A DNA stretch of 64,000 bases, taken from assembly GCF_016809835.1 (NCBI RefSeq), contig NZ_JAFBIL020000005.1, positions 62,001-126,000 of the forward strand. The letters run 5' to 3'. The position numbers and the translations under genes are program-made. Under the pieces are notes generated by a model, which was not told where the DNA came from, made no database searches, and saw nothing but the letters and a program-made list of their open reading frames with translations. This DNA comes from Massilia soli. GTDB taxonomy: Bacteria; Pseudomonadota; Gammaproteobacteria; Burkholderiales; Burkholderiaceae_D. This document shows positions 1 through 64,000 of the stretch, piece by piece (position 1 is the first letter of the stretch; each line of letters starts with the position of its first letter).

Positions 1-1095
1 GCGCTGGGCCTGGATCTAGCGCGCGCCACGCGTGATGCGGCAAGGCCGGAGGGCATCGGCACGATTGCCGCCGCCGGTGTTGTTGCCGACTGCCACCACG
101 ACGGCGCCAACCAGCTCGGCGACCTGTCGCCAAGCCGGGTGCCCTATGCGGACTATACCGGCTACTCGCCGCGCAACCCGGCGATGCTGGTGATGGCATC
201 GACACCGCGCTCGGCAATCCTGGACCCTGGCCGCTGGCAGCCGCTCACCTACCGCAATGCCAGCGGGGCCCTCGTCACGCCCGGGTTCGCGGCTGCCTGC
301 TGGCCCCGCGTTGCGCCGTTTGCGCTGCGCACGGCGAACCAGTTCCGGCCTGGCGCGCCTGCTGCCTTCGGCAGCCCAGAATACGCAGAGCAGGCGCGCC
401 ACCTGCTCGACGTGCAGCAAGCGCTGACCGAAAAGCAAAAGGTGGTCACCGAATACTGGGCCGGCGGCGCGACCGGCGAATTACCCGCCTGCTACTGGTG
501 CCAGTTCGCCCAGTTTATCTCCGAGCGCGACGGATACGGCGACGACCAGGATGTAAAACTCTTCTTTGCGCTGGCCAACGCCAACTTCGATGCGGGCATT
601 GCGGCGTGGGATGCCAAGGTCTTTTACGACTCGGCACGGCCGATCACGGCACTGCGCTACCTGATGAGCGGCAAGCAGATCATCGGTTACGGGCCCGAAG
701 GTCCGCCGGGCGGATTGCAGCCCATCGACGGCTCGGCGTGGATGCCGTACCAGGCCGCGACCCTGCCGACGCCGCCGTTTGCCGACCATGTGTCGGGCCA
801 CAGCACCTTCAGTGCGGCGTCGGCCGAAGTGCTCAGCTTGTTTACCGGCAGTGACAAGTTCGGGCACGCGGTCAAGGTTGCTGCGGGCGCGATGCTGTAC
901 GAGCCGGGCCTGCCGTCCGAGGATGTCACGCTGCAGTGGGCGACGTTCAGCGACGCGGCCGCCGAAGCCGGGATCTCGCGGCTTTATGGCGGGATTCATT
1001 TCGCCAATGCCGATACCGCTGGTCAGGCCCTGGGACGCAAAGTTGGCGCGGAAGTGTTCGAACGCGCGCGTCGCCATTGGACCGGATCGGCCTGA
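1..1095 (+). CDS. Vanadium-dependent haloperoxidase / PAP2-family protein (5' partial)
   Basis: The reading frame is open from the first base of the window, so the N-terminus lies outside; 364 residues are visible. The visible part carries the acid phosphatase/haloperoxidase signature in order: a K-x6-RP stretch (KVFYDSARP, near 625-650), an SGH core (DHVSGHSTF, near 785-810) and an SR-x5-H stretch (SRLYGGIH, near 976-1000). In this family these residues bind vanadate or phosphate. The family contains secreted halide-oxidising enzymes and phosphatases; which activity this protein has cannot be read from the sequence. It is not obviously in an operon with the next gene, which starts 64 bases downstream. 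Confidence 0.8.
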   Translation, partial: ALGLDLARATRDAARPEGIGTIAAAGVVADCHHDGANQLGDLSPSRVPYADYTGYSPRNPAMLVMASTPRSAILDPGRWQPLTYRNASGALVTPGFAAACWPRVAPFALRTANQFRPGAPAAFGSPEYAEQARHLLDVQQALTEKQKVVTEYWAGGATGELPACYWCQFAQFISERDGYGDDQDVKLFFALANANFDAGIAAWDAKVFYDSARPITALRYLMSGKQIIGYGPEGPPGGLQPIDGSAWMPYQAATLPTPPFADHVSGHSTFSAASAEVLSLFTGSDKFGHAVKVAAGAMLYEPGLPSEDVTLQWATFSDAAAEAGISRLYGGIHFANADTAGQALGRKVGAEVFERARRHWTGSA

Positions 1096-1159
1096 CCCGG
1101 GAGGCCGGCGAATGGACCAGCCCGGTTGAAGCGCCGCCCCATCCGGTGCACACTATTGC

Positions 1160-1915
1160 ATGGTCACCGCCACCTTCCGCTTTTACGGCGAGCTCAACGA
1201 CTTCCTGCCGCGCTCAAGGCGCCGCCGGGATTTCACGATCGCTTGCGCGCGCGCCGCGACGGCCAAGCACATGATCGAGGCGATTGGCGTCCCGCACACC
1301 GAAGTCGAGCTCATCCTGGTCAACGGCGCATCGCGCACCTTCGACCAATTGCTGGGCGAAGGCGACCGCGTCGCCGTCTACCCGAAATTTGCAGCGCTCG
1401 ACATCAGCGACTTGCAGCGCGTGCGTGCGGGTCCGCGCGCGTTTCGCTTCGTCGCCGACGCCCACCTGGGCGGCCTGGCGCGCCTGCTCCGCATGGCCGG
1501 TTTCGACACGCTGTACGACAACAACTATATGGATGAGGAAATCGAGCAGATATCGCTCACGGACCAGCGCATCGCGCTCACGCGCGACCGCGAGTTGCTC
1601 AAGCGCCGCGGCATTACGCATGGCTGCTATGTCCACGCGATTCGATCGGAGGAGCAATTGAGGGAAATTGTCATGCGGCTTGATTTGGCTGGCAGCATCG
1701 CGCCGTTCACGCTGTGCCTGAAGTGCAATGCGCCGCTACAGCGCGCCGCCAGGGCCGACGTGCTCGAGCGCCTCCCGGCGCGCGTGCGCGCGCATCACAG
1801 CGAGTTTTGCACCTGCGGCATCTGCCAGGGCGTCTTCTGGAAAGGCTCGCACTGGCAGCGCATGTGCGCGGTGCTCGCCAGAGCGACCGCGCCAGGGAGC
1901 GTCAATCGTTCTTGA
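1160..1915 (+). CDS. Mut7-C RNase domain protein with N-terminal ubiquitin-like domain
   Basis: A 251-residue protein. The first ~85 residues resemble the Mut7-C-associated ubiquitin-like (ThiS/MoaD-type) fold, ending in a GEGDRVAVYP stretch. Residues ~95-240 match the Mut7-C PIN-like RNase domain, with the VADAHLGGLARLLR start and a zinc ribbon formed by CLKC and CTCGIC. The family is widespread in bacteria and predicted to act on RNA, but the bacterial substrate is not known. Its last codons overlap the 3' end of the convergent apbC gene by 14 bases, so the two stop codons lie inside each other's genes. The ATG at 1160 fits the start of the ubiquitin-like domain. Confidence 0.85.
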   Translation: MVTATFRFYGELNDFLPRSRRRRDFTIACARAATAKHMIEAIGVPHTEVELILVNGASRTFDQLLGEGDRVAVYPKFAALDISDLQRVRAGPRAFRFVADAHLGGLARLLRMAGFDTLYDNNYMDEEIEQISLTDQRIALTRDRELLKRRGITHGCYVHAIRSEEQLREIVMRLDLAGSIAPFTLCLKCNAPLQRAARADVLERLPARVRAHHSEFCTCGICQGVFWKGSHWQRMCAVLARATAPGSVNRS

Positions 1916-2990
1916 TGACGATGCTAGGGAACTTGCTGGTCATATCCTTGGCCTTTTCGGCGACTTTGACGGCAACCTTGCGCGCGATCTCTTTATAGAT
2001 CGTCGCCACCGGGCCATCCGGCTCGGCGACCACGGTCGGGCGGCCTGAATCGGTCTGCTCGCGGATCGCCATCGTCAGCGGCAGCGCGCCGAGGAATTCG
2101 ACGCCGAAGTCGGCGCACATCTTCTCGCCGCCGCCATGGCCAAAGATGGCCTCGGCATGGCCGCAGTTGGAACAGATGTGCGTGCTCATGTTTTCAACGA
2201 CGCCGAGGATCGGAATGCCGACCTTCTCGAACATTTTCAGGCCCTTGCGCGCGTCGAGCAGCGCGATGTCCTGCGGCGTGGTCACGATGACGGCGCCGGT
2301 GACGGGAACTTTTTGCGACAGGGTCAGCTGGATGTCGCCGGTGCCCGGCGGCATATCGACGACCAGGTAGTCCAGGTCGCGCCAGTTGGTCTGCTCCAGC
2401 AACTGGGTCAGCGCCTGGACCACCATCGGGCCGCGCCACACCATCGGCTCGTCGGGATCGATCATGAAGCCGATCGACGATACCTGCAGGCCATGGTTTT
2501 CCAGCGGCTCCATGGTTTTGCCGTCCTTGGTCTCAGGCCGGCCGTTAATGCCGAGCATCATTGGCTGCGACGGACCGTAGATATCCGCGTCCAGCACGCC
2601 AACTGCCGCACCTTCTGCCGCCAGCGCCAGGGCCAGGTTGACGGCGGTCGTCGATTTGCCGACGCCGCCCTTGCCCGACGCGACGGCGATGATGTTCTTA
2701 ACATTAGGCATCAGCTTGAGGCCGCGCTGTACGGTATGCGAAATAATCTTCGAATACACATTGGCGCTGACCGTTTCGGCGCCCGGCATGCCCTGCAAGG
2801 CCGAGGTGACGGCGCTGCGGATCGCATCGATCTGGCTGCGCGCCGGGTAGCCAAGTTCGACGTCCAGCGAAATGTTGCCGCCTTCGACCTTGATGTTCTT
2901 GATGGATTTTGAGGTAACGAAGTCTTTCTGGGTATTCGGATCGATAACGGCGGACAACCGTGCCTTGACGTCTTCTGCAGTAATGCTCAT
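1902..2990 (-). CDS. apbC: Iron-sulfur cluster carrier P-loop ATPase ApbC (Mrp/NBP35 family)
   Basis: A 362-residue protein. It has an N-terminal MIP18/DUF59-type domain (~1-90) and then a deviant Walker A motif (SGKGGVGKST) and a MinD-like ATPase core with a conserved WRGPM stretch. A CxxC pair (ICSNCGH) near residue 260 is the expected iron-sulfur cluster ligand at the dimer interface. The protein carries and transfers Fe-S clusters in the cytosol. I chose the ATG at 2988-2990 because it gives the usual N-terminus (MSITAEDV); the frame stays open further upstream but that part is not family-like. It is divergent from metG with a ~150 base spacer. Confidence 0.95.
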   Translation of the reverse strand: MSITAEDVKARLSAVIDPNTQKDFVTSKSIKNIKVEGGNISLDVELGYPARSQIDAIRSAVTSALQGMPGAETVSANVYSKIISHTVQRGLKLMPNVKNIIAVASGKGGVGKSTTAVNLALALAAEGAAVGVLDADIYGPSQPMMLGINGRPETKDGKTMEPLENHGLQVSSIGFMIDPDEPMVWRGPMVVQALTQLLEQTNWRDLDYLVVDMPPGTGDIQLTLSQKVPVTGAVIVTTPQDIALLDARKGLKMFEKVGIPILGVVENMSTHICSNCGHAEAIFGHGGGEKMCADFGVEFLGALPLTMAIREQTDSGRPTVVAEPDGPVATIYKEIARKVAVKVAEKAKDMTSKFPSIVIKND

Positions 2991-3140
2991 TGTGAATCTC
3001 CGTGGGTGATCCGATAAGTTTAGCGCAAATCGCCTTGGGCGACCTTGTAAAAACGGCAAACCTTGGCATTCCCCTATGCGCAGGAAGGTCATCCGCTGTT
3101 AAAATGCATCCCTTCATCTACCAACAAGTGCACTTCCACC

Positions 3141-5282
3141 ATGACACGCAAGCTGTTCGTCACCACCGCCCTGCCCTACGCAAATGCTGCCTTCCACATC
3201 GGCCACATGATGGAATACATCCAGGCCGACATCTGGGTGCGGTTCCAGCGAATGCAGGCCGACGGCGGAAAACAGCGTGAAGTGCACTTCGTCTGCGCCG
3301 ACGACACCCACGGCACGCCGATCATGATCGCGGCCGAGAAGGAAGGCATCACGCCGCAGGAATTCGTCGCCAAGATCGCCGCCGGACGCCAGCAATACCT
3401 GGACGGCTTCCACATCGCGTTCGACAACTGGTACTCCACCGATTCGCCGGAGAATGTCGAGCTGTCGCAGGGCATCTACCGCAAGCTGCGCGATGCCGGC
3501 CTGATCGTTACCAAAACGGTCGACCGCTTCTTCGACCCGGTCAAGGGCATGTTCCTGGCCGACCGCAACATCAAGGGCGAATGCCCGAAGTGCGGCGCCA
3601 AGGACCAGTACGGCGACAACTGCGAAGTCTGCGGCGCGGCCTACCAGCCGACCGAACTGGTGAACCCGTTCTCGGTCTTCACCGGCTCGACCCCGATCCT
3701 CAAGCCGTCCGAGCAGTACTTCTTCGCGCTGTCCGATCCGCGCTGCTACACCTTCCTCAAGGAATGGCTGAACACGCCGGGCCGCCTGCAGTCCGAGATG
3801 GTCAACAAGGTCTCCGAGTGGCTGGGCGAAGCCGGCGAAAAGCTGGCCGACTGGGACATTTCCCGCGACGCCCCTTACTTCGGCATTCCGATTCCTGATG
3901 CCCCGGGCAAGTTCTTCTACGTCTGGCTGGACGCGCCGGTCGGCTACCTGGCCAGCCTGAAGAATTATTGCAGCAAGAACGGCATGGACTTCGATGCCCT
4001 GCTGAACGACCCTGCCACCGAACAAGTCCACTTCATCGGCAAGGACATCGTGTCCTTCCACCTGCTGTTCTGGCCGGCGATGCTGAATTTTGCCCAGCAC
4101 CCGATCATCGACAAGCTGAAGGTCAACGTGCACGGCCACCTGACCGTCAACAACGAAAAGATGTCGAAGTCGCGCGGCACCGGCATTTCGCCGCTGCGCT
4201 ACCTTGACCTGAAGATGAACCCGGAATGGCTGCGCTACTACATCGCCTTCAAGCTGAACGCGAAGGTTGAAGACCTCGACTTCAACGGCGAAGACTTCGT
4301 GGCCCGCGTCAACAGCGACTTGATCGGCAAGTACGTCAACATCGCCAGCCGCTGCGCCGGCTTCATCGCCAAGAAATTCGACGGCAAGCTGGCCGCCACC
4401 CTGTCGCCGCAGGCCCAGCAGTGGATCAGCCGCGCGCTGACCAACGACGGCGCCGAGCGCCAGGCCAGCATCGCCCACCATTTCGAGCACCGCGAGTTCG
4501 GCAAGGCGCTGCGCGAGATCATGGAAATCGCCGACATCACCAACCAGTACGTCGACGAGAACAAGCCGTGGATCCTGGCCAAGGACGACAGCAAAATCGC
4601 CGAACTGCACGATGTCTGCACCGCCGCGCTGATCCTGTTCCGCCAGCTGACCATCCTGCTCTCGCCGGTGCTGCCGCAGGTTGCCGCGCGCGTCTCGGAG
4701 TTCCTCAACGACGACAGCATCAGCTGGGCCGACACCACGGGCGACGCCGTCTACCGCACCATGCTCGGTCGCACCATCGGCGCCTACAGCCATCTGATGA
4801 CGCGCGTTGACGCCAAGATGGTCGACGCGCTGTTCGACCGTCCAGCCGCGCCTGCGATTGCCGCACCAGCGGCCGCGCCTGCCGCGGCGCTTGCGCCGGC
4901 CGCACCGGCGGTCCGAGATCCTGGCGTGGAAGAACTGGCGCCCGAAATCAAGATCGACGACTTCACCAAGGTCGACCTGCGCATCGCGAAGATCGTCAAC
5001 TGCGAACACGTCGACGGTTCCGACAAGCTGCTGCGCCTGACGCTCGACGTCGGCGAGGGCCGCCTGCGCAACGTGTTCTCCGGCATCAAGTCCGCCTACA
5101 AGCCGGAAGAACTGGTCGGCAAGCTGACCGTGATGGTCGCCAACCTGGCGCCGCGCAAGATGAAGTTCGGCGTCTCCGAAGGCATGGTCCTGTGCGCCTC
5201 GGGTGACGACGAGAAAGTCAACCCGGGCCTGTACCTGCTGGAACCATGGCCGGGCGCGCAGCCGGGCATGCGCATCAGCTAA
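3141..5282 (+). CDS. metG: Methionyl-tRNA synthetase
   Basis: A 713-residue class I aminoacyl-tRNA synthetase that charges tRNA-Met. The HIGH motif is near residue 22 (FHIGH), the KMSKS loop is intact (KMSKSRG), and a zinc knuckle with four cysteines (CPKC and CEVC) lies around residue 150. After the anticodon-binding domain comes an Ala/Pro-rich linker (~570-600) and a C-terminal OB-fold tRNA-binding domain ([12 protein letters not shown] to the end), as in dimeric MetG enzymes. The ATG at 3141 gives the standard start ([15 protein letters not shown]); an in-frame extension to 3063 is not family-like. A TAAAAT-like hexamer lies about 40 bases upstream of the ATG. Confidence 0.98.
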
Positions 5283-5361
5283 GCCTGTGTTGTTGTAGTA
5301 CTGAGCCGGCAGAACCCAGGTTCGCCTGTCCTAAAATCATTTTTAAGTGATCAAAAACCTT

Positions 5362-6681
5362 ATGACCGAATTGACTTCCTTGAGGCACATCCCTCACGCC
5401 AACCTGTATCGCAAGGGCGACGTGTTCGTCCTGTTCGGCGAACTGTTTGGCCGCGGCTATGTAAACGGCCTGATCGACGAAGCGCGTGCCGCCGGCATGA
5501 CGATCGTCGGCATCACGGTCGGCCGCCGCGACGAAGAAGGCAAGCTGCGCGCGCTGACGACGGAAGAGCACGCGGAAGCCGAGGAAAAGCTGGGCGGACG
5601 CATCATCAATGTCCCGCTGATGGCCGGTTTCGACATGGACGCGCCGGAAGGCGAAAAGAACCCGACCGAACTGCTGTCGGGCATCACCCTGAAGGGCTGG
5701 CAGGAAGACAAGCTGGACTGGGACGCGATCGAGCGTTGCCGCGAAGCGGGCGTACGCCGCTTCACCACGTCGGTGGCCCAGGTCATGCAGGACATCGACA
5801 AGCTGATCCCGGACGGCGCAAACGCGTTCTTCGCCCACACGATGGCCGGCGGCATTCCGAAGATCAAGGCCTTCCTGGCCATTGCCAACCGCATCTACAA
5901 AGGCCGCGGCGACCGCTTCATGTCCTCGCGCGCCCTGCTCGACAGCGACCTGGGCAAGCTGATCCTGATGAACTTCGACGAAGTCACCGCCAACACCCTG
6001 CAGCACTTGATTACCGGCAGCGCCGCGATCCGTGAACGCCTCGAGCGCACCGGCGGCCAGGTGCGCTATACGGCCTACGGCTACCACGGCACCGAGATCC
6101 TGATCGACGGCCAATACCAGTGGCAGACCTACACCAACTACACCCAGGGCTACGCCAAGATGCGCCTGGAAAGCGTCGCCGCCGCCGCCTGGCAGCAAGG
6201 CGTGTCCGCCACCGTCTTCAACTGCCCGGAAATCCGCACCAACTCGTCGGACATTTTTGTTGGCGTCGAACTGTCGCTGTTCCCGCTGCTCAAAGCATTG
6301 AAAAAAGAAGGCGGCGGCGCCTGGGCCGACCAGCAATGGCAGATCTGCCAGAACTTGCTGGAAGACGGCAGCTCGCTCGACGGCCTGCTCGACACCATCG
6401 AGAAGTACAACAACGACGCCACCAGCGCGCGCTTCCGCGACTTCGCCGCCTGGCCGATGGACAACACGCCGGAGCTGGCAGACGTGATGATCGGCACCTC
6501 CGAGGACATCACCAAGATGCACAAGGACCGCAAGGAACTGATCACCGACCACCTCAGCTCGCTCGTGCTGGAAGGCGCCGGCCCGCTGATGTTCCACGGC
6601 GCCGCCGAAAAGATCGGCCCGGTCCTGTGGCTGAACCACGACATCATCGCCAAGCAACTGAACGCGCTGCATCCGGATTAA
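5362..6681 (+). CDS. Putative NAD(P)-dependent reductase, FabMG-type enoyl-ACP reductase family (tentative)
   Basis: A 439-residue protein of a family I associate with the name 'enoyl-ACP reductase FabMG family', from memory of similar betaproteobacterial proteins; I am only moderately sure. Visible support: a GxxxGxG nucleotide-binding stretch (GELFGRG) at residues 26-32 followed by a helix, and a Tyr/Lys pair at Tyr257 and Lys266 with eight residues between, the spacing known from FabV-type reductases. Long conserved-looking blocks lie around NCPEIRTNSSDIF. I chose ATG 5362; a GTG at 5347 is in frame but adds only MIKNL. It stands alone downstream of metG and is followed by a strong hairpin. 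Confidence 0.55.
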   Translation: MTELTSLRHIPHANLYRKGDVFVLFGELFGRGYVNGLIDEARAAGMTIVGITVGRRDEEGKLRALTTEEHAEAEEKLGGRIINVPLMAGFDMDAPEGEKNPTELLSGITLKGWQEDKLDWDAIERCREAGVRRFTTSVAQVMQDIDKLIPDGANAFFAHTMAGGIPKIKAFLAIANRIYKGRGDRFMSSRALLDSDLGKLILMNFDEVTANTLQHLITGSAAIRERLERTGGQVRYTAYGYHGTEILIDGQYQWQTYTNYTQGYAKMRLESVAAAAWQQGVSATVFNCPEIRTNSSDIFVGVELSLFPLLKALKKEGGGAWADQQWQICQNLLEDGSSLDGLLDTIEKYNNDATSARFRDFAAWPMDNTPELADVMIGTSEDITKMHKDRKELITDHLSSLVLEGAGPLMFHGAAEKIGPVLWLNHDIIAKQLNALHPD

Positions 6682-6690
6682 ACCGGCTTG

Positions 6691-6726
6691 GTGGGGCGGA
6701 CGCCGGCTGCGCCGGGTCCGCCCCAC
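6691..6726 (+). terminator. Hairpin downstream of the FabMG-type gene
   Basis: An 11-base perfect inverted repeat (GTGGGGCGGAC and its complement) encloses a 14-base loop that can itself pair (CCGG/CCGG). It starts 10 bases after the stop codon and is followed by a weak T-containing stretch. It probably ends the upstream transcript before the DUF3460-scpA-panC unit. Confidence 0.55.
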
Positions 6727-6789
6727 GTCATTTCAATTGCCCTGAGCTAAACGCGTTAAAATAGCTGGTTCGCCTCACCTATTGCATAT

Positions 6790-6999
6790 ATGAAACTCTC
6801 CAAACAATTCAGCCTGTACGAATCCGACCACACCAAGTTCATCAATGAACTGAAGGCCAAGAATCCAGGCATCGAAGAAGGCCAGCGTGAAGGCCGCGCG
6901 CTGCTGTGGGACAAGGCGCCGCTGACCCTGAACGAACAGGACCGCCGCGCCGAATCGCGCGTCAAGCAGCAGCCGTACGTGTACCAGAACAAACTCTGA
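6790..6999 (+). CDS. DUF3460 family small protein
   Basis: A 69-residue, highly charged, soluble protein beginning MKLSKQFSLYESDHTKF and ending in a basic/aromatic tail (QQPYVYQNKL). This matches the small DUF3460 family of betaproteobacteria, which has no known function. It lacks a signal peptide or membrane segment. It lies 11 bases upstream of scpA, so the two are probably co-transcribed. Confidence 0.85.
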   Translation: MKLSKQFSLYESDHTKFINELKAKNPGIEEGQREGRALLWDKAPLTLNEQDRRAESRVKQQPYVYQNKL

Positions 7000-7010
7000 C
7001 CGAACCGATC

Positions 7011-7883
7011 ATGTCGCCAGACGCGGCCGCCGGCGCACTCGCCGGCACCGTCGTTGAACCGGACGCCGGCGCCGCCGCCGTACCGGAGCAGCCAGCCGCA
7101 CCCGACGCCGCAGTAGCACGCCTGTACGGCGAGCCGTTGCTGCGCATGCCGACCGACCTGTTCATTCCGCCCGACGCGCTTGAAATCTTTCTCGACGCCT
7201 TCGAAGGCCCGCTCGACCTGCTGCTGTACCTGATCCGCAAGCAAAACTTCAACATCCTCGACATTCCGATGGCGCAGGTCACCCTGCAATACCTGAAGTA
7301 CGTCGACCAGATCCGCCTGCACAACCTGGAACTGGCCGCCGAATACCTGTTGATGGCGGCGATGCTGATCGAGATCAAGTCGCGCATGCTGCTACCGCAG
7401 CGCAAGAGCGAAGGCGACGACGAAGCCGGCGACCCGCGTGCCGAACTGGTGCGCCGCCTGCTGGAATACGAACAGATCAAGCTGGCCGCCTACGACCTCA
7501 ACGCCGTGCCGCAGCTCGACCGCGACTTCATCCGCCCGCAGCTGTTCATCGAGCAAAGTTCGGTGCCGGCGTGGCCCGACGTCGACGTCGGCGACCTGCA
7601 GCGCGCCTGGATGGACGTGCTCAAGCGCGCCAAGCTGACCCAGCATCACCGGATCAGCCGCCAGGAACTGTCGGTGCGCGAGCACATGACATCGATATTG
7701 CGCCAGCTGCAGTCAAGCCGCTTCGTCGAGTTTGCCGACCTGTTCGACGGCCAGGGCAGCGTGCCGATCGTGGTCGTGCACTTCGTCGCCATGCTTGAAC
7801 TGGCCAAGGAAACGCTGATTGAAATTACCCAGGCCGAACCGTTCGCCCCGATCTATGTGCGACTGGCGTATTCGCCAGCGTAA
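7011..7883 (+). CDS. scpA: Segregation and condensation protein A
   Basis: A 290-residue kleisin subunit of the SMC-ScpAB condensin complex, which organises the chromosome for segregation. After an Ala/Pro-rich N-terminal tail (~1-50) comes the ScpA core beginning with FEGPLDLLLYLIRKQNFNI (near residue 62) and the AAEYLLMAAMLIEIKSRMLLP helix. The C-terminal winged-helix part (~215-290) ends in VRLAY. The ATG at 7011 lies just after the DUF3460 stop; an open frame upstream overlaps DUF3460 and is not family-like. scpB is not in the window. Confidence 0.95.
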   Translation: MSPDAAAGALAGTVVEPDAGAAAVPEQPAAPDAAVARLYGEPLLRMPTDLFIPPDALEIFLDAFEGPLDLLLYLIRKQNFNILDIPMAQVTLQYLKYVDQIRLHNLELAAEYLLMAAMLIEIKSRMLLPQRKSEGDDEAGDPRAELVRRLLEYEQIKLAAYDLNAVPQLDRDFIRPQLFIEQSSVPAWPDVDVGDLQRAWMDVLKRAKLTQHHRISRQELSVREHMTSILRQLQSSRFVEFADLFDGQGSVPIVVVHFVAMLELAKETLIEITQAEPFAPIYVRLAYSPA

Positions 7884-7907
7884 GGCCGCACCCCATTACT
7901 GTCTTAG

Positions 7908-8759
<852 letters not shown>

Positions 8760-8767
8760 CGACGCAA

Positions 8768-8914
8768 CCTTCCAAAATCGGGAACCTTCCAAAATCGGGG
8801 ACAGACCGGGTCACGGTGACCACCATTTTAGAATGTTCTAAAATGGTGGTCTGTCCCCGATTTTGGAATGAAATGGTGGTCACCGTGACCCGGTCTGTCC
8901 CCGATTTTGGAATG
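8768..8914. repeat. Mosaic of nested inverted and direct repeats (REP-like)
   Basis: This 147-base block directly follows panC. A perfect 42-base inverted repeat has arms at 8787-8828 and 8871-8912. Between them is a second perfect inverted repeat of 14 bases around a 2-base centre (about 8819-8848). The phrase GGTCTGTCCCCGATTTTGG occurs at 8848 and 8892 in direct orientation, and an inverted partial copy at 8768 precedes the full one at 8787. There is no coding frame. The arrangement looks like several insertions of one short palindromic repeat unit, similar in style to REP elements mobilised by Y1 (RAYT) transposases; no such transposase is in the window. Confidence 0.85.
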
Positions 8915-8922
8915 TTTGGGCG

Positions 8923-8956
8923 AAAAAAACCGGAGCGCGTGGCTCCGGTTTTTTTA
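8923..8956. terminator. Bidirectional terminator between panC and the EAL/HDOD gene
   Basis: The stem AAAAAAACCGGAGC pairs perfectly with GCTCCGGTTTTTTT across a five-base loop (GCGTG). It has A-runs on one side and T-runs on the other, so it can end transcription from both the panC side and the convergent minus-strand chemotaxis operon. Confidence 0.9.
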
Positions 8957-8970
8957 TTGGCGGCCCGCGT

Positions 8971-10179
8971 TTATGCGGTCACGTTTTGTGCCCAGGCGAG
9001 CGCCTGCAGGTGCATCTTGTTGACGTCTTCCGGGATGATGCCGAGCGAGGCGGCTAGCGACGAGACCAGGTTCGAGTTCAGCTCGCAGGCTTCGGCCAGC
9101 GCCAGGTACGGACCGTACATGCCGCCACGGGTCAGCAGCGCGCGCACGACTTCGTCAGGCAGCTGGATGGTTTCGAGCACTTCCTTCATCGGCAAGCCAA
9201 GCAGGCGGTCGAGCAGCGAGAACATGCCGCAGACGAACAGGTTTTCGCCTTCCGCACGCCCCAGGATCTTTTGCCCGAGCAGCTCGGCGAGGCGCCCGCG
9301 CACTACCGCCGTTTCCATCAGCACCGGCGAGTAGCCGCTGGTGCTTGCCGTCGCCAGCAGCAGGGTCAGCCAGCGGTACAGCGGCGCGTAGCCGAGCATC
9401 GTGATGGCCTGGCGCAGCGACTGGATGTCGCGCCCGGCACCAAAGCCGGCGGTGTTGATGAAGCGTAGCAGCTTGTACGAGAGCGCCGGGTCGCGCTTGA
9501 GCACGCCTTCGATCTTGGGGATGTCTTCATTGTTCTGCACCATCTGCATCAGTTGCAGGATGATGGTCTGCGCCGGGTTCATACCCTTGACCGGAATGCC
9601 CGGCCGCGGCGTCAGGTGCAGCTTGCCCACAAAAGCGTCCAGGCCGAGCGCGGCGCAGGCGTCGAAGTCGGCCCAGGTGGTGACCGGACGGCCAACCATC
9701 CGTACCGATGCCTGCTTGAGCGCGGCGTAGGCGCGCGCTTGCGCGGCCACGTCGGCGCCGGAGAAGCGCACTTCGACATACGATGCGGCGCGCATGATCG
9801 TGTTGCGCAGCTTGGACAGGTCGCCGTCGCGCACCGAGATGCCGACCCCGCCCGCGCGCAAGCCTTGCACGGCGGCGAGCGTGTTCGGGTCGTCGAGGTC
9901 GGATGCCTTGAGGGTCAGCACGGTGTGTTCCGGCGGCATCTGGTGCAGCGCGTCGGTCGACAGCATGCCGGGCACGGCGTCGAGGAACAGGATCTTGTCG
10001 CGTAGAAGCCAGCCGCCGTCTTCGTCGTTGACGTGCTCGGCGACAAAGCCGATCAAGGATTCGAGTTCGGCGTCGGTGGGTGTTTCGTTTTCATGGTGCT
10101 GCCATGACAGTTCATAGCCGATCACGCGCTGCTTCGGGTCGAGCAGCGGTTCGCGGACGATAAAATTTGTTTGATGCAT
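8971..10179 (-). CDS. EAL/HDOD domain protein (degenerate EAL plus HDOD)
   Basis: A 402-residue cytoplasmic signalling protein. Residues ~1-190 resemble an EAL domain starting IVREPLLDPKQRVIGYELSW, but the EAL catalytic signature is not intact, so c-di-GMP hydrolysis is unlikely. Residues ~200-390 form an HDOD domain (IPKIEGVLKRDPALSYKLLR, then a long helical bundle). This YuxH/CdgJ-type architecture is known from motility and biofilm regulators. It is the last gene of the minus-strand chemotaxis block, 59 bases after cheZ, which suggests a role in linking flagellar behaviour with c-di-GMP signalling. Confidence 0.85.
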   Translation of the reverse strand: MHQTNFIVREPLLDPKQRVIGYELSWQHHENETPTDAELESLIGFVAEHVNDEDGGWLLRDKILFLDAVPGMLSTDALHQMPPEHTVLTLKASDLDDPNTLAAVQGLRAGGVGISVRDGDLSKLRNTIMRAASYVEVRFSGADVAAQARAYAALKQASVRMVGRPVTTWADFDACAALGLDAFVGKLHLTPRPGIPVKGMNPAQTIILQLMQMVQNNEDIPKIEGVLKRDPALSYKLLRFINTAGFGAGRDIQSLRQAITMLGYAPLYRWLTLLLATASTSGYSPVLMETAVVRGRLAELLGQKILGRAEGENLFVCGMFSLLDRLLGLPMKEVLETIQLPDEVVRALLTRGGMYGPYLALAEACELNSNLVSSLAASLGIIPEDVNKMHLQALAWAQNVTA

Positions 10180-10238
10180 GTATTGGTCGCCAGTGATGCT
10201 AATGAATCGCGCGCGGCGGACCGAAGCCCGCGCTGCGC

Positions 10239-10898
10239 TTAGAAGCCGAGGCTGTCCAGCAGGTCGTCCACCTGGCCCTGGTTGGACACGACTTCGTTGC
10301 CGACCGGATTGATTTGCGGGCCGTTCAGCAGGCCGCTGTCAAACTCGCGCTTGACTTCGGCAGGCGCGAAATCGACCAGCAGCTGGACCAGTTGCTGTTC
10401 CAGGTTCTGGGCGATGGTGGTCACGCGCGTGATCACCTGGCCAGTCAGATCCTGGAAGTCCTGGGCCATCATGATGTCCATCAGGTGGCCCTTGGTCCCG
10501 TTGGCGGCCGTCGTCGATTGCTCGAGTTGGGCAATCGTCTGGGCGGCCATGGCGCGCCAGGCAGGGTCGCCGCCGCCCGGAACGTCCAGCATGGCCTTCC
10601 ATGACGCGATCAGGCTGGCCGAGCCGGCGCTGATGCTGTCCTGCAGCGGACCGGCTGCGTCGGTGGCATTGAGGACCTTGTCGGCGGCCTGTTGCGACAG
10701 CCGCGCCACGTAGTCGAGGCGGTCGCGCGCGTCCGGGATGTCGGACGCGGCTTTTTCGATCAGCTTGTCGAGACCAAGACCGCGCAGGCTTTCGTGCAGC
10801 GAGCGCGTCATGTGGCCAATCCGGCTCATGAACTCGTCATGCGTGCCTTCATCGGCTTCCGTTGCGCCAACAGCGCCAACGGCCATTTGCTCAACCAT
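10239..10898 (-). CDS. cheZ: CheY-P phosphatase CheZ
   Basis: A 219-residue CheZ that speeds dephosphorylation of CheY-P. The long helical hairpin carries the active site DFQDLTGQVI: Asp150 and Gln154 correspond to the catalytic Asp143/Gln147 of Escherichia coli CheZ. The C-terminal peptide (VDDLLDSLGF) is the expected CheY-binding tail, joined by a flexible linker. It lies one base downstream of a cheY of E. coli type, so this pair is probably the main motor-signal output. Confidence 0.95.
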   Translation of the reverse strand: MVEQMAVGAVGATEADEGTHDEFMSRIGHMTRSLHESLRGLGLDKLIEKAASDIPDARDRLDYVARLSQQAADKVLNATDAAGPLQDSISAGSASLIASWKAMLDVPGGGDPAWRAMAAQTIAQLEQSTTAANGTKGHLMDIMMAQDFQDLTGQVITRVTTIAQNLEQQLVQLLVDFAPAEVKREFDSGLLNGPQINPVGNEVVSNQGQVDDLLDSLGF

Positions 10899-10899
10899 C

Positions 10900-11298
10900 T
10901 TAAGCCCCGACTTTTTCGAGTTTCTCGAAGATCTTGTTCAGCTTTTCGTCCAGGGTCGCTGCCGTGAATGGCTTGACGACGTAGCCGTTGGCGCCGGCCT
11001 GGGCCGCGGCAATGATGTTTTCCTTCTTCGCTTCCGCCGTCACCATCAGCACTGGCAGCTTGGCCAGCGCCGGATCGGCACGAATGTTTTGCAGCATGGT
11101 CAGGCCGTCCATGTTCGGCATGTTCCAGTCCGACACGACGAAGTCGAATTGCTCGCTGCGCAGCTTGGCCAGCGCCATGACGCCGTCTTCAGCCTCATCG
11201 ACATTGGCGTAACCCAGTTCCTTCAACAGGTTGCGCACAATGCGGCGCATCGTCGAGAAATCGTCTACTACTAAAAACTTCATCTTTGGATCAGCCAT
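10900..11298 (-). CDS. cheY: Chemotaxis response regulator CheY (E. coli-type)
   Basis: A 132-residue single-domain receiver. The phospho-acceptor is Asp57 in [10 protein letters not shown], with acidic residues DD at 12-13, a Thr in MVTAEA near residue 87 and Lys109 in VVKPF, the same numbering as E. coli CheY. It carries the CheA signal to the flagellar switch. It sits directly upstream of cheZ and 124 bases downstream of cheB on the minus strand. Confidence 0.95.
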
Positions 11299-11422
11299 GA
11301 ATTACTCCGTTGATTCTCTTACTGTGTTGTTGATGGGCGCTTAGCCTACGCATGCAGGCCTTAGGATAGCAGTTTTGTTGCTCTACGGCGATCAAAGTGG
11401 GTACGAAAAAGTGCGAAACGGA

Positions 11423-12490
11423 TCAAACGCGCAACGCCCGGCTGCCATGCGTTGCCAGATGATTAAGTACCATGCCCGGCAGCGACAATAATGGCCCCAC
11501 TTCGTGGGTGGCGCCGACGGCGATCGCTTCGCGCGGCATGCCAAATACCACGCACGACGCCTCGTCCTGGGCGAAGTTGTAGGAGCCGGCCGTCTTCATC
11601 TCGAGCATGCCGGCGGCGCCGTCCTTGCCCATGCCGGTCAGGATCACGCCGACCGCGTTCTTGCCGGCCGATACGGCCGCGGAACGGAACAGCACGTCGA
11701 CCGACGGGCGGTGCCGGTTGACCGGATCGGTCTGCTCGATCCGGGTGATGTAGTTGGCGCCCGAACGGGCCAGCAGCAGGTGCGAATGGCCCGGCGCGAT
11801 GTAGGCGTGGCCCGGCAGGATACGCTCGTCGCCGGCCGCTTCGCGCACGCTGATCTTGCACAGCGAATCGAGGCGCCGCGCGAACGAACTGGTGAACCCT
11901 TCCGGCATGTGCTGGGCGATCAGGATGCCGGGGCAGTCCGATGGCATCTGCATCAGGAATTCGCGGATCGCTTCGGTGCCGCCGGTGGAGGCGCCGATGA
12001 TGATCAGCTTCTCCGACGAGGTCAGCGGGTTGCGGATGGCCGGCAGCGCGGCGCCGGTGCGCTCGCCGGTCGGCACGGTGCGCGCGCGGATGCGCGCCTT
12101 GGCGGCCGCGCGGATCTTGTCGGCGATCAGGTCGGCGTATTCGCGCATGCCCGACTGGATCGAAATCTTCGGCTTGGTCACGAAGTCGACCGCGCCCAGC
12201 TCCAGCGCGCGCATCGTGATCTCCGAGCCGCGCTCGGTCAGCGACGACACCATCACCACCGGCATCGGGCGCAGGCGCATCAGCTTTTCCAGGAAGTCGA
12301 GGCCGTCCATCTTGGGCATCTCGACGTCCAGGGTCAGCACATCGGGATTGGTCTGCTTGATCAGGTCGCGCGCCACCAGCGGATCGGGCGCCACGCCGAC
12401 CACTTCCATATCGGGCTGGCTGCTGATGATTTCCTTCATGACGCCGCGGATCAGCGCCGAGTCGTCCACGATCAGTACTTTGATCTTCAT
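11423..12490 (-). CDS. cheB: Protein-glutamate methylesterase/deamidase CheB
   Basis: A 355-residue protein with an N-terminal receiver domain (phospho-acceptor Asp55 in [11 protein letters not shown]), a linker (~135-160) and a C-terminal esterase domain. The catalytic triad is visible: Ser168 in GASTGG, His194 in AQHMP and Asp290 in TGMGKDG. It removes methyl groups from chemoreceptors and deamidates glutamines, and is activated by CheA phosphorylation. It follows cheD by 17 bases. Confidence 0.97.
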
Positions 12491-12507
12491 AAGCTGGGCT
12501 TTCAGAA

Positions 12508-13116
12508 TTAGAACAGGTCGATCTCGCCACCAACCGGCTGGACCTTGAGCCTGCTGGCGTAGTCGAGTTCGCGGCGGGCCAGCGTGTCGTTATGGGTTTG
12601 CATCAGTTTCTTGACGAGCACCTTGCCGGTGCGCGGGAAGAAATACACCTTGCGCGGGTAGATGTCGTTGAGGTCTTCGGCCAGCACGCGGATACCCTCG
12701 GTCTTGAGGAATTTCATCACGAAGGACGCGTTGCGCTCGCCGACGTTAATCGCCGTAAATCCGCGCAGCACCGCGCCGCCGCCGAATACCTTGGCTTCCA
12801 GGTTTTCGCGCCGGGCGCCGGACTTGAGCAGGTCATTGATCAACACCTCCATCGCGTAGGTGCCGTAACGCATCGATGCCGATACCGGATTGTTGACGTC
12901 GCCGCCGCCGTCCGGCAGCATGAAGTGGTTCATGCCGCCCAGCCCCGTGACCCGGTCGCGGATGCAGGCCGACACGCAGGAACCGAGCACGGTCACGATC
13001 AGCATGTCCTTGCCGGTGTAGTAATACTCGCCCGGAAGAATCTTCGCGGCATCGCAATCGAACGTGCGGTCGTAATAGACGTTGGTGGCGAATTGTTCTC
13101 TAGCTTCGATTGCCAT
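12508..13116 (-). CDS. cheD: Chemoreceptor glutamine deamidase CheD
   Basis: A 202-residue CheD that deamidates receptor glutamines. Cys47 in [11 protein letters not shown] and His64 in GGMNHFMLP are the catalytic pair, and the conserved FGGGAVL stretch is present near residue 110. The C-terminus extends past the core fold and ends GGEIDLF, very close to the end of the CheZ-like protein of this operon (GDIELF). The gene lies between cheR and cheB with short gaps. Confidence 0.95.
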
Positions 13117-13139
13117 AGTTGTTTCTCATTTCACTGCTG

Positions 13140-13991
13140 CTATCGGGAAGCGGCGCGAGGGTCGAGCTCGTACACCGTTTTGCCACGCAATTTCAAGGAT
13201 TCCGATACGTACAGGAAATTCTCTGAATGGCCGGCGAACAACAGTGCGTCCGGCTTCATCAGCGGTACAAAGCGCGCCAGGATCTTGCGCTGGGTCGCCT
13301 TGTCAAAATAAATCATCACGTTGCGGCAGAAGATGACGTCGAACTGCCCTTGCAGCGGCCAGCCGTCGGCCAGCAGGTTCAGCTGGCGGAAGGTGACCAT
13401 GTTGCGCAGCTCCGAACGCACGCGCACCATGCCCTCCTGGGCGCCTTTGCCGCGCTGGAAGAACTTCTTCAGGCGCTCAGGTTCCATCTTGCCGATGCGC
13501 TCTTCCGAGTACACGCCGTTGGCGCCGGTCGCCAGCACATTGGTGTCGATATCGGTGGCGATGATCTGTACCGGCGGGGTCAGCGTGTTGAAGGCTTCGC
13601 ACGCGGTCATCGCGATCGAATACGGTTCTTCGCCGGTCGAACTGGCCGAGCACCAGATCGTGATCGGCTTGTCGCGCACTTTTTTCAGGTGCTCGGCCAG
13701 CAGCGGGAAATGGTGCGCCTCGCGGAAGAACGACGTCAGGTTGGTGGTCAGCGCATTGGTAAACGACTGCCACTCCTCGCCCAGGTGGCCGCCTTCGAGG
13801 TCGTCGAGGTAGCGGGTAAACGAACCGATGCCGGTGGCGCGCAGCCGCCGCGCCAGGCGGCTGTAGACCATTTCCTGCTTGCTGTCGGCCAGCGAAATCC
13901 CGGCCTTCTGGTAGATCAGTGCACGCACGCGCTCAAAGTCACCCTTGGTAAACGTGAATTCCTTGACGGTTTCGGATCTTGTTGGCGACAC
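13140..13991 (-). CDS. cheR: Chemoreceptor glutamate methyltransferase CheR
   Basis: A 283-residue S-adenosylmethionine-dependent methyltransferase that methylates receptor glutamates. It has the N-terminal helical domain (~1-85), then the SAM-binding region (IWCSASSTGEEPYSIAM near 120) and the FDVIFCRNVMIYFD block near 220. The start is a GTG at 13989-13991: a GAGG ribosome-binding sequence lies about 8 bases upstream and no suitable ATG exists in that frame. It follows the MCP gene, which ends in a CheR-type docking pentapeptide. Confidence 0.95.
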   Translation of the reverse strand: MSPTRSETVKEFTFTKGDFERVRALIYQKAGISLADSKQEMVYSRLARRLRATGIGSFTRYLDDLEGGHLGEEWQSFTNALTTNLTSFFREAHHFPLLAEHLKKVRDKPITIWCSASSTGEEPYSIAMTACEAFNTLTPPVQIIATDIDTNVLATGANGVYSEERIGKMEPERLKKFFQRGKGAQEGMVRVRSELRNMVTFRQLNLLADGWPLQGQFDVIFCRNVMIYFDKATQRKILARFVPLMKPDALLFAGHSENFLYVSESLKLRGKTVYELDPRAASR

Positions 13992-14059
13992 TTTGATAAC
14001 CTCATGTTCCTATTACAGGCCGGCCTGTGCGGGCACTGCTCACTGCACTACGCCTGCGC

Positions 14060-15796
14060 CTAGAATTCTTCCCAGTCGTCGCCGCTGACCGCTGCCGCCG
14101 CTGCCGCCTTGGTTGGCGCCGCCCTGGTTGGCGCTGCCTTGGCCCCCGGCTCGATCCGCGGCGCCGCAACCGCGGCGCGTGCCGGCGCCGCGACCGGCAC
14201 CGGCGCCTTGCGCAACGGCGCCGGCGCGGCGCGTACCGCGCGCTCGTCGTCGCCATTGAGCTTGAAGATGCTCACCGCCTCGGCCAGCCGCTGCGATTGC
14301 TCCTGCATGCTTTCGGCCGCAGCCGCCGCTTCCTCCACCAGCGCCGCGTTCTGCTGCGTCATCTCGTCCATCTGGGTGATGGCCTGGTTGATCTCCTCGA
14401 TGCCATGGCTTTGCTCCGCGGTGGCCGCGGTGATTTCGCCCATGATGTCGGCTACCTGGCGGATCGACGTGACCACCAGGTCCATCGTCTGCCCGGCTTC
14501 GTCCACCAGCCTGCTGCCGGTATCGACCTTGTCGACCGAGTCGCCGATCAGTTGCTTGATTTCCTTGGCCGCGCCGGCCGAGCGCTGGGCCAGGTTGCGC
14601 ACTTCGGACGCCACCACCGCAAAGCCGCGGCCCTGCTCGCCGGCGCGCGCCGCCTCGACCGCCGCATTCAGCGCCAGGATATTGGTCTGGAACGCGATGC
14701 CGTCGATGACGCCGATGATGTCGACGATCTTGCGCGAGCTTTCCTTGATCGACCCCATGGTATCGACCACCTGGGCCACCACGTTGCCGCCTTTGATCGC
14801 CACCGACGATGCCGATACGGCCAGCTGGTTGGCCTGGCGGGCATTGTCGGCGTTCTGCTTGACGGTGCTGGTCAGTTCTTCCATCGAGCTGGCGGTTTCT
14901 TCCAGCGAGCTGGCCTGGCTTTCGGTGCGCGACGACAGGTCGGCATTGCCGGCTGCGATTTCGCGCGAGGCGACCGTGATCGTCTCGCTGCCGGTACGCA
15001 CGTGGCCGACGGTGCGGGCCAGGCTTTCGTTCATGTCCTTGAGCGCCTGCAGCAGTTCGGTGACTTCGTCCTTGCCTTCGACGACCACCTGCGAGGTCAG
15101 TTCGCCCGCCGCCACTTTCTGCGCCACCGCCACCGCGTTGCCCATTGGCCGGGTGATCGAACGGGTGGTCAGGATCGAGCCGACGGTGCCGATCACCACT
15201 GCCAGCGCGCCCAGCGCGAACAGCATGATGTTCAGGCGGCGGTCGCTCTGCTCGGCGCTGGCGATGAAGGCGCGGGTGGCGACCTGCTGCATGTCGACCA
15301 GTTTGTTCATCGCCGCGAGGGCCTGCTGGTTGAGCGGGTCGATGCGGTCCGACAGCACCTTGCCGGCACCTTCGGTATCGAACGCCATGACCAGCGCGGA
15401 CGCTTCCTTGAAGGCCGCGTCGACCTTCGCTTCGACGCCGGCCAGTTCGGCCAGCACTGCCTTTTCGGCGTCGCTCAGCCCGGCCGCTTCGAGCGCGGCG
15501 CGCGCCTCGTCGTAGCGTTTGTCCTGGGTCTTGACGCGTGCCTCTTCCTTCTGCATCAGCTCGACGTTGGCTTGCAGGCCGATGTTACGCATCGCGATGC
15601 CGGTTTCCAGCATCGTGCTTTTCATCGTCGCGATAAGAAGGTTCTTGGCGTTGGCCTGGTCCAGGCCGTCCATCAAACGGTCCTTGTTGCGGGCATTGAT
15701 GGCGGCCGAGGCCACAATCATCCCCACCAGGATCAGCAGGATGCTGCCGAAACCCATTGCAAGGCGGGTACCGATCTTGAAATCGCGCAGGTTCAT
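14060..15796 (-). CDS. Methyl-accepting chemotaxis protein with C-terminal docking pentapeptide
   Basis: A 578-residue transmembrane chemoreceptor. TM1 is at ~12-33 and TM2 at ~188-208, with a four-helix-bundle type periplasmic sensor between. A HAMP domain follows (ITRPMGNAVAVAQKV) and then the signalling domain, whose tip carries GIAFQTNILALNAAVEAARA. After the coiled coil comes an Ala/Pro-rich flexible linker of about 50 residues, and the last residues are DDWEEF. This fits the aromatic-x-x-aromatic pentapeptide used to tether CheR/CheB. The ligand cannot be inferred. It is the only receptor gene in the window and sits inside the che operon. Confidence 0.95.
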   Translation of the reverse strand: MNLRDFKIGTRLAMGFGSILLILVGMIVASAAINARNKDRLMDGLDQANAKNLLIATMKSTMLETGIAMRNIGLQANVELMQKEEARVKTQDKRYDEARAALEAAGLSDAEKAVLAELAGVEAKVDAAFKEASALVMAFDTEGAGKVLSDRIDPLNQQALAAMNKLVDMQQVATRAFIASAEQSDRRLNIMLFALGALAVVIGTVGSILTTRSITRPMGNAVAVAQKVAAGELTSQVVVEGKDEVTELLQALKDMNESLARTVGHVRTGSETITVASREIAAGNADLSSRTESQASSLEETASSMEELTSTVKQNADNARQANQLAVSASSVAIKGGNVVAQVVDTMGSIKESSRKIVDIIGVIDGIAFQTNILALNAAVEAARAGEQGRGFAVVASEVRNLAQRSAGAAKEIKQLIGDSVDKVDTGSRLVDEAGQTMDLVVTSIRQVADIMGEITAATAEQSHGIEEINQAITQMDEMTQQNAALVEEAAAAAESMQEQSQRLAEAVSIFKLNGDDERAVRAAPAPLRKAPVPVAAPARAAVAAPRIEPGAKAAPTRAAPTKAAAAAAVSGDDWEEF

Positions 15797-15820
15797 TGTC
15801 TCGTCCCAGGTAAGGTTCGG

Positions 15821-16321
15821 TTAAGCAGCCAGCTTTTCGATCAGGCCCATCTCGCCCGACGACATCAGCTTGTCGATGTCGACCAGGATCAGCATGCGCT
15901 CGTCGATCGTTCCCAGCCCGATCATGTAGTCCGAATTGAAGGCGCTGCCCATTTCCGGCGCCGGCTTGATCTGGTCGGCGCTCAGGGTGGTCACGTCGGA
16001 GACGCTGTCGACGACCATGCCCATGATGCGGCCGCTGATGTTCAGGATGATCACGACGGTGAACTGGTCGTAGACCGGGGTGCCGAGGTTGAACTTGATG
16101 CGCATGTCGACCACCGGGATGATGATGCCGCGCAGGTTGATCACGCCCTTGATGAACTCAGGCGCGTTGGCGATGCGCGTGACCTGTTCGTAGCCGCGAA
16201 TCTCCTGCACTTTCAGGATGTCGATGCCGTATTCTTCCGAGCCGAGCGTAAAGGCCAGGAACTCGCTGCCCGCGCCGTCCTTGGCATCGCCGGATTTCAG
16301 GTTGTTGAGAGAGATCGACAT
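15821..16321 (-). CDS. cheW: Chemotaxis coupling protein CheW
   Basis: A 166-residue CheW-fold protein that couples receptors to CheA. The family blocks are present: FTLGSEEYGIDILKVQEIRGYEQ near the N-terminus, NLRGIIIPVVDMR near 85 and the C-terminal DERMLILVDIDKLM. It lies 30 bases after cheA. A second CheW is encoded at 42440-42940, far from the operon. Confidence 0.96.
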   Translation of the reverse strand: MSISLNNLKSGDAKDGAGSEFLAFTLGSEEYGIDILKVQEIRGYEQVTRIANAPEFIKGVINLRGIIIPVVDMRIKFNLGTPVYDQFTVVIILNISGRIMGMVVDSVSDVTTLSADQIKPAPEMGSAFNSDYMIGLGTIDERMLILVDIDKLMSSGEMGLIEKLAA

Positions 16322-16350
16322 GGTGGGTTCCTATCAGTTAAGCGCGAAAA

Positions 16351-18516
16351 TTAAGAGAAGATTGACTCGTCGGCCAGCTGGCGCGACGAACGGATAAGGG
16401 CCGATACATCCAGGATCAGCGACACGCCGCCGTCGCCCAGGATGGTGGCGCCGGAAATGCCGGTCACCTTGCGGTAGTTCGATTCCAGGTTCTTGACCAC
16501 CACTTGCTGCTGGCCGACCAGGTCGTCCACGAACAGCGCGGCCTTGCGGCCGTCCGATTCCAGGATCACGACGATGCCCTCGCACGGGTTGGTAAAGCGC
16601 GGCACGATGTCGAACATTTGATAGAGCGGGATCAGCGGCAGGTATTCGCCGCGCACCTTGATGACGCGGCCGCGCCCGGCGATTTCCTTGATGTCGTCTT
16701 CGGCCGGCTGCAGCGACTCGACCACGAAGCCGAGCGGCAGGATATACACCTCCTCGCCGCAGCGGATCGACATGCCGTCCAAGATCGCCAGGGTCAGCGG
16801 CAGCGAAATCGAGATGGTGGTGCCGAAGCCGCGCGCCGAACGAATGTCGACGCTGCCGCCCATCGCGGCGATATTGCGCTTGACGACATCCATGCCGACA
16901 CCGCGTCCAGAGACGTCGGTGACCGCTTCGGCGGTCGAGAAGCCCGGCGCGAAAATCAGCTGCCAGACTTCCGAATCGCTCATCGAATCGGACACGGCCA
17001 GGCCGTTTTCGGCGGCCTTGGCGAGAATGCGTTCGCGGTTCAGGCCACCGCCGTCGTCCGCCACTTCAATCATGATATTGCCGCCCTGGTGGGCAGCCGA
17101 CAGGAACAGGCGCCCGGTGTCGGTCTTGCCGGCGGCGCGGCGCACTTCCGGCATTTCGATGCCGTGGTCGATACTGTTGCGCACCAGGTGGGTCAGCGGG
17201 TCGACGATCCGTTCGATCAGGCCCTTGTCCAGTTCCGTCGCGGCGCCGTTGGTGATGAAATCGACCTTCTTGCCAAGCTTGCCGGCCAGGTCGCGCACCA
17301 TGCGCGGGAAGCGCGAGAACACGAAGTCCATCGGCATCATCCGGATCGACATCACCGCTTCCTGCAGGTCGCGGGTGTTGCGGGTCAGCTGGCTGACGGA
17401 GTTCAGCAAGCGCTCATGCACCATCGGGTCGAGCGAATCGCTGCGCTGTTCGATCATGGCCTGGGTGATCACCAGTTCGCCGATCAGGTTGATCAGCTGG
17501 TCGACCTTTTCGATCGATACGCGGATCGACGACGATTCTGCGCCTTGCGGCACCTTGTCGTCCTTTTTCACCGCCAGCTTCTTCTCGGCCATCGCCTCGG
17601 CATCGGCGCCGTCGGCCGATGGCACGATGGCCTTGGCGCTGCCAGGGGTGTCGGCAACGCGCGCGGCGGCGCGAATCTGTTCGATCGGCTGGAAGAAACC
17701 GTAGCCGCGTTCTTCGTCGCTGACCTCGGCCGCCGCCGTCTCAGGGGCGTCGTCGTCAAAGAATCCGTAACCCTGGTCCTGCTCCACCTTGGCGCGCGCG
17801 GCGTCTTCGATCGCGCGCTGCTCGGGCGTGAGCGCGGGTGCTTCAAAAATCTTCAGGTCGTCCGGGTCGAGCACGAACGAGCAGATGGCGACGATGTCGT
17901 CCAGGCTTTCATGGGTGGTCACGATGATCGCGGTGCAGCCGCCGGCCAGCGGCGCTACCGACACGCGCCCCATCAGGCCGACTTCGGCCACCAGCGCGTT
18001 GACGTCGCGCTGCTCGACCAGCGGCAGTTCGATGCGGAAGCGGCGCGCGCCCTCGCCCACCGTGGATTTGGCCACGCTGGCGCTGCCGAACGAGGCCATG
18101 ACGGCGCTGCCGGCGGCGGCCACGATCTCGTCTTGCGACAGCTCTTGCAGCATCATGCGCACATTGGCGACGGCATCCTGGTCGACCGGCGCGCCGTTGC
18201 GGTGGCCGTCCAGCTGCATCTTGAGGATGTCCTTGGCCTGCAAGAACGCCTCCACGTGTTCGGCGGTCAGCGGCATCTCGCCCTTGCGGATGCGGTCCAG
18301 CAGCGACTCGAGGATGTGCGTCACTTCGGTCATGTCGTTCAGGCCGAACGTCGACGCGCCGCCCTTGACCGAGTGGGCCGTGCGGAATACCGCATTCAGG
18401 TCCTCGGCGTCGGGCGCGTCGATATCGACGGCCAGCAGCAGGCGTTCCATTTCAGCCAGCAGCTCCTCGGCTTCATCGAAGAAGACCTGGAAAAACTGGC
18501 TAATATCGATGGTCAT
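16351..18516 (-). CDS. cheA: Chemotaxis histidine kinase CheA
   Basis: A 721-residue kinase. Domains in order: an HPt domain with phosphorylated His48 in AHSVKGGAS; a middle region (~165-235) that may be a P2-like response-regulator docking domain; an acidic linker rich in FFDDDAPE and GYGFFQP stretches; the dimerisation helix pair (~330-400); the ATPase with N-box NSIDHG and G-boxes DDGGGL and GRGVGMDVV; and a C-terminal CheW-like domain. It phosphorylates CheY and CheB. Both CheY proteins and both CheZ-type proteins of the cluster are candidate partners. Confidence 0.97.
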   Translation of the reverse strand: MTIDISQFFQVFFDEAEELLAEMERLLLAVDIDAPDAEDLNAVFRTAHSVKGGASTFGLNDMTEVTHILESLLDRIRKGEMPLTAEHVEAFLQAKDILKMQLDGHRNGAPVDQDAVANVRMMLQELSQDEIVAAAGSAVMASFGSASVAKSTVGEGARRFRIELPLVEQRDVNALVAEVGLMGRVSVAPLAGGCTAIIVTTHESLDDIVAICSFVLDPDDLKIFEAPALTPEQRAIEDAARAKVEQDQGYGFFDDDAPETAAAEVSDEERGYGFFQPIEQIRAAARVADTPGSAKAIVPSADGADAEAMAEKKLAVKKDDKVPQGAESSSIRVSIEKVDQLINLIGELVITQAMIEQRSDSLDPMVHERLLNSVSQLTRNTRDLQEAVMSIRMMPMDFVFSRFPRMVRDLAGKLGKKVDFITNGAATELDKGLIERIVDPLTHLVRNSIDHGIEMPEVRRAAGKTDTGRLFLSAAHQGGNIMIEVADDGGGLNRERILAKAAENGLAVSDSMSDSEVWQLIFAPGFSTAEAVTDVSGRGVGMDVVKRNIAAMGGSVDIRSARGFGTTISISLPLTLAILDGMSIRCGEEVYILPLGFVVESLQPAEDDIKEIAGRGRVIKVRGEYLPLIPLYQMFDIVPRFTNPCEGIVVILESDGRKAALFVDDLVGQQQVVVKNLESNYRKVTGISGATILGDGGVSLILDVSALIRSSRQLADESIFS

Positions 18517-18570
18517 GATGGAACTCCATGAATTTCGCGATGCATCATTGCACGTACTCCCAGCCGTTGA

Positions 18571-18936
18571 TCAGCCGATGACTTTTTTGACGACTTCAAT
18601 CAGGCGCTGCGGATCGAACGGTTTGACCAGCCAGCCATTGGCGCCGGCCGCACGGCCCTTCGACTTCATTTCGTCGGACGACTCGGTCGTCAGCATCAGG
18701 ATCGGGGTCTTCTGGTATTCAGGAAGTTCGCGCAGCAGCTTGATCAGCGCCAGGCCGTCCATGCGCGGCATGTTCTGGTCGGTCAGGACCAGGTCGACCG
18801 CCTGCAGCTTGGCTTTCTCCAGGCCGTCCTGGCCATCGACCGCCTCGATGACGTTGTAGCCGGCGGCCTTCAGGCTGAAGGCGACCATCTGGCGCAGCGA
18901 ACTGGAATCGTCGACTGCGAGAATTGTTTTTGCCAT
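18571..18936 (-). CDS. cheY: Chemotaxis response regulator (second CheY)
   Basis: A 121-residue single-domain receiver with the acidic pair Asp9/Asp10, phospho-acceptor Asp53 in LTDQNMPRMDG, Thr83/Thr84 and Lys105 in LVKPF. It is clearly different from the E. coli-type CheY at 10900-11298 and is closer to the CheY forms found directly next to cheA. It may act as a phosphate sink or as an alternative output. It lies between the CheZ-like gene and cheA. Confidence 0.93.
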   Translation of the reverse strand: MAKTILAVDDSSSLRQMVAFSLKAAGYNVIEAVDGQDGLEKAKLQAVDLVLTDQNMPRMDGLALIKLLRELPEYQKTPILMLTTESSDEMKSKGRAAGANGWLVKPFDPQRLIEVVKKVIG

Positions 18937-19002
18937 CTTTTGTGCTCCTGCTTTTTTTAAAATCGGGACGCGACGCGTCCTGTGGTGGTTTAACGTGGGT
19001 GA

Positions 19003-19551
19003 CTAGAAAAGCTCTATGTCGCCGCTCTCCAGATGCTGCTGGTTGACTGCTTTTCTCAACGCGCTGCGCAATTCGAGCGACTGGATCGCCAGCGCCATGC
19101 TGACTTTGCCGAGCAGGTCGACGATTTCCTCGCTGCCGCTGTCGGGCAGGATGTGGTTGCCGTGGGCGCCCACCGTGTCGAGGAATTCGCGCAGCCCGGT
19201 CACGCGCTTGAGCGTGCGGTCGAGCAGCTGGCTGGTCATGTCCTGGAACTGCATGCTGGTGATCGCGGCGTTGACGTGCAAGCCGATCTCGCCCGACATG
19301 GCGCCGAGGCGCTCGCTGTCTTCCGCGCTCGGGGTCTGGCCGGCCAGCAGCATGTTGATCGTGCCCTGGCGGTCGCCGACCGCGGTGTGGATCGCCATGA
19401 AGCTGGTGGTCAGTTTTTCAATCGCTTCTTCCAGCAGCAGCTCGGTCTGGCGCAGGTCCGTCTCGACCTCCGTCAGGTGGCGGCGCCCGTGATCGGACAC
19501 GCCTGACAACAGGCGCTTGACGTGCGATCCCAGTATTTTTTTTCTTGGCAT
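19003..19551 (-). CDS. CheZ-like protein (putative second CheY-P phosphatase)
   Basis: A 182-residue all-helical protein with no membrane segment. Residues ~95-118 (FQDMTSQLLDRTLKRV) match the active-site helix of CheZ: Asp104 and Gln108 have the D-x3-Q spacing of the catalytic pair. The rest is only distantly similar to CheZ, and the C-terminus is GDIELF rather than the usual CheZ tail. I chose the ATG at 19549-19551 (MPRKKILG); the longer open frame upstream is arginine-rich and overlaps the motB terminus region. It lies between motB and the second cheY, so phosphatase action on that CheY is a reasonable inference. Confidence 0.75.
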   Translation of the reverse strand: MPRKKILGSHVKRLLSGVSDHGRRHLTEVETDLRQTELLLEEAIEKLTTSFMAIHTAVGDRQGTINMLLAGQTPSAEDSERLGAMSGEIGLHVNAAITSMQFQDMTSQLLDRTLKRVTGLREFLDTVGAHGNHILPDSGSEEIVDLLGKVSMALAIQSLELRSALRKAVNQQHLESGDIELF

Positions 19552-19579
19552 TGCCTTCTCCGGTTCCCTATCCCGACCA

Positions 19580-20515
19580 TCATTGCGGCGCTGGCGCGCT
19601 TGCGGTGGGCGCGACGCCCACCGCAAGCGTGCCAGCCTCGGACTCAATCGAGGCGCTGTCGCGCATGACGGCTTCTTCTGTTTTCTTGTTCATGACGATG
19701 ATGCTGATGCGGCGGTTGATCGGATTGAACGGATCGAGCTTGTCGAGGTGGGCGGCCGCGGCCAGCCCGACCACGCGCAGGATCTTGTCATCCGACAGGC
19801 CGCCCAGCACCAGTTCGCGCCGCGAGGCGTTGGCGCGGTCGGCCGACAGTTCCCAGTTGCTGTAGCCGGCGTCGCTCATGTACGGGGTGGCGTCGGTGTG
19901 GCCCGACAGGCCGACCTTGTTCGGCACCTCGTTGAGCACGATGGCGATCACGTGCAGGATCTCGCGGGTGTACGGCTGCAGCTCGGCGCGGGCCAGCTCG
20001 AACATCGGACGGTGCTTCTCGTCGACGATCTGGATGCGCAGGCCTTCGCTGGTAATGTCGAGCAGCAGCTGGTTCTTGTATTTTTTGAGCAGCGGATTGA
20101 CTTCGATGGCCGCTTCGATCTTGCCCTTGAGCTTTTTCAGGCGCGACACTTCCTCGCGCTCGAGCACCGCCTTGGCGGCCTTCAGGTCGTAGGTTTTCTT
20201 TTCCGGGATGGTATCGCCCTTCTTGACCTGGCCGGTGCGGCGCGTCATGTCGGTGCCGCCGCCCTGGATCACCGACGAGCTGTCGCCGCTGCCGGAGCCG
20301 CCCGACATGGCCACCTTGAGCGGGGTCTGGAAATACTCCGAGATGCCGTTGAGATCGCCCTTGGTGGTCGAGCCCAGCAGCCACATCAGCAGGAAGAAGG
20401 CCATCATCGCCGTGACGAAGTCGGCGTACGCGATCTTCCACGCGCCGCCGTGATGGCCGCCGGCGGTTTTCTTGATGCGCTTGACGATAATCGGGCGCAG
20501 GCCTTCATCCGCCAT
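19580..20515 (-). CDS. motB: Flagellar motor stator protein MotB
   Basis: A 311-residue stator subunit. One transmembrane helix (~28-48) holds the proton-binding Asp32 (AYADFVTAMMAF), at the E. coli position. A plug/linker region rich in Gly/Ser follows, then an OmpA-like peptidoglycan-binding domain (LSGHTDATPY to RRISIIV). The C-terminal tail is Ala/Pro-rich and its codons form a 15-base-pair hairpin (19597-19629). It pairs with motA, 55 bases upstream. Confidence 0.96.
   Translation of the reverse strand: MADEGLRPIIVKRIKKTAGGHHGGAWKIAYADFVTAMMAFFLLMWLLGSTTKGDLNGISEYFQTPLKVAMSGGSGSGDSSSVIQGGGTDMTRRTGQVKKGDTIPEKKTYDLKAAKAVLEREEVSRLKKLKGKIEAAIEVNPLLKKYKNQLLLDITSEGLRIQIVDEKHRPMFELARAELQPYTREILHVIAIVLNEVPNKVGLSGHTDATPYMSDAGYSNWELSADRANASRRELVLGGLSDDKILRVVGLAAAAHLDKLDPFNPINRRISIIVMNKKTEEAVMRDSASIESEAGTLAVGVAPTASAPAPQ
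19597..19629. repeat. Strong hairpin inside the 3' end of motB
   Basis: A perfect 15-base-pair stem (left arm CGCTTGCGGTGGGCG) closes a three-base loop. It lies in the codons of the Ala/Pro/Val-rich tail of MotB, just before its stop codon and upstream of the CheZ-like gene. There is no T-run after it, so it does not look like a standard terminator; it may protect or limit the motAB transcript. Confidence 0.6.
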
Positions 20516-20570
20516 AGGGGCTCCGGGAGGTTTTTTTTACGCTAGGCATGGTTGATCGCTGAATCGAAGC

Positions 20571-21431
20571 TTACTTCGTTTTCGATTTCTTGATGTGGTC
20601 TTCCAGCTCGGCGAAGGTCGGGCGTTCGGTCGAATACAACACCTTGCGGCCAAACTCGACGGCCAGCGCCGGCGCGTAGCCGTTCAGGCTGGCAAGCAAG
20701 GTGACTTTGACGCACTGGAACATCTTTGCCTCTTCTTCCAGCTTCTGCTCAAGCAGGCTGGCCAGTGGGGTAACGAATCCGTATGCCAGCAGGATGCCGA
20801 GGAAGGTGCCGACCAGCGCCTTGGCGATCAGGATGCCGAGCTCGGCTGGCGGAATGCCCACCGACTCCATCGTGTGGACCACCCCCATCACCGCCGCGAC
20901 GATACCGAACGCCGGCAGGCCGTCGCCCAGCTTGGCGATCACGTGGTGCGGGACCGCCCCCTCGTGGTGGTGGGTCTCGATCTCGTTGTCCATCAGGTTT
21001 TCGATCTGGAACGCGTCCATGTTCCCCGACACCATCAGGCGCAGGTAGTCGGTCATGAACTCGACGATATGGTGGTCGGACATCACGCTCGGGTACTTGG
21101 AGAACAACGGGCTTTCTTCCGGGCTGTCGATATCGCTTTCGATCGACATCAAGCCTTCCTTGCGCACTTTCGACAGCACGTCGAACAGCAGCGACATCAG
21201 CTCCATGTACAGGGCCTTGGTGTGGCGCGATCCCTTGAGCACGGTCGGAAGCGCCTTCATCGTCGCCTTGATCGACTTGCCATTGTTGCCAACGAAGAAA
21301 GCGCCGACCGCGGCGCCGCCAATCATCAGCAATTCAATCGGCTGGAACAGCGTGGCGAGGTGGCCGCCGGCAAGGGCGAAGCCGCCAAACACCGATCCGA
21401 TGACGACGAGGTATCCGATAATGACTAACAA
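20571..21431 (-). CDS. motA: Flagellar motor stator protein MotA
   Basis: A 286-residue inner-membrane stator subunit with four transmembrane helices (~2-20, 33-50, ~170-190, ~200-220) and a large cytoplasmic loop. The charged rotor-contact region is present (RKEGLMSIE, matching the known Arg90/Glu98 region). The start is a TTG at 21429-21431: a GGGAG ribosome-binding sequence lies six bases upstream, and the resulting MLVIIGYLVVIGSVFGG is the normal MotA N-terminus. No ATG or GTG gives it. No clear sigma-28 promoter is visible in the 158 bases upstream. Confidence 0.95.
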   Translation of the reverse strand: MLVIIGYLVVIGSVFGGFALAGGHLATLFQPIELLMIGGAAVGAFFVGNNGKSIKATMKALPTVLKGSRHTKALYMELMSLLFDVLSKVRKEGLMSIESDIDSPEESPLFSKYPSVMSDHHIVEFMTDYLRLMVSGNMDAFQIENLMDNEIETHHHEGAVPHHVIAKLGDGLPAFGIVAAVMGVVHTMESVGIPPAELGILIAKALVGTFLGILLAYGFVTPLASLLEQKLEEEAKMFQCVKVTLLASLNGYAPALAVEFGRKVLYSTERPTFAELEDHIKKSKTK

Positions 21432-21589
21432 CAGGAACTCCCAGTGGAATTTTTATTCTGGAGGATGTGATGCGCGAAGGCGCGTGCAGGTCAACGTGAC
21501 GCGCTCAGCATTCAACTCAATTATTTACGTACGGAATCACAATAGCGTGAGAATGACCACCGGGCAAGTAAAAAGGCCTGTTCTGTCTC

Positions 21590-22360
21590 TTAAAAGTGCC
21601 ATACGAAAACATTTGGGCCACGCCCAGTTGGCGTAATGCAAACGTCTGGCGCTTTTTCCGTTATCAGAAATTCATAACTGACCAGTTTGGAACCCGGCCG
21701 CATTTCGGCGCTGGCTTTGCGCCACAGCGCGCTCATCGCAGCGGGCGACAGGTAGGCGAACACCAGGTCGTACTCGCCGAAGTTAAGCTGTTCATAGTCG
21801 CCGCGGAGGAAGTTGGCGCTGCTGCCGACGGCCGCGGCGCGGATCCGGCTGGCCAGCCAGGGCAGCGGCGCCAGCTCGATGCCGGTGAAGCGCGACTCGG
21901 GGCGGCGCTTCGCCAGGTCCAGCACCAGCCCGCCCAGGCCGCTACCGATGTCGATCATCGACACCGCGCGCCCCGTCGGCAGCAAGGCGGCCACCTCGTC
22001 CCAGGCACGCTTGCCGGACGGGTAATACGGCACCTGGGTGCGGAAGGTCGACCAGTACAAGGTGAGCAGGAACACGAACACCACCAGGAACAGCAGCGGC
22101 GGCAACCCCAGGCTCAGCGCGCCGTACAGCGCCAGCGGAAAGCCGAACTGGATCGCGCGCCACCACGGCGCCAGGCCGCGCCACCAGGTCAGGCCGGCGG
22201 CGAGTAGCCCATGGACCAGGGCGGCGCCAAGGTAGGACACCGGCACGCCGGCGCGCGCCAGCAGGTACACCACGGCGAGGGTGGGCGCAAAGGCGCCGGC
22301 CTGGATCAGCAGCGCCTGCAGCGCGGGCGTGCGCCAGATGCGCAAAAGGGCAAGGCTCAT
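21590..22360 (-). CDS. Membrane-anchored class I SAM-dependent methyltransferase
   Basis: A 256-residue protein. The N-terminal ~100 residues hold three to four hydrophobic helices (e.g. LIQAGAFAPTLAVVYLLARAG and LPPLLFLVVFVFLLTLYW). A cytoplasmic methyltransferase domain follows, with SAM motif I MIDIGSGLGGLVLDL near residue 140 and the FTGIELAPLP block. The substrate is unknown. I chose the ATG at 22358-22360 (MSLALLRIW); the longer open frame overlaps the end of flhC and is not protein-like. It lies between flhC and motA on the same strand, so it is probably co-expressed with motility genes. Confidence 0.8.
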   Translation of the reverse strand: MSLALLRIWRTPALQALLIQAGAFAPTLAVVYLLARAGVPVSYLGAALVHGLLAAGLTWWRGLAPWWRAIQFGFPLALYGALSLGLPPLLFLVVFVFLLTLYWSTFRTQVPYYPSGKRAWDEVAALLPTGRAVSMIDIGSGLGGLVLDLAKRRPESRFTGIELAPLPWLASRIRAAAVGSSANFLRGDYEQLNFGEYDLVFAYLSPAAMSALWRKASAEMRPGSKLVSYEFLITEKAPDVCITPTGRGPNVFVWHF

Positions 22361-22397
22361 GCCCTGCCCTTCAGACCGAAGACGATCGCGGCGGAAA

Positions 22398-22946
22398 TCA
22401 CGCCGCCTGCAGTGCCTCGGCTTCCCGCGACTTCTTGGTCTTGCCGGCGCGCGAAGGCATGTGGCACAGGCCGCACTGGTAGCCGTGGTTGAGGTCGAGG
22501 CAGTTGACGACAAATTTGCCCTGGCACTTGTCGCACGGGGCGACGGCCAGCATTTTGCTCTGGAAGAAGCGCACCAGGGTCCAGGCGCGGGTCAGCGACA
22601 GCACGGGCTCGGCGCCCGCTTCCGGCGGCATTTGTTCGAGGTACAGCTTGTAGGCCTTCATCACCGCCTCGATACCGGTCGCACCGGCGTGCTCGACGAG
22701 GAATTTGTGGATATTGATGAACAGCGAGGAATGGATATTCGGCTGCCAGGTCAGGAACCAGTCTGCCGAGAATGGCAGCATGCCCTTCGGCGGCGACATA
22801 CCCTTGAGTTCTTTGTACAGCTTGAGCAGGCGCTCACGGGACAGCGAGACTTCGGTTTCGAGCAGCTGGAGGCGGGCGCCGAGCTGGATCAGTTCGATCG
22901 CGAGCTGGATTTCCTGGGCTTCGGACACAACGCTTTTCTTGGTCAT
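22398..22946 (-). CDS. flhC: Flagellar master regulator subunit FlhC
   Basis: A 182-residue subunit of the FlhD4C2 activator that switches on class II flagellar genes. The zinc-binding cysteines are present at residues 138, 141, 158 and 161 (CDKC and CGLC), nearly at the E. coli positions. The C-terminal tail is basic. It follows flhD by about 57 bases. Confidence 0.96.
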   Translation of the reverse strand: MTKKSVVSEAQEIQLAIELIQLGARLQLLETEVSLSRERLLKLYKELKGMSPPKGMLPFSADWFLTWQPNIHSSLFINIHKFLVEHAGATGIEAVMKAYKLYLEQMPPEAGAEPVLSLTRAWTLVRFFQSKMLAVAPCDKCQGKFVVNCLDLNHGYQCGLCHMPSRAGKTKKSREAEALQAA

Positions 22947-23003
22947 TACTCTACTCCCCGACGATTAACACACGATGCTGCTGGGTACGGCGACTGGCGT
23001 TGC

Positions 23004-23321
23004 TTATGCGATTTCTTCGACTGCCTGGCCGGCCATCAGGATCGCGGCGTGGGATTGGGCCAGCGAGCGGTCTTTATTGTAGTTGGTCAGCATCGACAGG
23101 ATCGCGCCGTCGTCGAAGCGGAAGCGGGCCAGCATCATGTTGCCGCCAGCGAGCTTGAGGATCTGGGCGTTGCTCATCGCTTCAATCAGGTCGGCGATTT
23201 CTGCCGAGATGCCGAGACGGAAGATTGCTGTGACTTTGTCCGCACGGATCATCTGCTGGGCGAGCATCAGGTAGCTCAGGTTAGCATCACGAATTTCCGC
23301 CATCATGTCGTTTGCAGTCAT
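23004..23321 (-). CDS. flhD: Flagellar master regulator subunit FlhD
   Basis: A 105-residue helical DNA-binding partner of FlhC, with the typical NLSYLMLAQQMIRADKVTAI core. The start at 23321 (MTANDMM) is chosen because the AAGGAG ribosome-binding sequence lies six bases upstream of it; an ATG two codons earlier (23327) directly abuts that sequence and is less suitable. Expression is likely complex: a ~630 base AT-rich spacer with tandem repeats lies upstream. Confidence 0.95.
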   Translation of the reverse strand: MTANDMMAEIRDANLSYLMLAQQMIRADKVTAIFRLGISAEIADLIEAMSNAQILKLAGGNMMLARFRFDDGAILSMLTNYNKDRSLAQSHAAILMAGQAVEEIA

Positions 23322-23955
23322 TTCCATCTCCTTGAATCCGATTTACCGTGGTCCGCTGTGCGAACCGCCGTGTTTGTATTGCCGATGAGATAGATTCTGG
23401 ACTCACGGCAACAAACCGGGAATAGGCAGGAGCCTGTATTTTGGGTGAGGGAATGACGAAGTCGATCCGTAGGTGTTCGTCTGACAGACGCCCTCGAATC
23501 GTGGTCGCGCCCCTATGAAACAGGGACGGATAAATGGCTGTGTTCGACGGTCCGGAAGCCGGACATTGCAGTACATACTTTTTTCGTCTTGTACCGTTTA
23601 CGTCAAACTTTTTGAGAACTTTAGGGTCACTTTGAAATTTTTTGATGTTTCTTAAAAAACTTCTGGTGCCCCATGTCTGAGTTATTAACGTCAGCCGCTC
23701 CCGGAACTTTAGGGTCGATCGCAAATATTTTTGAAATTTCTTCAAAAGGCTGCGGACTCCCCCTTGTCTGAACCGGTTACGGCTGAGTTTGGGCAAACTT
23801 GAGGGCCAAACCGACTTTTTTTTCACTTTCTTACATTCGCCCCGAATCCCGATACGGATGCCGCCAAATTGCTTTAAAAGCAGTATCATTTTGCTTGGCG
23901 ATGAACGGCCATTTCTTGGTACACTCGCATCACTTTGCATTCGACCAAGCCGCCC
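23322..23955. promoter_or_regulatory. Long AT-rich divergent spacer between flhD and kynU
   Basis: A ~0.63 kb gene-free region, much richer in A/T than the rest of the window, with many A- and T-tracts. It must hold the promoters of flhDC (minus) and kynUA (plus). Three degenerate tandem repeats occupy 23589-23843. A small palindrome (GTCCGG-aag-CCGGAC) is at 23550-23564. A possible kynU promoter is TTGGCG then TACACT with a 19-base spacer near 23896-23926. The open frames through this region have no protein character. Confidence 0.7.
23589..23843. repeat. Three degenerate ~80-91 bp tandem repeats upstream of flhD
   Basis: Units are about 23589-23672, 23673-23763 and 23764-23843. Each begins near (T/A)TGT(A/C)(C/T), has an ACG or ACGGC trinucleotide block, then AACTT-AGGG(T/C)C (the AGGG at 23623, 23711 and 23802, that is 88 and 91 bases apart), a T-tract with GAAATTTCTT-like sequence, and ends in a C-run. 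The similarity is imperfect but colinear over the whole unit. Confidence 0.65.
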
Positions 23956-25203
23956 ATGACCACCAAGCAAGATTGCGTCGCACGCGACGCCCAAGACGCC
24001 CTCGCCCCGCTGCGCGACCAATTCGACTTGCCGGACGGCGTTATCTATCTAGATGGCAACTCCCTTGGCGCACGGCCAAAGGCTGCGCTGGCGCGGGCGC
24101 AGGACGTCATCGCCCGAGAATGGGGCCGCGACCTGATCCGCAGCTGGAACAGCGCCGGCTGGTTCGACATGCCGCGCCGCCTGGGCGACCGGCTCGCCCC
24201 GCTCATTGGCGCCAAGGAAGCCGAAGTCGTCGTCACCGACACCACGTCGCTGAACCTGTTCAAGGCGCTGGCAGCCGCCGTGCACCTGCAGGCCAGCGGC
24301 GAAAACGCGCACCGCAAGGTGATCGTCACCGAGCGTAGCAATTTCCCGACCGACATCTATATGGCGCAGGGCTTGACCAGCTGGCTCGACCGCGGCTACA
24401 CCGTGCGCCTGGTTGACTCAAGCGACGAGATTGCCGCCGCGGTCGACGCCGACTGCGCGGTCCTGATGCTCACCCATGTGAATTACCGGACCGGCTACCA
24501 GCACGACATGGCCGCCGTCACCGCCCACGCCCACGCCCAGGGCGCCGTCACGGTCTGGGACCTGGCCCACTCGGCCGGCGCGGTGCCGGTCGACCTGAAC
24601 GGCGCGAACGCCGATTTCGCGGTCGGTTGCACATATAAATACCTCAATGGCGGGCCCGGCTCGCCGGCCTTTATCTGGGTGCCGGCGCGCCACCAGGCCC
24701 GCTTTACCCAGCCCTTGTCGGGCTGGTGGGGCCACGCCGCCCCGTTCGCGATGGCGCCCGACTTCGCGCCCGGCACCGGCATCACCCGCGCCCTGTGCGG
24801 CACCCAGCCGGTGGTGTCGCTGGCGATGGTCGAATGCGGGCTGGCGGTGTTCGAGCAGACCGGCATGGACGCGATCCGCGCCAAGTCGCTTGCGCTGACC
24901 GACCTGTTCATCGCGCTGGTCGAGGAACGTTGCGCCGGCCATCCGCTTGGCCTGGTGACCCCGCGCGAGCATGCCCGGCGCGGCAGCCAGGTCAGCTTCA
25001 CCCACCCGCACGGCTACGCGGTGATGGCCGCGCTGATCGCACGCGGCGTGATCGGCGACTACCGCGAACCGGCCATCATGCGTTTCGGCTTCACGCCGCT
25101 GTACACCAGCTTTGCCGACGTCTGGGACGCGGTCGAGATCCTGCGCGACGTGCTGGAGCGCGAAGCCTACGACATCCACGCCAGCCGCGGCGCGGTGACC
25201 TGA
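23956..25203 (+). CDS. kynU: Kynureninase
   Basis: A 415-residue PLP enzyme that cleaves kynurenine to anthranilate and alanine. PLP-binding features are visible: Asp202 in [10 protein letters not shown] and the Schiff-base Lys228 in [11 protein letters not shown]; the N-terminal GNSLG block is at ~34-38. The ATG at 23956 (MTTKQDC) is preferred over a TTG at 23935 in the same frame. It is 21 bases upstream of kynA. The formamidase kynB, which often precedes kynU in this order, is absent here. Confidence 0.96.
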
Positions 25204-25224
25204 CATAGATAAGAGAAGACGGCC

Positions 25225-26070
25225 ATGTCCACTGAAGAGAAAAAATGCCCCGTATCCTGGCACGGCGCCAAGATGGACTTCACCGAAGCGATGAGCTACG
25301 GCGACTACCTCGGGCTCGACCAGATCCTGTCGGCCCAGCATCCGCGCTCGCCGAATCACAACGAGATGCTGTTCATCGTCCAGCACCAGACCAGCGAACT
25401 GTGGCTCAAGCTGATGCTGCACGAGCTGCAGGCGGTGCGCAGCAGCCTGCGCGCCAACGAACTGCCGCCGGCATTCAAGATGCTGGCGCGGGTCGCCCGC
25501 ATCATGGACCAGCTGGTGCATGCATGGGACGTGCTGGCCACGCTGACGCCGCCCGAGTACACCGCGATCCGCCCTTACCTGGGCGCCTCGTCAGGCTTCC
25601 AGTCGCACCAGTACCGCGAGCTTGAATTCATCCTCGGGAACAAGAACGCCTCGCTGCTGGCGGTGCACACCAAGGCCACCGACGCCTACCAGGTGCTCGA
25701 ACGCGAGCTGCATGCGCCGTCGGTGTACGACGAAGCGATCCAGCTGCTCGCCCGCAGCGGCTTTACCATCGACCCGGCGCGCCTGTCGTGCGACCCAACC
25801 CTGCCGACCGAGGCCGACGAATCGGTCAAGGCGGCGTGGCTGGGCGTCTACCAGGACCCGGACAAGTACTGGGCGCTGTACGAACTGGCCGAGAAGCTGG
25901 TCGACCTTGAAACGGCGTTCCGCTTCTGGCGTTTCCGCCATGTGACGACGGTTGAACGCATCATCGGCTTCAAAACCGGCACCGGCGGCACCGCCGGCGT
26001 CAGCTACCTGCGCAAGATGCTCGACGTGGTGCTGTTCCCGGAGCTGTTCGCGCTGCGCACGGCACTCTGA
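25225..26070 (+). CDS. kynA: Tryptophan 2,3-dioxygenase
   Basis: A 281-residue heme enzyme that opens the indole ring of tryptophan to N-formylkynurenine. Typical blocks are [16 protein letters not shown] near residue 50, [20 protein letters not shown] near 125 and the C-terminal [20 protein letters not shown]. The last is the heme- and substrate-binding region. It forms a two-gene unit with kynU and converges on the HAF-repeat gene, whose stop is two bases away. Confidence 0.97.
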
Positions 26071-26072
26071 GC

Positions 26073-27080
26073 CTACGGAACGGGATCGAGGCGCACCGCC
26101 TGGCACACGCCGCCCCGGCAACCGGTGCCGGCAATCTGCTGGCGCTCGTTGATGGCGCGCGCCACCGTAATGGTCCAGCCAGCGGCCGGATCGACCAGGC
26201 TGTCGATGGCCACCATCTTGCCTCGTTGCCAGAGGAAGCCCTGTGGCTGTCCCGCCGGTCCAGACGAAAAGCCTACCACCTGCCTGCGGTTGTTGATGTC
26301 GTAGGCTTCGGCGAAGCCGCCGCCCAGATTGCCAATATTGAGTTTGAACCCGCGGATCCAGATGAAGGCGTTGCGGTCATGGAAACCACGGCCGGTTTCG
26401 GCGGTGCCCACCACCTGGCCGTGGTCATTGATGCCGTAGGCTTCGCTGACCTGGCCGCCAAAGGTGCCGATGTCGACCAGGCCGGCGCCCCGAGTGACGA
26501 AGCCATGGATGGGCGGTTCCGGCTGGGCGAATTCGCCCACGCTCGATGTCCCGGCCACTGTTTCGCGCGCATTGATCGCGTGGCCGAAGCTGTACAACTC
26601 CCCGGTCGAGGGCAAGGTCCCGAGGTTCTGCATCACGCCGCCGGATAAACGAAAGGCGCGCGGAGCGCCGGCCGGAATCGCCGCGAAGCCGGTAATGTCG
26701 CCGTCGTTGTTGATTGCCCTGGCGCCCGCCGACGGGCCGCCGAGCGTGCCCAGGTCGGTCATCAGGCCGGCAGTGTAGGCAAATGCGCGCCGCGCACCGG
26801 CAATGTTGTCGGCCTCCCCCACCACCACGCCCGCGTCGTTGATGCCCCACGCGCGACTGCTCGCCCCGCCGAACGTGCCAATGTTCAGCGCCCCGCCTCC
26901 CGTGTTGACGAAAGCGTGCTCATCGACCCCGGCCCCCGGCATGCCGCCAACGGTGTGGCCATGGATGTTGATCCCGAGCGCACTGCTGCCGGGACCCGCG
27001 ACCGGCGTCACGGTATATTTCGGAAAAGAGGAACACCCTGCAAGCAACAGCAGGATGGCAAGGCACGGTACGGCTTTCAT
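26073..27080 (-). CDS. HAF-repeat putative lipoprotein
   Basis: A 335-residue secreted protein. The N-terminus is a lipoprotein signal with lipobox LLAGC (cleavage before Cys ~16). The mature part is built from about seven repeats of the form (A/G)INxxGxxxG, such as WGINDAGVVVGEA and YGINDHGQVVGTA, alternating with (D/N)(L/I)GTxGG turns. These are the HAF repeats of extracellular proteins of unknown function and suggest a beta-propeller-like fold. A GGAGG ribosome-binding sequence fits the ATG at 27078-27080. No functional link to the neighbours is evident. Confidence 0.85.
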   Translation of the reverse strand: MKAVPCLAILLLLAGCSSFPKYTVTPVAGPGSSALGINIHGHTVGGMPGAGVDEHAFVNTGGGALNIGTFGGASSRAWGINDAGVVVGEADNIAGARRAFAYTAGLMTDLGTLGGPSAGARAINNDGDITGFAAIPAGAPRAFRLSGGVMQNLGTLPSTGELYSFGHAINARETVAGTSSVGEFAQPEPPIHGFVTRGAGLVDIGTFGGQVSEAYGINDHGQVVGTAETGRGFHDRNAFIWIRGFKLNIGNLGGGFAEAYDINNRRQVVGFSSGPAGQPQGFLWQRGKMVAIDSLVDPAAGWTITVARAINERQQIAGTGCRGGVCQAVRLDPVP

Positions 27081-27277
27081 GGCACACCTCCGACGATCGG
27101 TTGATGAACGCAACATTGTTTTGTAGACACTCTGACAACATCACAGTTCAAGAATAGGCGAGCTCATCTAATGCGTAATGCGCGGGGTCAGTACCAGGGC
27201 GCGACCGGCCGGTGCGGGGCGCGATACAACATTGCCACGTACAATGAGCAGGACCACAAGGACACAACGGAGGCGAC

Positions 27278-27817
27278 ATGGACTGCGACGTACTCATACT
27301 TGCCGGCTTATGGAACTCGGGCCCCGACCACTGGCAAACGCATTGGGAGCGCAAGCATCCCGGGTGGAAGCGTGCCGTTCACCGCGACTGGAACAATCCC
27401 GAGTGCGATGAATGGGTGGCCGAGGTCAACGCGGCGATTGCCGAAAGCGCGGGCCCGCCGGTGCTGGTGGCGCACAGCCTGGCCTGCGTGACGGTGGCCA
27501 AGTGGGCGGCAACGGACTCGCCACTGAACGTCGCAGGCGCTTTTCTGGTGGCGCCGAGCGACGTCGACGCGCCCAGCTATCCGGTCGAAGCGGAGGGCTT
27601 CCAGCCGATGCCGATGGAGAAGCTGCCGTTTCCGAGCATTGTGGTGGCCAGCTCAAACGACGAATACCTCACGCTCGAGCGCGCACGCGCGATCGCGGCC
27701 GCCTGGGGCAGCAGGTTCGTGGAGATTGGTGAAGCGGGACATATCAACGGCGCCAGCGGATACGGCGAGTGGCCCGAGGGTGAACGGATGCTGCTGGAGT
27801 TCTGCGCGAAGCTGTAG
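27278..27817 (+). CDS. RBBP9/YdeN-family alpha/beta hydrolase
   Basis: A 179-residue small serine hydrolase. The catalytic triad is Ser67 (VLVAHSLAC), Asp128 (SSNDEY) and His155 (GHINGASGYGEW), the usual order for this family, whose members have unclear substrates. A GGAGG ribosome-binding sequence precedes the ATG. It stands alone between the HAF lipoprotein (divergent) and htpG (convergent). Confidence 0.9.
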   Translation: MDCDVLILAGLWNSGPDHWQTHWERKHPGWKRAVHRDWNNPECDEWVAEVNAAIAESAGPPVLVAHSLACVTVAKWAATDSPLNVAGAFLVAPSDVDAPSYPVEAEGFQPMPMEKLPFPSIVVASSNDEYLTLERARAIAAAWGSRFVEIGEAGHINGASGYGEWPEGERMLLEFCAKL

Positions 27818-27876
27818 CCGCCGTTCGCGCGAACGCGGGAACCCGAACGTCGCCTGAAGCTCCAGGCTCGGCCTAG

Positions 27877-27896
27877 GTTCCCGCTGGCGCGGGAAC
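27877..27896. repeat. Short palindromic repeat (GTTCCCGC type)
   Basis: A GTTCCCGC / GCGGGAAC inverted repeat with a four-base loop, followed by GACG. It lies between the convergent hydrolase and htpG genes and may act as their terminator. A second copy with the same arms is at 36077-36096. Confidence 0.7.
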
Positions 27897-27904
27897 GACG
27901 GTGC

Positions 27905-29824
27905 TTATTTTGCGCTTGCCAGCAGCATCTCGTTCAGGCGCTTCACGAACGACGCCGGATCGGCCAGCGAACCGCCTTCCGCCAGCATCGCCTGGTCGAA
28001 CATGATGTGCGACCAGTCCGCGAATTTGGCGTCGTCGCCGTCTTCGCTCTTCAAACGCGTCACCAGCGGGTGGTTCGGATTGATCTCGAGGATGGGCTTC
28101 GATTCCGGCGCGTCCTGGCCCGCTGCCTTCAGCATGCGCAGCAGGTTCCCGGACAGCTCGTTCTCGTCCGCCACCAGGCAGGCCGGCGAATCGGTCAGGC
28201 GGAACGTGACGCGAACGTCCTTGGCCTTGTCGCCCAGCGCCGCCTTCATCTTCTCGACCAGGTCCTTGTACGAGTTCTCGGTCTCTTCGTGCTCCTTCTT
28301 CTCGGCTTCGTCCTCCAGGCCGCCAAGGTCAAGGCCGCCCTTGGCCACCGACACCAGCTCCTTGCCTTCGAACTCGGTCAGGAACGACAGCATCCACTCG
28401 TCCACGCGGTCGGTCAGCAGCAGCACTTCAACGCCCTTCTTGCGGAAGATCTCGAGATGCGGGCTGTTCTTCGCCGCGGTGAAGCTCTCGCCGGTGACGT
28501 AGTAGATCTTGTCCTGGCCTTCCTTCATGCGGGCCAGGTAGTCGGCCAGCGATACGGTCTGGTCGGCGTTGTCGTTGGCAGTCGAGGCAAAGCGCAGCAG
28601 CTTGGCGATGCGGTCCTTGTTGGTCGCGTCTTCGCCAATGCCTTCCTTGAGCACCTGGCCGAACTCGGTCCAGAAGGTGGTGTACTTGTCCTTCTTTTCC
28701 TGTTCATCCGCGTTGGCCAGTTCTTCCAGCATGCCCAGCACGCGCTTGGTCGAGCCTTCGCGGATCACCTTCACATCGCGCGACTCCTGCAGGATCTCGC
28801 GCGAGACGTTCAGCGGCAGGTCGTTCGAGTCGATCACGCCTTTGATGAAGCGCAGGTACGCAGGCATCAGTTGTTCGGCATCGTCCATGATGAACACGCG
28901 CTTGACGTACAGCTTGATGCCGCCGCGCTTGTTGCGGTCCCATAGGTCAAACGGCGCGTGGCTTGGCACATACAGCAGCTGGGTGTATTCGCTGCGGCCT
29001 TCGACGCGGTTGTGGGTCAGGGTCAGCGGGTCCTGGAAGTCGTGCGAGACGTGCTTGTAGAACTCGTTGTACTGCTCCGGGGTGATGTCCGATTTGCTGC
29101 GCGCCCACAGCGCGCTGGCCTGGTTGACGGTCTCGTATTCGTCCTTGACGACGGTTTCGTTCTTCTCCGCGTCCCACTCGTCCTTCTGCATCAGGATCGG
29201 CAGCGAGATGTGGTCGGAGTACTTGCGGATGATCGATTTCAGCTTCCAGCTTGACAGCAGTTCGTCCTCGCCTTCGCGCAGGTGCAGGATGATATCGGTG
29301 CCGCGCGACGCCTTCTCGATCGGCTCGATGCTGTAATCGCCCTCGCCTGCCGATTCCCAGCGCACGCCTTCATTGGCATGCACGCCGGCGCGGCGGGTTT
29401 CGACGGTGATCTTGTCGGCCACGATGAAGCCCGAGTAGAAGCCGACGCCGAACTGGCCGATCAGGGCCGCGTCGGCCTGCTGGTCGCCGGACAGCTTGCC
29501 GAAAAATTCCTTGGTGCCCGATTTGGCGATGGTGCCCAGGTGCGAGACGACTTCGTCGCGGTTCATGCCGATGCCGTTGTCGGAAATGGTGATGGTGCGC
29601 GCCGCCTTGTCGAAGGTGACCTTGATCTTCAGTTCGTGGTCGTTGCCATACAGGGCGTCGTTGTTGATGGCCTCAAAGCGCAGCTTGTCGGCGGCATCGG
29701 AAGCGTTGGAGATCAGCTCGCGCAGGAAGATTTCCTTGTTCGAGTACAGCGAGTGGATCATCAGTTGCAGCAGCTGTTTTACTTCAGCCTGGAAGCCAAG
29801 GGTCTCTTTTTCGGCGATTGCCAT
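27905..29824 (-). CDS. htpG: Molecular chaperone HtpG (Hsp90)
   Basis: A 639-residue bacterial Hsp90. The N-terminal GHKL ATPase has [16 protein letters not shown] (~34-50), the DNGIGM motif and the [11 protein letters not shown] lid region. Middle and C-terminal dimerisation domains are complete, and there is no eukaryotic MEEVD tail, as expected. The ATG at 29822-29824 ([12 protein letters not shown]) is the family start; upstream open frame is spurious. It is a single-gene unit. Confidence 0.98.
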
Positions 29825-30033
29825 GTTATTCCTCGTTTGAAACAAGTGGTTGAACGGATTGGGGCCATATTGGGATGGCAACGGCGTTTTCAAGAGGTGC
29901 GGCTGACCCAAATTACAGGTCAGCTTTAACGTGACTACCCTCGTCGATCGTCAGCGTTCCAGGTGGAATGTAACAGCAGGCTCATGGATCCGAAGTGCAC
30001 GTCAGGAGCGCGGCGAACCATCACGGCGCAACG

Positions 30034-30321
30034 CTAATCGTCGGCATCAATGTCTTGAAACCGGCTACGAGGCAGAAACAGTGGCATATCGAATCCCACA
30101 TGAGCCTCTATTCTCTGCGGCAAGACAGCGCCCGAGATAACGATCACGATCCCTGCGCCTAAACATAACCATTCAAACGGATATTGAAGTTCGGCGTCTC
30201 CGTATACGAGCGCGAGCGGAATCGCCATTAACCCAAATCCGACGAAGTAGAAAACAAGCCTGCCACACTTTACGACTCCCGGACTCGGAGGCGTCTGATT
30301 AGTCGTATCTTCCATATTCAT
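30034..30321 (-). CDS. Small membrane protein, unknown function
   Basis: About 95 residues. A short polar N-terminus (MNMEDTTNQTPPSP) is followed by two hydrophobic helices (~23-40 and ~52-68) and an acidic C-terminus ending DIDADD. I do not recognise a family. Base composition is lower in GC than the neighbours, which may point to recent acquisition or relaxed selection. The frame is open further upstream, so the start is uncertain; 30321 is chosen because it precedes the hydrophobic part directly. It is divergent from the RidA gene. Confidence 0.5.
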   Translation of the reverse strand: MNMEDTTNQTPPSPGVVKCGRLVFYFVGFGLMAIPLALVYGDAELQYPFEWLCLGAGIVIVISGAVLPQRIEAHVGFDMPLFLPRSRFQDIDADD

Positions 30322-30525
30322 TCCAATCGCGAAAAAGTTCCATATCGTATGAAGCAGTAAATTAGGTCGTGCGAAACACTCGATCGGGAGCACTTCGGGT
30401 TCGATCTTGGCATCATCGCCGTTGCCGCCGCCGGGCGTAAGATGCAGGTCAGGGGAAAAACGTAGGTAACTCACCGCGCCGACGTACAATACCGCCTTGT
30501 CTATTTTTACCGAACCGGGAACAAC

Positions 30526-30990
30526 ATGTCCGTCTACGCAAAACTCAAAGAACTGAACATCACCCTTGCCCCACCGGCTGCGCCTGCCGCCGCCTACGTC
30601 ATGTACGTACAGTCGGGTAACCTGGTTTTCCTCTCGGGCCACATTGCCAAGAATGCCGACGGCTCGGTCAACGCGGGCAAGCTGGGCCAGGATGTGTCGC
30701 TGGAACAGGGCCAGGCAGCCGCGCGTTCGATCGCGATCGACCTGATCGGCACGCTGCAGGAAGCCTGCGGCGGCGACCTGACCCGCGTCAAGCGCATCGT
30801 CAAGCTGATGAGCCTGGTTAATTCGACTCCCGACTTCACCGACCAGCACCTGGTGACCAACGGCGCGTCCGAACTGATGGGCGAAGTGTTCGGCGATGCT
30901 GGCAAGCATGCCCGTTCCGCCTTCGGCGTGGCACAAGTGCCGCGCGGCGCCTGCGTCGAGATCGAAATGATCGTCGAAATCGCCGGCTAA
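30526..30990 (+). CDS. RidA/YjgF-family protein (long subgroup)
   Basis: A 154-residue RidA-superfamily protein. It has an N-terminal extension typical of the ~150-residue subgroup (VYAKLKELNITLAPPAAP), the LVFLSGHIA block and the C-terminal RSAFGVAQVPRGACVEIEMIVEI with the key arginine. Canonical RidA deaminates reactive enamine/imine intermediates of PLP enzymes; activity of this subgroup is less certain. It lies just upstream of an aminotransferase gene, a plausible functional neighbour, with a hairpin between. Confidence 0.9.
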   Translation: MSVYAKLKELNITLAPPAAPAAAYVMYVQSGNLVFLSGHIAKNADGSVNAGKLGQDVSLEQGQAAARSIAIDLIGTLQEACGGDLTRVKRIVKLMSLVNSTPDFTDQHLVTNGASELMGEVFGDAGKHARSAFGVAQVPRGACVEIEMIVEIAG

Positions 30991-31000
30991 GCAAGATCCG

Positions 31001-31023
31001 GGCGGCGCTTATCCAGCGCCGCC
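31001..31023 (+). terminator. Hairpin after the RidA-family gene
   Basis: GGCGGCGCT pairs perfectly with AGCGCCGCC across a five-base loop (TATCC), followed by TTT. It begins 10 bases after the stop codon and suggests that the aminotransferase downstream has its own promoter. Confidence 0.65.
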
Positions 31024-31052
31024 TTTCCTGAGAACGCTTACCCAGCGTGCTC

Positions 31053-31058
31053 TATAAT
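31053..31058 (+). promoter_or_regulatory. Candidate -10 box of the aminotransferase gene
   Basis: A perfect TATAAT hexamer lies about 40 bases upstream of the ATG at 31097 and just after the hairpin that ends the RidA unit. No good -35 hexamer is at the right distance, so this remains a candidate. Confidence 0.4.
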
Positions 31059-31096
31059 GGCCTGGCTAACCTACGGCCTTTCCCAGTGAGACCAGC

Positions 31097-32290
31097 ATGA
31101 AAATTGAAAATCCAAACCCGATCGAATGGCGCTTCTCGGAGCGCGCCAGCCAGCTGCAAAGCTCGTTCATCCGCGAAATCCTGAAGATCACCCAGCGTCC
31201 CGAGATCATCTCATTCGCCGGCGGCCTGCCTTCCCCTGCCACCTTCCCGGTCGAGCATATGAAGCAAGCCTTCGACAAGGTCCTCTCGACGACTGGCAAG
31301 GTGGCGCTGCAGTACGGCCCGACCGACGGTTACGCGCCACTGCGCGAATGGATCGCCAATTCCCTGTCGACCGACAACTGCAAGATCGCGCCGGAACAGG
31401 TATTGATGACCTCCGGCTCGCAGCAGGCGCTCGACCTGCTGGGCAAGGTGCTGATCGACGAAGGCAGCCGCGTGCTGGTCGAAACCCCGAGCTACCTTGG
31501 CGCGCTGCAGGCGTTCTCGGTGTACCGCCCTGAATTCAAGTCGGTCGCCACCGATGACCACGGCCTGGTGCCGTCGTCGATCGACGCCGTGGCCGAAGGC
31601 GCGCGCATGCTCTACGCGCTGCCGAACTTCCAGAACCCGACCGGCCGCAGCCTGTCGGTCGAGCGCCGCATCGAGCTGGTCGAAACCTGCGCCCGCCTCG
31701 GCATCCCGCTGATCGAGGATGATCCTTACGGCTCGCTGAGCTACAAGGGCGAGCCGTTCCCGAAAATGCTCAACATGAACCCGGACGGCGTCATCTACAT
31801 GGGCTCGTTCTCGAAGGTGCTCACGCCAGGCATACGCCTCGGCTACGTGGTCGCCCCGCTGCCGCTGGTGCGCCGCCTCGAGCTGGCCAAGCAGGCCGCC
31901 GACCTGCATACCGCCCAGCTGACCCAGATGGTGGTGTACGAAGTGGTCAAGGACGGTTTCCTCGACACCCACATCCCGAGCATCCGCACGCTGTACGCGA
32001 ACCAGTGCCAGGCGATGCTCGATGCAATGGACGAGTTCTTCCCTGCCGGCGTCCAGTGGACCCGTCCTGAAGGCGGCATGTTCATCTGGGTGACCCTGCC
32101 AAAGCATATCGACGCGATGGCCCTGCTGGACCAGGCAATCGCCGCCAAGGTGGCATTCGTGCCGGGCTCGCCGTTCTACGCCAATGACCCGGAAACCAAC
32201 ACCTTGCGCCTGTCGTTCGTGACGGTACCGCCCGAGCGCATCCGCGAAGGCATTGCCATCCTGGGCAAGCTGATCGCCGCGCAAATGTAA
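31097..32290 (+). CDS. PLP-dependent aminotransferase (2-aminoadipate/LysN-like, class I/II)
   Basis: A 397-residue fold-type I aminotransferase without the HTH domain of MocR regulators. It has the FAGGLPSPATFP start, YALPNFQNPTG near 175-183, IEDDPYG and the Schiff-base Lys240 in GSFSKVLTPGIRLGY. Relatives include 2-aminoadipate, kynurenine and aromatic/branched-chain aminotransferases; the substrate cannot be fixed from sequence. It ends in front of a strong terminator-like hairpin. Confidence 0.85.
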   Translation: MKIENPNPIEWRFSERASQLQSSFIREILKITQRPEIISFAGGLPSPATFPVEHMKQAFDKVLSTTGKVALQYGPTDGYAPLREWIANSLSTDNCKIAPEQVLMTSGSQQALDLLGKVLIDEGSRVLVETPSYLGALQAFSVYRPEFKSVATDDHGLVPSSIDAVAEGARMLYALPNFQNPTGRSLSVERRIELVETCARLGIPLIEDDPYGSLSYKGEPFPKMLNMNPDGVIYMGSFSKVLTPGIRLGYVVAPLPLVRRLELAKQAADLHTAQLTQMVVYEVVKDGFLDTHIPSIRTLYANQCQAMLDAMDEFFPAGVQWTRPEGGMFIWVTLPKHIDAMALLDQAIAAKVAFVPGSPFYANDPETNTLRLSFVTVPPERIREGIAILGKLIAAQM

Positions 32291-32361
32291 TCAACCGGGC
32301 AAGGCGGCGGCGGTTTTATTACTGTCAGTTAATCAACCTCCGCTCCTCTCGGTTGCGCAGC

Positions 32362-32395
32362 AACAACAAATCCTCCTTCGGGAGGATTTGTTGTT
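32362..32395. terminator. Hairpin with UUCG loop after the aminotransferase
   Basis: A perfect 15-base-pair stem (AACAACAAATCCTCC and its complement) closed by a TTCG tetraloop, flanked by A-rich and T-rich arms. It lies 72 bases after the stop codon and can end transcription. Confidence 0.8.
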
Positions 32396-32526
32396 TGCGA
32401 CTGAACAGAGGTGACGCACGTTAGCAAAACACTAACTAGCAGGAAACATTTCTTGCTTAAGGGGATAACACGGCGCTATCATCCAATAGCTTAATTATCC
32501 CCACGGACAGGCGAAGGTTCCACTGC

Positions 32527-33888
32527 ATGCCGCTTCCAGCTACATTCAACACCGCTCCCCGCCGCGATGCCGCAATCCTGATCGTCGACGACGCTCCGGC
32601 CAACCTCGGCATGCTGCGCAAGATGATGACCCAGCAGGGCTACCAGACCTTCGTCGCGACCTCCGGTGAGCGGGCCATCAGCATCGCGCGCCGCGTGCAT
32701 CCGGACCTGATCCTGCTCGACGTCGTCATGCCTGGCATGGACGGCCTCGAAACCTGCCGCCAGCTAAAGCAGCACGCCAGCACCCAGCGCATCCCTGTCA
32801 TCTTCATGAGCGCACGCTCGGAGACCGACGACGTGGTGGCCGGCTTCGACACCGGCGCGGTCGACTACATCAGCAAGCCGCTGCGCATGGCCGAGGTCTG
32901 CGCGCGCGTGCGCGCCCAGCTCAAGATCCGCGATACCAGCGACACCCAGCACGAGCAGGCGCAGCACCTGCGCACCATCGTCGACAGCATGGCCGAGGGC
33001 CTGATGATCATTGAAGGCACGGGCCGCATCCAGTACGCCAATCCGGCGTGCGGGCGCTATCTCGGCTGCTCGCCGGAGACGCTCGAAAAGAAATCGCTGG
33101 GCGACCTGCTGTCGCCCCAGGTCACCCAGGAATACCTCGACTACTTCGCCCGCTGCGCCAACGAGCCTGAGTTCGTGCCGCAGCCCGGCGCCCGCGAGGT
33201 GGTTGTTCGCCAGTGCGACGGTACCCTGCGCGACATGGACCTGACGCTGGCGCCCATGGCGATGCATGAGACCTTGTTCATCGGCCTGCTGCACGACATC
33301 ACCCACCACAAGCAGTCCGAGACCGCGCTGCAGCGCGCGGCTCTGGTCGACCCGCTGACCAAGATCGCCAACCGCCGCCACTTCGACACCTTCGTCGAGA
33401 TGGAATGGCAGCGCGCGATCCGCAGCGGCGAGCCGCTGTCGCTGGTGGTGCTCGACGTCGACCACTTCAAGCTGTACAACGACAGCTTCGGCCACGCCGC
33501 CGGCGACCTGGCGCTGCAGAAGGTGGCGGCCGTGCTGCAAGCGCACGCGCCACGCGCCACCGACCTGGCGGCCCGCTACGGCGGCGAAGAATTCGTGCTG
33601 CTGTTTGGCGAAACATCGCCCGCCGCGGCCGCCGCGCTGGCCGAAGACATTCGCACCGCCGTCGAGGCGCTGTGCCTGCCCCATCCGCGTTCCACCACCT
33701 CCGGGTGGGTCACCTGCAGCATCGGGGTGGTGACCATGCTGCCGACCCAGCTCGACCAGGTCGAGGACCTGTTCATCGCCGCCGACCGCGCCATGTATCT
33801 GGCCAAGGAAGCCGGCCGCAACCAGGTGCGGCTGGGCGACGTCCGCAACTCGGCATGGGAAGCAGTCAAGGCACTGGTGATGCGCTGA
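32527..33888 (+). CDS. Response regulator diguanylate cyclase (REC-PAS-GGDEF)
   Basis: A 453-residue cytoplasmic signalling protein. The receiver domain (~15-135) has DD at 21-22, phospho-acceptor Asp65 (LLDVVMPGMDG) and Lys in ISKPL. A PAS domain follows (~150-265). The C-terminal GGDEF domain carries an intact GGEEF active site, so it should make cyclic di-GMP from two GTP. An RATD sequence five residues before GGEEF fits the inhibitory I-site. No histidine kinase gene is adjacent, so its partner is unknown. Confidence 0.93.
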   Translation: MPLPATFNTAPRRDAAILIVDDAPANLGMLRKMMTQQGYQTFVATSGERAISIARRVHPDLILLDVVMPGMDGLETCRQLKQHASTQRIPVIFMSARSETDDVVAGFDTGAVDYISKPLRMAEVCARVRAQLKIRDTSDTQHEQAQHLRTIVDSMAEGLMIIEGTGRIQYANPACGRYLGCSPETLEKKSLGDLLSPQVTQEYLDYFARCANEPEFVPQPGAREVVVRQCDGTLRDMDLTLAPMAMHETLFIGLLHDITHHKQSETALQRAALVDPLTKIANRRHFDTFVEMEWQRAIRSGEPLSLVVLDVDHFKLYNDSFGHAAGDLALQKVAAVLQAHAPRATDLAARYGGEEFVLLFGETSPAAAAALAEDIRTAVEALCLPHPRSTTSGWVTCSIGVVTMLPTQLDQVEDLFIAADRAMYLAKEAGRNQVRLGDVRNSAWEAVKALVMR

Positions 33889-33941
33889 ACGCGGCCGTAC
33901 CAGCGCCATCCCCCCTGACAACAAGGGCAACATAACGGCGC

Positions 33942-33947
33942 TATAAT
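33942..33947 (+). promoter_or_regulatory. Candidate -10 box of dapC
   Basis: A perfect TATAAT hexamer lies 38 bases upstream of the GTG start of dapC. No clear -35 partner is seen at 16-18 bases. Confidence 0.4.
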
Positions 33948-33984
33948 AAAGGCCGCTCCTTCGCCCTTCCCAACTGGTAACGCT

Positions 33985-35193
33985 GTGAATCCACACCTCG
34001 ACAAGCTACACCCCTACCCGTTTGAAAAGCTGCGCCAGCTGTTCGCCGGCGTGACGCCGAATCCGGCATTCGACCCGATCAGCCTTGGCATCGGCGAACC
34101 GAAGCATCCCACGCCCGCATTCATCCAGAAGGCCCTGACGCACAGCGTGCAGGGCTTGTCGAACTACCCGACCACCCATGGCACCGACGCGCTGCGCACG
34201 GCAATCGCCAGCTGGATCGCGCACCGCTACGGCGTCGCGCTCGACGGCGCAACCCAGGTCCTGCCGGTCAACGGCTCGCGCGAGGCGCTGTTCGGCATCG
34301 CCCACTGCGTCGTCGACGCATCCAGGGCCGATGCGCTGGTGCTGTGCCCGAATCCGTTCTACCAGATCTACGAAGGCGCGGCCTATCTCGCCGGCGCACA
34401 GCCCTACTTCGTCAACTCCGACCCGATGCGCAACTTCGGCTGCGACTACAGCAGCGTCCCGGACGATGTGTGGGCGCGCGTGCAGCTGATGTACATCTGC
34501 TCGCCCGGCAATCCGACCGGCGCCACGCTGACGCTCGACGACTGGAAGCAGGTGTTCGCGCTGGCCGACCGCCACGGCTTCGTGATCGCGGCCGACGAAT
34601 GCTATTCCGAGATCTACCATGGCAGCGCGGCCCCGCTCGGCGCGCTCGAAGCAGCGCATGCGCTTGGGCGCAGCGGCGACGACAACCCGTACGACAACCT
34701 GGTCGTATTCTCCAGCCTGTCGAAGCGCTCGAACGTGCCGGGCATGCGCTCGGGCTTCGTGGCCGGTAGCCCGGCGATCATCAAGAAGTTCCTGCTGTAC
34801 CGGACCTACTGCGGCGGCGCGATGGCGCCACCGGTGCAGACGGCATCGATCGCGGCATGGGGCGATGAAGCCCACGTGGTCGACAACCGCGCCAGGTACC
34901 GCGAAAAGTTCAGCCTGATCACACCAATGCTCAGCGACGTGATCGACGTCGGCCTGCCGGACGCCGGCTTCTACTTGTGGGCCGATGTCAGCGCCACCGG
35001 CCTGACCGACACCGAGTTCGCCCAGCGCCTGTACGCCGACTATAATGTCACCGTCCTGCCGGGCAGCTACCTGGCGCGCGATGCGCACGGCGTCAACCCG
35101 GGCCGCGGCCGCATCCGCATGGCGCTGGTCGCCGAAGTCGACGAATGCCTCGAAGCGGCCCAGCGGATCGTCCAGTTCTGCAATGCCTTATAA
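33985..35193 (+). CDS. dapC: Succinyldiaminopimelate transaminase
   Basis: A 402-residue fold-type I aminotransferase of the DapC branch: LGIGEPKHPTP near the N-terminus, CSPGNPTGATL, ADECYSEIY and the PLP lysine in SSLSKRSNVPGMRSG. It converts N-succinyl-2-amino-6-ketopimelate in lysine and peptidoglycan precursor synthesis. The start is GTG at 33985, giving the family N-terminus (MNPHLDKLHPYPFEKL). It is followed 21 bases later by dapD, the preceding pathway step. Confidence 0.93.
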   Translation: MNPHLDKLHPYPFEKLRQLFAGVTPNPAFDPISLGIGEPKHPTPAFIQKALTHSVQGLSNYPTTHGTDALRTAIASWIAHRYGVALDGATQVLPVNGSREALFGIAHCVVDASRADALVLCPNPFYQIYEGAAYLAGAQPYFVNSDPMRNFGCDYSSVPDDVWARVQLMYICSPGNPTGATLTLDDWKQVFALADRHGFVIAADECYSEIYHGSAAPLGALEAAHALGRSGDDNPYDNLVVFSSLSKRSNVPGMRSGFVAGSPAIIKKFLLYRTYCGGAMAPPVQTASIAAWGDEAHVVDNRARYREKFSLITPMLSDVIDVGLPDAGFYLWADVSATGLTDTEFAQRLYADYNVTVLPGSYLARDAHGVNPGRGRIRMALVAEVDECLEAAQRIVQFCNAL

Positions 35194-35214
35194 GTCCTCA
35201 CCTACTCAATCACC

Positions 35215-36042
35215 ATGACCCAACAACTCCAGAACATCATCGACACCGCCTGGGAACAGCGCGCCGAGATCACCCCAGCCAACGGCAGCGCCGAACTGCG
35301 CGACGCAGTCGCCCACGTGATCGCCGGCCTTGACGACGGCACCCTGCGCGTGGCGCAAAAGACCGGCGCTGACTGGGTCGTCAACCAGTGGATCAAGAAA
35401 GCGGTTCTGCTCTCGTTCCGCCTCGAGAACAACAGCGTGATGACCAGCGACGGCACCATGCAGTTCTACGACAAGGTCCCGACCAAGTTCGCCAGCTACA
35501 CGGCCGACGACTTCGCACGCGGCGGCTTCCGCGTGGTGCCGCCTGCGGTTGCGCGCCGCGGCAGCTTCATCGCCAAGAACGTCGTGCTGATGCCGTCCTA
35601 CGTCAACATCGGCGCCTTCGTCGATGAAGGCGCAATGGTCGATACCTGGGCCACGGTCGGTTCATGCGCGCAGATCGGCAAGAACGTCCACCTGTCCGGA
35701 GGCGTCGGCATCGGCGGCGTACTCGAACCGATGCAGGCCAATCCGACCATCATCGAAGACAACTGCTTCATCGGCGCCCGCTCGGAAATCGTCGAAGGCG
35801 TGATCGTCGAAGAGAACTCGGTCATCTCGATGGGCGTGTACATCGGCCAGTCGACCAAGATCTACGACCGCGCCACCGGCGAAGTCAGCTACGGCCGCGT
35901 TCCGGCCGGTTCGGTCGTCGTCTCGGGCAACCTGCCATCGGAAGACGGCAGCTACAGCCTGTACTGCGCCGTCATCGTCAAACGCGTCGACGCCAAGACG
36001 CGCGCCAAGACCGGCATCAACGAGCTGCTGCGCGGCATCTAA
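35215..36042 (+). CDS. dapD: Tetrahydrodipicolinate N-succinyltransferase
   Basis: A 275-residue trimeric enzyme that succinylates tetrahydrodipicolinate in the diaminopimelate pathway. The left-handed beta-helix of hexapeptide repeats (~105-215; e.g. [21 protein letters not shown] and [11 protein letters not shown]) and the C-terminal coenzyme A-binding part are complete. It shares a unit with dapC; dapE lies 2.2 kb downstream. Confidence 0.97.
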
Positions 36043-36055
36043 CAACAATTGTCGT

Positions 36056-36096
36056 TTCCGGCATTGCCGGAACCGAGTTCCCGCGAAAGCGGGAAC
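36056..36096. repeat. Two hairpins between dapD and pilU, one of GTTCCCGC type
   Basis: TTCCGGCA-t-TGCCGGAA (36056-36072) is a perfect palindrome with a one-base centre. Right after it, GTTCCCGC-GAAA-GCGGGAAC (36077-36096) has the same arms and the same GACG flank as the copy at 27877-27896. Together they may act as a transcript end for dapCD. Confidence 0.75.
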
Positions 36097-36120
36097 GACG
36101 CTTACTGATCGGAGACCACG

Positions 36121-37260
36121 ATGGCGATGGACCGCTTGTTTCAGCTGATGAAAGAGAAGAACGCGTCGGATATGTTCTTCGCAGTGAATTCACCGGTTCA
36201 CATCAAGATCAATGGCAACCTGATTCCGATTAACCAGACAAAGCTGGAGCCGGAAAACATCGTCGCGCTGCTGGCTGAAATCGCCACGCCGGAGCAGATG
36301 CGGGAACTCGATCGCGACAATGAGCTGAACATGGGTATTTCGGTTGCCAACCTGGGCCGCTTCCGCCTGTCGGCGTTCCGCCAGCGCGGTTCGATCTCGG
36401 CGGTGTTCCGTTTTGTGCCGGCGAACATCCCTGCCCTCGGCGACCTGGGCCTGCCGCCTGTGCTGGCCGACCTGATCATGGAAAAGCGCGGCCTGCTGCT
36501 GCTGGTCGGCGCGACCGGTTCGGGCAAGTCGACCACCATCGCGTCGATGCTCGACCATCGCAACGAGCTGCGCGCCGGCCATATCCTGACCCTCGAAGAT
36601 CCGATCGAATACCTGTTCAAGAACAAGAAGTCGATCGTCAACCAGCGCGAAATCGGCAGCGATGCGGCCAGTTTCCAGGTCGCGCTGCGCAATTCGATGC
36701 GCCAGGCGCCCGACTGTATTTTGATCGGCGAGATCCGCGACAAGGAAACCATGGCCGCCGCGCTGGCCTACGCCCAGTCCGGCCACCTGGTGCTGGCGAC
36801 CCTGCACGCCAATAACAGCTACAACGCGCTGAACCGCATCATCAGCTTCTATCCGATCGAGAACCGCGCGGCCCTGCTGCAGGACCTGTCGTCGGCGGTC
36901 AAGGCGATCGTCTCGCAGCGCCTGGTGCGCTCCGCCGCAGGCGGCACCCGCCAGGCAGCCGTCGAGATCATGGTCAACACGCGCTACGTGTCGGACCTGA
37001 TCGAAAAAGGCGAAATCGGCCAGATCAAGGAGGCGATGGACAAGAGCCTGTCGCCCGGCTCGCAGTCGTTCGAAACCGCCCTGCTCCAGCTGGTACAGAG
37101 CGGCCTGGTGACCCAGGACGAGGCGCTCGCCAACGCGGACTCGGCCACCAACCTGCTCTGGCTGCTCAACAATGGGCCTGACAGCAAAGGCGCCGATGCT
37201 GCGGTCGAGACCAAAGAGGACGACTCGCCGTCCTTCACGGAGTTCACGCTCAACAGCTAG
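36121..37260 (+). CDS. pilU: Type IV pilus retraction ATPase PilU
   Basis: A 379-residue PilT/PilU-family hexameric ATPase. It has Walker A GATGSGKST (~126-134), the Asp box around LTLEDPIEYLF, Walker B ILIGEIRD and the His box LATLHAN. The extended C-terminus ending SFTEFTLNS is typical of PilU rather than PilT. PilU assists PilT in pilus retraction and twitching. No pilT or other pilus gene is in the window; its position among dap genes is unusual from a functional viewpoint. Confidence 0.85.
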   Translation: MAMDRLFQLMKEKNASDMFFAVNSPVHIKINGNLIPINQTKLEPENIVALLAEIATPEQMRELDRDNELNMGISVANLGRFRLSAFRQRGSISAVFRFVPANIPALGDLGLPPVLADLIMEKRGLLLLVGATGSGKSTTIASMLDHRNELRAGHILTLEDPIEYLFKNKKSIVNQREIGSDAASFQVALRNSMRQAPDCILIGEIRDKETMAAALAYAQSGHLVLATLHANNSYNALNRIISFYPIENRAALLQDLSSAVKAIVSQRLVRSAAGGTRQAAVEIMVNTRYVSDLIEKGEIGQIKEAMDKSLSPGSQSFETALLQLVQSGLVTQDEALANADSATNLLWLLNNGPDSKGADAAVETKEDDSPSFTEFTLNS

Positions 37261-37706
37261 CCGGCGCCGCCCGGTCCCCGCAGTTGTCCGGTTGACGGCG
37301 CGCCGCCCCCGGGCGACACCCAGACATAGGTCGTGAACGGTACCGGTGTGAAGTCGAACCTCAGCGCGCGGTCGCGCGTGACGAAAGCGATCGACCCGAT
37401 CGGCATGATTTCGACCTTTCCGGTGCTCGCCATGCTGGCGAAGTAGCGCCGCCCCTCGCGGCTGATTCTGAGCGTTTCGCCGTTCGACAGCGGATAATCG
37501 CCGTACACCTCCAGCATCTCGTGCGGCGCCAGGTAGTAGTTGTCGCGCTCGCGCCGCGGATCGCTGCTGGGCCGCACCGGCGCCCCGGTACGGCTCGGCA
37601 GCGGCTGCATGACGGCGCCGCCGGTTTGCATGCCCATTTGCGCCAGCGCGGCGCCGGTGTCCAGCGCCAGCAAGCCTGCCAGCGCCACATGTAGCAGAAT
37701 TCGCAT
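37257..37706 (-). CDS. Secreted protein of unknown function
   Basis: A 149-residue protein with a Sec signal peptide (MRILLHVALAGLLALDTGAALAQ, cleavage near residue 23). The mature part has a Pro/Arg-rich segment and then a compact beta-rich-looking domain (EMLEVYGDYPLSNGETLRI to FTTYVWVSPGG). I do not recognise a named family. Its stop codon overlaps the pilU stop tail to tail by four bases. The ATG at 37704-37706 fits the signal peptide. Confidence 0.7.
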   Translation of the reverse strand: MRILLHVALAGLLALDTGAALAQMGMQTGGAVMQPLPSRTGAPVRPSSDPRRERDNYYLAPHEMLEVYGDYPLSNGETLRISREGRRYFASMASTGKVEIMPIGSIAFVTRDRALRFDFTPVPFTTYVWVSPGGGAPSTGQLRGPGGAG

Positions 37707-37906
37707 GTTTCCCTCCTGTTCGAGTAAGGAAGCGGGCACACGCCCCATACTCATTCGACCCGCGCTACGCTGGCCAGTTCAAGAAAACTTGGCGCTTCGG
37801 ACCGACACCTTGGTGCATATGTTATGCTCCCGCCATCCCCCATGCGACTCCAGGCCCGCCGGCACCACGCCCGCCAGCCTGCGCCGCCCATGCAACCACG
37901 AACAAC

Positions 37907-39396
<1,490 letters not shown>

Positions 39397-39418
39397 TCGC
39401 CCACCGAGAGAACAGGCC

Positions 39419-40312
39419 ATGAACACCTCCACCATCTTTAGCACGCCGCGCGACCTGCTGCGCTACGCCGTCACCCGCTTCAACGCGGCCAAGCTGTTCT
39501 TCGGCCACGGCAGCGCCGAAGCGCTCGACGAAGCGGCCTACCTGATCCTGCACACGCTCAAGCTCCCGCTCGACAAGCTCGAACCGTTCCTCGACGCGCG
39601 CCTGCTGCCCGACGAAGTGCTGCAGGTGCTGGCCGTGATCGAACGCCGCGCCACCGAGCGCGTGCCGGCCGCGTACATCACCAACGAAGCATGGCTCGGC
39701 ACCTACCCGTTCTATGTCGACGAGCGCGTGCTGGTACCGCGCTCCTTCATCGCCGAACTGGTGCCGCAGTCGTTCAGCCCGTGGGTTGAAGATGCGTTCG
39801 CGGTCGAAAACATCCTTGAACTGTGCACCGGCTCCGGCTGCCTGGCGATCATGATGGCCGACGCGTTCCCCAACGCCGTGGTCGACGCGGTCGACATCTC
39901 GACCGACGCGCTGGCCGTGGCGGAACTGAACATCCGCGAATACAAGCTCGAAGGCCGGGTCAACCCGATCGTCTCGGACCTGTACGAGAACGTGCCGTTC
40001 AAGAAGTACAACATGATCATCACCAATCCGCCCTACGTGAATTCGTCGTCGATGGCGTCGCTGCCGCAGGAATACCTGCGCGAGCCGCAAATCGCACTCG
40101 ATGGCGGCGCCGACGGCATGGACCTGGTGCGCAAGATCGTCGCCGGCGCCGCAGAGCGCCTGACGCCGGACGGCATTCTGATGGTCGAAATCGGCAACGA
40201 GCGCGATTACGCCGAAGCCGCGTTCGGACACCTTGGCCTGACCTGGGTGACCACCAGCGCCGGCGACGACATGGTGTTCTTGCTCACCGCCGAACAACTG
40301 CAGCACGCATAA
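39419..40312 (+). CDS. prmB: Ribosomal protein L3 N5-glutamine methyltransferase
   Basis: A 297-residue SAM-dependent methyltransferase that modifies a glutamine of ribosomal protein uL3. It has the helical N-terminal domain, the SAM motif ILELCTGSGCLAIMMA near 140 and the catalytic NPPY motif (ITNPPYVNSSSM). The EYLREPQIALDGGADGMDLV stretch separates it from the PrmC release-factor enzymes. It belongs to the dapE unit. Confidence 0.93.
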   Translation: MNTSTIFSTPRDLLRYAVTRFNAAKLFFGHGSAEALDEAAYLILHTLKLPLDKLEPFLDARLLPDEVLQVLAVIERRATERVPAAYITNEAWLGTYPFYVDERVLVPRSFIAELVPQSFSPWVEDAFAVENILELCTGSGCLAIMMADAFPNAVVDAVDISTDALAVAELNIREYKLEGRVNPIVSDLYENVPFKKYNMIITNPPYVNSSSMASLPQEYLREPQIALDGGADGMDLVRKIVAGAAERLTPDGILMVEIGNERDYAEAAFGHLGLTWVTTSAGDDMVFLLTAEQLQHA

Positions 40313-40321
40313 ATTCAAATC

Positions 40322-40393
40322 GGCGGATGCGCCACGCGTATCCGTCCTACGACCACCACGGACCGTAGGGCGGATAAGCAACGCGCATCCGCC
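40322..40393. repeat. Imperfect 30-base inverted repeat (GGCGGATGCGC type)
   Basis: The arms at 40322-40351 and 40364-40393 are largely complementary (GGCGGATGCGC ... CCTACG on the left, CGTAGGG ... GCATCCGCC on the right), separated by 12 bases. It fills most of the prmB to ABC-F gap. Sequences of the GTAGGGCGGAT ... GCATCCGCC form are common dispersed repeats in proteobacteria. Confidence 0.75.
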
Positions 40394-40415
40394 ACGCACA
40401 CTACTAAAGACTTCA

Positions 40416-42416
40416 ATGATCCGCTTCATCAACGTAAGCCTCATGCGCGGCACCAAGCCGCTGCTCGAAGGCGTGGACCTCACGCTCAACCCCGGCGACA
40501 AGATCGGCCTGATCGGCGCCAACGGCGCCGGCAAATCGAGCCTGTTCGCCATGCTGCGCGGCGAGCTGCATCCCGACCAGGGCGAGATCGACTTCCCGGC
40601 CAAGTGGCGCATGGCCTACGTGGCCCAGGAAACCCCGCCGCTGGACCGCGCCGCGCTCGATTACGCGATCGATGGCGACGTCAACCTGCGCAAGCTGCAG
40701 GGCGAGCTCGAACGCCTCGAATCGGAGCCTGACACCAGCGACAACGGCATCGCCATCGGCGAGATCTACAGCGCGCTGGCCGACGCCGACGCCTACACCG
40801 TGCAGTCGCGCGGCGAACAGCTGCTGCTTGGCCTGGGCTTCTCGATGGAACAGATGCAGCAGCCGGTGGCCTCGTTCTCGGGCGGCTGGCGCATGCGCCT
40901 GAACCTGGCGCAGGCGCTGATGTGCCCTTCCGAACTGCTGCTGCTCGATGAGCCGACCAACCACCTCGACCTCGATGCGATCATCTGGCTCGAAGACTGG
41001 CTCAAACGCTACGCCGGCACCCTGATCATCATTTCGCACGATCGCGACTTCCTCGACGAAATCGTCAACGTCGTCGTGCACATCGACGAGCGCAAGCTGA
41101 AACGCTACTCCGGCAACTACTCGGGCTTCGAGCGCCAGCGCGCGGCCCAGATGATCCTGGCCGCCGGCGCGCTGGAAAAGCAGATGCGCCAGCGCGCCCA
41201 CCTCGAGTCCTTCGTCAACCGCTTCAAGGCGCAGGCCTCGAAAGCACGCCAGGCCCAGAGCCGCATGAAGGCGCTGGCCAAGATGGAAGAACTGGCGCCG
41301 CTGCGCGCCGCCGCTGAATTCTCGTTCGAGTTCCGCGAGCCTTTGTCGGCGCCCAACCCGCTGCTGGTGATGGAAAACGTCAACGCCGGCTATCCGATTC
41401 TCGACGAGCACGGCGACAAGGTGGCCGACAAGACCATCGTCTCGAACATCAAGTTCTCGCTGCAGATCGGCCAGCGCATCGGCCTGCTGGGCGTCAACGG
41501 CGCCGGCAAGTCGACCCTGATCAAGACCATCGCCGGAGAACTGGCGCCGCTGACCGGCGACGCCACCATCGGCAAGGGCCTGTCGATCGGCTACTTCGCC
41601 CAGCACCAGGTCGAGATGCTGCGCCATGACGAGTCGCCACTGTGGCACCTGGCCAAAATCGCGCCGACCGTGCGCGAACAGGAGCTGCGCAACTTCCTGG
41701 GCGGCTTCAACTTCCCGGGCACCATGGTCACCAGCCCGATCCGCCCGTTCTCCGGCGGCGAAAAGGCGCGCCTGGCGCTGGCCCTGATCGTCTGGCAGCG
41801 CCCCAACCTGCTGCTGCTCGATGAACCGACCAACCACCTCGACCTCGAAACGCGCGAAGCGCTGACCATGGCGCTGGCGCAGTTCGAAGGCACGCTGGTG
41901 GTGGTATCGCACGATCGCCACCTGCTGCGCGCCACCACCGACCAGTTCATCATCGTTGCCGATGGCCGCCTGCAGCCGTTCGACGGCGACCTGGACGACT
42001 ACAAGGACTGGCTGTTCCAGACCAAGCTTGGCAAGGGCACCAGCGTGCTGCCGGCGGCCGGCAAGGAAAACAAGACCGACTATCCGGCTGCTTCGCCGAT
42101 CGCGCCGGCCGCCGCCGCGCCTGTCGTCAACAGCAAAGACCAGAAGCGCCAGGACGCCGAACAGCGCCAGCGCCTGGCAACCTTGCGTAAACCGATCGAG
42201 AACAAGCTGAAACGACTGGAAGAGCAGATCGCCAAACGCACCGAGCAGAAGAACGAAGTCGATGCGAAGCTGGCCGAACCTGCGATCTACGAGGCGGCCA
42301 ACAAGGCCAAGCTGAAGGCGGTGATGGCTGACCAGGCGTTCTACACCAAGGACCTGGCGCAGCTGGAAGCCGAATGGATGGACCTGCAGGAACAGCTGGA
42401 AGCAGTCGCCGCGTAA
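40416..42416 (+). CDS. ABC-F family ATPase (YheS-like)
   Basis: A 666-residue protein with two ABC ATPase domains and no membrane domain. Site 1: GANGAGKSS, signature FSGGWRMRLNLAQALM, LLLLDEPTNHLD. Site 2: GVNGAGKST, FSGGEKARLALALIVW, LLLLDEPTNHLD. A linker rich in basic residues lies between. The C-terminal coiled coil (~575-666) follows an Ala/Pro-rich stretch. ABC-F proteins act on the ribosome in translation; the N-terminus and overall length fit the YheS branch. I see nothing specific for antibiotic resistance. Confidence 0.92.
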   Translation: MIRFINVSLMRGTKPLLEGVDLTLNPGDKIGLIGANGAGKSSLFAMLRGELHPDQGEIDFPAKWRMAYVAQETPPLDRAALDYAIDGDVNLRKLQGELERLESEPDTSDNGIAIGEIYSALADADAYTVQSRGEQLLLGLGFSMEQMQQPVASFSGGWRMRLNLAQALMCPSELLLLDEPTNHLDLDAIIWLEDWLKRYAGTLIIISHDRDFLDEIVNVVVHIDERKLKRYSGNYSGFERQRAAQMILAAGALEKQMRQRAHLESFVNRFKAQASKARQAQSRMKALAKMEELAPLRAAAEFSFEFREPLSAPNPLLVMENVNAGYPILDEHGDKVADKTIVSNIKFSLQIGQRIGLLGVNGAGKSTLIKTIAGELAPLTGDATIGKGLSIGYFAQHQVEMLRHDESPLWHLAKIAPTVREQELRNFLGGFNFPGTMVTSPIRPFSGGEKARLALALIVWQRPNLLLLDEPTNHLDLETREALTMALAQFEGTLVVVSHDRHLLRATTDQFIIVADGRLQPFDGDLDDYKDWLFQTKLGKGTSVLPAAGKENKTDYPAASPIAPAAAAPVVNSKDQKRQDAEQRQRLATLRKPIENKLKRLEEQIAKRTEQKNEVDAKLAEPAIYEAANKAKLKAVMADQAFYTKDLAQLEAEWMDLQEQLEAVAA

Positions 42417-42439
42417 GCACGCGGCGCCGCGGCGGGCCC

Positions 42440-42940
42440 TTATGCGGCCTGCTGCGCGCCTTCGGACTCGCCGGCGCCGGAGCGCTTGAGAGACATCAGC
42501 TTGTCGATGTCGACCAGGATCAGGCGCCGCGCGTCGACCTCGCCCAATCCGACGAAGTAGTCGCAGCCGCCCTCCTCGCTGAGCGCATCGACCGGCAGCG
42601 GCGAAATCTGCGCGGGCGACAGGCGCACCACGTCAGTGACCCCATCCACCACCATTCCCATCACGCAGCTCGATAGCTGGAGGATGATCACGTCGGTCTG
42701 GGCCGCCGTCCGGGCGCCGTCGCGGGATGCCACCCGCATGTCGACGATCGGCATGATGACGCCGCGCGACACCGCCACGCCCTCGACAATTTCGCCGCTG
42801 GAGGCGAAACGCTCGAGCGACTTCAGGCAGCGCAGCTCCTGCACCTTGCGAAGATCCAGCCCGTATTCGAGTCCGCCGAGCTGGAAGCTCAGGAACTCGA
42901 TCAGGTTGCTGCCAGTCTGGGTGGCGTCGACGGTGTACAT
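42440..42940 (-). CDS. cheW: Orphan CheW-type coupling protein
   Basis: A 166-residue CheW-fold protein (FQLGGLEYGLDLRKVQEL, SRGVIMPIVDMR, RRLILVDIDKLMSL). It is clearly a paralogue of the operon-encoded CheW but well diverged. No receptor or kinase gene is adjacent. It may couple another receptor set to the same CheA or serve another array. Confidence 0.93.
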   Translation of the reverse strand: MYTVDATQTGSNLIEFLSFQLGGLEYGLDLRKVQELRCLKSLERFASSGEIVEGVAVSRGVIMPIVDMRVASRDGARTAAQTDVIILQLSSCVMGMVVDGVTDVVRLSPAQISPLPVDALSEEGGCDYFVGLGEVDARRLILVDIDKLMSLKRSGAGESEGAQQAA

Positions 42941-43060
42941 GGCGATCCTTTCGTTCTGCGGGTATGCGGCAAGGTAACGAAGTCCTATAGTACGTGTAGT
43001 CCTTCTTACCCTTGTTGACTGTAATCAACTTCCCCCGCTGACCGTTTCGCCTATGTACAA

Positions 43061-43084
43061 AGGGCCGGCGCCAAGGCCGGCCCT
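43061..43084. terminator. Hairpin at the 3' side of the catalase gene
   Basis: AGGGCCGGC and GCCGGCCCT form a perfect nine-base-pair stem with a six-base loop. It lies 24 bases after the catalase stop (minus strand) and is followed by TTTG in that direction. It can end the catalase transcript. Confidence 0.6.
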
Positions 43085-43107
43085 ATAGGAAAAAGACTAC
43101 CCTGTCA

Positions 43108-44574
43108 TCAATCGACGTTGCGGCCGAGGGCTGTCAGCGCTTCCCGCACGCCCCTGCCGTAGGCCAGGTCAGCCTTGTCGAAGTGGCCCAGCTGGCGCTG
43201 CAGGATCTCGGCGTCGACCCCGGCCAGCGCGCCGGCCAGGTTGTTGAAGAGGTTGTGCTTTTCCTGCGCGGGCAGCAGGCGGAACAGGTTGCCGGGCTGG
43301 GTGTAGTCGTCTTCGCCGCCGCGCCCATCGAAGCGCCCCGCCGCGCCGGCCAGGGCCAGTTCCGGCTCGCCATGGCCCATGCCGCCGCCGTGCTGCCCCG
43401 CCGCGTTCACCGTCGCATAGTTCGGCGCGGCGCCGCCATGGCCGGCCGCCATCGCGCCATCGCGCTGCTGGTTGTGGAACGGGCAGCGCGGCGCGTTGAC
43501 CGGCAGGTGCTGGTGGTTGGTGCCAACCCGGTACAGCGCCGCGTCATGGTACGAGAACAGCCGCCCTTGCAGCATCTTGTCGGGCGAGTAGCCCATGCCC
43601 GGCACCACGTTGGCCGGCGAAAACGCCGCCTGCTCGACTTCGGCGTGGTAGTTGACCGGGTTGCGGTTCAGTTCCAGCACGCCGGCCGGCTGCAGCGGGA
43701 AATCGCGGTGCGGCCAGACCTTGGTCAGGTCGAACGGATTCCAGCCGGTGCGCGCGCCCCAGTCGGCCAGCTGCTGTTCGCGCGCCACCTGCACGCTGAC
43801 GTCCCACTGCGGGAAGTCGCCGCGCGCGATCGCCTCGAACAGGTCGCGCTGCGACGAGTCGGGGTCGGCGCCGGCCAGGCGCACGGCGTCGCCCGCGTCG
43901 AGGTTCTTGATGCCCTGGCGCGTCTTCAGGTGCCACTTCACGTACACCCGCTCGCCGTCGGCGTTGACCAGGCTGAAGGTATGGCTGCCGAAGCCGTCCA
44001 TGTGGCGATAGCCGTCCGGCGTGCCGCGGTCGGAGAACAGGATCGTCACCTGGTGCAGGCTCTCCGGCGCCTGGCTCCAGAAATCGAACATCATGTTGGC
44101 CGACTTCAGGTTGCTGCGCGGGCAGCGCTTCTGGGTGTGGATGAAGTCGGGGAATTTGATCGGGTCCTTGATGAAGAACACTGGCGTGTTATTGCCAACC
44201 AGGTCCCAGTTGCCGTCTTCGGTGTAGAAACGCACGGCGAAACCGCGCGGATCGCGTTCGCTGTCGGCGCTGCCGCGTTCGCCGCCGACCGTCGAAAAGC
44301 GCACGAATGTCTCGGTCTGCTTGCCGACGGCGCCGAACAGTGCGGCCTTGGTGAAGTGGGTGATGTCGTGGGTAACCGTAAACGTGCCGTACGCGCCGGA
44401 GCCTTTGGCGTGGACGACGCGCTCGGGAATGCGCTCGCGGTTGAAGTGCTGGAGCTTTTCGATCAGGTGGAAGTCCTGCAGCAGCAATGGTCCGCGCGGG
44501 CCTGCGCTCAGCGAGTTCTGGTCGTCTTCAACCGGAATTCCCGATGCGGTCGTCTGGCGTGGTGGCTGGGTCAT
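43108..44574 (-). CDS. Heme catalase (small-subunit type)
   Basis: A 488-residue monofunctional catalase that degrades hydrogen peroxide. The distal His is in [13 protein letters not shown] (~55-67), the [21 protein letters not shown] block follows, and the proximal heme Tyr is in [17 protein letters not shown] near 335. There is no signal peptide, so it is cytoplasmic. It is divergent from topoisomerase IB; I see no convincing OxyR site in the 214-base spacer. Confidence 0.95.
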
Positions 44575-44788
44575 GCGTTCTCCTTGTTGTTGGTCGGTGC
44601 GATGAGGTTCATCTTATCGACCGGGCAACCATAAGAGAAGTTGATTGATTTAATCGGAATGATAGCTTTTCATATTTAAACATTCGGTCACGATGGTGTG
44701 TGAAGCAACCGACCCGGGCGAAGCAGTCCATGTACTATCCGAAAAATTACCCCGGCGGCGCATCGCCACGACTGTTTGAAGGCCGAGA

Positions 44789-45922
44789 ATGAAGAGTGAA
44801 ACCCTGCCGGGCGCCAGCCCGCTGCCGAACATGGATGCGCCCGCCGCCGCGAAGTCGGCCGGACTGCGCTACGTGAACGATACCCGCCCCGGCATCAGCC
44901 GCAAGGGCAGTCCGGGCGCGTTCGAATACGCCGATGCCGCGGGCGCCCGCGTCACCGACGAAGCCACGCTGGCCCGCATCAAGTCGCTGGTGATTCCGCC
45001 CGCATGGACCGAGGTGTGGATCTGCGCCCAGGCCAACGGCCACCTGCAGGCAACCGGACGCGATGCCAGAGGCCGCAAGCAGTACCGCTACCATCCGCGC
45101 TGGCGCCACCTGCGCGACGAGGTGAAATACGAGCGCATGCTCAACTTCGGCAAGGCGCTGCCGGCCATCCGGCGCCATGTCGACGCCGCGCTCAAGCTGC
45201 AAGGCCTGCCACGCGAGAAGATGCTGGCGACCGTGGTCTACCTGCTGGAGCTGACCATGATGAGGATCGGGAACGAGGAATACGCCCGCACCAACAAGTC
45301 CTTCGGACTGACCACGCTGCGCAACCGCCACGTGAACATCGATGGCAAGGCGGTCGAATTCCGCTTCCGCGGCAAGAGCGGCGTGTTCCATAAAATCAAA
45401 GTGGAAGACCGCCGGCTGGCGCGCATCATCCAGCGTACCCGCGACCTGCCTGGCCAGGAGCTGTTCCAGTACCTCGACGAGGACGGCGAGCCGCACTCGA
45501 TCGACTCGGCCGACGTCAACGATTACCTGCGCGAGATCACCGGCGAAGAGTATACGGCCAAGGATTTCCGCACCTGGTCGGGGACGGTGCTGGCGGCGCT
45601 GGCGTTGCAGGAGTTCGAGAAGTTCGATTCGGAAGCGCAAGCCAAAAAGAACATCGTGCGGGCGATTGAATCGGTGGCTGAAAAGCTCGGCAATACGCCG
45701 TCGATCTGCCGCAAGTGCTATGTGCACCCGGCGATCATCGACGCGTATCTTGAAGGGACCGTGCTGGAAGCGCTGCGCACCCGCGCCGAGAAGGAGCTGG
45801 TCGAGGAACTGCACGACCTGCAGCCTGAAGAGGCGGCGGTGCTGGCGATGCTGCAGCAGCGCCTGCAGCGCGAGGCAGCGCAACCGGCCGCAAGGAAACA
45901 GCGCGCCAGCCGCAAGAAGTAG
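44789..45922 (+). CDS. DNA topoisomerase IB (poxvirus/bacterial type)
   Basis: A 377-residue type IB topoisomerase that relaxes supercoils through a 3'-phosphotyrosine. It has the N-terminal domain (~20-100), then RFRGKSGVFHKI with conserved Arg/Lys residues, and the active-site Tyr in ICRKCYVHPAIIDAY near 315. Bacterial members are scattered among proteobacteria. The C-terminus is basic (AARKQRASRKK). It converges on the FapA-type gene with a 13-base gap. Confidence 0.95.
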   Translation: MKSETLPGASPLPNMDAPAAAKSAGLRYVNDTRPGISRKGSPGAFEYADAAGARVTDEATLARIKSLVIPPAWTEVWICAQANGHLQATGRDARGRKQYRYHPRWRHLRDEVKYERMLNFGKALPAIRRHVDAALKLQGLPREKMLATVVYLLELTMMRIGNEEYARTNKSFGLTTLRNRHVNIDGKAVEFRFRGKSGVFHKIKVEDRRLARIIQRTRDLPGQELFQYLDEDGEPHSIDSADVNDYLREITGEEYTAKDFRTWSGTVLAALALQEFEKFDSEAQAKKNIVRAIESVAEKLGNTPSICRKCYVHPAIIDAYLEGTVLEALRTRAEKELVEELHDLQPEEAAVLAMLQQRLQREAAQPAARKQRASRKK

Positions 45923-45935
45923 CAGCGGCGTTCGT

Positions 45936-47822
45936 TTATTTAAGGCCGCTGTCCCAGTCGACCGAACCGGTGCTGCCGGCGAAAATGCACTCGCCCTGGG
46001 GCACGGTCGCGCGCAGCTTGGCCTTGATCTCTTTGGGAGTCAGGTCGTAGGTGCTGTCGCCGTTGGGTTGGTATTTGATGGCGTGCACCGCGGTCTCGCC
46101 GGTCAGGCTGCCGACCCTCACCGAGCTGCCGCCCGCGCTGGCGCGGCGCTGCTCCTTCAGCTGTTCGACGAGCGCCGACCCGGCCTGGTGCTCGGTTTCC
46201 GCCGCCTTGATGTCTTCGGACAGCTTGCCGATCGCCTTGAGCGACGGTGCGACCGCGGCGCCCATCTTCTGGAACTGCGGCGCCTGCTCGGGCGACAACA
46301 CCAGTTCGCCCTTGCGCACGCGGGTCGCCAGCTGCATGTACATGCGCACGTCCTCGCGCGCCTGCAGCGCCTGCATTTCCTCCTTGCGCTGCGCGGCAGC
46401 CTGGGCAAACATCGCCACGCGCTCGCCGATCTGCAAGATCACGTCATCGATGCGCTGGCAATCGGGCTGCAGCACGAACACCAGCATTTCGCTCTGCTTG
46501 CGGGCGCCGGCCGATTCGATCTGCACGCGCCGGCCAGCCACGGCGCAGCCTTCGGCCTGGTTGATGACGACGTCGTCGCCGATGATCTCGCAGTTCACCG
46601 CATGCTCGACGAAGACGCGGGTACCCGAGATGACGCAGCTCTCGGCGCGCTGGAGCCGCACATCGCCCTGCGCGGCCTGGATGATCGCAGCCGACGCCAC
46701 GCCATTGACGGTGATGTTGCCGAGCGCGTTGTGGGCCGAACCGCCGACCAGGTTCTTATTGAGCAGGATCGCGCCGCCGCGCGAAACGATATTGCCGAAC
46801 ACGTCGGCGTGCACGGTGATGCCCTCGCCTTCGATCACGCGCTTTTCCTGGACCTCGCCGAACTCCTCGTAGTCGCCCTCGAGCTGCAGGTTGCCGGTAG
46901 TGCGCGCGCTGACGCCGTCACGGCTGACGATCTTGTCGCCGACCGAGACCTGGGTGCTCTGGCGGTCGACATTCAGGAAGCCGTTCTGCATCGCCACCAG
47001 AAACTCGCCATCGGCGGTAACCTCGACCTTGGTGCCCGGTCCCGTCATCCGGTTCAGGTCGACGTCGTTGGGAAGCGCCGGCTCGAGCGCGCGGCCGGCC
47101 AGGTCATAGCCGTTCTCGCCGGCGCTGCGCGGAATCTTCTTCAGCAAGCGCGCGCCCTGCTGGATCTGCGGGAAGCGGTTCTGGAACGCCATCAGGTCAA
47201 GCTTGCCGTTGGCAAGCTGGCGCGGCGCATCGCTGCGGTGCAGGTCTTCGCTCACTTCGATCACATGGGCATCGATGCCCGGCACCGCATCGCACTGTTC
47301 GGCGACGATGGTGCGTTCCGACTTGTTCGAGGCAATCGCGGCGCTCACCGCGGCCATGTCGATGCCGAAGCGGATCCCCTTGCCCCACAGGTCGGCGACG
47401 AACTCGCCGGGATCGAGGCGGGCCAGGACCCCGGCGCTCCCGGCGTCGTTCGGGTCGGCAATGTACACCGGCTCGAAGTAGTACTCGGCCCGGCCGCTGC
47501 TGATCTTGACTGCCTTGTACAGGGCCCGCCGCTCGGGCATGAACAGCTCGACGCTCGCCGCGATGCGCAGCAGGTCGCCGGCGCGCTCGCGGGCCGGCCC
47601 ATGGTTATACAAGGCCTGGATGAAGGCGGGGTAGTCGATGTCGCCGAAATAGCGGTTCTTGCCGAAGATGCTATCAACGCTGGAGATCAGGACAGCGCCG
47701 CCTGCGCCTGGGTCGGCATACACACCATCGGCGCGCGCGATGATGCCCGGCCCCAGCTGCTCCGCGCCCGGGCCAGGGTATGCAGCCGGCGCCGGCTCTG
47801 TTTCGGAAAACTCAATGGACAA
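45936..47822 (-). CDS. FapA/DUF342-family protein
   Basis: A 628-residue cytoplasmic protein of the DUF342/FapA type: an N-terminal region (~1-200), a central parallel beta-helix-like polymer domain (~210-420, e.g. VTADGEFLVAMQNGFLNVDRQ and VHADVFGNIVSRGGAI) and a C-terminal alpha-helical coiled coil (~430-560). Relatives have been linked to polar organelle placement and motility regulation; the role here is unknown. The best start is TTG at 47820-47822, with no strong ribosome-binding site, so the N-terminus is uncertain. Confidence 0.85.
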   Translation of the reverse strand: MSIEFSETEPAPAAYPGPGAEQLGPGIIARADGVYADPGAGGAVLISSVDSIFGKNRYFGDIDYPAFIQALYNHGPARERAGDLLRIAASVELFMPERRALYKAVKISSGRAEYYFEPVYIADPNDAGSAGVLARLDPGEFVADLWGKGIRFGIDMAAVSAAIASNKSERTIVAEQCDAVPGIDAHVIEVSEDLHRSDAPRQLANGKLDLMAFQNRFPQIQQGARLLKKIPRSAGENGYDLAGRALEPALPNDVDLNRMTGPGTKVEVTADGEFLVAMQNGFLNVDRQSTQVSVGDKIVSRDGVSARTTGNLQLEGDYEEFGEVQEKRVIEGEGITVHADVFGNIVSRGGAILLNKNLVGGSAHNALGNITVNGVASAAIIQAAQGDVRLQRAESCVISGTRVFVEHAVNCEIIGDDVVINQAEGCAVAGRRVQIESAGARKQSEMLVFVLQPDCQRIDDVILQIGERVAMFAQAAAQRKEEMQALQAREDVRMYMQLATRVRKGELVLSPEQAPQFQKMGAAVAPSLKAIGKLSEDIKAAETEHQAGSALVEQLKEQRRASAGGSSVRVGSLTGETAVHAIKYQPNGDSTYDLTPKEIKAKLRATVPQGECIFAGSTGSVDWDSGLK

Positions 47823-47943
47823 ACGATACCCCGGTCTCTTGGCTATGTTGCGGTTATGTAAATGTTCTTACTTCGATGGTAAGATTTTTCGCAAGGGTAG
47901 CACGAGTATTACGGCCATAAACAAAATGGCAAGGAGAAAGTTA

Positions 47944-47971
47944 GCAATTGTCACCAAAAAATGACAATTGC
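47944..47971. repeat. Inverted repeat downstream of the small secreted protein gene
   Basis: GCAATTGTCA and TGACAATTGC form a perfect ten-base inverted repeat around an eight-base A-rich centre, 14 bases after the stop of the minus-strand gene at 47985. It could be a weak terminator or a protein-binding palindrome upstream of the FapA-type gene. Confidence 0.5.
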
Positions 47972-47984
47972 CGAACTGTTGGCC

Positions 47985-48407
47985 TTAGCGGCGCGGGGAT
48001 TTCGGGTACAGATCCATACCCGCTTCGTTGATCTGGCGGCGCAGGTCGCGACGTTCGTCCGGGGTCAGGCGGCCACCGCGGCGGCTCGATTCGGCGTTTT
48101 GCTGGTTCTGGTCCTGGTGCATCTGCAGCTGGCGGCGCTGCTCCTCGGCGCGCGCCTCGAAGGTGCGCGCATCGAACTGGCGCGTATCGTACTGGCGTAC
48201 ACGTTCCTGGCGGTCCGGCGGCGGCTGGCGATCGCCGCGCTGCGACTGCATCGCACGCTGCGCATCGTTATCGCCCGGACCTGCATGGGCGAGCGACACC
48301 ATGGCGCCGGCCATCACCAGGCCAGCGGCGACACGGCGGACGAACGAATACCGGCCGAAAAATTGGGCGCCTGATGCCGCGTCGATTTTGTTGTGCAGGT
48401 TATTCAT
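47985..48407 (-). CDS. Small secreted Arg/Gln-rich protein, unknown function
   Basis: A 140-residue protein. After a long N-terminal region comes a hydrophobic signal segment ending VSLAHAGPG (cleavage near residue 42). The mature part is extremely polar, rich in Arg, Gln and Asp (e.g. RQEQRRQLQMHQDQNQQN-like composition), probably helical or disordered, ending LRRQINEAGMDLYPKSPRR. I do not recognise a family. It is divergent from ompR. Confidence 0.6.
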   Translation of the reverse strand: MNNLHNKIDAASGAQFFGRYSFVRRVAAGLVMAGAMVSLAHAGPGDNDAQRAMQSQRGDRQPPPDRQERVRQYDTRQFDARTFEARAEEQRRQLQMHQDQNQQNAESSRRGGRLTPDERRDLRRQINEAGMDLYPKSPRR

Positions 48408-48601
48408 AGGTTCCTCTTCCGCGATGCCATTTAAACAGATAAGCTTCACTCGCTTGAGGCCAGTGTATGGCTAATCGCATAGGGGTGTAAGCCGAATTGG
48501 GTAAGGTTTGTAACACTTTGTAATGCCTTGCATGCAGAGCGCATGCATAAAGCGATATGACGTTACCATAGCGACATGAATATGACAAATCTGACAGCCA
48601 T

Positions 48602-49378
48602 ATGAATCCAACATCGACATCGAACGCAGTCAACAATACAACGGCCACGGGCGCCGGTGGTCACACCGCCAAAATTATGGTAGTGGACGACGACGTCCGT
48701 TTGCGCGACCTGCTGCGCCGCTACCTTACCGAGCAAGGCTTCGCCGTCGTCACCGCGGAAAGCGCCACCGCCATGAACAAGCTGTGGCTGCGCGAACGCT
48801 ACGACCTGCTGGTGCTTGACCTGATGCTGCCTGGCGAAGACGGCCTGTCGATCTGCCGCCGCCTGCGCGGCGCCGGCGACCAGACCCCGATCATCATGCT
48901 GACGGCAAAAGGCGAAGACGTCGACCGAATCGTCGGCCTCGAGATGGGCGCGGACGACTACCTGCCCAAGCCTTTCAACCCGCGCGAGCTGGTGGCCCGC
49001 ATCGGCGCTGTCTTGCGCCGCAAAGGCCCCGACGAAATTCCCGGCGCGCCGTCCGAAACCCCGCAGACCTTCGAGTTCGGCCAGTTCGTTCTCGACCTCG
49101 GCACCCGCACCCTGAAAAAGAACGGCGACACGGTACCGCTGACCACCGGCGAGTTCTCGGTGCTCAAGGTGTTTGCACGCCATGCGCGCCAGCCGCTGTC
49201 GCGCGAGAAGCTGATGGAGCTGGCGCGTGGCCGCGAATACGAAGTGTTCGACCGCAGCCTCGACGTCCAGATTTCGCGCCTGCGCAAGCTGATCGAGCCC
49301 GATCCTTCCAGCCCGCTGTACATCCAGACGGTATGGGGCCTTGGCTATGTGTTCATCCCTGAAGGACAGCCGCGCTAG
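48602..49378 (+). CDS. ompR: OmpR-type response regulator
   Basis: A 258-residue two-component regulator. After a ~22-residue N-terminal extension, the receiver domain has DDD at 29-31 and phospho-acceptor Asp73 (LDLMLPGEDG). A winged-helix DNA-binding domain follows (~155-250; VPLTTGEFSVLKVFARHARQ, IQTVWGLGYVF). It is the OmpR/RisA type of osmotic and envelope regulators. Its stop codon overlaps the GTG start of the kinase gene (TAGTG). Confidence 0.92.
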   Translation: MNPTSTSNAVNNTTATGAGGHTAKIMVVDDDVRLRDLLRRYLTEQGFAVVTAESATAMNKLWLRERYDLLVLDLMLPGEDGLSICRRLRGAGDQTPIIMLTAKGEDVDRIVGLEMGADDYLPKPFNPRELVARIGAVLRRKGPDEIPGAPSETPQTFEFGQFVLDLGTRTLKKNGDTVPLTTGEFSVLKVFARHARQPLSREKLMELARGREYEVFDRSLDVQISRLRKLIEPDPSSPLYIQTVWGLGYVFIPEGQPR

Positions 49379-50751
49379 TGTTCCTTCGTAACGAAACAAG
49401 GCCGGCAACGCCGCGCCTGGGCAGGTTCCGCAGCGGCTTGTTCTGGCGCACCTTCCTGTTACTGAGCATCCTGACCACGCTCTCGATGGCATCGTGGATC
49501 GGCATGATCAGCACCATCCAGCGCGGCGCCAAGGTCGAACAGACGGCGCAGCTGGTGATCTCTGTCGTCACCATCACCCACGCCGCCCTGACCCACTCGG
49601 CGCCCGAACTGCGCCGCGAACTGCTGTTCGAACTGGTGTCGAACGAGGGCATCCGCATCTTCGCGCTGGAAGACTCCGACGTCGTCGATCCGCCGCCGGA
49701 TAATCCACTGATGCCCGACATCGCCAAGATCGTGCGCGACAAGCTTGGCGCCGACACCCAGTTCTCCAGCAGCGTCAACGGGATCGCCGGCTTCTGGATC
49801 AGCTTTAACATCGACGACGACAAATACTGGCTGATGCTCGAACGCGAGCGCCTGTCCGGCCTGACCGGCGTGCAGTGGCTGGGCTGGGCCAGCGTGGTGG
49901 GCGTGCTGTCGCTGCTCGGCGCCGCGCTCATTTCCAGCCTGGTCAACCTGCCGCTGGCACGCCTTACCGCCGCGGCGCGCGACATCGCCCAGGGCAAGCG
50001 CCCGGCGCCGCTGCCGGAAAAAGGATCGAAGGAGATCATCGAGGCCAACCGCAGCTTCAACCAGATGGTCGAAGACCTGCAGCAGGTCGAGTCCGACCGC
50101 GCGGTGATCCTGGCAGGCATCTCGCATGACCTGCGCACGCCGCTGGCGCGCATGCAGCTCGAACTGGAGATGGCCAACCTGGGCACCGAGGCGCGCGAAG
50201 GCATGCAGTCAGATATCGCGCAGATGGACGCCATCATCGGCCAGTTCCTCGACTACGCCAAGCCAACCGAAGCGGCCACGTTCGTCCCGATCGACATCAG
50301 CGGCCTGCTGGAAGACGCGGCCCGCGCGGCCGAGCGCATCCCAGGCATGAAGGTCAATACCGACATTGACCAGGACCTGCTCGTCAACGGCAACGCGACC
50401 GACCTGCGCCGCGTGGTCAACAACCTGATCGAGAACGCGCGCCGCTACGGCCAGACCCCAGGCGCCGGCGTTACCGAGATCGACATCGCCTGCCACATCA
50501 AGCCGACCGGCGCGGGCAAGCGGGTCGCCATCGAGGTGCAGGACCACGGCGCCGGGGTTCCGGAAGACCAGATCGAACAGCTGCTCAAGCCATTCACGCG
50601 CATGGACAGCGCGCGCGGACAGGCCAACGGCGCGGGGCTGGGACTGGCGATCGTCGAACGCGTGGTGTCGCGCCACAACGCCGAACTCCATGTCAGCAAC
50701 CGCGAAGGCGGCGGCCTGCGCATCGAGATCCTGATGCCGCTGGCCGAGTAA
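49378..50751 (+). CDS. envZ: EnvZ-type sensor histidine kinase
   Basis: A 457-residue membrane kinase. TM1 is at ~22-44 and TM2 at ~165-185, with a ~120-residue periplasmic sensor between. HAMP (LPLARLTAAARDIAQGK), the phospho-His box GISHDLRTPLARMQ, the N-box NNLIENARRYG and G-boxes (DHGAGVP, GAGLGLAIVERV) are intact. The GTG start overlaps the ompR stop, so translation is coupled. It should control phosphorylation of the preceding regulator. Confidence 0.92.
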   Translation: MFLRNETRPATPRLGRFRSGLFWRTFLLLSILTTLSMASWIGMISTIQRGAKVEQTAQLVISVVTITHAALTHSAPELRRELLFELVSNEGIRIFALEDSDVVDPPPDNPLMPDIAKIVRDKLGADTQFSSSVNGIAGFWISFNIDDDKYWLMLERERLSGLTGVQWLGWASVVGVLSLLGAALISSLVNLPLARLTAAARDIAQGKRPAPLPEKGSKEIIEANRSFNQMVEDLQQVESDRAVILAGISHDLRTPLARMQLELEMANLGTEAREGMQSDIAQMDAIIGQFLDYAKPTEAATFVPIDISGLLEDAARAAERIPGMKVNTDIDQDLLVNGNATDLRRVVNNLIENARRYGQTPGAGVTEIDIACHIKPTGAGKRVAIEVQDHGAGVPEDQIEQLLKPFTRMDSARGQANGAGLGLAIVERVVSRHNAELHVSNREGGGLRIEILMPLAE

Positions 50752-50806
50752 GTCCGCGACGCGCAGGCGGTTTATACTAGCGGTTTCGCGCCCACCTCCG
50801 GACACC

Positions 50807-51763
50807 ATGCTCACCTACGCAGATATCGAACAAGCCGCGCAACGCATTCTCGGCGCCGCCCACCGCACGCCTGTACTGACCTCGCGTACCGCCGACCAGC
50901 GCTCCGGCGCGCAGCTGTTCTTCAAGTGCGAGAACTTCCAGCGCATCGGCGCCTTCAAATTCCGCGGCGCCTACAACGCCCTGGCGCGCTTTACCGAAGA
51001 CCAGCGCCGCGCTGGCGTCGTCACCTTCTCGTCGGGCAACCATGCGCAGGCGATCGCCCTGTCGGCCAGCCTGCTGGGCATTCGCTCGGCGATCATCATG
51101 CCGCACGATGCACCTGCGCTGAAGGTCGCCGCGACCAAAGGCTATGGCGGCGAAGTGATCATCTACGACCGCTACAAGGAAGACCGCGAAGAGATCGGGC
51201 GCCGCCTGGCCCAGGAACGCGGCATGACCCTGATTCCCCCTTACGACCATCCGGACGTCATTGCGGGCCAGGGCACGGCCGCAAAAGAGCTGTTCGATGA
51301 AGTGGGCCCGCTCGATGTGCTGCTGGTGTGCCTTGGCGGCGGCGGCCTGCTGGCCGGCTCCGCGCTGGCCGCGCGTGCGCTCTCCCCCGGCTGCAAGGTC
51401 ATCGGCGTCGAGCCGGAACTGGGCAACGATGGCCAGCAATCGCTGCGCAAGGGAGAGGTCGTGCACATCGGCGTGCCCGATACGATCGCCGACGGCGCCA
51501 AGGTCACCCACGTCGGCGACCATAACTTCGACGTCATCAAGCGCGACGTCGACGACATCGTGACGGTGTCGGACGCGCAGCTGGTGGACGCCATGAAGTT
51601 TTTCGCCGAACGCATGAAGATGATCGTCGAGCCGACCGGCTGCCTTGGCGCCGCGGCGGCGCTGAACGGCATCGTGCCGGTGGAGGGCAAGAAGGTCGGC
51701 ATCCTGATCAGCGGCGGCAATGTCGACCTGGCCGCCTTCGCACGCTTCGTGGGTGCGGCGTGA
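50807..51763 (+). CDS. Threonine/serine dehydratase (short PLP type)
   Basis: A 318-residue fold-type II PLP enzyme with the Schiff-base lysine in GAFKFRGAYNAL (~53), the SSGNHAQA block and the phosphate-binding GGGGLLAG loop. There is no C-terminal ACT domain, so it is of the catabolic threonine/serine dehydratase, serine racemase or threo-3-hydroxyaspartate lyase type. Such enzymes release reactive enamines. It overlaps a RidA gene by four bases (GTGA), a strong functional link. Confidence 0.88.
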   Translation: MLTYADIEQAAQRILGAAHRTPVLTSRTADQRSGAQLFFKCENFQRIGAFKFRGAYNALARFTEDQRRAGVVTFSSGNHAQAIALSASLLGIRSAIIMPHDAPALKVAATKGYGGEVIIYDRYKEDREEIGRRLAQERGMTLIPPYDHPDVIAGQGTAAKELFDEVGPLDVLLVCLGGGGLLAGSALAARALSPGCKVIGVEPELGNDGQQSLRKGEVVHIGVPDTIADGAKVTHVGDHNFDVIKRDVDDIVTVSDAQLVDAMKFFAERMKMIVEPTGCLGAAAALNGIVPVEGKKVGILISGGNVDLAAFARFVGAA

Positions 51764-52140
51764 AGCTGATCCAGGCGCAAGGCCTGCCCGCACCGGCAGG
51801 CCATTATTCGCAGGCGGTCGAGGCCAACGGCATGGTGTACCTGTCCGGCGTGCTGCCGCAACAGGGTGTGGTCGATCCGAACGTCGATACCTTCCAGGAC
51901 CAGTGCGAATCGGTGTTCGGGCAGTGCGAGAAGATTCTGGCCGCGGCCGGATGCGAATTTTCCGATGTGGTCCAGTGCACCGTGTACATCGTCGGCATCG
52001 CACACTGGCCAGAATTTAACGCGACCTATGCCCGCGTATTCGGCGCGCACAAGCCTGCCCGCGCGGTGGTGCCGGTGCCCGAACTGCACTTCGGCTACAG
52101 CGTCGAAGTGCAGATGGTCGCCGCGCGCCCCTCGGCCTGA
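51760..52140 (+). CDS. RidA-family enamine/imine deaminase
   Basis: A 126-residue canonical-length RidA. The Tyr in HYSQAVE, the Arg in PARAVVPVPEL and the C-terminal Glu in YSVEVQ match the substrate-binding set of active RidA proteins, which hydrolyse 2-aminoacrylate and 2-aminocrotonate. The GTG start overlaps the stop of the dehydratase gene that would generate these enamines. A longer paralogue is encoded at 30526-30990. Confidence 0.92.
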   Translation: MKLIQAQGLPAPAGHYSQAVEANGMVYLSGVLPQQGVVDPNVDTFQDQCESVFGQCEKILAAAGCEFSDVVQCTVYIVGIAHWPEFNATYARVFGAHKPARAVVPVPELHFGYSVEVQMVAARPSA

Positions 52141-52141
52141 T

Positions 52142-52687
52142 TTACTTTCGTAGCAGTTCAGCCTTGAAGCGCGGCTTGGCGTCGCGCTCAAGGTAGTACG
52201 ACATCGACTTGCCGTCCGGCGCCAGCGTCACTGTCCATACATTGGTCGATGCGGCCGGGATCAGCTTGGCCGTGTAGGCATCGGCTTCGAACGACTGGAC
52301 GCTGGCGCTGCCTTTGGCATTCGCCATCCCGCCGTACATGGTCTGTTCGTCGGGCGTGCCGTCGTCGTGGCGATGGTCGTGTTTGAGTTCCAGGCCCGCG
52401 CCGCTCTTTTTGAAGACCCAGGTACGCGAGCGGTCGGTGCCGACGATGAATGGCACCCGCACTTCGTCCGCGCTGCATGAGGCGACATGGGCCACCAGCT
52501 TTTTCCCAGCGAAGGCATCGCCTGCATCGCGCGGGAACACCGAGGCGCCTTCGAAGGTGGCGCCGCACAATGCCGTGAGGCGCGTGAAGAACTCGGCCTT
52601 CGCATCAGGCTTGCCAGCGTCGTGCGCGTGGACGGGAATGGCGGCTGCGAGAGCGCCCAGCATGGCTGCGGTACCCAGTAATTTCAT
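52142..52687 (-). CDS. Secreted protein of unknown function
   Basis: A 181-residue protein with a Sec signal peptide (MKLLGTAAMLGALAAAIPVHAH; cleavage near residue 21). The mature domain has two cysteines (LTALCGATF, VASCSADEV) that may form a disulfide, and a His/Asp-rich turn (KHDHRHDDGTPDEQ). I cannot name the family with confidence. Its stop lies one base after the RidA stop, convergent. Confidence 0.75.
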   Translation of the reverse strand: MKLLGTAAMLGALAAAIPVHAHDAGKPDAKAEFFTRLTALCGATFEGASVFPRDAGDAFAGKKLVAHVASCSADEVRVPFIVGTDRSRTWVFKKSGAGLELKHDHRHDDGTPDEQTMYGGMANAKGSASVQSFEADAYTAKLIPAASTNVWTVTLAPDGKSMSYYLERDAKPRFKAELLRK

Positions 52688-52747
52688 GACTGCTCCTGTG
52701 GTGGTGTGAGCAGCAAGATAGGCCGGGCGCAGCCCGGTGTCAACGCC

Positions 52748-53071
52748 TTAATCCTTCTCGGCCTGCGCGATCGCCTGGCGTACCTCATTGGCGTCGGCGG
52801 GACGCACGACGCGCGCCAATTCCTTGCCATCCTTGATCACGACCACGGTCGGCCACAGCTTGACGCGGAACGAACGGCCGAGCGGACGGCCGGGGCCATC
52901 TTCGACTTTGATGTGCGTTACCGACGGACTGGCCGCCAGGGCCGACGTGATGTGCTGCTCCGCCGACCGGCAGTAGCCGCACCAGCCGGTGCCAAATTCG
53001 AGTGCGACAGTGCCAGGCATCGCGTCAATCGCGCTACGTTCCGGCTGCGTGGTTTCATATGCCTTGCCCAT
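52748..53071 (-). CDS. Thioredoxin-family protein (WCGYC active site)
   Basis: A 107-residue cytoplasmic thioredoxin-fold protein with the redox motif WCGYC (near residue 32, usual thioredoxin is WCGPC) and the cis-proline in KLWPTVVVI. The remainder has normal thioredoxin length. Substrates are unknown. The ATG at 53069-53071 (MGKAYETT) is preferred; a longer open frame is not family-like. Confidence 0.85.
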   Translation of the reverse strand: MGKAYETTQPERSAIDAMPGTVALEFGTGWCGYCRSAEQHITSALAASPSVTHIKVEDGPGRPLGRSFRVKLWPTVVVIKDGKELARVVRPADANEVRQAIAQAEKD

Positions 53072-53160
53072 GCTGGCTCCTTTCAACGCTTGTCTGGCGC
53101 GCATGCGCCGTGTTAGTCAAGTATGCCATGCAGGCTGCGGCAAGGCCCGCACCAGTCGTT

Positions 53161-53820
53161 CTATTGCGCCGCGGCGCCGGGGACGCTGCAGGCGACATCC
53201 CACGCATTGAGTTCGGCGCCGCGCTTCCTGATCCACACCTGGGCACGCGCCGCGCCGTCGCTGTCGAACACCAGAGCATGGAGCTCCTCCTTGCCGTACG
53301 GCGGCGCGCTGACGTCGACCGCGGCAAGGCGGAAGCGCAGCGACCGGTGCGGGGCGCAACTGGTGTTCCCGGAGAACAGCAGGCGCGAACGCAGTAACAG
53401 CACGCCGTGCTGCGCAATAAGGGGCGCCAGGTCGGCATCGGGGATACGCTGTTTGAGTTCGACCAGCCGCGCCGGTTTGCCGCAGCCTGCACGGTCAAGC
53501 CAGGCGAAGCGCTTTTCGCCAGCCATGCTCCAGCGGCGGCTGGCGGCTGCCCGCGCATCGTACGCATAGCGGTTCTGCGTCATGCGGCACAGTGCACCTG
53601 CGGCGCGGTAAGGGGCGCCGGCAACGCTGGCTTCGACCTGCCACGGCGCCTTGCGCGAGGCGCGCACGATCTCGAACACAGGCGCGCCCGCCGCGCTGCC
53701 CTGGAAAGCGCTGAACGATGCGATTTCCTGGGCGGTTGGGTCGCGCCGCTCTGGCTGCGTATCCTGCGCAAGCGCGGGCATGGACAAGGCGACGGTGAGG
53801 ACTAGCGCGGCTGGGAGCAT
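53161..53820 (-). CDS. Secreted protein of unknown function
   Basis: A 219-residue protein with a signal peptide (MLPAALVLTVALSMPALAQ, cleavage near residue 19). Four cysteines are spread through the mature part (ALCRM, AGCGK, TSCAP, VACSV), suggesting disulfides. No family recognised. The ATG at 53818-53820 fits the signal peptide; the longer open frame overlaps the PEP-CTERM gene end. Confidence 0.65.
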   Translation of the reverse strand: MLPAALVLTVALSMPALAQDTQPERRDPTAQEIASFSAFQGSAAGAPVFEIVRASRKAPWQVEASVAGAPYRAAGALCRMTQNRYAYDARAAASRRWSMAGEKRFAWLDRAGCGKPARLVELKQRIPDADLAPLIAQHGVLLLRSRLLFSGNTSCAPHRSLRFRLAAVDVSAPPYGKEELHALVFDSDGAARAQVWIRKRGAELNAWDVACSVPGAAAQ

Positions 53821-53876
53821 GGGTGGCACTGGAGGCCGCGGGCGCGGCCGGAAATGTCGGGTGCCCAGTATGACGC

Positions 53877-54602
53877 TTACGCCGCCTGCGGACAAGCGGC
53901 GGCGCGGCCAGCGCCGCGGCGCCGCGCCGCCAACATGCCGGCGATGCCCAATGCGCCAAGCGCAAGCGATCCGGGCTCGGGCACTTCGCCCGGCTCAGGG
54001 TCCGGATCCGGGTCAGGATCAGGATCGGGCCCGGGGCCGCCTACCAGGTCGACGACAAAGTTATCAAGCGTGAAGCCATTATTGCCGGTGAAGCTGCCGA
54101 GCCCGGTGAACACAAAAGTATCGACCACCATGCCCGGCAGGGCGAACGTCTGGAAGTCCGGTATCCCGCCGGGGCCGTCCACCAGTTGGTCCAGCACCAG
54201 TGAACCGGTGGTAACGAGCGCGCCGCTGGTAAAGCCCTGATAACTGATCTGCACTGCACCGTCGGCCAGGAATGGCGCCGAAAACAGTTCGGCGGCGTCG
54301 ACGCTGGTCAATCTGAATTCGCCGCCAGAGGCGCGGCTGACGGTGATCCGGTCGGCGTAGCCGAGCAAAGGCCCGGCCGCAAGCAATGTGCGGGTCCCAT
54401 TCGACGCGCATGGCGGCGCGCAGCTGGAGCCGCCGGTGACGTAAATCGCGCCACCGTAGTTGGCGACAAACTTGAAGCCGTTGCTGACAATGCTCGTGCT
54501 CACTGTGCCCTCGGCAACATCTTCGAAATCGATCAGTGCTCCGTGCGCGCTGAACGCGACAGCCGATAGCAAGATGGGTAAGAGCTTGAGAAAGTTGTTC
54601 AT
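53877..54602 (-). CDS. PEP-CTERM sorting domain protein
   Basis: A 241-residue exported protein: signal peptide (~1-21, ending FSAHG), a beta-rich domain of ~165 residues, a striking acidic Pro-Asp repeat (PDPDPDPDPDPEPGE), then the PEP-CTERM signal VPEPGSLALGALGIAGMLAARRR. Such proteins are processed by the exosortase XrtA and usually tied to exopolysaccharide/biofilm. Neither XrtA nor an eps cluster is in the window, so the machinery must be elsewhere. It is followed by 15 residues after the RRR, a little longer than usual. Confidence 0.9.
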   Translation of the reverse strand: MNNFLKLLPILLSAVAFSAHGALIDFEDVAEGTVSTSIVSNGFKFVANYGGAIYVTGGSSCAPPCASNGTRTLLAAGPLLGYADRITVSRASGGEFRLTSVDAAELFSAPFLADGAVQISYQGFTSGALVTTGSLVLDQLVDGPGGIPDFQTFALPGMVVDTFVFTGLGSFTGNNGFTLDNFVVDLVGGPGPDPDPDPDPDPEPGEVPEPGSLALGALGIAGMLAARRRGAGRAAACPQAA

Positions 54603-54739
54603 GCGATGTACCTGTTGTTGTTATTCAAGCGAATTACAATAATAGCAAGATTCACGCCAACAATTATTTCGCGAGTAAATTCAACAACTTAGGCATGTAG
54701 TAACTCTGCCGTGCAGGTGAACTGTAAAGTGTTGCTATT

Positions 54740-55660
54740 TTACAAATTCGATTTCCCGATGGTGGCCGGATCAAGCACCTCGCGCAGACGCCGCGCCAGA
54801 AAATCGACCAGCGCCGCCACCCGCGGCGCCAGCGCGCCTTGCTTGTAAAACACCGCCCACACCGGCTCCGACCACGCCAGCGTGGCCCCTGCCAGCACCG
54901 GCACCAGCGCGCCGCGACGCACATCGTTCGAGGTAAGAAAGTCGGCCAGGCGCACGATGCCGGCGCCCGACAACGCCAGGTGGCGAAGGGTTTCGCCGCT
55001 CGACGCCGTCACGGCCGGCGCGACCGGCAACCCGTCGATGCCGCCGTGGGCCAGCGGCCAGATGTTCAGCGATGCGGGCGCGGTGAAGCCAAGCAGGCGA
55101 TGCGCCGCCAGGTCGGCCACACTGCCCGGCATGCCATGGCGCGCAAGGTAAGCGGGCGACGCCAGCAGCCGGACCTGGCTTTGCCCGAGCTGGCGTGCGC
55201 TCAGCGTCGAATCGGTCAGGTTGCCGATCCGGATCGCCAGGTCGGCGCGCTCCTCGATCAGGTCGACGAAGGTCTCGCCGCTGGCAAGTTCAAGGCGGAT
55301 CAACGGGTAGGCGTCAAGGAAGTCGCCCACCAGCGGCGCCAGCATATGGGTCAGCGCCGGCGTCGCCGCATTCACCCTCACCAGGCCCGACGGCTGCGAG
55401 CGGCGCGCGGCGACCTGCGCCTCGGTGTCTTCCAGGTCGGCGATCAGGCGGCGCGCGCGTTCGAGCAGCCACTGGCCTTCTTCCGTCAGGTCGAGGCGGC
55501 GGGTGGTGCGCTGGATCAAGGTCATGCCAAGCTGGCCTTCCAGACGCGAAATGGTCCTGCTGACGCCGGAGGGCGTCTGGCCGAGCCGTTCGGCGGCAGC
55601 CGAAAACGACCCCGTATCTATGACCGCGGCAAACGCAATCAGCGCATCAACACTCAGCAT
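54740..55660 (-). CDS. LysR-family transcriptional regulator
   Basis: A 306-residue regulator with N-terminal winged HTH (FAAVIDTGSFSAAAERLGQTPSGVSRTISRLE) and a periplasmic-binding-protein-like effector domain (~90-300). It is divergent from the MFS transporter with a 100-base spacer, the classical arrangement for a LysR protein controlling the transporter. The ATG at 55658-55660 (MLSVDALI) is the family start. Confidence 0.93.
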   Translation of the reverse strand: MLSVDALIAFAAVIDTGSFSAAAERLGQTPSGVSRTISRLEGQLGMTLIQRTTRRLDLTEEGQWLLERARRLIADLEDTEAQVAARRSQPSGLVRVNAATPALTHMLAPLVGDFLDAYPLIRLELASGETFVDLIEERADLAIRIGNLTDSTLSARQLGQSQVRLLASPAYLARHGMPGSVADLAAHRLLGFTAPASLNIWPLAHGGIDGLPVAPAVTASSGETLRHLALSGAGIVRLADFLTSNDVRRGALVPVLAGATLAWSEPVWAVFYKQGALAPRVAALVDFLARRLREVLDPATIGKSNL

Positions 55661-55760
55661 TCGTGACTCCCAGTCAAAAGTGTATTGTACGGCAACCCAT
55701 TTTTCTCTTCCCCGCAAGCGTTCACACTGCGTCATCGCTTACTTGGAACAGGAGAAACAC

Positions 55761-56966
55761 ATGCCACTCGCACTCTGGGCACTCGCGCTGAGCGCCTTCG
55801 CCATCGGCACCACCGAATTCGTCATCGTCGGACTGATTCCCACCATCGCCGCCAGCGTGAACGTGTCGGTCCCGTCGGCCGGGCTGCTGGTCAGCCTGTA
55901 CGCGCTCGGCGTTGCCGTTGGCGCGCCGGTACTGACCGCGCTGACCGGGCGCATTCCGCGCAAGCAGTTGCTGCTCGGAATGATGGCCTTGTTCACCGCC
56001 GGTAACCTGCTGGCCTGGATCGCGCCCAACTACGAGGCGCTGATGGCTGCGCGCGTGCTGACCGGCCTCGCGCACGGCGTATTCTTTTCGATCGGCTCGA
56101 CCATCGCGACCGGCCTGGTGGCGCGCGAGAAAGCGGCGAGCGCCATCGCGCTGATGTTCACCGGCCTGACGGTGGCGCTGGTCACCGGCGTCCCGCTCGG
56201 CACCTTCATCGGCCAGACGTTCGGCTGGCAAGCGACCTTCCTTGCGGTGTCGCTGCTTGGCGTGGTCGCCATCGCCGGCAGCTGGTGGCTGGTGCCGTCG
56301 ACCATCCCCAACAGCAAGCCATCGAGCGTGATGGCCCAGCTGGCGGTGCTGAAAAAGCCGCGCCTGTTGCTGGTCTATGCGATCACGGCGCTCGGCTACG
56401 GCGGTTCGTTCATCGCCTTCACGTATCTCGCACCAATCCTGCAGGAGGTCGCCGGCTTCGCGCCGTCGAGCGTCGGGCTGGTGATGCTGGTGTACGGCGT
56501 ATCCGTCGCGTTCGGGAATATCTGGGGCGGCAAGCTGGCCGACAAGCATGGACCGATCCGCGCGCTGCAAGTGGTGTTTTCGCTGCTGGCGATCGTGCTG
56601 CTGGTGCTGACCTTCAGCGCCGCGAATCCCTGGCTGGCGGTGGCCACCGTGCTGGCGTGGGGAGCGGTCGCCTTTGGCAACGTGCCGGGCCTGCAGGTGT
56701 ATGTGGTGCAGCGCGCCGAACGCGACGCGCCGAACGCGGTGGATGTGGCTTCCGGGCTGAACATCGCCGCCTTCAACGTCGGCATCGCGATCGGCGCCTG
56801 GGGCGGCGGCCTGATCGTTACCCATCTCGGGTTGATGGCCACGCCCTGGATCGGCGCACTGGTGGTCGTCGGCGCCCTCGGTTTGACCACGCTGGCCGGC
56901 TGGCTGGACCGCCGTGACGGCATCGACGCCAGGGTCGGCGGGCCGCGCACGGCGGGCGCGCACTGA
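55761..56966 (+). CDS. MFS transporter (DHA1, AraJ/YdhP type)
   Basis: A 401-residue inner-membrane transporter with 12 predicted helices, beginning MPLALWALALSAFAIGTTEFVIVGL, typical of the AraJ/YdhP/sugar-efflux branch of DHA1 drug-proton antiporters. A GGAG ribosome-binding sequence lies 8 bases before the ATG. The substrate is unknown; the adjacent divergent LysR gene probably controls it. Confidence 0.9.
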   Translation: MPLALWALALSAFAIGTTEFVIVGLIPTIAASVNVSVPSAGLLVSLYALGVAVGAPVLTALTGRIPRKQLLLGMMALFTAGNLLAWIAPNYEALMAARVLTGLAHGVFFSIGSTIATGLVAREKAASAIALMFTGLTVALVTGVPLGTFIGQTFGWQATFLAVSLLGVVAIAGSWWLVPSTIPNSKPSSVMAQLAVLKKPRLLLVYAITALGYGGSFIAFTYLAPILQEVAGFAPSSVGLVMLVYGVSVAFGNIWGGKLADKHGPIRALQVVFSLLAIVLLVLTFSAANPWLAVATVLAWGAVAFGNVPGLQVYVVQRAERDAPNAVDVASGLNIAAFNVGIAIGAWGGGLIVTHLGLMATPWIGALVVVGALGLTTLAGWLDRRDGIDARVGGPRTAGAH

Positions 56967-57076
56967 GGGCTTGCGCCATCCATTTTTGCCACTCGAATTG
57001 CTTCAACCCAACTGGTCAATCATGCTACTCTTCCGGCTCGGGTGCGACGCCCGCCAACACGACCTGAGGGACAAAA

Positions 57077-57604
57077 ATGCTAAAAAAACTCGTTATCGCC
57101 GTTGTCGTCATCTTCGCTGTCATCCTCGGCCTGGCCGCGATGCAGCCGGATACCTTTACCGTCACGCGCAGCATCACGATCAAGGCCCCGCCCGAGAAAA
57201 TCATCGCGCTGGTGAACGATTTCCGCAACTGGCCAAGCTGGTCGCCGTGGGAAAAACTCGACCCGGCGATGCAGCGCACATTCAGCGGCGCGGCCAGCGG
57301 CACCGGCGCGGTGTACGCATGGAAAGGCAACAGCGATGTCGGCCAGGGCCGCATGGAAATCACCGGCCAGGAACTGCCCTTCAAGGTCACCATCAAGCTG
57401 GAGTTCATCGAGCCCATCCCTTCGACGAACATCACCGACTTCGCGCTGGTGCCGAACGGCGACCTGACCACGGTCAACTGGACCATGAACGGTCCCATGA
57501 TGTTCATCACCAAGATCATGAGCGTGTTCACCAGCATGGACAAATTGGTCGGCCGCGACTTCGAGAAAGGCCTCGCGCAGCTGAAGGCGGCGGCCGAGCG
57601 CTAA
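57077..57604 (+). CDS. SRPBCC-family protein with N-terminal membrane anchor
   Basis: A 175-residue protein. An N-terminal hydrophobic segment (~4-22) is followed by an SRPBCC/polyketide-cyclase-like domain starting FTVTRSITIKAPPEKIIALVNDFRNWPSWSPWE. The fold binds hydrophobic ligands; function is unknown. It is 10 bases upstream of the next gene, likely in one unit. Confidence 0.88.
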   Translation: MLKKLVIAVVVIFAVILGLAAMQPDTFTVTRSITIKAPPEKIIALVNDFRNWPSWSPWEKLDPAMQRTFSGAASGTGAVYAWKGNSDVGQGRMEITGQELPFKVTIKLEFIEPIPSTNITDFALVPNGDLTTVNWTMNGPMMFITKIMSVFTSMDKLVGRDFEKGLAQLKAAAER

Positions 57605-57613
57605 GGCCGCCTC

Positions 57614-58237
57614 ATGCCAGTTGCCGCGCGCGGGCGCCTCACCGGGCTGTCGCTGGCGCTATGCCTGCATGCGGCCTTCGTTGCACTGTTCCTGTGGCAG
57701 CCGAAATCCCTTCCCGATGCGCCGGACCCTTCGCGCATGGCGCTGGTATGGGCCAGGCCGGTCGCCGAGGCCGCGCCGGCGTCGCCGGCGCGGCCCAGAT
57801 CGGCGGCGTCACGTCCGGCGCACCGCAAGCGCGCCCCCGCCGCTGCCGTACCGCTGCGCGACACATCTGCGCCTGTACCCGCGGCCGAACCGATTCTTGA
57901 GTCCGATTCCGCCGACCCGTTTGACACGCCCAACAGCGTTGTTGCGACATCGTTCGACAAAGCCGTGATGGGAACGGCGATCAAGGTCGCCATGGCCGAA
58001 CGCCAGGCGCTGGAAGACACCCAAAAATTCGTCAAATCGGGACGCGGAAGAACCAGGCACGAGCAGTTCGCAGCCGACGTCGAAGACGCTACCACTCCCT
58101 ACTGCCTTGGCAGCGATTCGATGAAGCACACGCCGCCGGTTATCGATGTTGGTGGCGTGAAAATCGGAATGGGCAACCTGCTTGCCCTGCCCTTTTTCGT
58201 GAAGGCAGTTGCCACCGGTAAGTGCCGCATCAAGTAG
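57614..58237 (+). CDS. Membrane-anchored Ala/Pro-rich protein of unknown function
   Basis: A 207-residue protein. An N-terminal transmembrane segment (~10-28, LSLALCLHAAFVALFLW) is followed by a ~70-residue Ala/Pro/Arg-rich periplasmic stretch, an acidic part and a C-terminal domain with two cysteines (YCLG and GKCRIK). The first half resembles TonB-like anchors in style, but the C-terminal TonB domain is absent. It lies just upstream of the TPP riboswitch and after the SRPBCC gene. Confidence 0.65.
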   Translation: MPVAARGRLTGLSLALCLHAAFVALFLWQPKSLPDAPDPSRMALVWARPVAEAAPASPARPRSAASRPAHRKRAPAAAVPLRDTSAPVPAAEPILESDSADPFDTPNSVVATSFDKAVMGTAIKVAMAERQALEDTQKFVKSGRGRTRHEQFAADVEDATTPYCLGSDSMKHTPPVIDVGGVKIGMGNLLALPFFVKAVATGKCRIK

Positions 58238-58270
58238 GCCGCGCGCACCCCGTTCGTGATAAAATCGCAT

Positions 58271-58350
58271 TTCGCTAGGGGTCCTGGAACGCAAGTTCCG
58301 GGTGAGAGATACCCTTCGTACCTGATCTGGATAATGCCAGCGAAGGAAAG
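58271..58350 (+). ncRNA. TPP (THI-box) riboswitch
   Basis: The conserved core is clear: GTGAGAGATACCC (58302-58314, CUGAGA-type loop), ACCTGATCTGGATAATGCC (58320-58338) and GCGAAGGAA. The P1 ends TTCGCT (58271-58276) and AGCGAA (58339-58344) pair, and a P3-like hairpin GGAAC-GCAA-GTTCC lies at 58286-58299. Downstream, TACGCGC (58409-58415) and GCGCGTA (58426-58432) form a hairpin just before the start codon, which could be the expression platform acting on translation. Thiamin pyrophosphate binding should repress the TonB receptor. Confidence 0.95.
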
Positions 58351-58446
58351 CGCAAAGTCTGTTTCCCTCTTTGTTTGCTCCCCCACGTTGGCTCCGGCTT
58401 TTTAAAGCTACGCGCAGCATTTGCAGCGCGTAAAACGAGCACACCC

Positions 58447-60570
58447 ATGTTGACACCACACCTGAAACAATCTGCGATTGCGCTTGCGCTGCTGCAGGCC
58501 TACGCCCTTTCCGTCCACGCGCAAGAGACCATGCCAGAGGTCGTCATTACCGGCCAGTCGGTCGCGACCAGCCGCGCCGCCATTGGCGGGTTCTCCGAAA
58601 CGCCGCTGCTGTACACGCCTGCTTCGATCACCGCGATCAGCCGCGAGCAAATGCAGGACCTGAGCATCCGCACCACCACCGACGCCGCCAAATTCGACGC
58701 CAGCATCAGCGACTCGTACAACGCCGTCGGCTACGCCGAGCAGTTCTCGATCCGCGGCTTCACGCTCGACAACAGCTCCAGCTACCGCAAGGACGGCATG
58801 GCGATTCCGGCCGACGCCCAGATCCCGCTGGAAAACAAGGAACGCATCGAAGTGCTCAAGGGCCTGGCTGGGCTGCAGGCTGGCGTCGCCGCGCCCGGCG
58901 GCATCGTCAATTACGTGACCAAGCGCCCGACCAATGCGCCACTGCGCTCGGCGACGGTGGAAGTAAAGGAGCGCGGCAATGTATATGGCGCGATCGACCT
59001 GGGCGGCCGCTCCGACGACAAGCGCTTCGGCTACCGCATCAACGCCGCCGCCGAACGCCTGCGCTCGTATGTCAAAGGCGCCGATGGCGAACGCGAATTC
59101 TATTCAGGCGCGTTCGACTGGCAGATCTCCCCGGCGGCGCTGCTGCAGCTGGACATGGACTACCAGCACAAGTCGCAGATCACCGCGCCTGGCTATCAGC
59201 TGATACGCAATGAATTGCTGCCAACCGGCGTGTCGGCCAAGACGCTGCTGAACGCGCAGCCGTGGACCAAGCCGGTCGACTCCAAGAGCACCAACGTCGG
59301 CCTGCGTTTCGAGTACCTGTTCGCCAACGGCTGGCGCGCCAGCATCTCGGCCAACAAGCACAAGTTCCAGCGCGACGATTACACCGCCTTCCCTTACGGC
59401 TGCAGCAATGAAGGCGACGGCTTCTATCCGGGCTACTGCTCGAACGGCGACTACGACGTCTACGACTACCAGAGCGTTGGCGAATCGAAGTCCCCGTTCG
59501 GCGCGCAGGCGCTTTTGCAGGGCAAGTTCAGCACCGGCGCGGTCGCGCATGACCTGACCATCGGCAGCTCGCTGTTCCGCCGCAGCGATCGTTTCGGCGA
59601 CTATGTGTACGACTACGCTGGCTCGTCGAACATTTATCAGAACGTGATCGTACCGCCCGCGCCGGACAGCCGGACGACCGGGCCGGTATTCGAACGCCGG
59701 AAGGAGAATGAGCGCTCAGTGTTCGCACAGGACGTGCTGACGCTGTCGCAGAAGTTCAAGCTGCATGCGGGCGTGCGTCATGTGCAAGTCAAGCGCACCG
59801 AGTTCGAGGTCGATCCGAGCGACACCAGCTTCACGCTGCCGAATGTCGCGCTGGTGTACAACCCGACCCAGGACTGGACCGTGTACGGCTCCATGGCGCA
59901 CGGTCTTGAGCACGGCGGCATCGCACCGATCGAAACCACCAACGCCAACCGCGCGCTCGATCCGAGCCGCTCGAAACAGCTGGAGTTCGGCGTCAAGGGC
60001 GCGATCAACAACAGCATCAACGTGTCGGCGGCCGTATTCCAGGTCACCAAAGGGCTTGAGTACACGCAGGCCAACGCCGATGGCATCACCTCCACCTATG
60101 TGCGTGCGGGTGAGGCCGAGCATCGCGGCGTGGAGCTTGGCGTGCAGGGCAAGGCAGCGCGCAATCTGCAGTATTCCGTGTCGGTCGCCGCGCTCGATAC
60201 CGAGCAGTCCGGCACCGGCCAGCCGGGCATGGACGGCAAGCGCGTGACCAATGTGCCGAAGCTGAAATCGACCGCGTGGGTTGAATACGCGGTGCCGGGC
60301 GTGGATGGCCTGAGCGTGAACGGCGTGTGGCAGTACGCGGGACGCAAGGCGTTTGACGTCGACAACCGGGTGTTCGTGCCGTCGTATCACACGCTTGACC
60401 TGGGCGCCGCGTACGAAACCGGCAGCATGGATACGCGGATCACATGGCGCGCTGGCGTGCAGAACGTGACCGACAAGTTCTACTGGCGCGATGTGACGCC
60501 GGCGCTGGGCGGCTACCTGCTGCCGGGTGCACCGCGCACGTTCAGGGTGTCGGCGCAGTTCGACTTTTAA
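58447..60570 (+). CDS. TonB-dependent outer-membrane receptor under TPP riboswitch control
   Basis: A 707-residue receptor. The signal peptide ends VHAQ (~24), the TonB-box-like MPEVVITGQ follows, then the plug domain (~45-150) and a 22-strand barrel ending in the typical terminal aromatic (SAQFDF). By sequence style it resembles siderophore receptors (e.g. GLEHGGIAP and NVTDKFYW blocks), but the TPP riboswitch upstream argues for uptake of thiamin or a precursor. The ATG at 58447 is chosen because it gives a proper signal peptide; the ORF is open further upstream into the riboswitch region. Confidence 0.93.
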   Translation: MLTPHLKQSAIALALLQAYALSVHAQETMPEVVITGQSVATSRAAIGGFSETPLLYTPASITAISREQMQDLSIRTTTDAAKFDASISDSYNAVGYAEQFSIRGFTLDNSSSYRKDGMAIPADAQIPLENKERIEVLKGLAGLQAGVAAPGGIVNYVTKRPTNAPLRSATVEVKERGNVYGAIDLGGRSDDKRFGYRINAAAERLRSYVKGADGEREFYSGAFDWQISPAALLQLDMDYQHKSQITAPGYQLIRNELLPTGVSAKTLLNAQPWTKPVDSKSTNVGLRFEYLFANGWRASISANKHKFQRDDYTAFPYGCSNEGDGFYPGYCSNGDYDVYDYQSVGESKSPFGAQALLQGKFSTGAVAHDLTIGSSLFRRSDRFGDYVYDYAGSSNIYQNVIVPPAPDSRTTGPVFERRKENERSVFAQDVLTLSQKFKLHAGVRHVQVKRTEFEVDPSDTSFTLPNVALVYNPTQDWTVYGSMAHGLEHGGIAPIETTNANRALDPSRSKQLEFGVKGAINNSINVSAAVFQVTKGLEYTQANADGITSTYVRAGEAEHRGVELGVQGKAARNLQYSVSVAALDTEQSGTGQPGMDGKRVTNVPKLKSTAWVEYAVPGVDGLSVNGVWQYAGRKAFDVDNRVFVPSYHTLDLGAAYETGSMDTRITWRAGVQNVTDKFYWRDVTPALGGYLLPGAPRTFRVSAQFDF

Positions 60571-60581
60571 GTGAGTCAAGC

Positions 60582-60613
60582 CGGCGGATGACGGCCTCCG
60601 GCCTCGTCCGCCG
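60582..60613. terminator. Hairpin between the TonB receptor and the NadR-like gene
   Basis: CGGCGGATGACGGC and GGCCTCGTCCGCCG form an imperfect stem around a CTCC centre. It sits 11 bases after the TonB receptor stop and 6 bases before the convergent gene's stop, so it can serve both. Its CGGCGGA core resembles the dispersed repeat at 40322-40393. Confidence 0.5.
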
Positions 60614-60619
60614 AGCTGA

Positions 60620-61141
60620 TTAAACGGCCACCTTCAGGAACCGGTCCACCTGCAGCACCCGCTCGGGCAGGCTGCCAGTGACCAGCATGAACCGAATAGC
60701 TCGCTCGTCGAGCGTCTGCACCACTTCCTCATGCACGGCCTGGCGCACTTCCTCCGACTCGCGCTGAAGGCCGTCCGGGATCCACGGACTGTCAGGCGCG
60801 GTCACCAAAGTGAACGCGTAGTCATGCGCCAGTTCCAGATCCCCCAGCTCCTCATCCACCCTGCCCCAGTAATGCCGGCTGTAGATCGCGGTCATCAACG
60901 GCGTGGTATCGCAGAACAAGAAACGCTTGGCCTGCTGCATGGCCGCGTCCTCACGCTCGCGCTGCGTGCGCGCGATATCGAACTGTTCGTGCTCCTGCGG
61001 GACGCGCCCCCTGGTGTCGACGAATTCGCGCAGGTATTCGGGCACCCAGACGGTGCCGAAGTGCGTGGCCAGCGCCGCCGCCAGGGTCGATTTTCCTGAC
61101 GACTCCGCGCCCAGGATCGCTACGCGTAAAACACCGCTCAT
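60620..61141 (-). CDS. AAA/P-loop ATPase, NadR-like kinase
   Basis: A 173-residue P-loop protein with Walker A GAESSGKSTLA at ~8-18 and a kinase-like pattern (FCDTTPLMTAIYSRHYWG, RFMLVTGSLPERV). It resembles the kinase domain of NadR, which phosphorylates ribosylnicotinamide. Such a kinase is often encoded with PnuC permeases to trap the imported vitamin by phosphorylation. Its start overlaps the pnuC stop by four bases (ATGA), so it is translationally coupled. Substrate could be nicotinamide riboside or thiamin. Confidence 0.82.
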   Translation of the reverse strand: MSGVLRVAILGAESSGKSTLAAALATHFGTVWVPEYLREFVDTRGRVPQEHEQFDIARTQREREDAAMQQAKRFLFCDTTPLMTAIYSRHYWGRVDEELGDLELAHDYAFTLVTAPDSPWIPDGLQRESEEVRQAVHEEVVQTLDERAIRFMLVTGSLPERVLQVDRFLKVAV

Positions 61142-61740
61142 GCCTTCACCTCCTGTTGCGCGATGTTGCTCCAGGTGCGCAGCCCGATCCATGCCAGCAC
61201 GATGAACACCGCGTACAGAATCGCCGTCAGCATCAGGCCCTTGTAGACATACAGGCCGACATACAGGACATCGACCGCGATCCAGACGTGCCAGTTCTCG
61301 ACCTTCTTGCGTGACAGCAGCAGCTGTCCGACCAGGCTGCCGGCAGTGAGGAAGCCGTCAATGTGCGGCACATCGGTGTTGGTCCAGGTGCGCAGGAACA
61401 GCGCGATCAAAACAAAGCCGACCAGCCACGCGCCGAGGGAATACAGCTTTCCACTTCGGTCAAGGTGGGTGACATGCAGCGGCTCATGGCGCGTGCCGCC
61501 GTACAGCCACATGTACCAGCCCCAGACCGACACCGCGATGAACACGACCTGCAGGGCCATATCGCCGTACAGCCGCGCGCCGAAGAACACCACGCCATAG
61601 GTCGCCGACGACAGGATCGAGAACAGCCAGGCCCAATGCGTCTGGCGGATGTTGAGCACAACTGTGATGACCGCGAGTACGAAAGAAACTAGTTCAAGCG
61701 GGGTGGTCGTGAAACCGAGCAAGGGGATCGAATCGTTCAT
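61138..61740 (-). CDS. pnuC: PnuC-family vitamin transporter
   Basis: A 200-residue inner-membrane protein with about seven helices and the PnuC family features: NIRQTHWAWLFSILSSATYGVVFF near 35-58, the WGWYMWLYGG motif and ENWHVWIAVDVLYVGLYVYKG near 150. Members move nicotinamide riboside (PnuC), thiamin (PnuT) or riboflavin (PnuX) by facilitated diffusion. The coupled kinase gene and the facing TPP-riboswitch-controlled TonB receptor make thiamin a serious alternative to nicotinamide riboside. The ATG at 61738-61740 (MNDSIPLLG) is preferred. Confidence 0.88.
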   Translation of the reverse strand: MNDSIPLLGFTTTPLELVSFVLAVITVVLNIRQTHWAWLFSILSSATYGVVFFGARLYGDMALQVVFIAVSVWGWYMWLYGGTRHEPLHVTHLDRSGKLYSLGAWLVGFVLIALFLRTWTNTDVPHIDGFLTAGSLVGQLLLSRKKVENWHVWIAVDVLYVGLYVYKGLMLTAILYAVFIVLAWIGLRTWSNIAQQEVKA

Positions 61741-61907
61741 CAGGGGGGATAGGTGGCAAGCCCGTTCGGTGTTGCTTACGATTAAACAACTGGGCGGGCG
61801 GATTATCTCTCGACAGGGCATCTGCATGCAAGGGCACGAAATACCCGCTATGCATAAGTAAATATTGGTAACATCGCAAGATACCTTAACTCCGTGGAAG
61901 CGTGCTT

Positions 61908-63857
61908 ATGAAATTTCGTTTTGCGCTGGCGTGTTGGACAGCCATAGTCACGCAGGCTTGGGCTGCGAGCCCAGCCCTGGTGCCAATCGAAGCGTTCGTT
62001 GAGAGAGAAACATTCAGCCAGCCGCGCATTTCCCCCGATGGTCAGCATATTGCGGTCAACGTCCGCATCATGCGCAACGGTCGCATGATCCCGACAATGA
62101 CCGTGTTCAAGCTGCCGTCGCTCGACCCAGTCAGCCGGATCGCATTGCAGGGTTTCGAGGTACCTGTAAACTTTCTCTGGCTGACGAACCGCCGCCTGAT
62201 CGTGCGCAAAGGACTTGAGATTGGCGAGCGCGAAAGACCGGTCGCAACCGGCGAACTGGTGACAGTCGACCTTGACGGCAAAAATCAGCAATACCTGTAC
62301 GGATATAAAGCGCGCGCACAATCGAGCCGGGGCGAGCGCTACGGTAACGATTACGGTTATGGGATCATCAATCACATTCCGATGGCACGCGATGGGCATG
62401 TGCAGGTCAGCGCGCACCTGTTCGACGGGAATCACAGCTTCTTATATGACATCAATACGACCAATGCCATCCGGAAGCTGCTGGCGGACATTTCAGAGCC
62501 AGATGTCAGCTTCCTGAGCGATCGACATGACGAGCCGCGCTTCGCATTTGGTCTCGACGAGCAAGCCGACCCGACGCTGTTCCGCCGTGACCTCGCAACG
62601 GGAAAATGGAATAAGCTCGACCAGAAAAACCTGGGTTCACGTTTCGTCCCGATCGCCTTTTCAACGGATAATGCATCGTTCCTTGCGCTTCAGCACGTGA
62701 ATGATGGACCGGCAATACTCGTGCGTGAGGAAGTTGCAACCGGAAAGCGAACTACACTGGTTGAAGATCCATTCGCCAGCGTTAGCGGTATTCACTACAC
62801 GTCGGCAAGAATTCCTTTTGCCGTGTCCAAATCGGTTGGCATTCCCACCCTGACCTACCTCGACCCGGCATCGCCTGAGGCGGCACTGCATAAGACCTTG
62901 TCCGCATCGTTCCCCGGCGCGTATGTCAACTTCATCAACTTTTCGGACGATGGGCAGGCACTGCTTTTTTCCGTTAGCAGCGACCGCGACCCAGGTTCGT
63001 TCTACGTATTCGACAAACGGACCGGCAAGGCAGACCTGCTGTTTTCTAACATGGAAAAGATCGATCCGGCACGCATGGCGCCACGCGTCCCCATTCGTTT
63101 CACCGCGCGTGACGGCCTCGAAATCGCTGGCTACCTCACCCTCCCGAAAGCGGAACCTGGAAAAAAACTGCCGATGGTACTTCTGCCCCACGGCGGTCCG
63201 TTCGATGTTGAAGATGATTGGTTCTTCGATACCGATGCCCAGTTCCTTGCCAGCCGCGGATATGCGGTGTTGCAGGTCAATTTCAGGGGTTCCGGCGGAC
63301 GCAGCCTCAGTTTTGAGAAGGCTGGCTACCGCGAATACGGCGGCAAGATCATGGATGACCTGATCGATGGCGTGAAGTGGGCTGCGACGCGTCCCGACAT
63401 CGACAGCAGCCGTGTTTGCGTCTACGGCGGCAGCTTCGGCGGCTACGCGGCGATGATGCTGCCTATCCGGGAACCGTCGATGTTCAAATGCAGCGTCGGA
63501 TTCGCAGGACGCTACGACTTGCCGAGCCGCTTCAAGCAGGACAGCATGGTCGGCGACAAGATGGGGAAGAACTACATCACCCGGACCATGGGTAATGACC
63601 CCGCCATGCTGGCAAAGTACTCACCGACGCAACATGCCGACAAGATCAAGATCCCGGTGTTGCTCGTGCATGGCAAAAAGGACAAAACCACTCAGCTCGA
63701 CCAGGCTGAAATGATGCGCGACGCCCTGATCAAGGCTGGCAATGCGCCGGAATGGATGCTGGACGATATCGAAGGGCATGGCTTCTACGATACCGAAAAC
63801 CGCAAAAGATTTTATGAGAAGCTCGAAGGCTTCCTGGCGAAGCATATCGGCAACTAG
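61908..63857 (+). CDS. S9-family peptidase (prolyl oligopeptidase type)
   Basis: A 649-residue exported peptidase. The signal peptide ends TQAWA (~20). A beta-propeller-like N-terminal domain (~30-380) is followed by the alpha/beta hydrolase domain with PHGGPF, the nucleophile GGSFGGYA (~520), the Asp region in HGKKDKTTQLDQ and the His in EGHGFYD. The family cleaves short peptides (acylaminoacyl or dipeptidyl peptidases). ATG 61908 is preferred over GTG two codons earlier. It is divergent from pnuC. Confidence 0.92.
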   Translation: MKFRFALACWTAIVTQAWAASPALVPIEAFVERETFSQPRISPDGQHIAVNVRIMRNGRMIPTMTVFKLPSLDPVSRIALQGFEVPVNFLWLTNRRLIVRKGLEIGERERPVATGELVTVDLDGKNQQYLYGYKARAQSSRGERYGNDYGYGIINHIPMARDGHVQVSAHLFDGNHSFLYDINTTNAIRKLLADISEPDVSFLSDRHDEPRFAFGLDEQADPTLFRRDLATGKWNKLDQKNLGSRFVPIAFSTDNASFLALQHVNDGPAILVREEVATGKRTTLVEDPFASVSGIHYTSARIPFAVSKSVGIPTLTYLDPASPEAALHKTLSASFPGAYVNFINFSDDGQALLFSVSSDRDPGSFYVFDKRTGKADLLFSNMEKIDPARMAPRVPIRFTARDGLEIAGYLTLPKAEPGKKLPMVLLPHGGPFDVEDDWFFDTDAQFLASRGYAVLQVNFRGSGGRSLSFEKAGYREYGGKIMDDLIDGVKWAATRPDIDSSRVCVYGGSFGGYAAMMLPIREPSMFKCSVGFAGRYDLPSRFKQDSMVGDKMGKNYITRTMGNDPAMLAKYSPTQHADKIKIPVLLVHGKKDKTTQLDQAEMMRDALIKAGNAPEWMLDDIEGHGFYDTENRKRFYEKLEGFLAKHIGN

Positions 63858-63869
63858 CTGGAATGAAAA

Positions 63870-63894
63870 AGGGCCGCTGAATTGGCGGCCCTTG
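63870..63894. terminator. Hairpin after the S9 peptidase
   Basis: AAGGGCCGC pairs with GCGGCCCTT across a seven-base loop, preceded by an A-run and followed by TTGTTG. It begins 13 bases after the peptidase stop and lies between convergent genes. Confidence 0.7.
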
Positions 63895-63911
63895 TTGATC
63901 AACCCGGCTGT

Positions 63912-64000
63912 TTACTTCGCCGGATACTTGATCTTCATTTCCTTGAGCAGGTTATCCGCCTGGTCGACTTCTTTCATAATCCACAGCATGTAGCGGATAT
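63912..64000 (-). CDS. C-terminal end of an unidentified protein (partial)
   Basis: The stop codon (TTA on the plus strand, 63912-63914) and an open frame running to the end of the window give about 28 residues ending EMKIKYPAK. The stretch contains LWIMKEVDQADNLL and looks like the helical end of a soluble protein. It is too short to identify. Confidence 0.55.
   Translation of the reverse strand, partial: IRYMLWIMKEVDQADNLLKEMKIKYPAK

Follow-up and report, generated by a model that had tools for sequence, protein, structure and literature searches.

The locus described here raises a question of substrate. By similarity alone its TonB-dependent receptor would be named a siderophore receptor (TIGR01783, 369 bits), the Pfam and NCBIfam names of its permease and kinase come from NAD metabolism, and a TPP riboswitch precedes the receptor. 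We asked which compound these proteins handle and concluded that the locus is quite probably a thiamin scavenging system. Its features are listed in Table 1, with positions in the window, that is, the whole 64 kb stretch of Massilia soli DNA that was analysed.

Table 1. Features of the locus, in order along the window.
Feature	Position	Strand	Basis
TPP riboswitch aptamer (RF00059)	58267..58365	+	cmscan 69.7 bits, E 1.2e-11, full model
Leader between aptamer and receptor start	58366..58446	+	comparison of post-aptamer leaders
TonB-dependent outer-membrane receptor, predicted thiamin receptor (Omr/OMthi-like)	58447..60570	+	Pfam Plug and barrel, TIGR01783
Gap between the convergent genes, with inverted repeat (GGCGGA-GA-GGCC)	60580..60619	.	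read directly from sequence
AAA_28/NadR-kinase-like P-loop kinase, 173 aa, predicted thiamin kinase	60620..61141	-	Pfam AAA_28 126 bits, alignment, tree
ATGA overlap of pnuC stop and kinase start (translational-coupling geometry)	61138..61141	-	sequence
PnuC-family inner-membrane permease, 200 aa, predicted thiamin transporter (PnuT-type)	61138..61740	-	PF04973 176 bits

The aptamer matched positions 1-105 of the 105 in the RF00059 model, scoring well above the gathering score of 54.3 bits, and was the only Rfam match in the window. The receptor gene, which starts with ATG and has 708 codons with the stop counted, encodes the Plug (PF07715) and TonB_dep_Rec barrel (PF00593) domains of TonB-dependent receptors. 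The permease matched PF04973 (NMN_transporter) at 175.7 bits over the full length (residues 14-191). For the kinase, which matched PF13521 (AAA_28), the alignment showed an invariant Walker A and FCDT motif, including the P-loop kinase residues G11, S14, G16, K17 and D78. It partially matched the kinase half of NadR (TIGR01526, 96.5 bits where the cut-off is 341), has no NMN adenylyltransferase domain, and matched neither the ThiK (TIGR02721) nor the TPK (PF04263) family model. Its start is preceded by AGGAGGTG, and an ATGA-type overlap with pnuC was the commonest arrangement among relatives (64 of 80). The original prediction had described a clear TPP riboswitch before a receptor called a siderophore receptor by similarity, and, facing it, a translationally coupled PnuC-family permease and NadR-like kinase with no riboswitch of their own. 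This description held in every part. The Rfam scan of the window found no riboswitch upstream of pnuC, and no shared regulatory motif was seen upstream of pnuC in 19 relatives.

The association of the three genes was then sought in a family sample of 196 genomes, which contained 85 kinase loci, and in 80 named relatives. In the family sample the kinase gene immediately followed pnuC, both on one strand, in 84 of 84 cases, in addition to one genome (G018) with a split match. For the named relatives, pnuC was directly upstream of the kinase gene in all 80, a TPP-regulated receptor was within 8 kb in 60, and in 60 the aptamer was directly upstream of the homologous receptor. A TPP element was found within 20 kb of 72 of the 85 kinase loci; of the 13 others, 8 were in Undibacterium and 5 on short contigs. 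In Undibacterium the parts are unlinked, with the TPP-regulated receptor still in the same genome in the 7 of 7 examined. Of 54 lone pnuC and 11 NadR-type loci, none had a TPP element nearby among the matches listed, and a sample of these contrast loci was rechecked with model R1. Two or more TPP elements were present genome-wide in 82 of 85 kinase genomes versus 5 of 111 others (raw counts, with related genomes counted individually). Rather than standing with NAD genes and apart from TPP-regulated receptors, the pair thus tracked these receptors across Oxalobacteraceae and one Methylophilaceae genome (the named relatives with the pair include Methylobacillus rhizosphaerae), and the NAD-linked pnuC genes belonged to another clade. 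In one genome (G057) the riboswitch, receptor, pnuC and kinase gene are all on one strand, apparently as a single TPP-led operon. The parts of the locus are separable because two genomes (G173 and G195) have a TPP-regulated receptor without a pnuC match, and the g26 genomes (L092) have a PnuC of the kinase-linked clade but neither the kinase nor a TPP element beside it. In a class-wide sample of 369 genomes, relatives of the kinase outside this group were mostly NadR; the few others were kinases standing alone or paired with pnuC (L240, L243), and they lacked TPP elements.

From these associations a route for thiamin can be proposed. At low cellular TPP, the riboswitch, which by analogy with known TPP riboswitches would be an OFF switch, would permit synthesis of the receptor, and this would carry thiamin across the outer membrane. 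At the inner membrane, the permease would let thiamin equilibrate by facilitated diffusion. The coupled kinase would trap the vitamin by converting it to thiamin monophosphate, from which ThiL, whose gene lies elsewhere in the genome, would make TPP. Judged from the riboswitch and the gene context, the receptor almost certainly serves thiamin. The permease very probably does so, and the kinase probably does, with the monophosphate as its predicted product.

The assignment of the kinase depends on which other enzymes could phosphorylate thiamin. ThiL was present where examined (309 bits in M. soli), thiamin pyrophosphokinase (TPK) was found in 1 of the 196 family genomes, not that of M. soli, and no ThiK scored above the cut-off in any of the 196; therefore, the kinase is the best candidate for conversion of thiamin to thiamin phosphate. 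The proposed sequence, thiamin to thiamin phosphate and then to TPP by ThiL, is that of Escherichia coli ThiK (YcfN) and ThiL, although ThiK is an APH-fold enzyme. It is unlikely, though the most serious of the other readings, that the receptor and permease carry thiamin while thiamin phosphate comes from an APH-type kinase that has escaped recognition, the NadR-like kinase having a different role, such as regulation of the permease or action on some other vitamin or nucleoside. Sub-threshold APH-family matches to ThiK in 63 of 196 genomes, including that of M. soli, are consistent with it. So is another lineage (L091, L093) whose clusters likewise hold a receptor, a PnuC and a kinase together, the kinase being APH/homoserine-kinase-like; these clusters differ in the unrelated kinase fold, in a more distant receptor (41-43%) and PnuC, and in having no TPP riboswitch nearby. 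However, the strict pairing of pnuC and kinase gene with translational overlap counts against this reading, and an APH-type kinase filling the same slot in another lineage is what functional replacement would predict.

We consider it improbable that the receptor serves thiamin and that the pnuC-kinase pair is simply a neighbour, with a role in salvaging nicotinamide riboside. The only characterised relatives of the kinase, the NadR kinase domains, phosphorylate nicotinamide riboside, and the database names of both proteins and the lack of a TPP element of their own in the window would fit such a role. Against it stand the tight association with TPP-regulated receptors, unlinked cases included, and the apparent operon in G057. 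In the PnuC tree, the kinase-linked clade of 47 sequences was separated from the NAD-linked PnuCs with an SH-aLRT of 100. A comparison of residues pointed the same way: all 47 have Asp157, whereas in NAD-linked PnuCs, E. coli PnuC and 4QTN this position of WxxWxxxN is mostly Asn, so that the M. soli permease departs from PnuC in the strict sense, the nicotinamide riboside transporter, in both clade and residue. Its genetic link to TPP-regulated genes is that expected of PnuT. Within the same family, pnuC genes for NAD salvage adjoin full-length NadR, NadM-Nudix or NAMPT genes without TPP elements, and the two kinds of PnuC occur together in some genomes, such as G171, G183 and G139. An NAD role for the pair, which the original prediction had kept in play, is therefore contradicted by neighbours, trees and co-occurrence, and the comparative sequence evidence strongly favours thiamin over nicotinamide riboside as the predicted substrate.

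The original prediction also allowed for transport of either thiamin or a precursor through both membranes. The part concerning thiamin gained support from the link to TPP-regulated receptors and from genomes without thiC, and the part concerning a precursor became much less likely. TPP riboswitches control precursor salvage too (PMC3766115), and the M. soli genome, with ThiC and ThiG, makes thiamin itself and therefore could use a precursor. There is accordingly a small chance that the system imports and phosphorylates a precursor or breakdown product of thiamin, such as HMP, hydroxyethylthiazole or formylaminopyrimidine. However, the complete locus with intact frames is kept in two genomes lacking thiC, G098 and G574. 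G098 (110 contigs; ThiL 315 bits) lacks both thiC and thiG, although the absence of thiG could be an assembly gap, and therefore a single precursor would not suffice for thiamin there; in G574 (2 contigs) thiC was the thiamin-synthesis gene examined. PnuT homologues of known function also carry thiamin (PMC5613172, PMC7749635). Because these two genomes keep the locus, thiamin itself appears a much more likely substrate than a precursor.

That the receptor is a siderophore receptor with an incidental TPP element is very improbable: its sequence family and the nearest solved structures, FemA and BauA, are those of siderophore receptors, but the aptamer lies directly upstream of its homologue in 60 named loci and also directly precedes the unlinked Undibacterium receptors.

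The combination of a TPP-controlled receptor with PnuT is already known. Most Bacteroides genomes have the receptor, PnuT and tnr3 genes together in one operon, and growth at low thiamin is severely impaired when receptor and PnuT are both lost (PMC5613172). The locus studied here resembles these OMthi-PnuT-Tnr3 operons in its riboswitch-regulated TonB receptor, PnuC-family permease and, as predicted, thiamin-phosphorylating enzyme. It differs in that the kinase is AAA_28/NadR-kinase-like, not a thiamin pyrophosphokinase, that TPP would come via ThiL, and that the permease and kinase genes are usually convergent with the receptor gene and outside its riboswitch. With the PnuC-NadR nicotinamide riboside salvage of E. 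coli, H. influenzae and L. lactis (PMC7221760) it shares the PnuC fold, a NadR-family kinase and, as proposed here, facilitated diffusion with a phosphorylation trap. Unlike that system, it has no adenylyltransferase domain on the kinase and no NAD gene neighbours, and its PnuC clade has WxxWxxxD instead of WxxWxxxN and is linked to TPP-regulated receptors.

To our knowledge, the variant with a NadR-kinase-like partner in a thiamin uptake set has not been described before, and this partner is a candidate for a new family of thiamin kinases. We found no paper linking a NadR-like kinase with thiamin; an earlier prediction may exist, for example in RegPrecise or SEED. With somewhat less confidence than for thiamin as the kinase substrate, we propose that this 173-residue protein represents a new, non-orthologous thiamin kinase family derived from nicotinamide riboside kinases, and that the PnuC relative changed from vitamin B3 to B1 in parallel. 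In much of Oxalobacteraceae the family would take the place of ThiK and TPK in salvaging thiamin, and it would provide the sole route to TPP in species without thiC such as G098 and G574, two genomes that make the claim directly testable. Most likely, bacteria of the Massilia group, which live in soil and water, have a B1 uptake set in which a kinase annotated under B3 metabolism phosphorylates B1 and fills a missing step. If so, annotations as siderophore receptor, nicotinamide riboside transporter and NAD-metabolism kinase would change to vitamin B1 uptake in many genomes, and the missing enzyme would be named as a thiamin kinase that belongs to neither of the families known so far, which number two. 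Permease and kinase would have changed vitamin together while keeping the same logic of trapping by phosphorylation.

The leader downstream of the aptamer contains a stretch, CACGTTGGCTCCGGCTTTTT, that is well conserved across many Massilia. On visual inspection, a possible translational sequestor of the receptor start (GTTTGCTC/GAGCAAAC) seemed conserved, but the test against shuffles was not significant, with only 4 of 55 leaders beating them at 0.05; simple promoter and terminator scans gave uninformative output. The inverted repeat in the gap may be a shared terminator of the convergent genes. Elsewhere in the M. soli genome, a weak ThiK/APH-type match (25 bits, well below the cut-off) could be another thiamin kinase.

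The original prediction placed a TPP riboswitch, a TonB receptor and a facing pnuC-kinase pair at this locus, and its coordinates and description proved correct by Rfam, family models and direct reading of the sequence. The aptamer was the only Rfam match in the 64-kb window. The pnuC stop and the kinase start share the sequence ATGA, and the kinase gene has a strong ribosome-binding site. Many Massilia leaders share a strikingly conserved stretch, CACGTTGGCTCCGGCTTTTT, 3' of the aptamer (window 58366-58420; leaders in the relatives' loci L123-L170). A 207-aa ORF at 57614-58237, with a hydrophobic N-terminal stretch and a Pro/Ala-rich middle, had no Pfam match; among the 80 named loci it occurred only in the three nearest Massilia, where it lies about 1.3 kb from the receptor leader.

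Features of the locus in the window
Feature	Position	Strand	Remarks
TPP aptamer, full	58267-58365	+	Rfam, 69.7 bits
TonB-dependent receptor	ATG 58447 to stop 60570	+	3' of aptamer; named siderophore receptor by family models
AAA_28 kinase, 173 residues	60620-61141	-	convergent to receptor
PnuC-family permease, 200 residues	61138-61740	-	5' of kinase gene, convergent to receptor

Among named organisms, Massilia polaris and Massilia agrisoli (both Oxalobacteraceae; kinase identity 92-95%) are the closest. Each of the 84 strong cases in 196 family genomes had the kinase directly 3' of pnuC and on its strand; the order was the same in genome G018, where the kinase match was split. In the named loci, pnuC was directly 5' of the kinase in 80 of 80, and the start/stop overlap seen in the window recurred in 64.

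The original prediction suggested looking for the three genes together in relatives. Among the matches listed, at least 62 of 85 pairs had a TPP element no more than 20 kb away, and a direct recheck of 18 other pairs added 10 (72/85 in all; largest distance 14.5 kb, in locus L121). The remaining 13 were eight Undibacterium loci and five on contigs too short to judge. A TPP element stood 5' of the homologous receptor in 60 of the 80 named loci, and in Undibacterium a TPP-led receptor was found elsewhere in the genome in all seven cases examined. No TPP element was found at 54 lone pnuC and 11 NadR-type loci among the matches listed, nor in a sample of these rescanned with our own model R1. Two or more TPP elements were present in 82 of 85 genomes with the kinase vs 5 of 111 without it (Fisher p ~1e-44, shared ancestry uncorrected). 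In genome G057, rearrangement has left the TPP element, receptor, a short gap, pnuC and the overlapping kinase on a single strand; in this arrangement, transcription of the pair would start from the TPP-controlled leader.

The original prediction also allowed that the pair might serve nicotinamide riboside uptake, in which case it should accompany NAD genes and not TPP-regulated receptors. In genuine NAD loci of the same family, pnuC adjoins a NadR of full length, which carries both the adenylyltransferase signature and AAA_28; NadM-Nudix (L083) or NAMPT (L085) is a further neighbour. The window kinase lacks the adenylyltransferase domain and retains the Walker A lysine, the FCDT aspartate and the EYLRE motif. 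In the PnuC tree, the window's PnuC and all TPP-associated PnuCs fell in a 47-member clade (SH-aLRT 100), with the NAD-locus PnuCs outside it. This clade has WxxWxxxD; Asn replaces the Asp in 12 of 14 NAD-linked PnuCs, in E. coli PnuC and in the solved Neisseria PnuC (4QTN; Asn189, chain numbering counted from the alignment), though we claim no specificity role for this position. Several genomes carry both PnuC types (e.g., G171, G183, G139); the window's genome has only the thiamin type. At L092:8846-9448 (G026, genus g26), a PnuC belonging to the thiamin-type clade (66%) stood alone, with no kinase or TPP-receptor nearby. Stand-alone pnuC-kinase pairs of other Gammaproteobacteria (L240:8176-9260, L243:8600-9704) had no TPP element nearby and were distant from thiamin-type and NadR-type groups alike.

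Unphosphorylated thiamin needs phosphorylation after uptake, and the substrate of ThiL is thiamin monophosphate. Thiamin pyrophosphokinase was found in one of 196 family genomes, not the window's, and ThiK above cut-off in none of the 196 (weak APH-family matches only). ThiL was found in the window's genome. The pnuC-coupled kinase is therefore the natural candidate for a thiamin kinase making the monophosphate. Separately, L091:5076-9172 and L093:3534-8931 hold a TonB receptor (41-43% to the window's), an APH-type kinase resembling homoserine kinases, and a PnuC from another branch, without a TPP element within these stretches; this cluster is possibly an alternative vitamin uptake system.

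The aptamer, whose presence is observed, would govern receptor expression, probably as an OFF switch like TPP riboswitches in general. The receptor would import thiamin, energised by TonB. PnuC-type permeases act by facilitated diffusion with the substrate trapped by phosphorylation, as stated for PnuC/NadR in work that also cites PnuT (PMC7221760). The kinase would trap thiamin as the monophosphate, and ThiL would complete TPP. The genetically supported Bacteroides system, a TPP-regulated receptor, PnuT and a thiamin-phosphorylating enzyme (PMC5613172), is of the same overall kind but differs in kinase type. A TPP regulon survey placed Burkholderia and Ralstonia among lineages without TPP-regulated transporter genes (PMC3766115). 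The new element of the Massilia locus is the kinase type, although its priority is uncertain; we found no published proposal of such a kinase for thiamin in a search outside Rodionov 2002, Jaehme 2018, RegPrecise and SEED.

The window's organism probably synthesises thiamin itself, since its genome has a ThiC-type sequence and a second TPP element with a ThiE-like gene downstream. Genome G098 (100% complete, 110 contigs) had no match to ThiC or ThiG; its receptor, TPP element, pnuC and kinase (L066 / L150) were all intact and ThiL scored 315 bits. ThiC was absent from 4 of 62 genomes of this genus, including G574, where an assembly gap is unlikely because the assembly has only two contigs. The partly tiled G574 (L268) has a complete locus, with a TPP element of 108.5 bits on model R1. 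From gene content, G098 and G574 are predicted thiamin auxotrophs, and retention of the locus there fits thiamin import better than import of one precursor. In genus g22, G173 and G195 had no pnuC match and carried the TPP-receptor (L215, L216); G151, G162 and G184 each had a pair of ThiG genes with equal scores, separated by about 70 kb, and the sampled genomes of the genus had three TPP elements among the matches listed.
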